A stretch of DNA of 11,751 nt from Syntrophaceae bacterium (GTDB taxonomy: Bacteria > Desulfobacterota > SM23-61): positions 1 to 11,751 of the forward strand of contig PMCE01000123.1 in assembly GCA_003154025.1 (NCBI GenBank), read 5' to 3'. The notes under the pieces are model-generated. The model did not search any database. It was not told the origin of the DNA and saw only the letters and a list, made by a program, of their open reading frames with translations. This document shows positions 1 to 11,751 of the stretch, one piece after another. A program made the translations under genes and the position numbers. Within the stretch, counting starts at the first letter, position 1. Each line of letters begins with the position of its first letter.

Positions 1-2
1 AA

Positions 3-527
3 GACTCCCCCCCGGGAGGGGACTTCCTGGCCCTTTTGGCCCGGGACTGGGAGGCAGAGGCGGGGGAGGCGGAAAAGAAGGGCTGTCGTGTGGTTATCGC
101 CCGCTTCGGCATTGTCCTGGGTGAAAAAGGAGGAGCCTTGGGGCAGATGGTTCCTCTCTTTAAGAAGTTCGTGGGAGGCCCCCTGGGGAGCGGCAAACAG
201 TGGTTTTCATGGGTTCACATCGAAGACCTCACTCGGGCTTTTTTATTTCTTTTGGATCACCCCGATATTTCCGGGCCCGTGAATTTCACCGCGCCGAACC
301 CGGTGCGCAACAAGGAACTGGCCCAGTCCCTGGGAAAAATTCTCGGCAGACCGGCTTTCCTGCCGGCCCCCCGTTTCATGCTGAGGTTGATTCTGGGAGA
401 ATTCGGGTCGATCCTGCTGGAAGGCCAAAGGGTCCTCCCCCAGAAACTCTTAAAGGCGGGCTTCCAATTTCAATACCCCGAGATCGACGGCGCGTTGAGA
501 CAGGTAATCCGGACAGGCCGGGAATAG
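3..527 (+). CDS. TIGR01777 family SDR-type epimerase, 3' part only
   Basis: Partial gene: the reading frame is open from base 3 and its true start lies before the window. About 174 codons are visible. The translation carries the C-terminal half of the TIGR01777 (YfcH-like) nucleotide-sugar epimerase-like family: DFLALLARDWE, then RFGIVLGEKGGAL, then GGPLGSGKQWFSWVHIEDL, then NFTAPNPVRN. The tail (LGEFGSILLEGQRVLPQKL, GFQFQYPEIDGAL) matches the DUF1731-type C-terminal extension. The N-terminal Rossmann part that would bind NAD(P) is outside the window. The family is an extended short-chain dehydrogenase/reductase; its substrate is generally not established. A TTG at 36 could be mistaken for a start, but the homology runs through it from upstream, so it is internal. 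Family assignment is from motif recognition. Confidence 0.9.
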   Translation, partial: DSPPGGDFLALLARDWEAEAGEAEKKGCRVVIARFGIVLGEKGGALGQMVPLFKKFVGGPLGSGKQWFSWVHIEDLTRAFLFLLDHPDISGPVNFTAPNPVRNKELAQSLGKILGRPAFLPAPRFMLRLILGEFGSILLEGQRVLPQKLLKAGFQFQYPEIDGALRQVIRTGRE

Positions 528-553
528 GAGAAATTTGTCCATATTTCCTTTGG

Positions 554-752
554 ACGCGGATAAACACGGATTATCCGGAGAGAAAAATCAAAAAGACTGT
601 TGGACACAAATAAACACAGATGAACACAGGTTTTGAAAAAGCCCGAATTCAAGGGTATCCGCTTTGTTATCCGTGTTCATGCGCTTCCAATTAAAGTTTT
701 CTCGGTTGTGTAGTCGCGGTGTTTTTTCCCCTGGTTAATTTTTTATCTGTGT
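554..752. repeat. Decamer repeats ACRCRGATAA in both orientations before cinA
   Basis: Within the 247-bp gap before cinA are degenerate 10-bp units of consensus ACACRGATAA. Direct units lie at 554-563, 564-573, 604-613, 614-623 and (partial) 624-630. Inverted units lie at 667-676 and 743-752. Two of the direct blocks are preceded by TTGG and the last inverted unit is followed by CCAAAT, so the outer blocks mirror each other. The last unit ends only 11 bases before the cinA Shine-Dalgarno. No promoter or terminator was recognised with confidence in this gap. Function unknown; it looks like a dispersed intergenic repeat. Confidence 0.6.
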
Positions 753-774
753 CCAAATAAAAAAGAAGGAAAAA

Positions 775-2025
775 ATGAAAGCAGAAATCATCGCCGTGGG
801 GACAGAGTTGTTACTAGGCCAGATCGTGGATACCAACTCGGCGTACATCGCCCAGCAGCTGACCACGGTGGGGGCGGACCTCCACTTCAAAAACACCGTG
901 GGAGACAACCTAGAACGGATTAAGGCCACTTTGCGGACCGCCCTGGGCCGATCGGATTTTATTATTACCACCGGCGGGATCGGGCCGACGCTGGATGATC
1001 TGACCCGGGAAGCCGTGTCCGAGGCCTTGCACCGGCCTCTTGTCTTCCAGCCCCATCTCTTCGAACAGATCAGCGATTTCTTCCGGCGCGTCGGAAGGAC
1101 GGTGAGCGACAACAACCGGAAACAAGCGTACATCCCGGAAGGGGCCATACCCATCGAGAACCCGGTTGGGACCGCTCCGGGGTTCATCGCCGAGCAGGAC
1201 GGAAAAGCCATCCTCTCGGTTCCCGGGGTGCCTCATGAAATGCGCTACTTCGTGGAACACAACGTCCTTCCATACCTAAGGGAGAGGATGGGAATCCGCG
1301 AGGTGATTGTGTCCCGGGTTCTCAAGCTCTTCGGGATCGGAGAGAGCCTGGTGGATGAGAGAATCAAGGACCTGATCACCGGCGGGGCAAACCCGACGAT
1401 CGGCCTCCTGGCCCACACCCAGATCGGAGAGGTCCATATCCGGCTCACCGCCAAAGCCCCGGATGTCACCTCAGGCAAGAGTCTAATTATCCCGGTGGAG
1501 GGAGAAATTCGGAAGCGTCTCGGAGAGTTCATTTTCGGGGCCGACGAGGAGACCTATGAGGGGATCCTGAGCGGACTCCTGCGCCAATCGGGCCTCACCC
1601 TCGCGGTTGCCGAGACTTCCTTCGGCAGCTCGATCATCCAGACGGTAAAGGGGATGGAGGGGGGCCGGGACTTCTTTCGCCTGGGCCTGACCCTGACCGA
1701 CCCGGTCTTGGCGCGACGAATTCTGGACCGGCCAGAGCAGGTTTCCGCAGGGGGAGAGCTTTTCGGCCTGGAAGCGGCGCGGGCCCTGGCGGAAGGGATC
1801 AGAAAATTTTCCGGGGCGGACCTGGGCCTGGGGTTGACCGGACGCGTGGGAAAAGAGAAGGGGCAGGACCATTTGATCTACATCGCTCTGGCCCACGCCC
1901 GGGGGACCGAAACTCTCGAACAACGATGGCCCTTGGCCATGCGTTTCATCGAAAACCGCATGACCAAGATGGCCCTGGCTCGGGTTCGGAAATACCTATT
2001 AGAGGATCAAGGCTCGAGGATCTAG
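775..2025 (+). CDS. cinA: CinA-like protein (COG1058 domain plus degenerate PncC-like domain)
   Basis: 416 aa, the usual full length for CinA. Residues 1-170 form the MoaB/MogA-like COG1058 domain, with AVGTELLLGQIVDTNS at 7-22, TTGGIGPTLDDLTREAV at 65-81 and PGVPHEMR at 150-157. In characterised CinA proteins this domain has ADP-ribose pyrophosphatase activity. Residues from about 255 form the CinA C-terminal domain, which in active members is a nicotinamide-mononucleotide deamidase (PncC) in pyridine-nucleotide salvage. Here that domain is altered: the usual AESCTGG is AETSFGS (279-285), and the usual TGIAGPGGG is TGRVGKEKG (355-363). Deamidase activity is therefore doubtful. Start: ATG 775 is preceded by AAGAAGGA (763-770). 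The last codons (from about 2003) and the stop lie inside a 7-bp tandem repeat, so the C-terminal tail may be repeat-derived. It stands alone and converges with the next gene. Confidence 0.92.
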   Translation: MKAEIIAVGTELLLGQIVDTNSAYIAQQLTTVGADLHFKNTVGDNLERIKATLRTALGRSDFIITTGGIGPTLDDLTREAVSEALHRPLVFQPHLFEQISDFFRRVGRTVSDNNRKQAYIPEGAIPIENPVGTAPGFIAEQDGKAILSVPGVPHEMRYFVEHNVLPYLRERMGIREVIVSRVLKLFGIGESLVDERIKDLITGGANPTIGLLAHTQIGEVHIRLTAKAPDVTSGKSLIIPVEGEIRKRLGEFIFGADEETYEGILSGLLRQSGLTLAVAETSFGSSIIQTVKGMEGGRDFFRLGLTLTDPVLARRILDRPEQVSAGGELFGLEAARALAEGIRKFSGADLGLGLTGRVGKEKGQDHLIYIALAHARGTETLEQRWPLAMRFIENRMTKMALARVRKYLLEDQGSRI

Positions 2026-2037
2026 GATCAAGGTCAA
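2003..2037 (+). repeat. Heptamer tandem array AGGATCN, five units
   Basis: Five consecutive 7-bp units: AGGATCA, AGGCTCG, AGGATCT, AGGATCA, AGGTCAA. The period is exactly 7. The cinA stop codon (2023-2025) falls across the boundary of units 3 and 4, so the array spans coding and non-coding sequence. Confidence 0.75.
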
Positions 2038-2056
2038 AAGCGATATTGAGCGGCCT

Positions 2057-2098
2057 CGGACGCCAGACCGCAGACACCAGACATCAGACCTGAGACCC
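2057..2098 (+). repeat. Heptamer tandem array CAGACNN, six units
   Basis: Six consecutive units in exact 7-bp register: CGGACGC, CAGACCG, CAGACAC, CAGACAT, CAGACCT, GAGACCC. The array fills most of the gap between the converging stops of cinA (2025) and the lipoprotein gene (2102). No hairpin-plus-T-tract terminator is visible in this gap. Confidence 0.8.
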
Positions 2099-2101
2099 TT
2101 T

Positions 2102-2650
2102 CTACTGATTCCCTTCCTGGAGCCCGAGGGAAGAAGAGCGGAGAGGTTTGGCAAGTTCGTTTTTGGTCAGGCTCTTTTCCGGTGTCCGGATTTTTTCTCC
2201 TACGGGGCTCTTTCCCGAGGTGGAACTCATCTCCACGATCAAATTCTTTTCCAGCTGATTGATGATCTCTTCGGCCGTGGCCCTGTCTTTGAAGAAGGTC
2301 CCCTTCTTGGTGTTGATCGTCACTCGCGTGGCGCGCATGGTGATCTTTTCCATATCGATGGTGATCTCAAGTCGGCTGGTCGAGGCCTTAATCCTCTTCC
2401 CGGTTTCGGTCTCACTCTCCGCCAATAGTACGATGTCCATCTTCTTCAAGACCCTCGGGGTTACGCGGTCCACTTGATGGAAAGAGTAATTCAGGGTCCG
2501 GTCGGCGCAATCGGAAAAGACATAAGGCAGGCCGATCGCCGCTCCTGCGCCGGCGGCGGAGAGGGCTATCGCCGCGCAGCCCGACAGGAGGGGAGACAGG
2601 AATAGAGAGGAAAAAAATAAATATAGGAAAGCTCTCCGGGAATTTTTCAT
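2102..2650 (-). CDS. Small putative lipoprotein, DUF3568-like
   Basis: 182 aa from ATG 2650. The N-terminus is a lipoprotein signal: basic KNSRR, a hydrophobic stretch, then a lipobox LSGC with Cys25 (this start), followed by an Ala/Gly-rich segment (AAIALSAAGAGAAIG). The remaining domain, about residues 35-130, has the look of DUF3568 periplasmic lipoproteins: an aromatic strand, a helix (VDRVTPRVLKKM), then a strand-rich section (KRIKASTSRLEITI, ATRVTINTKKGTF) and a final amphipathic helix. The last 45 residues are Ser/Lys-rich and look disordered. The open frame extends upstream to 2743, but that would bury the signal peptide behind 31 residues. GGAG occurs 11 nt upstream of ATG 2650; an ATG at 2659 is too close to it. 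Predicted outer-membrane-anchored or periplasmic; role unknown. The DUF3568 label is by resemblance only. Confidence 0.7.
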   Translation of the reverse strand: MKNSRRAFLYLFFSSLFLSPLLSGCAAIALSAAGAGAAIGLPYVFSDCADRTLNYSFHQVDRVTPRVLKKMDIVLLAESETETGKRIKASTSRLEITIDMEKITMRATRVTINTKKGTFFKDRATAEEIINQLEKNLIVEMSSTSGKSPVGEKIRTPEKSLTKNELAKPLRSSSLGLQEGNQ

Positions 2651-3024
2651 AAAGGGCATTGCTCCGCGCCCAAGGGTAAACCTATCCTTTATGCGTATCG
2701 GCTGAATCTGCGGGAGCTGAAGGGGGCTGAGAATTTCCCCCATTTTGAGGGTTAAGGAGCAATGGTTTGATTCCCCCGAAATTATGGATTTTCATCCATG
2801 TAATCCGGTAATCAGATCTTCAATTGCCTTCCCCTTCTGCCGGACTCAATATTGATTCTTTAATAATTTCAATCAATCGTTAAAAAGAATGGGTGATCCC
2901 CGCTTCGGTACAGATTTGGCAATAGATAGTCCAGGAAGGAGAAATGCGGACTCCCTGGAGGTTTTTCGGCAAGACCCCAGGTTGCAAAGCGGGCCCGGAA
3001 AACAATAGAGACGAGGGAGAAAGA
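2651..3024. other. Divergent spacer with inverted repeats, no gene seen
   Basis: This 374-bp gap separates the divergent lipoprotein (-) and zinc-ribbon (+) genes, so it should hold both promoters. Three structures are visible. First, a hairpin ATGGAT-TTTC-ATCCAT (2784-2799). Second, an A+T-rich perfect inverted repeat ATTGATT / AATCAAT (2851-2857 and 2871-2877, 13-bp spacer), a possible operator. Third, a stem CCTGG-a-GG / CC-CCAGG (2954-2961 with 2975-2981) 44 bases before the zinc-ribbon ATG. No convincing -35/-10 pair was found. Confidence 0.4.
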
Positions 3025-3234
3025 ATGAAAGTAGTCTGTGCCTGGTGTGGAAAGCTAATTCGCGATGGATCAGAACCGAAAAGCCATGGCATCTGCCCGC
3101 TTTGCGAGGAAAAGGAGCTTCAAAATTACGGTTCAAAGCATGGACGGCCGGGGCAGGGAACCTTGGGCAATGGCTCGACAAATAATCCCTGCGCGAGAGG
3201 AGCATCGGAAGAATTAATATACTTTGTTTACTGA
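3025..3234 (+). CDS. Small zinc-ribbon protein (two CxxC knuckles)
   Basis: 69 aa. It has CAWC at residues 5-8 and CPLC at 24-27, a classic four-cysteine zinc-binding ribbon, followed by a polar Gly/Asn-rich tail with no hydrophobic core. Small orphan proteins beginning MKxVCAWCGK with a second SHGICPxC knuckle are common in Desulfobacterota; their role is not known to me. Start: ATG 3025 is preceded by GGGAG (3015-3019, spacing 5). An in-frame ATG at 2944 with its own purine-rich upstream (2933-2941) would add 27 residues. I prefer 3025 because the conserved ribbon begins there, but the longer start cannot be excluded. It stands alone and converges with the deacetylase-fold gene. Confidence 0.7.
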   Translation: MKVVCAWCGKLIRDGSEPKSHGICPLCEEKELQNYGSKHGRPGQGTLGNGSTNNPCARGASEELIYFVY

Positions 3235-3292
3235 TGGTCGAAGCCATCCTGTCTTCATTTCCCCGGAGAGGATGACTCGGCCCCCTTTTTCC

Positions 3293-4048
3293 CTAGTCTT
3301 TCATCCCTTCCAAAAAGGCCCGGACGTTCCGCCCCAGAACATCGTGGTTATACCCGCCTTCGAGGACCCCGAAGCGGCGGCCCTGGCAGACCTTTTGGGA
3401 ATGAGCCTTAACCAGAGCCCCGATCTTTCGGTAGTCTTCGGTTTCCAGAAGGCCTCCCCAATCCTCCACATGCCGGTCAAAGCCTGCCGAGACCGCCAGG
3501 ATATCATATTCGCTGGTCTTTTCCAGGCGTCTCTCGACAGCCTGAATAAAATCCTTGTTCGAGGACCCTTCCGGATGGAAATAGTCCACTTGGGAGTTTC
3601 CCATGAAGGCATTCTCGGTCCCGTCGCCGAAATGAAGGTCAAAATCCAGAACCAGGGCTTTTTGGATCTTTCCTTCCTTCATGAGCTTCCGAAGGGCGAC
3701 GGCGATGTTGTTGAAATAACAGAAGCCCCAGCATGAATCCGGGCTGGCATGATGTCCGGGAGGCCGGATCAAGCCGAAAGCCGGCTCCCCTCTCCAGGCC
3801 ATTTCAGCCGCCAGGATCGCTCCGCCCGCGGAAAGGATCCCGACCTCGAAAACATCCTTGGTTTTCCTGACGCTCTCGATATGACCCCGAGTATGGACCA
3901 GGGCCAAATCGTCTTCGGCAGCGGGAGGCGGGCTTACAAAATGGAAATCTTTGCCCAGGACTCCCATGATGGCTTCCATCCTGCCGGAGGCGGCCGCCGG
4001 GTCCGTGGTATAAATGTCGTAAAATCTTTCATGGAAGATGATTTTCAT
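3293..4048 (-). CDS. Histone deacetylase / acetylpolyamine amidohydrolase family protein
   Basis: 251 aa from ATG 4048. Arginase/deacetylase-fold zinc hydrolase. Visible active-site residues: RPPGHHA with the tandem catalytic His99-His100; DFDLHFGDGTE with zinc ligands Asp137 and His139; SAGFDRH with the third zinc ligand Asp191; LEGGY with the transition-state Tyr233. All catalytic residues are present, so activity is expected. Bacterial members remove acetyl or related acyl groups from polyamines, small amides or lysines; the substrate here cannot be told. The protein is short for the family (often 300 or more): the stretch between Asp155 and Ile183 lacks the long substrate-pocket loop seen in larger members. 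An in-frame TTG at 4081 would add 11 residues, but ATG 4048, preceded by GGAGACGGGATCAG, is the better start. No acetyltransferase or polyamine gene is adjacent. Confidence 0.9.
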   Translation of the reverse strand: MKIIFHERFYDIYTTDPAAASGRMEAIMGVLGKDFHFVSPPPAAEDDLALVHTRGHIESVRKTKDVFEVGILSAGGAILAAEMAWRGEPAFGLIRPPGHHASPDSCWGFCYFNNIAVALRKLMKEGKIQKALVLDFDLHFGDGTENAFMGNSQVDYFHPEGSSNKDFIQAVERRLEKTSEYDILAVSAGFDRHVEDWGGLLETEDYRKIGALVKAHSQKVCQGRRFGVLEGGYNHDVLGRNVRAFLEGMKD

Positions 4049-4141
4049 TCTGATCCCGTCTCCGAATCTCAAAGCGGACAATAGGCACCTAAGGCCCTTT
4101 TTCTATCCTTTGGGAAATGGTCAGAATCTGAAACCACTTAC

Positions 4142-4183
4142 CCGCACTCGTTTCTCGTTTTTGCATCTTCGTCGCTGGTTGCC
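4142..4183 (-). repeat. Heptamer tandem array, minus-strand arm (six units)
   Basis: Read on the minus strand from 4183: GGCAACC, AGCGACG, AAGATGC, AAAAACG, AGAAACG, AGTGCGG, in exact 7-bp register. This is the left arm of a head-to-head pair with 4215-4256 and lies between the deacetylase-fold gene and the hypothetical gene. Confidence 0.7.
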
Positions 4184-4214
4184 CGGAAGGTCTGATATTC
4201 TGCTTCTCTCCCCC

Positions 4215-4256
4215 GGCAACGAGAAGCCGGCGACCGGGAACGAGCAACTAGCAGCC
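4215..4256 (+). repeat. Heptamer tandem array, plus-strand arm (six units)
   Basis: Units GGCAACG, AGAAGCC, GGCGACC, GGGAACG, AGCAACT, AGCAGCC, in exact 7-bp register. They share the consensus RGNRACS with the inverted array at 4142-4183. The two arms are separated by 31 bp (4184-4214), so the whole could fold as a long imperfect cruciform or hairpin. Confidence 0.7.
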
Positions 4257-4296
4257 AGTATCAGTCCCTCCCTTCCACCGCCGGGGAGGCTTTCGT

Positions 4297-4788
4297 TTAC
4301 AGCTCCTCCAGCATCTTTCCGGCTTCTTCCCGGAGGTCCTTTTCCTTGGCCGTCATGACCAGGATCCTCAACTTTCCCTTCAACCCCTTCTGTTCGATGG
4401 GACTTCTCTTCCCGTAGAGTTCCTTCAACGGGGCCAGGGCCTCCTTCGCCAGGGCGGCGTCCTTGGCGTCGAGAAGTAGAATGAGGGTGCCCCAGTCATC
4501 CGGCGGGCCGAATTCGCGGATAAATTTCTTAGCAACCTCTTCGAACCCCGGGGTTCCGTATTTAGCGTGCAGGGCGGTGTAAGTTTTCTTATACTCATCC
4601 GTCCCCTTCTTGCCCAGGAAAAATTTCTCCGCCTCCTTCAGGTGCTGCTTTTTGGCCCATTCGGACCGCAGGGAGCGGTCCCTGAAACTCTTCGGTTCCC
4701 CGCTGACGTGGCGGCTGTGGTCCCGCATCTTGTCGATCTCCCGCCAGCTTAACTTTTCCCGGTCGTCATCGTCACCGTTACGGCCCAT
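4297..4788 (-). CDS. Hypothetical protein, charged N-terminus and helical C-terminus
   Basis: 163 aa, soluble, no signal peptide or membrane segment. Residues 1-45 are highly charged (GDDDDREK, then LSWREIDKMRD) and probably partly disordered. From about residue 45 the protein is predicted mostly helical, with a GPPDDWGTLILLLD segment in the middle and a repeating Ala/Lys/Glu/Leu-rich tail (KEALAPLKELYG, AKEKDLREEAGKMLEEL). The tail resembles a short HEAT-like or helical-hairpin pair. I recall similar proteins with a SWREIDK(M/L)RD opening in Desulfobacterota but no named function. Start: ATG 4788 has a strong Shine-Dalgarno AGGAGG at 4800-4795, spacing 6; the longer start at 4812 has none. 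A weak promoter candidate lies just upstream. Confidence 0.75.
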   Translation of the reverse strand: MGRNGDDDDREKLSWREIDKMRDHSRHVSGEPKSFRDRSLRSEWAKKQHLKEAEKFFLGKKGTDEYKKTYTALHAKYGTPGFEEVAKKFIREFGPPDDWGTLILLLDAKDAALAKEALAPLKELYGKRSPIEQKGLKGKLRILVMTAKEKDLREEAGKMLEEL

Positions 4789-4794
4789 ATCCCC

Positions 4795-4800
4795 CCTCCT
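4795..4800 (-). promoter_or_regulatory. Strong Shine-Dalgarno AGGAGG fixing the start at 4788
   Basis: On the minus strand AGGAGG is followed by 6 nt and then ATG. This decides the start in favour of 4788 over the in-frame ATG at 4812. Confidence 0.8.
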
Positions 4801-4810
4801 TTTGGGGTTC

Positions 4811-4839
4811 ATTTAATCAAAAATGAAAGATTTGTTCAA
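4811..4839 (-). promoter_or_regulatory. Possible sigma70-type promoter for the 4788 gene
   Basis: On the minus strand TTGAAC (4839-4834), a 17-bp spacer and TTAAAT (4816-4811). Each hexamer matches the consensus at four of six positions. The predicted start of transcription would leave a leader of about 15-20 nt containing the AGGAGG. Match quality is modest. Confidence 0.35.
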
Positions 4840-5261
4840 GATCTAAAAAATCCTGCCCCCCGCACCTTCGCCTTTGTTGATAAACAATCAATAGCGGCAG
4901 GCGGAGCCATGGCCTTCCTGCAGGATCGGACCTTTCGGCATCATGAGGCGCCTATGATTCCATGGGGACGGGCGGGGCGTTCTTACGGGCCTTCCATAAC
5001 CGAATTTCATCTTCCCCTCCGCTCTTTGCGGAACCCTGGGGATTTTGTCCCCGGAAAGTGCCTTCCCGCCGATGCTGCCTTCAAGATCCAATCCTGCACG
5101 GAGGCCAACACCAAGGGGACCTCAAAAATGAACCCTTGGCAAGCAAAAAATGTCCGGAAAGAAAACGGCTGAATCGGAAGGGAGATGAAGGAGGGCGAGG
5201 AGAAAGGGGGAGGGGCGGATCCCTGGGGTAGAAAAGTTGAAAAGGAGGGTAATTGGGTAGG
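4840..5261. other. Long stretch without a convincing gene
   Basis: This region has overlapping open frames on both strands (4909-5172 + and 4888-5091 -), but neither has a recognisable domain or a decent ribosome-binding site. Bases 5185-5260 are a purine-rich (A/G) tract on the plus strand. It lies upstream of the hypothetical gene on one side and downstream of the terminator of the 5667 gene on the other. It may be decayed coding sequence; nothing further can be supported. Confidence 0.4.
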
Positions 5262-5306
5262 TGAAAAAACGAAGAGGGGTGAGCTTTTCACTCACCCCTC
5301 TTCGTT
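5262..5306 (-). terminator. Intrinsic terminator of the 5667-5359 gene
   Basis: Perfect 16-bp inverted repeat (arms 5268-5283 and 5291-5306; arm AACGAAGAGGGGTGAG, 7-nt loop). On the minus strand the stem runs into six T residues (5269-5264, partly shared with the arm). On the plus strand the bases after the stem are not T-rich, so it is directional. It sits 52 bases after the stop of the minus-strand zinc-ribbon gene. Confidence 0.88.
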
Positions 5307-5358
5307 CCTTCTCACGCGAACCTCCCCCTCTCGGACGGCAAAGCGGGGTAAAGGGAAA

Positions 5359-5667
5359 TTAGGCCTTTATATCCGGAGTCTTCCTGGCCGGCAGGGAGCC
5401 GGATTGAAAGTACTTCTTCAGGAGCTGCATCACCTGCTCTTCTCCCTCGGGGATCTGAAGATCCGCATCCTGGCTGAGTCGGTGGAGAAGGATGACGGGG
5501 TCCAGAATCTCCCCGCACATGACGCAATGCCATCCGTAGAAGATACTGTTCACGTCGTAAAACTTCTCAAAGATCATCCGGCCGCCGCAGCGTTGGCAGT
5601 TTACCGCATCGGTTCGTTTTTCGTTTCTCTTTTCAACGGTGTTTGCTGATGACATGGTATTTCTCAA
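5359..5667 (-). CDS. Small zinc-ribbon protein (CQRC / CVMC)
   Basis: 102 aa from a TTG start. It has CQRC at residues 24-27 and CVMC at 48-51, each knuckle followed by Gly (CGGRM and CGEIL), spaced like a zinc ribbon with a two-strand insert (EKFYDVNSIFYGWH). The tail after residue 53 is a short amphipathic helix region (DPVILLHRL, EEQVMQLLKKYF). Small RCGG-xM...CVxCGE(I/L)xD proteins are frequent orphans in Desulfobacterota; possible nucleic-acid or protein-binding role, unproven. Start choice: TTG 5667 lies 4 nt after AAGGAGGT (5678-5671), whereas the in-frame ATG at 5655 is 16 nt away. The TTG fits better but the ATG (98 aa) remains possible. A strong terminator follows the gene. Confidence 0.72.
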   Translation of the reverse strand: MRNTMSSANTVEKRNEKRTDAVNCQRCGGRMIFEKFYDVNSIFYGWHCVMCGEILDPVILLHRLSQDADLQIPEGEEQVMQLLKKYFQSGSLPARKTPDIKA

Positions 5668-5965
5668 AGGACCTCCTTGTTTTTATTCTAATCCCCCAAA
5701 CCCATCCTCATGAAGGACGAGGGGGCGACAAAGCGCCCTCCCATTTTTGAATATTCATACTAAAATACCGAGAATGCTTGGAGGAATAAATGGGGTGAAT
5801 CCCGTATTTTGCGAGCAGAAATCCTGTATTTCTAAGGGGTTTACCGCGGCTCCGCTGCACCCTTCAAAAATTCAGAAATCTTAACTCGAAGACTCTCCCT
5901 CATGGTTCCGAGTCAGACCGGACCCTGTCTCAAAGGGCGGTCAGGCTGCTTCTAAGCCCTCTTCA
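5668..5965. other. Structured intergenic region upstream of the 5667 gene
   Basis: No gene was recognised. Several inverted repeats are visible. ATTTCT / AGAAAT (5828-5833 and 5874-5879) enclose AAGGG / CCCTT and a GCG-GCTC-CGC tip. GACCG..CCCT / AGGG.CGGTC lies at 5916-5942. GACTC / GAGTC is at 5891-5895 and 5910-5914. GGGGGCG / CGCCCTC lies at 5721-5740, followed on the plus strand by CCATTTTT. This may be a long leader of the minus-strand gene or a dispersed repeat; no promoter was identified inside it. Confidence 0.4.
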
Positions 5966-6010
5966 GAAAAAACAAAAGAGGAGTTGGGCTTCCATCCCAA
6001 CCCCTCTTCC
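5966..6010 (-). terminator. Intrinsic terminator of the candidate small RNA
   Basis: On the minus strand AAGAGGGGTTGGG (6008-5996) pairs with CCCAACTCCTCTT (5988-5976), 13 bp with one G.U, loop ATGGAAG. The tail is TTGTTTTTTC. On the plus strand the same stem has an A.C mismatch and no T-tract, so it acts on minus-strand transcripts. Confidence 0.8.
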
Positions 6011-6100
6011 GGCGTGCGACGATGACCCCTAAAAACTTAACAACGATGCCTTTAAAATATTTCCGAGAACTTAGCCCATTAGCTCACGGAAAGATTTAAT
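5966..6100 (-). ncRNA. Candidate small RNA of about 130 nt
   Basis: Predicted from its own promoter (6134-6106) and intrinsic terminator (6008-5966) on the minus strand, with no open frame of note between. The 5' hairpin spans 6092-6060: TTTCCG / CGGAAA, a U.U mismatch, then GAGC / GUUC with one G.U pair, and an 11-nt loop UAAUGGGCUAA. The middle section (about 6050-6017) carries two related words, GGCAUCGUUG and GGUCAUCGUCG, probably single-stranded. The terminator stem also contains a G.U pair. In both stems the wobble is legal only if the minus strand is the RNA, which supports the direction. I do not recognise it as 6S, 4.5S/SRP, tmRNA, RNase P or a known riboswitch. The alternative is a terminated leader of the zinc-ribbon gene 300 bases downstream. 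Confidence 0.6.
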
Positions 6101-6105
6101 AGAGA

Positions 6106-6134
6106 ATAATAATCGATCGATATTTTTTTGTCAA
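6106..6134 (-). promoter_or_regulatory. Near-consensus sigma70 promoter of the candidate small RNA
   Basis: On the minus strand: TTGACA (6134-6129, perfect -35), a 17-bp spacer, then TATTAT (6111-6106, five of six for the -10). The predicted transcription start is near 6100. The -35 sits inside an A/T-rich inverted repeat ATATTTTT / AAAAATAT (6120-6127 and 6136-6143), and the spacer contains the palindrome ATCGATCGAT (6112-6121). These could be operator sites. Confidence 0.7.
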
Positions 6135-6288
6135 GAAAAATATTTGGCTAAATTTAAGTAAATTTGCGGCCTTTTTATTTGCCCATGGGCAGGTTATTCT
6201 CTAGAATGAAAGGGCGCGACCAGACGGAATTCGTGTACAGGTTGAAATGCGCCAACCACGCCGGACCTGAAAACCGGAGGATAGAACA

Positions 6289-6636
6289 ATGGGGACCGAG
6301 GATCGTCCTTGGGGAAGCTATACGATTCTGGAGGAGAGGGAAAGCTATAAAGTCAAGAGAATCGATGTCCTGCCGCACAGGAGATTGAGCTATCAGCGCC
6401 ATGAAAAGCGGTCGGAGCACTGGGTCGTGGTTGAGGGAGAAGCCGTCGTGACCCTGGAAGGGAAGGAGATCAGGCTTTCCCCGGGGCATTCCGTAGATAT
6501 TCCCCGGATGGCGGCCCACCGGATCCTGAACCCCGGCCGGGTTCCTCTGATCTTCATCGAAATTCAAAAGGGCGAATACTTTGGAGAAGACGATATCCTG
6601 AGGTTGGAAGACGACTTCGGCCGTACGGGAGGGTGA
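6289..6636 (+). CDS. Stand-alone cupin, phosphomannose isomerase type II family
   Basis: 115 aa, single-domain cupin matching the C-terminal domain of bifunctional mannose-1-phosphate guanylyltransferase/mannose-6-phosphate isomerase (ManC/AlgA type). Motifs: RPWGSY (6-11), YKVKRIDVLP (20-29), the metal-binding set Q36, H38, E43-H44 in LSYQRHEKRSEHW, NPG (81-83), and FGEDDILRLEDDFGR near the end. Known full-length enzymes interconvert mannose-6-phosphate and fructose-6-phosphate for GDP-mannose synthesis. A lone cupin could be an isomerase, an epimerase or a sugar-binding protein, and no guanylyltransferase is present here. Start: ATG 6289 with GGAGG at 6276-6280, spacing 8. Only three bases separate its stop from the next gene, indicating one operon and probably coupled translation. 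Confidence 0.88.
   Translation: MGTEDRPWGSYTILEERESYKVKRIDVLPHRRLSYQRHEKRSEHWVVVEGEAVVTLEGKEIRLSPGHSVDIPRMAAHRILNPGRVPLIFIEIQKGEYFGEDDILRLEDDFGRTGG
6628..6633 (+). promoter_or_regulatory. Shine-Dalgarno GGAGGG supporting a TTG start at 6640
   Basis: GGAGGG lies at the 3' end of the cupin coding sequence, 6 nt before TTG 6640. It supports the unusual start codon and translational coupling, since the cupin stop (6634-6636) lies between them. Confidence 0.7.
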
Positions 6637-6639
6637 TTT

Positions 6640-7842
6640 TTGTCCGAGGAAAAGCCTTTGGTCATCGGAAGCAACTACTGGCCCGGGGAAAAGGCCATGT
6701 ACTGGTGGGGGGATTTCGAGCTTGCCCCCGTTAAGAGGGACTTTTCCCTCATGGCGGAGTACCGCTTTGATCTGGCCCGAATCTTCTTGCTGTGGGAAGA
6801 TTTTCAGCCGGAGGTGAAACGGGTTTCGGTCAAGGCCCTGGAGGACCTGGTCCGGGTCGCAGATATCGCTCATGACCAGCGGATAAAAGTTTTGCCCGCC
6901 TTTTTCTGCGGTCACATGCTCGGGGTAAACTGGGTTCCTTCCTGGCTGATGGAGGCAGGAAAGGGAGAAGGAATATATCCCCTGTTCTCCCAGGGCATGA
7001 TCCGGAAGGGGAGACTGCGGAACATGTATTCGGACCGGGAAGTATGGAAAGCCCAGAAACTCCTGATCCATGAAATCACCAATGCCTTGCGGGCGCATCC
7101 GGCCGTCTGGGGCTGGGACCTGGGCCACAGACTTTCCCTCCTGGCAAACCCGCCTTCCAGGGATTCAGCAAGGGCCTGGATGGAAGAGATGGTGACCGAA
7201 CTTAAACGGTGGAATTCCTCGCTGCCCATAATCGTGGGGTTGGGCCAGGAGGACCTGGAAGATGCCCGGATCCCGGGTCCCGGGGATTTAGCCCCATACG
7301 GTGATTTTTTCTCCCTTCAGGTCGACCCGGGCCGGGCGAAATGGGCGGATGGCCCGACGGATGAGAAAGCCCCGCTATTTCTGGGATTAGTGGCTCAATG
7401 GTTGGGGGGGAAGGAAGTGCTGGTGGGCGACCTTGGAGTTCCCACGGAGCCCGGGCTTCCTCGGTTGACCTCAGGCGACCGGCAAAGACTCGGGGGAAAC
7501 CGCCTGGTGGAAGAGGACGAAGCCGAAGACTTCTTCCAGAAGAGCCTTGACCTGCTGAAGAAATATGGAATCAGAGGCGCTCTGGCTCGGTCCTTTGGAG
7601 ATTATGACTCTTCCTTATGGGATAAGCCGCCGCTGGACAATCGAGTCGCGGAGCGTTTCTGCGGCCTCTTCCGGAGGGATGGATCGGCCAAACCGGCAGC
7701 CCGTCTGATCCGGGAGTATCCCCGGGAAAGGGCCCCGCGGGAGATCTCCTGGGACTGGGTGGATGTCCGGCCGGAAGAATACTACGAGAACCCTCGGGGA
7801 CAACTCCCGCGTCTTTATCGAAGATTCAAAGATCAATTATAG
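6640..7842 (+). CDS. Clan GH-A-like (GH5/COG3934-type) protein, catalytic Glu residues apparently lost
   Basis: 400 aa, no signal peptide, so probably cytoplasmic. The N-terminal half reads as a TIM-barrel glycosidase of the endo-mannanase/GH5 sort: NYWPGEKAMYWW (12-23), a helix-strand unit YRFDLARIFLLWEDFQP (41-57), LPAFFCGHMLGVNWVPSWL (85-103), then AVWGWDLGHR (155-164) and VLVGDLGVPT (260-269). In active relatives the fourth-strand motif ends in Asn-Glu (WDLGNE) and the seventh-strand motif is GEFG. Here these are Gly-His-Arg and Gly-Asp-Leu-Gly, so the acid/base Glu is replaced and the nucleophile Glu is Asp264. It is therefore likely non-hydrolytic or altered in chemistry. It starts at TTG 6640 and shares an operon with the cupin, which suggests a carbohydrate-related role. 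Family placement is by motif; the exact GH family is uncertain. Confidence 0.72.
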   Translation: MSEEKPLVIGSNYWPGEKAMYWWGDFELAPVKRDFSLMAEYRFDLARIFLLWEDFQPEVKRVSVKALEDLVRVADIAHDQRIKVLPAFFCGHMLGVNWVPSWLMEAGKGEGIYPLFSQGMIRKGRLRNMYSDREVWKAQKLLIHEITNALRAHPAVWGWDLGHRLSLLANPPSRDSARAWMEEMVTELKRWNSSLPIIVGLGQEDLEDARIPGPGDLAPYGDFFSLQVDPGRAKWADGPTDEKAPLFLGLVAQWLGGKEVLVGDLGVPTEPGLPRLTSGDRQRLGGNRLVEEDEAEDFFQKSLDLLKKYGIRGALARSFGDYDSSLWDKPPLDNRVAERFCGLFRRDGSAKPAARLIREYPRERAPREISWDWVDVRPEEYYENPRGQLPRLYRRFKDQL

Positions 7843-7937
7843 CCCCTAAGGCCTCCCCGCGACCCCGTCCTCACTCCGGATTTCCCATAGTATTCGTTAC
7901 CCCCTGTTTCCCGGCCGACCCTTTCACCCGAAAGCGT

Positions 7938-8651
7938 CTAGAAATTCATTTTCAAGCGGTATCCGACCCCGAGTTCCGTAAGAAGGTAGCGGGGGCGGTC
8001 GGGTTCCGGTTCGATTTTGCGGCGTAGATTGCTTATGTTGACCCGGAGCAGGTGGGGTTGTTCCAGGTAGGCAGGTCCCCAGATCTGTCTGAGAATTTGG
8101 TTGTGGGTGAGCACTTTACCGGCATGCGTGACCAGCAGCCGCAAAAGGTCGTACTCCGTTGCCGTAAGCTGCACTTCTTTCCCCTGGACCAGCACCCGGC
8201 GGTGTTCCAGGTCCACCTCCAAGCCGTCCACTCTGTAAATCGGCTCCGGGGTTTGCTGCCGGGATCTTCGGAAGGCAACCCGCATTCTGGCCAGGAGTTC
8301 CCCGATTCCGAAAGGCTTGGTCAGGTAATCATCGGCCCCGGAATCCAGGGCCGCAACTTTGTCCCCTTCCCGGTCGCGGACCGACAATATGATGACGGGA
8401 ACCTGCGTCCATTCCCGCAATCGACGGAGAACTTCGATCCCATCCATATCGGGCAGCCCCAGGTCTAAGATGATAAGATCGGGCCGGATGGCGATTGCGG
8501 CGGTTAAAGCCTCTTTCCCGCTCCCGGCAAGATGCACGGAGAATTCCTCGGAACTCAGAGCGTTTTTCAGGAAGCGCTGAATCGCCTTCTCGTCATCGAC
8601 GACCAGCACTCGGGGCAAGTTTTTATCCTTCGTCTCCGCAGGTCGGTCCAT
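7938..8651 (-). CDS. kdpE: KdpE response regulator (OmpR/PhoB family)
   Basis: 237 aa. The receiver domain spans about residues 13-127: acidic pair Asp19-Asp20, phosphoacceptor Asp63 in LIILDLGLPD, the Ser90 switch residue in VIILSVRD and Lys112 in YLTKPF. A winged-helix DNA-binding domain follows, about 140-235 (RRVLVQGKEVQLTATEYDLL, GKVLTHNQILRQIWG, LLRVNISNLRRKIE, YLLTELGVGYRL). In the known system phosphorylated KdpE activates kdpFABC, encoding the high-affinity potassium pump, under potassium limitation or osmotic upshift. ATG 8651 lies only 4 bases after the kdpD stop, with GAGG a little upstream, so the two genes form one transcript. The identity rests on the KdpD partner and KdpE-like sequence. 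No KdpE binding site or kdpA promoter is in the window. Confidence 0.93.
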   Translation of the reverse strand: MDRPAETKDKNLPRVLVVDDEKAIQRFLKNALSSEEFSVHLAGSGKEALTAAIAIRPDLIILDLGLPDMDGIEVLRRLREWTQVPVIILSVRDREGDKVAALDSGADDYLTKPFGIGELLARMRVAFRRSRQQTPEPIYRVDGLEVDLEHRRVLVQGKEVQLTATEYDLLRLLVTHAGKVLTHNQILRQIWGPAYLEQPHLLRVNISNLRRKIEPEPDRPRYLLTELGVGYRLKMNF

Positions 8652-8655
8652 GATT

Positions 8656-11340
8656 CTAAGCCTCGGATTTTTTCTCCGGTCCGGATTCGCTCAAGGGAAG
8701 GGTGAAAGTGATTCTTACCCCCCCTTCCGGCCGGTTGGCGGCCCAGATTCTCCCCCCATGAGCCTCGACGATCCCCTTGCTGATGGCCAAACCCAGGCCC
8801 GTCCCGCCGGTCTCCTCATTGTGGCTGATCCGGAAAAACTTGTTGAAGACCTGGGTCAGATATTCTTTGGGAATTCCGCGCCCTTGGTCCGCGACTTCCA
8901 TTTCCAGCCAGTTTTCCCGGGTACGGGCGGAAATCTCGATGACCCCCTCCGGAGGGGAATATTTAAAGGCGTTTTCCAACAGATTATTCAAAACCTGGGC
9001 CAGGAGGACGGAATCCATGGGAACGAGAGGGAGGCTCGGGGGGAGATTGATTCTTACTTTTTTTCCTTTGAAGCGAGGTTCCAGAGAAGCGAGACAGGAG
9101 CCCACCAGGTCCTGCACATCATAGGGTTCCTTCTTTATTTTAAGCGCCCCGGCTTCCAGGCGGGTGATATCCAGAAGGTTGCTGATAAAACGGTTCATCC
9201 TCCCGGCCTCTTCCCAGGCCAGGTCGATCATCTCACGCCTGGCTTCTGGTTTCTGGAGATTTGTCTCCCGCCGAAGACTGCTGAGGGACCCCATGATGGA
9301 AGATAACGGCGTCCGCAGGTCATGGGAGATGGAGTTGAGCAAAGACCTTTCCAAACGATCGGTAGCCTGCAGAAGTTGGGCCTGTTCCGCATCCCGGGCC
9401 AGATAAGCCCTCTCGATGGCCAAAGCCACCTGAACGGCAAAAGCTTCGAGAAGGCGAAGGCTTTCCGGCGGCAGTTCTCCATCGGGATGGCTCAATTTCA
9501 CGGCCATGACCCCTACGACTCTGCCGATGCTGGGTAACGGAAAATAAATCAGCTCGGAGGAGGATAAGGTATCCGTCCCCCTTCCGGCCATCTTCCCGTT
9601 TCGATACGCCCAGAGAGCCACGGATTTTTGTTTCTCCTCCAGCGAAAAGCCGGTGGAGCTGGCCTGGACGTTCAACGATTCTCCCTCGGGAAGAAGGATG
9701 GCGATCTGGGCATCCACGGCGTCGCTGACATGGTGGATGATGGCCTCCAGGATCGCCTTCAAATTCGGCGCGGAGGATAAATCCCTGCTCAGGGCGTATA
9801 GGGTTGCGGTCTGGGCTTCCCGGGTTCTGATCGTTTCGGTCTGGCTCCTCGCCCGGGCGACTAAGGTGCTGATGACCGCGCCGACGGTAAATAATCCTGC
9901 AAAGGTAATCAGGTATTGGGTGTCAGAGACGGAAAAACTGAAATAGGGCGGGACGAAAAAAAAATCAAAGGCCAGCACGCCCACGAGGGCCGTGAGGATC
10001 GCCGGTTTGAATCCCAGACGCAGGGCGGCCACCACGACCGCCAGAAGATAAATCATGATCATGTTGGCGGCCGAGAGGAATTCGACGGCAATTTCACTGA
10101 TGAGGGTTGCCCCGGCGACCAACAGAAGGCTGCTGACGTAACTCGGCCAAGGCACCCGCACGGAAGAGGAGGGGGGCCTTTTTTCTCTTCCGGCGGTCTC
10201 CACGCCGACCACGTAAATATCGACATCCTTGCTCCGTCTCAAGATCTGGTCCACGAAAGAACCCCGCAACCAATCCCGCCAGCGGGGCTTGGTGGGGCGG
10301 CCCACAATCACCCGGGTGATCTTATGCTTCCGGGCATAATCGAGGACGGCCTGGGGTGCGGAATCCACCGTCAGGGTGGCGACCTCTTTGGCCCCCAGGG
10401 ATTCGGCCAGCCGCAATTCGCGCCAGATTCGTTCCCGGTTTTCCTGCGTCATTCGGTCGGTTCCCGCGGTTTCCACGTAGAGGGTATACCACTCGGTTTT
10501 CAACTCTTCCGCCAGCCGGCGGGCGGTGCGGATGAGTCTTTCGCTGCTGGGGCCGCCGCTGATGCATACCAGCAGGCGCTCGGTCACCGGCCAGAGCTCC
10601 GGCATGGAGTACGTGTCCAAGTATTGGCGCATCTGCTCGTCGACGCGGTTGGCCGCTCGCCGCAGGGTAATCTCCCGCAGGGCGATCAAATTGCCGGCCT
10701 CAAAAAAATGTTCCATCGCCCGAACCGCCTGCTCCGGAATGTATACTTTTCCCTCCCGAAAACGCAGCCGCAGTTCCTCGGGGGGCAGGTCGACCACCTC
10801 GATCTCCGCGGCTTCATCCAAAACCCGGTCGGGGATGGTCTCCCGCTGGACCACTCCCGTAATCTGGGCAATCACGTCCCGAAAACTCTCCAGATGCTGA
10901 ATATTCAGCGTAGTGTACACATCGATGCCGGCGTTCACAAGTTCTTCGATATCCTGCCATCTCTTCGGGTGCCGCGACCCGGGGATGTTGCTGTGCGCAT
11001 GTTCGTCGACCAGGGCCAGCTGCGGCTTCCGGGCCAGAACCGCATCCAGGTCCATCTCGGTAAGCTTCACTCCCCGGTAATCGACCTCTTTCCGGGGGAT
11101 CACCTCCAATCCTTTTACCAGGGCCTCCGTCTCCGCCCTCCGGTGGGTTTCGACCACGGCAACCACCACATCTACCCCTTCGGCCTTGCGGCTTTGGGCC
11201 GCTTCCAGCATGGAGTAGGTCTTGCCCACGCCGGCGGCATAGCCGAGGAAGATCTTCATTTTTCCCCTGGCCTTCTGCCGCTCTTCCGCCTCCACTCGGG
11301 CTAATAGAGCGTCCGGATCGGGGCGGTGTTCGTTGTTCAT
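8656..11340 (-). CDS. kdpD: KdpD sensor histidine kinase, potassium/osmotic sensing
   Basis: 894 aa from ATG 11340, about the same length as E. coli KdpD. Domains: N-terminal KdpD domain about 22-230, with Walker A GYAAGVGKT (33-41) and LVDEHAHSN; USP-like domain about 254-372; four transmembrane helices between about 402 and 497 (DUF4118); GAF-like region about 515-645; HisKA with phosphoacceptor His673 in SISHDLRTP; HATPase with N box LLENAFKYS (Asn790), DQGRGIP and GGTGLGLA. Every signature of a working kinase/phosphatase is present. It senses potassium limitation and ionic or turgor stress at the inner membrane and phosphorylates KdpE, whose gene follows 4 bases downstream. Start: GGAGAG (11353-11348) lies 7 nt before ATG 11340; an upstream in-frame TTG (11355) is less likely. 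kdpFABC does not directly precede it. Confidence 0.96.
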   Translation of the reverse strand: MNNEHRPDPDALLARVEAEERQKARGKMKIFLGYAAGVGKTYSMLEAAQSRKAEGVDVVVAVVETHRRAETEALVKGLEVIPRKEVDYRGVKLTEMDLDAVLARKPQLALVDEHAHSNIPGSRHPKRWQDIEELVNAGIDVYTTLNIQHLESFRDVIAQITGVVQRETIPDRVLDEAAEIEVVDLPPEELRLRFREGKVYIPEQAVRAMEHFFEAGNLIALREITLRRAANRVDEQMRQYLDTYSMPELWPVTERLLVCISGGPSSERLIRTARRLAEELKTEWYTLYVETAGTDRMTQENRERIWRELRLAESLGAKEVATLTVDSAPQAVLDYARKHKITRVIVGRPTKPRWRDWLRGSFVDQILRRSKDVDIYVVGVETAGREKRPPSSSVRVPWPSYVSSLLLVAGATLISEIAVEFLSAANMIMIYLLAVVVAALRLGFKPAILTALVGVLAFDFFFVPPYFSFSVSDTQYLITFAGLFTVGAVISTLVARARSQTETIRTREAQTATLYALSRDLSSAPNLKAILEAIIHHVSDAVDAQIAILLPEGESLNVQASSTGFSLEEKQKSVALWAYRNGKMAGRGTDTLSSSELIYFPLPSIGRVVGVMAVKLSHPDGELPPESLRLLEAFAVQVALAIERAYLARDAEQAQLLQATDRLERSLLNSISHDLRTPLSSIMGSLSSLRRETNLQKPEARREMIDLAWEEAGRMNRFISNLLDITRLEAGALKIKKEPYDVQDLVGSCLASLEPRFKGKKVRINLPPSLPLVPMDSVLLAQVLNNLLENAFKYSPPEGVIEISARTRENWLEMEVADQGRGIPKEYLTQVFNKFFRISHNEETGGTGLGLAISKGIVEAHGGRIWAANRPEGGVRITFTLPLSESGPEKKSEA

Positions 11341-11751
11341 CGAGGAACTCTCCAATCCACGGGGGATGGGGTTTTCATTCTTTCCAACCGGAAAAGGATA
11401 AAAGATCCTTCCCGGGACGATGTCCCGGTCATGCTCCGAAGGAGCAGTCAGGGCGACGATCTCGCGGCCCGTGGGGCGGCATTTTGCAGATGTTCCCGGA
11501 GCCGAAAAAAGAATTGAATATTTTTTGTAACCTTTTACCGCTTTGAAAAGGCCTTCCCAGAAATCTCTCCCGTCCTCCCTTTTTCAAAGGGAGGAGAGCT
11601 CTTGGGGGATTCGATGGCAGATTCCGCTTTTTCCCCCTTTGAAAAAGGGAAGCTGCGGAAAAATTCAACCGGGGGAGGGAAAAGCTTCTCCTGGTTAGGT
11701 TCCCCAATTTTCCAATCCCTGAATTTTTTCACAGCTTCAGGGCGATGAAGG
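11341..11751. other. kdpD upstream region with hairpins, no gene seen
   Basis: 411 bases with no supported gene. Nearest to kdpD are three consecutive small inverted repeats. AAGGAT-AAAAG-ATCCTT is at 11394-11410. CCGGGAC-GAT-GTCCCGG is at 11412-11428. GCTCC-GAA-GGAGC is at 11433-11445. Further out are palindromic repeats (11561-11649) and a CCCTGAA / TTCAGGG inverted repeat (11717-11723 and 11736-11742). A kdpDE promoter should lie here, but no good -35/-10 pair was found on the minus strand. Confidence 0.45.
11561..11649. repeat. Pair of inverted CCCTTT/AAAGGG palindromic repeats
   Basis: First copy: TCCTCCCTTT-TTC-AAAGGGAGGA (11573-11595, perfect 10-bp arms), flanked by AATC / GATT. Second copy: CCCTTT-GAA-AAAGGG (11635-11649) in the opposite orientation (CTTTTTCAAAGGG versus CCCTTTGAAAAAG). 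A related CTTTGAAAAG word is at 11541. The style is that of dispersed, non-coding palindromic elements (REP or small MITE). Confidence 0.6.

Follow-up and report, generated by a model that had tools for sequence, protein, structure and literature searches.

The window analysed here, an 11,751-nt stretch of a Syntrophaceae bacterium contig, carries on the minus strand of a gap between divergent genes a promoter followed by an intrinsic terminator, and the occurrence of both parts as one unit is real and lies beyond chance. Based on this geometry a discrete, terminated RNA is probably made. For the further step, that the unit is a separate short minus-strand transcription unit with its own promoter and terminator rather than the leader of the zinc-ribbon-like gene behind it, we consider the chances to be even. 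The features discussed below are collected in Table 1.

Table 1. Features of the intergenic region and its flanking genes (window coordinates; L001 and L002 are the two syntenic loci described in the text)
Feature	Position	Strand	Basis
Zinc-ribbon-like gene (CxxC ... CxxC), downstream of the RNA	5359..5667	-	ORF; ATG probably at 5655
Operator/promoter-like block of the zinc-ribbon gene (AAATACAGGATTT ... AAAATACGGGATTCACCCCATTT ... TATTTT)	5762..5831	-	Conservation
Predicted RNA, ~130 nt	5966..6099	-	Spacing of promoter and terminator; folding (z = -2.9); start and end predicted
Intrinsic terminator hairpin, 16 pairs, then T tract to ~5966	5973..6011	-	Sequence and L002 homologue
5' hairpin of the candidate RNA (UUUCCG/CGGAAA + GAGCU/AGUUC)	6054..6098	-	Folding
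Sigma70-type promoter TTGACA-N17-TATTAT	6106..6134	-	Consensus match
Divergent promoter-like site TTGCCC-N17-TAGAAT before the cupin gene	6179..6207	+	Sequence; also in L001 and L002
Cupin gene, mannose-6-phosphate isomerase C-terminal type	6289..6636	+	Pfam; NCBIfam matches all below cut-offs

Promoter, terminator and predicted RNA in the window

The gap is flanked on the plus strand by the cupin gene and a GH-like gene, and on the minus strand by the zinc-ribbon-like gene and a gene of 171 aa. The zinc-ribbon-like protein gave no Pfam or NCBIfam match, and a search of viral contigs with the zinc-ribbon alignment gave no match. Metagenome sets contain zinc-ribbon proteins with an identity of 79-90%. 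The GH-like protein (400 aa, 6640-7842, plus strand) showed no Pfam match; it has 215 relatives in the protein database, some of them named endo-1,4-beta-mannosidase, and as a probe of the genome contigs it found no relative.

The original prediction had placed a TTGACA and a TATTAT at a distance of 17 bp on the minus strand, followed after about 90 nt of RNA by a 13-bp terminator stem with a T-rich tail, and all of this was confirmed. The promoter comprises 11 of the 12 consensus letters and is the only site in the whole window that reaches at least this value. The terminator stem is extended by three further outer pairs, two of them G.U, to a total of 16 pairs, which enclose a loop of 7 nt and are followed by the tail TTTTTTC; the full stem thereby holds three G.U pairs, compared to one in the 13-bp core. 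The distance from the -10 element to the terminator hairpin amounts to 94 nt. With a start about 7 nt past the -10 element, the hairpin would begin about 88 nt into the RNA. Folding of the predicted RNA resulted in -42.2 kcal/mol, a value that none of 200 shuffles equalled, and -24.7 kcal/mol of this energy come from the terminator alone.

For the estimation of chance, the unit was defined as an 11/12 promoter with a terminator of at least 11 bp located 50-250 nt downstream, and dinucleotide shuffles were used. Such a unit appeared in none of 1000 shuffles of the 621-nt intergenic region and in none of 60 shuffles of the whole window. The single parts were rare as well, since among the 1000 intergenic shuffles the promoter was found in 6 and the terminator in 7.

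The claims that no ORF of note lies inside the RNA and that it belongs to no recognised RNA family also held. According to the program-made ORF list, with shorter ORFs judged by eye, no ORF of at least 50 aa overlaps the candidate. The Rfam search that had been proposed as a check yielded 0 matches for the whole window at the gathering score; at E values up to 10, the region 5668-6288 yielded 8 sub-threshold matches, all below their gathering scores and none of them credible. Among the titles returned by a literature search, none was on small RNAs of this bacterial group.

Syntenic loci and conservation of the unit

Searching genome contigs with the alignment of the zinc-ribbon-like proteins gave ten loci and thereby access to eight related genomes, which are labelled Syntrophaceae, Deltaproteobacteria, Proteobacteria or Thermodesulfobacteriota. 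Searches at the level of family, order and class starting from genome G001 returned the same eight genomes each time, and of 395 genomes drawn from the phylum these eight alone gave matches at E <= 1e-35. Twelve relative loci were compared with the window, one of which (L008) comprises only 227 nt upstream. The cupin gene is divergently placed in two of the twelve, namely L001 (Syntrophaceae bacterium L.E.D.56) and L002 (Deltaproteobacteria bacterium SM23_61), so that the order divergent cupin gene, promoter, zinc-ribbon gene is common to the window and both loci. The cupin orthologues in G001 and G002 show 81% identity. A further orthologue in G004 (70%) was rejected due to its other context, beside an smpB-like gene and what by eye resembles a tmRNA. 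Behind the cupin gene, L001 holds an ORF that differs from the GH-like gene of the window. The zinc-ribbon gene is followed by the 171-aa gene in the same direction in the window and in L001; the contig of L002 ends soon after the zinc-ribbon gene.

In all three syntenic loci an 11/12 promoter TTGACA-17-TATTAT is directed at the zinc-ribbon gene and is faced by TTGCC(C/T)-17-TAGAAT before the cupin gene. L001 additionally shows a second TTGACA-17-CAGAAT that overlaps the first. A global alignment of the window and L001 leaves the promoters unaligned, with 38% identity there, and their presumed equivalence is based on the hexamers, the spacing and the gene order.

The terminator has a homologue in L002, where the distance from the -10 element to the hairpin is 92 nt compared to 94 nt in the window. 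Of its 16 pairs in the window, 15 also form in L002; 11 of these are invariant, three are changed on one side and one is changed on both sides, while the 16th pair, G-C in the window, is broken (T/C) in L002. When the alignment was slid by 1-3 columns, 36.7-66.7% of the cells paired compared to 100% in the true register, and one of the six slid versions contained a double change. The covariation is drawn from two sequences and from a structure derived from the same two, 238 of 500 shuffles reach its value, and the support that it may give to the terminator is thin. For L001, no terminator-like site was observed on the promoter strand in 6560-7420.

The 5' hairpin showed a different picture and is not kept. 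In L002, four of its 11 pairs are broken and no double change is present, which gives no support to selection on this hairpin. The G.U pairs of both hairpins had been taken as a sign of selection on a minus-strand RNA. Both hairpins are indeed stronger on the minus than on the plus strand (-12.7 compared to -8.3 for the 5' hairpin and -24.7 compared to -17.0 for the terminator), and the L002 terminator is likewise stronger on its RNA strand (-20.2 compared to -10.2). The argument from the G.U pairs is weak alone and is strengthened by the bias of the L002 terminator.

From the start to the terminator hairpin, the RNA body of the window and of L002 aligned at 55%, a value to which 27 of 500 shuffles were as good; the corresponding numbers were 97 of 500 for the window and L001 and 13 of 500 for L001 and L002. 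Compared to this, the spacer behind the terminator aligned at 60% between the window and L002, and none of 500 shuffles was as good. Between the window and either locus, the similarity of the RNA body thus comes close to the chance level, and it falls short of that of the sequence behind the terminator. The whole L002 RNA folds no better than its shuffles (z = -0.49). Altogether, no conserved RNA sequence or structure other than the terminator was found among the window, L001 and L002.

Further copies were searched for as well. A first model calculated with RNAalifold paired the promoter with the body and was not used; the search model comprised promoter, body and terminator, with the terminator as its sole structure. 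In the eight related genomes it found the L002 locus, from which it had been made, and no second copy. Among the fetched loci it matched L001 weakly (17.3 bits, E = 0.42) via the promoter part. A DNA search of the eight genomes with the window RNA, run without a positive control, gave no match. With the L002 RNA and E values up to 1, the self match reached 1.8e-106, and the other 21 of the 22 matches listed were short, with E of at least 0.01.

Two observations concern other terminators of the region. Strong and nearly identical terminators (GAAGAGGGGTGAG...CTCACCCCTCTTCG) are located 3' of the zinc-ribbon gene in the window (5271-5303) and in L002 (6081-6114), and the L002 one has a 13-nt start in common with the terminator of the small RNA.

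Between the terminator of the RNA and the zinc-ribbon gene lies a conserved block, of which 55 nt are 82% identical in L001 and 87% identical in L002. Its 23-letter motif, searched with up to 3 mismatches, gave 24 matches distributed over all eight genomes, compared to 0 for the reversed pattern as a control. The motif upstream of the zinc-ribbon gene is built of two parts, AAAATAC and, 22 nt further, AAAATACGGGATTYACCCCATTT; an upstream AATAC copy was present at 20 of 25 motif sites, the window included (genome sites L056-L079). From the 24 sites, ten ORFs downstream of the motif were chosen according to their length, and nine of them had Pfam matches. They include Fe/Mn superoxide dismutase-like, POR-type ferredoxin oxidoreductase, MscL, BamE-like, BON, cytochrome c554-like and anaerobic sulfatase maturase proteins. 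The two-part motif may be the operator of an undescribed stress or redox regulon. Furthermore, a site TGGCA-N6-TTGCA, which we take to be sigma54-like, is located within 200 nt upstream of the zinc-ribbon paralogue in six of the twelve compared loci (L004, L005, L006, L008, L009 and L032) and is absent from the other six. A response-regulator receiver gene is oriented towards this site in L004, and similar genes seem to face it in other loci (judged by eye).

Separate RNA, leader or by-product

RNA polymerase would produce from this unit, probably constitutively, a non-coding RNA of about 130 nt with a terminator hairpin and a U tail at its 3' end, and this RNA would be a product separate from the leader of the zinc-ribbon gene. 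Since the flanking genes are divergent, no upstream gene needs the terminator. A possible but tentative alternative is that the RNA represents the leader of the zinc-ribbon/171-aa operon, with a distal constitutive promoter and a terminator that limits or regulates read-through (attenuation). Such an arrangement would agree with the direction of the promoter towards the zinc-ribbon gene in all three syntenic loci, with the co-directional 171-aa gene in the window and in L001, and with the finding that conservation covers the promoter but not the RNA body. It would also agree with L001, where the promoter is kept without a terminator-like site between it and the gene, and the transcript would thus run towards the zinc-ribbon gene; the terminator would have been lost there or would never have been present. 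However, a conserved promoter-like block that belongs to the zinc-ribbon gene itself follows the terminator, Rfam gave no riboswitch or leader family, and no ORF of at least 50 aa lies in the RNA. In addition, an antiterminator was sought in minimum-energy folds of the window and L002, in which the left terminator arm adds about 5 kcal/mol of pairing, and no strong one was found. Due to the separate promoter-like block and the missing strong antiterminator, a separate RNA is likelier than an attenuated leader, though not decisively.

In another explanation, which fits the fast-evolving RNA body, transcription would diverge from the region of the cupin promoter, the terminator would insulate the zinc-ribbon promoter and the RNA would be an inert by-product. 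The back-to-back promoter pair in all three loci fits this explanation, as do the promoter hexamers and the terminator kept by the window and L002. On the other hand, three species have kept an 11/12 promoter, which hints at a use for the transcription, and L001 has no insulating terminator; an inert by-product is rather unlikely. The original interpretation is partly supported. This applies to the minus-strand unit of promoter and terminator, both ends of which lie at the same spacing in L002; a free-standing RNA is preferred over a leader on the grounds given above, and the missing terminator in L001 does not agree with it. That the candidate RNA is free-standing is, on balance, an even call.

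Possible mode of action and relation to known systems

Intergenic sRNAs that act in trans and are transcribed from a promoter of their own up to a Rho-independent terminator are a general bacterial kind. The candidate resembles them in its sigma70-type promoter, its length of about 130 nt, its intrinsic terminator, its intergenic position and the lack of an ORF of at least 50 aa. It differs from them in that no conserved seed was seen and that it is a candidate from sequence alone, and in that Hfq was not found in any of the eight relatives (drafts of unstated completeness; 5 of 14 control genomes were positive). A separate RNA might act in trans by pairing with messages via its mostly unpaired middle and without Hfq, which is a default guess and correspondingly tentative. 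Pairing of the middle of the RNA with start regions, some with approximate starts, was tested for eight regions of the window and for two each of L001 and L002. None of the 12 results was significant, and even the best one, for the GH-like gene, had a shuffle count of 2 of 40.

With transcription attenuators and 5' leaders, the candidate has in common a promoter and a terminator before a co-directional gene and one relative without the terminator, whereas it differs from them by the lack of a strong antiterminator or known aptamer and by the separate conserved promoter-like block of the gene. A likeness to CsrA sponges of the CsrB/RsmZ type is given by the GGA in a hairpin loop. A small CsrA-binding RNA, with GGA in the terminator loop (AUGGA) and elsewhere, would be consistent with the 4 GGA in the window RNA compared to 2.0 expected and with the presence of csrA in G002. 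However, the GGA are few and their counts, taken over the whole RNA and not the loops alone, are not significant, as they are reached by fractions of 0.10, 0.06 and 0.13 of 2000 mononucleotide shuffles for the window, L001 and L002, respectively. Moreover, csrA was detected in only two of the eight genomes, G001 not being among them. A function as a CsrA sponge is very improbable.

The feature of the window can be described as a candidate orphan intergenic sRNA of an ordinary kind. A more far-reaching interpretation, which we regard as doubtful, would be a lineage-specific, Hfq-independent sRNA that retains its promoter, length and terminator and has a body that is free to change. If this holds true, selection would act on the production of a short terminated RNA within the pair of divergent promoters, or on transcription there as such, and not on a fixed sequence. 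If a discrete RNA is made at all, it would provide a small-RNA candidate in an uncultured group with Hfq not found in eight genomes, and a test case for RNAs that keep their start, length and end while their sequence drifts.
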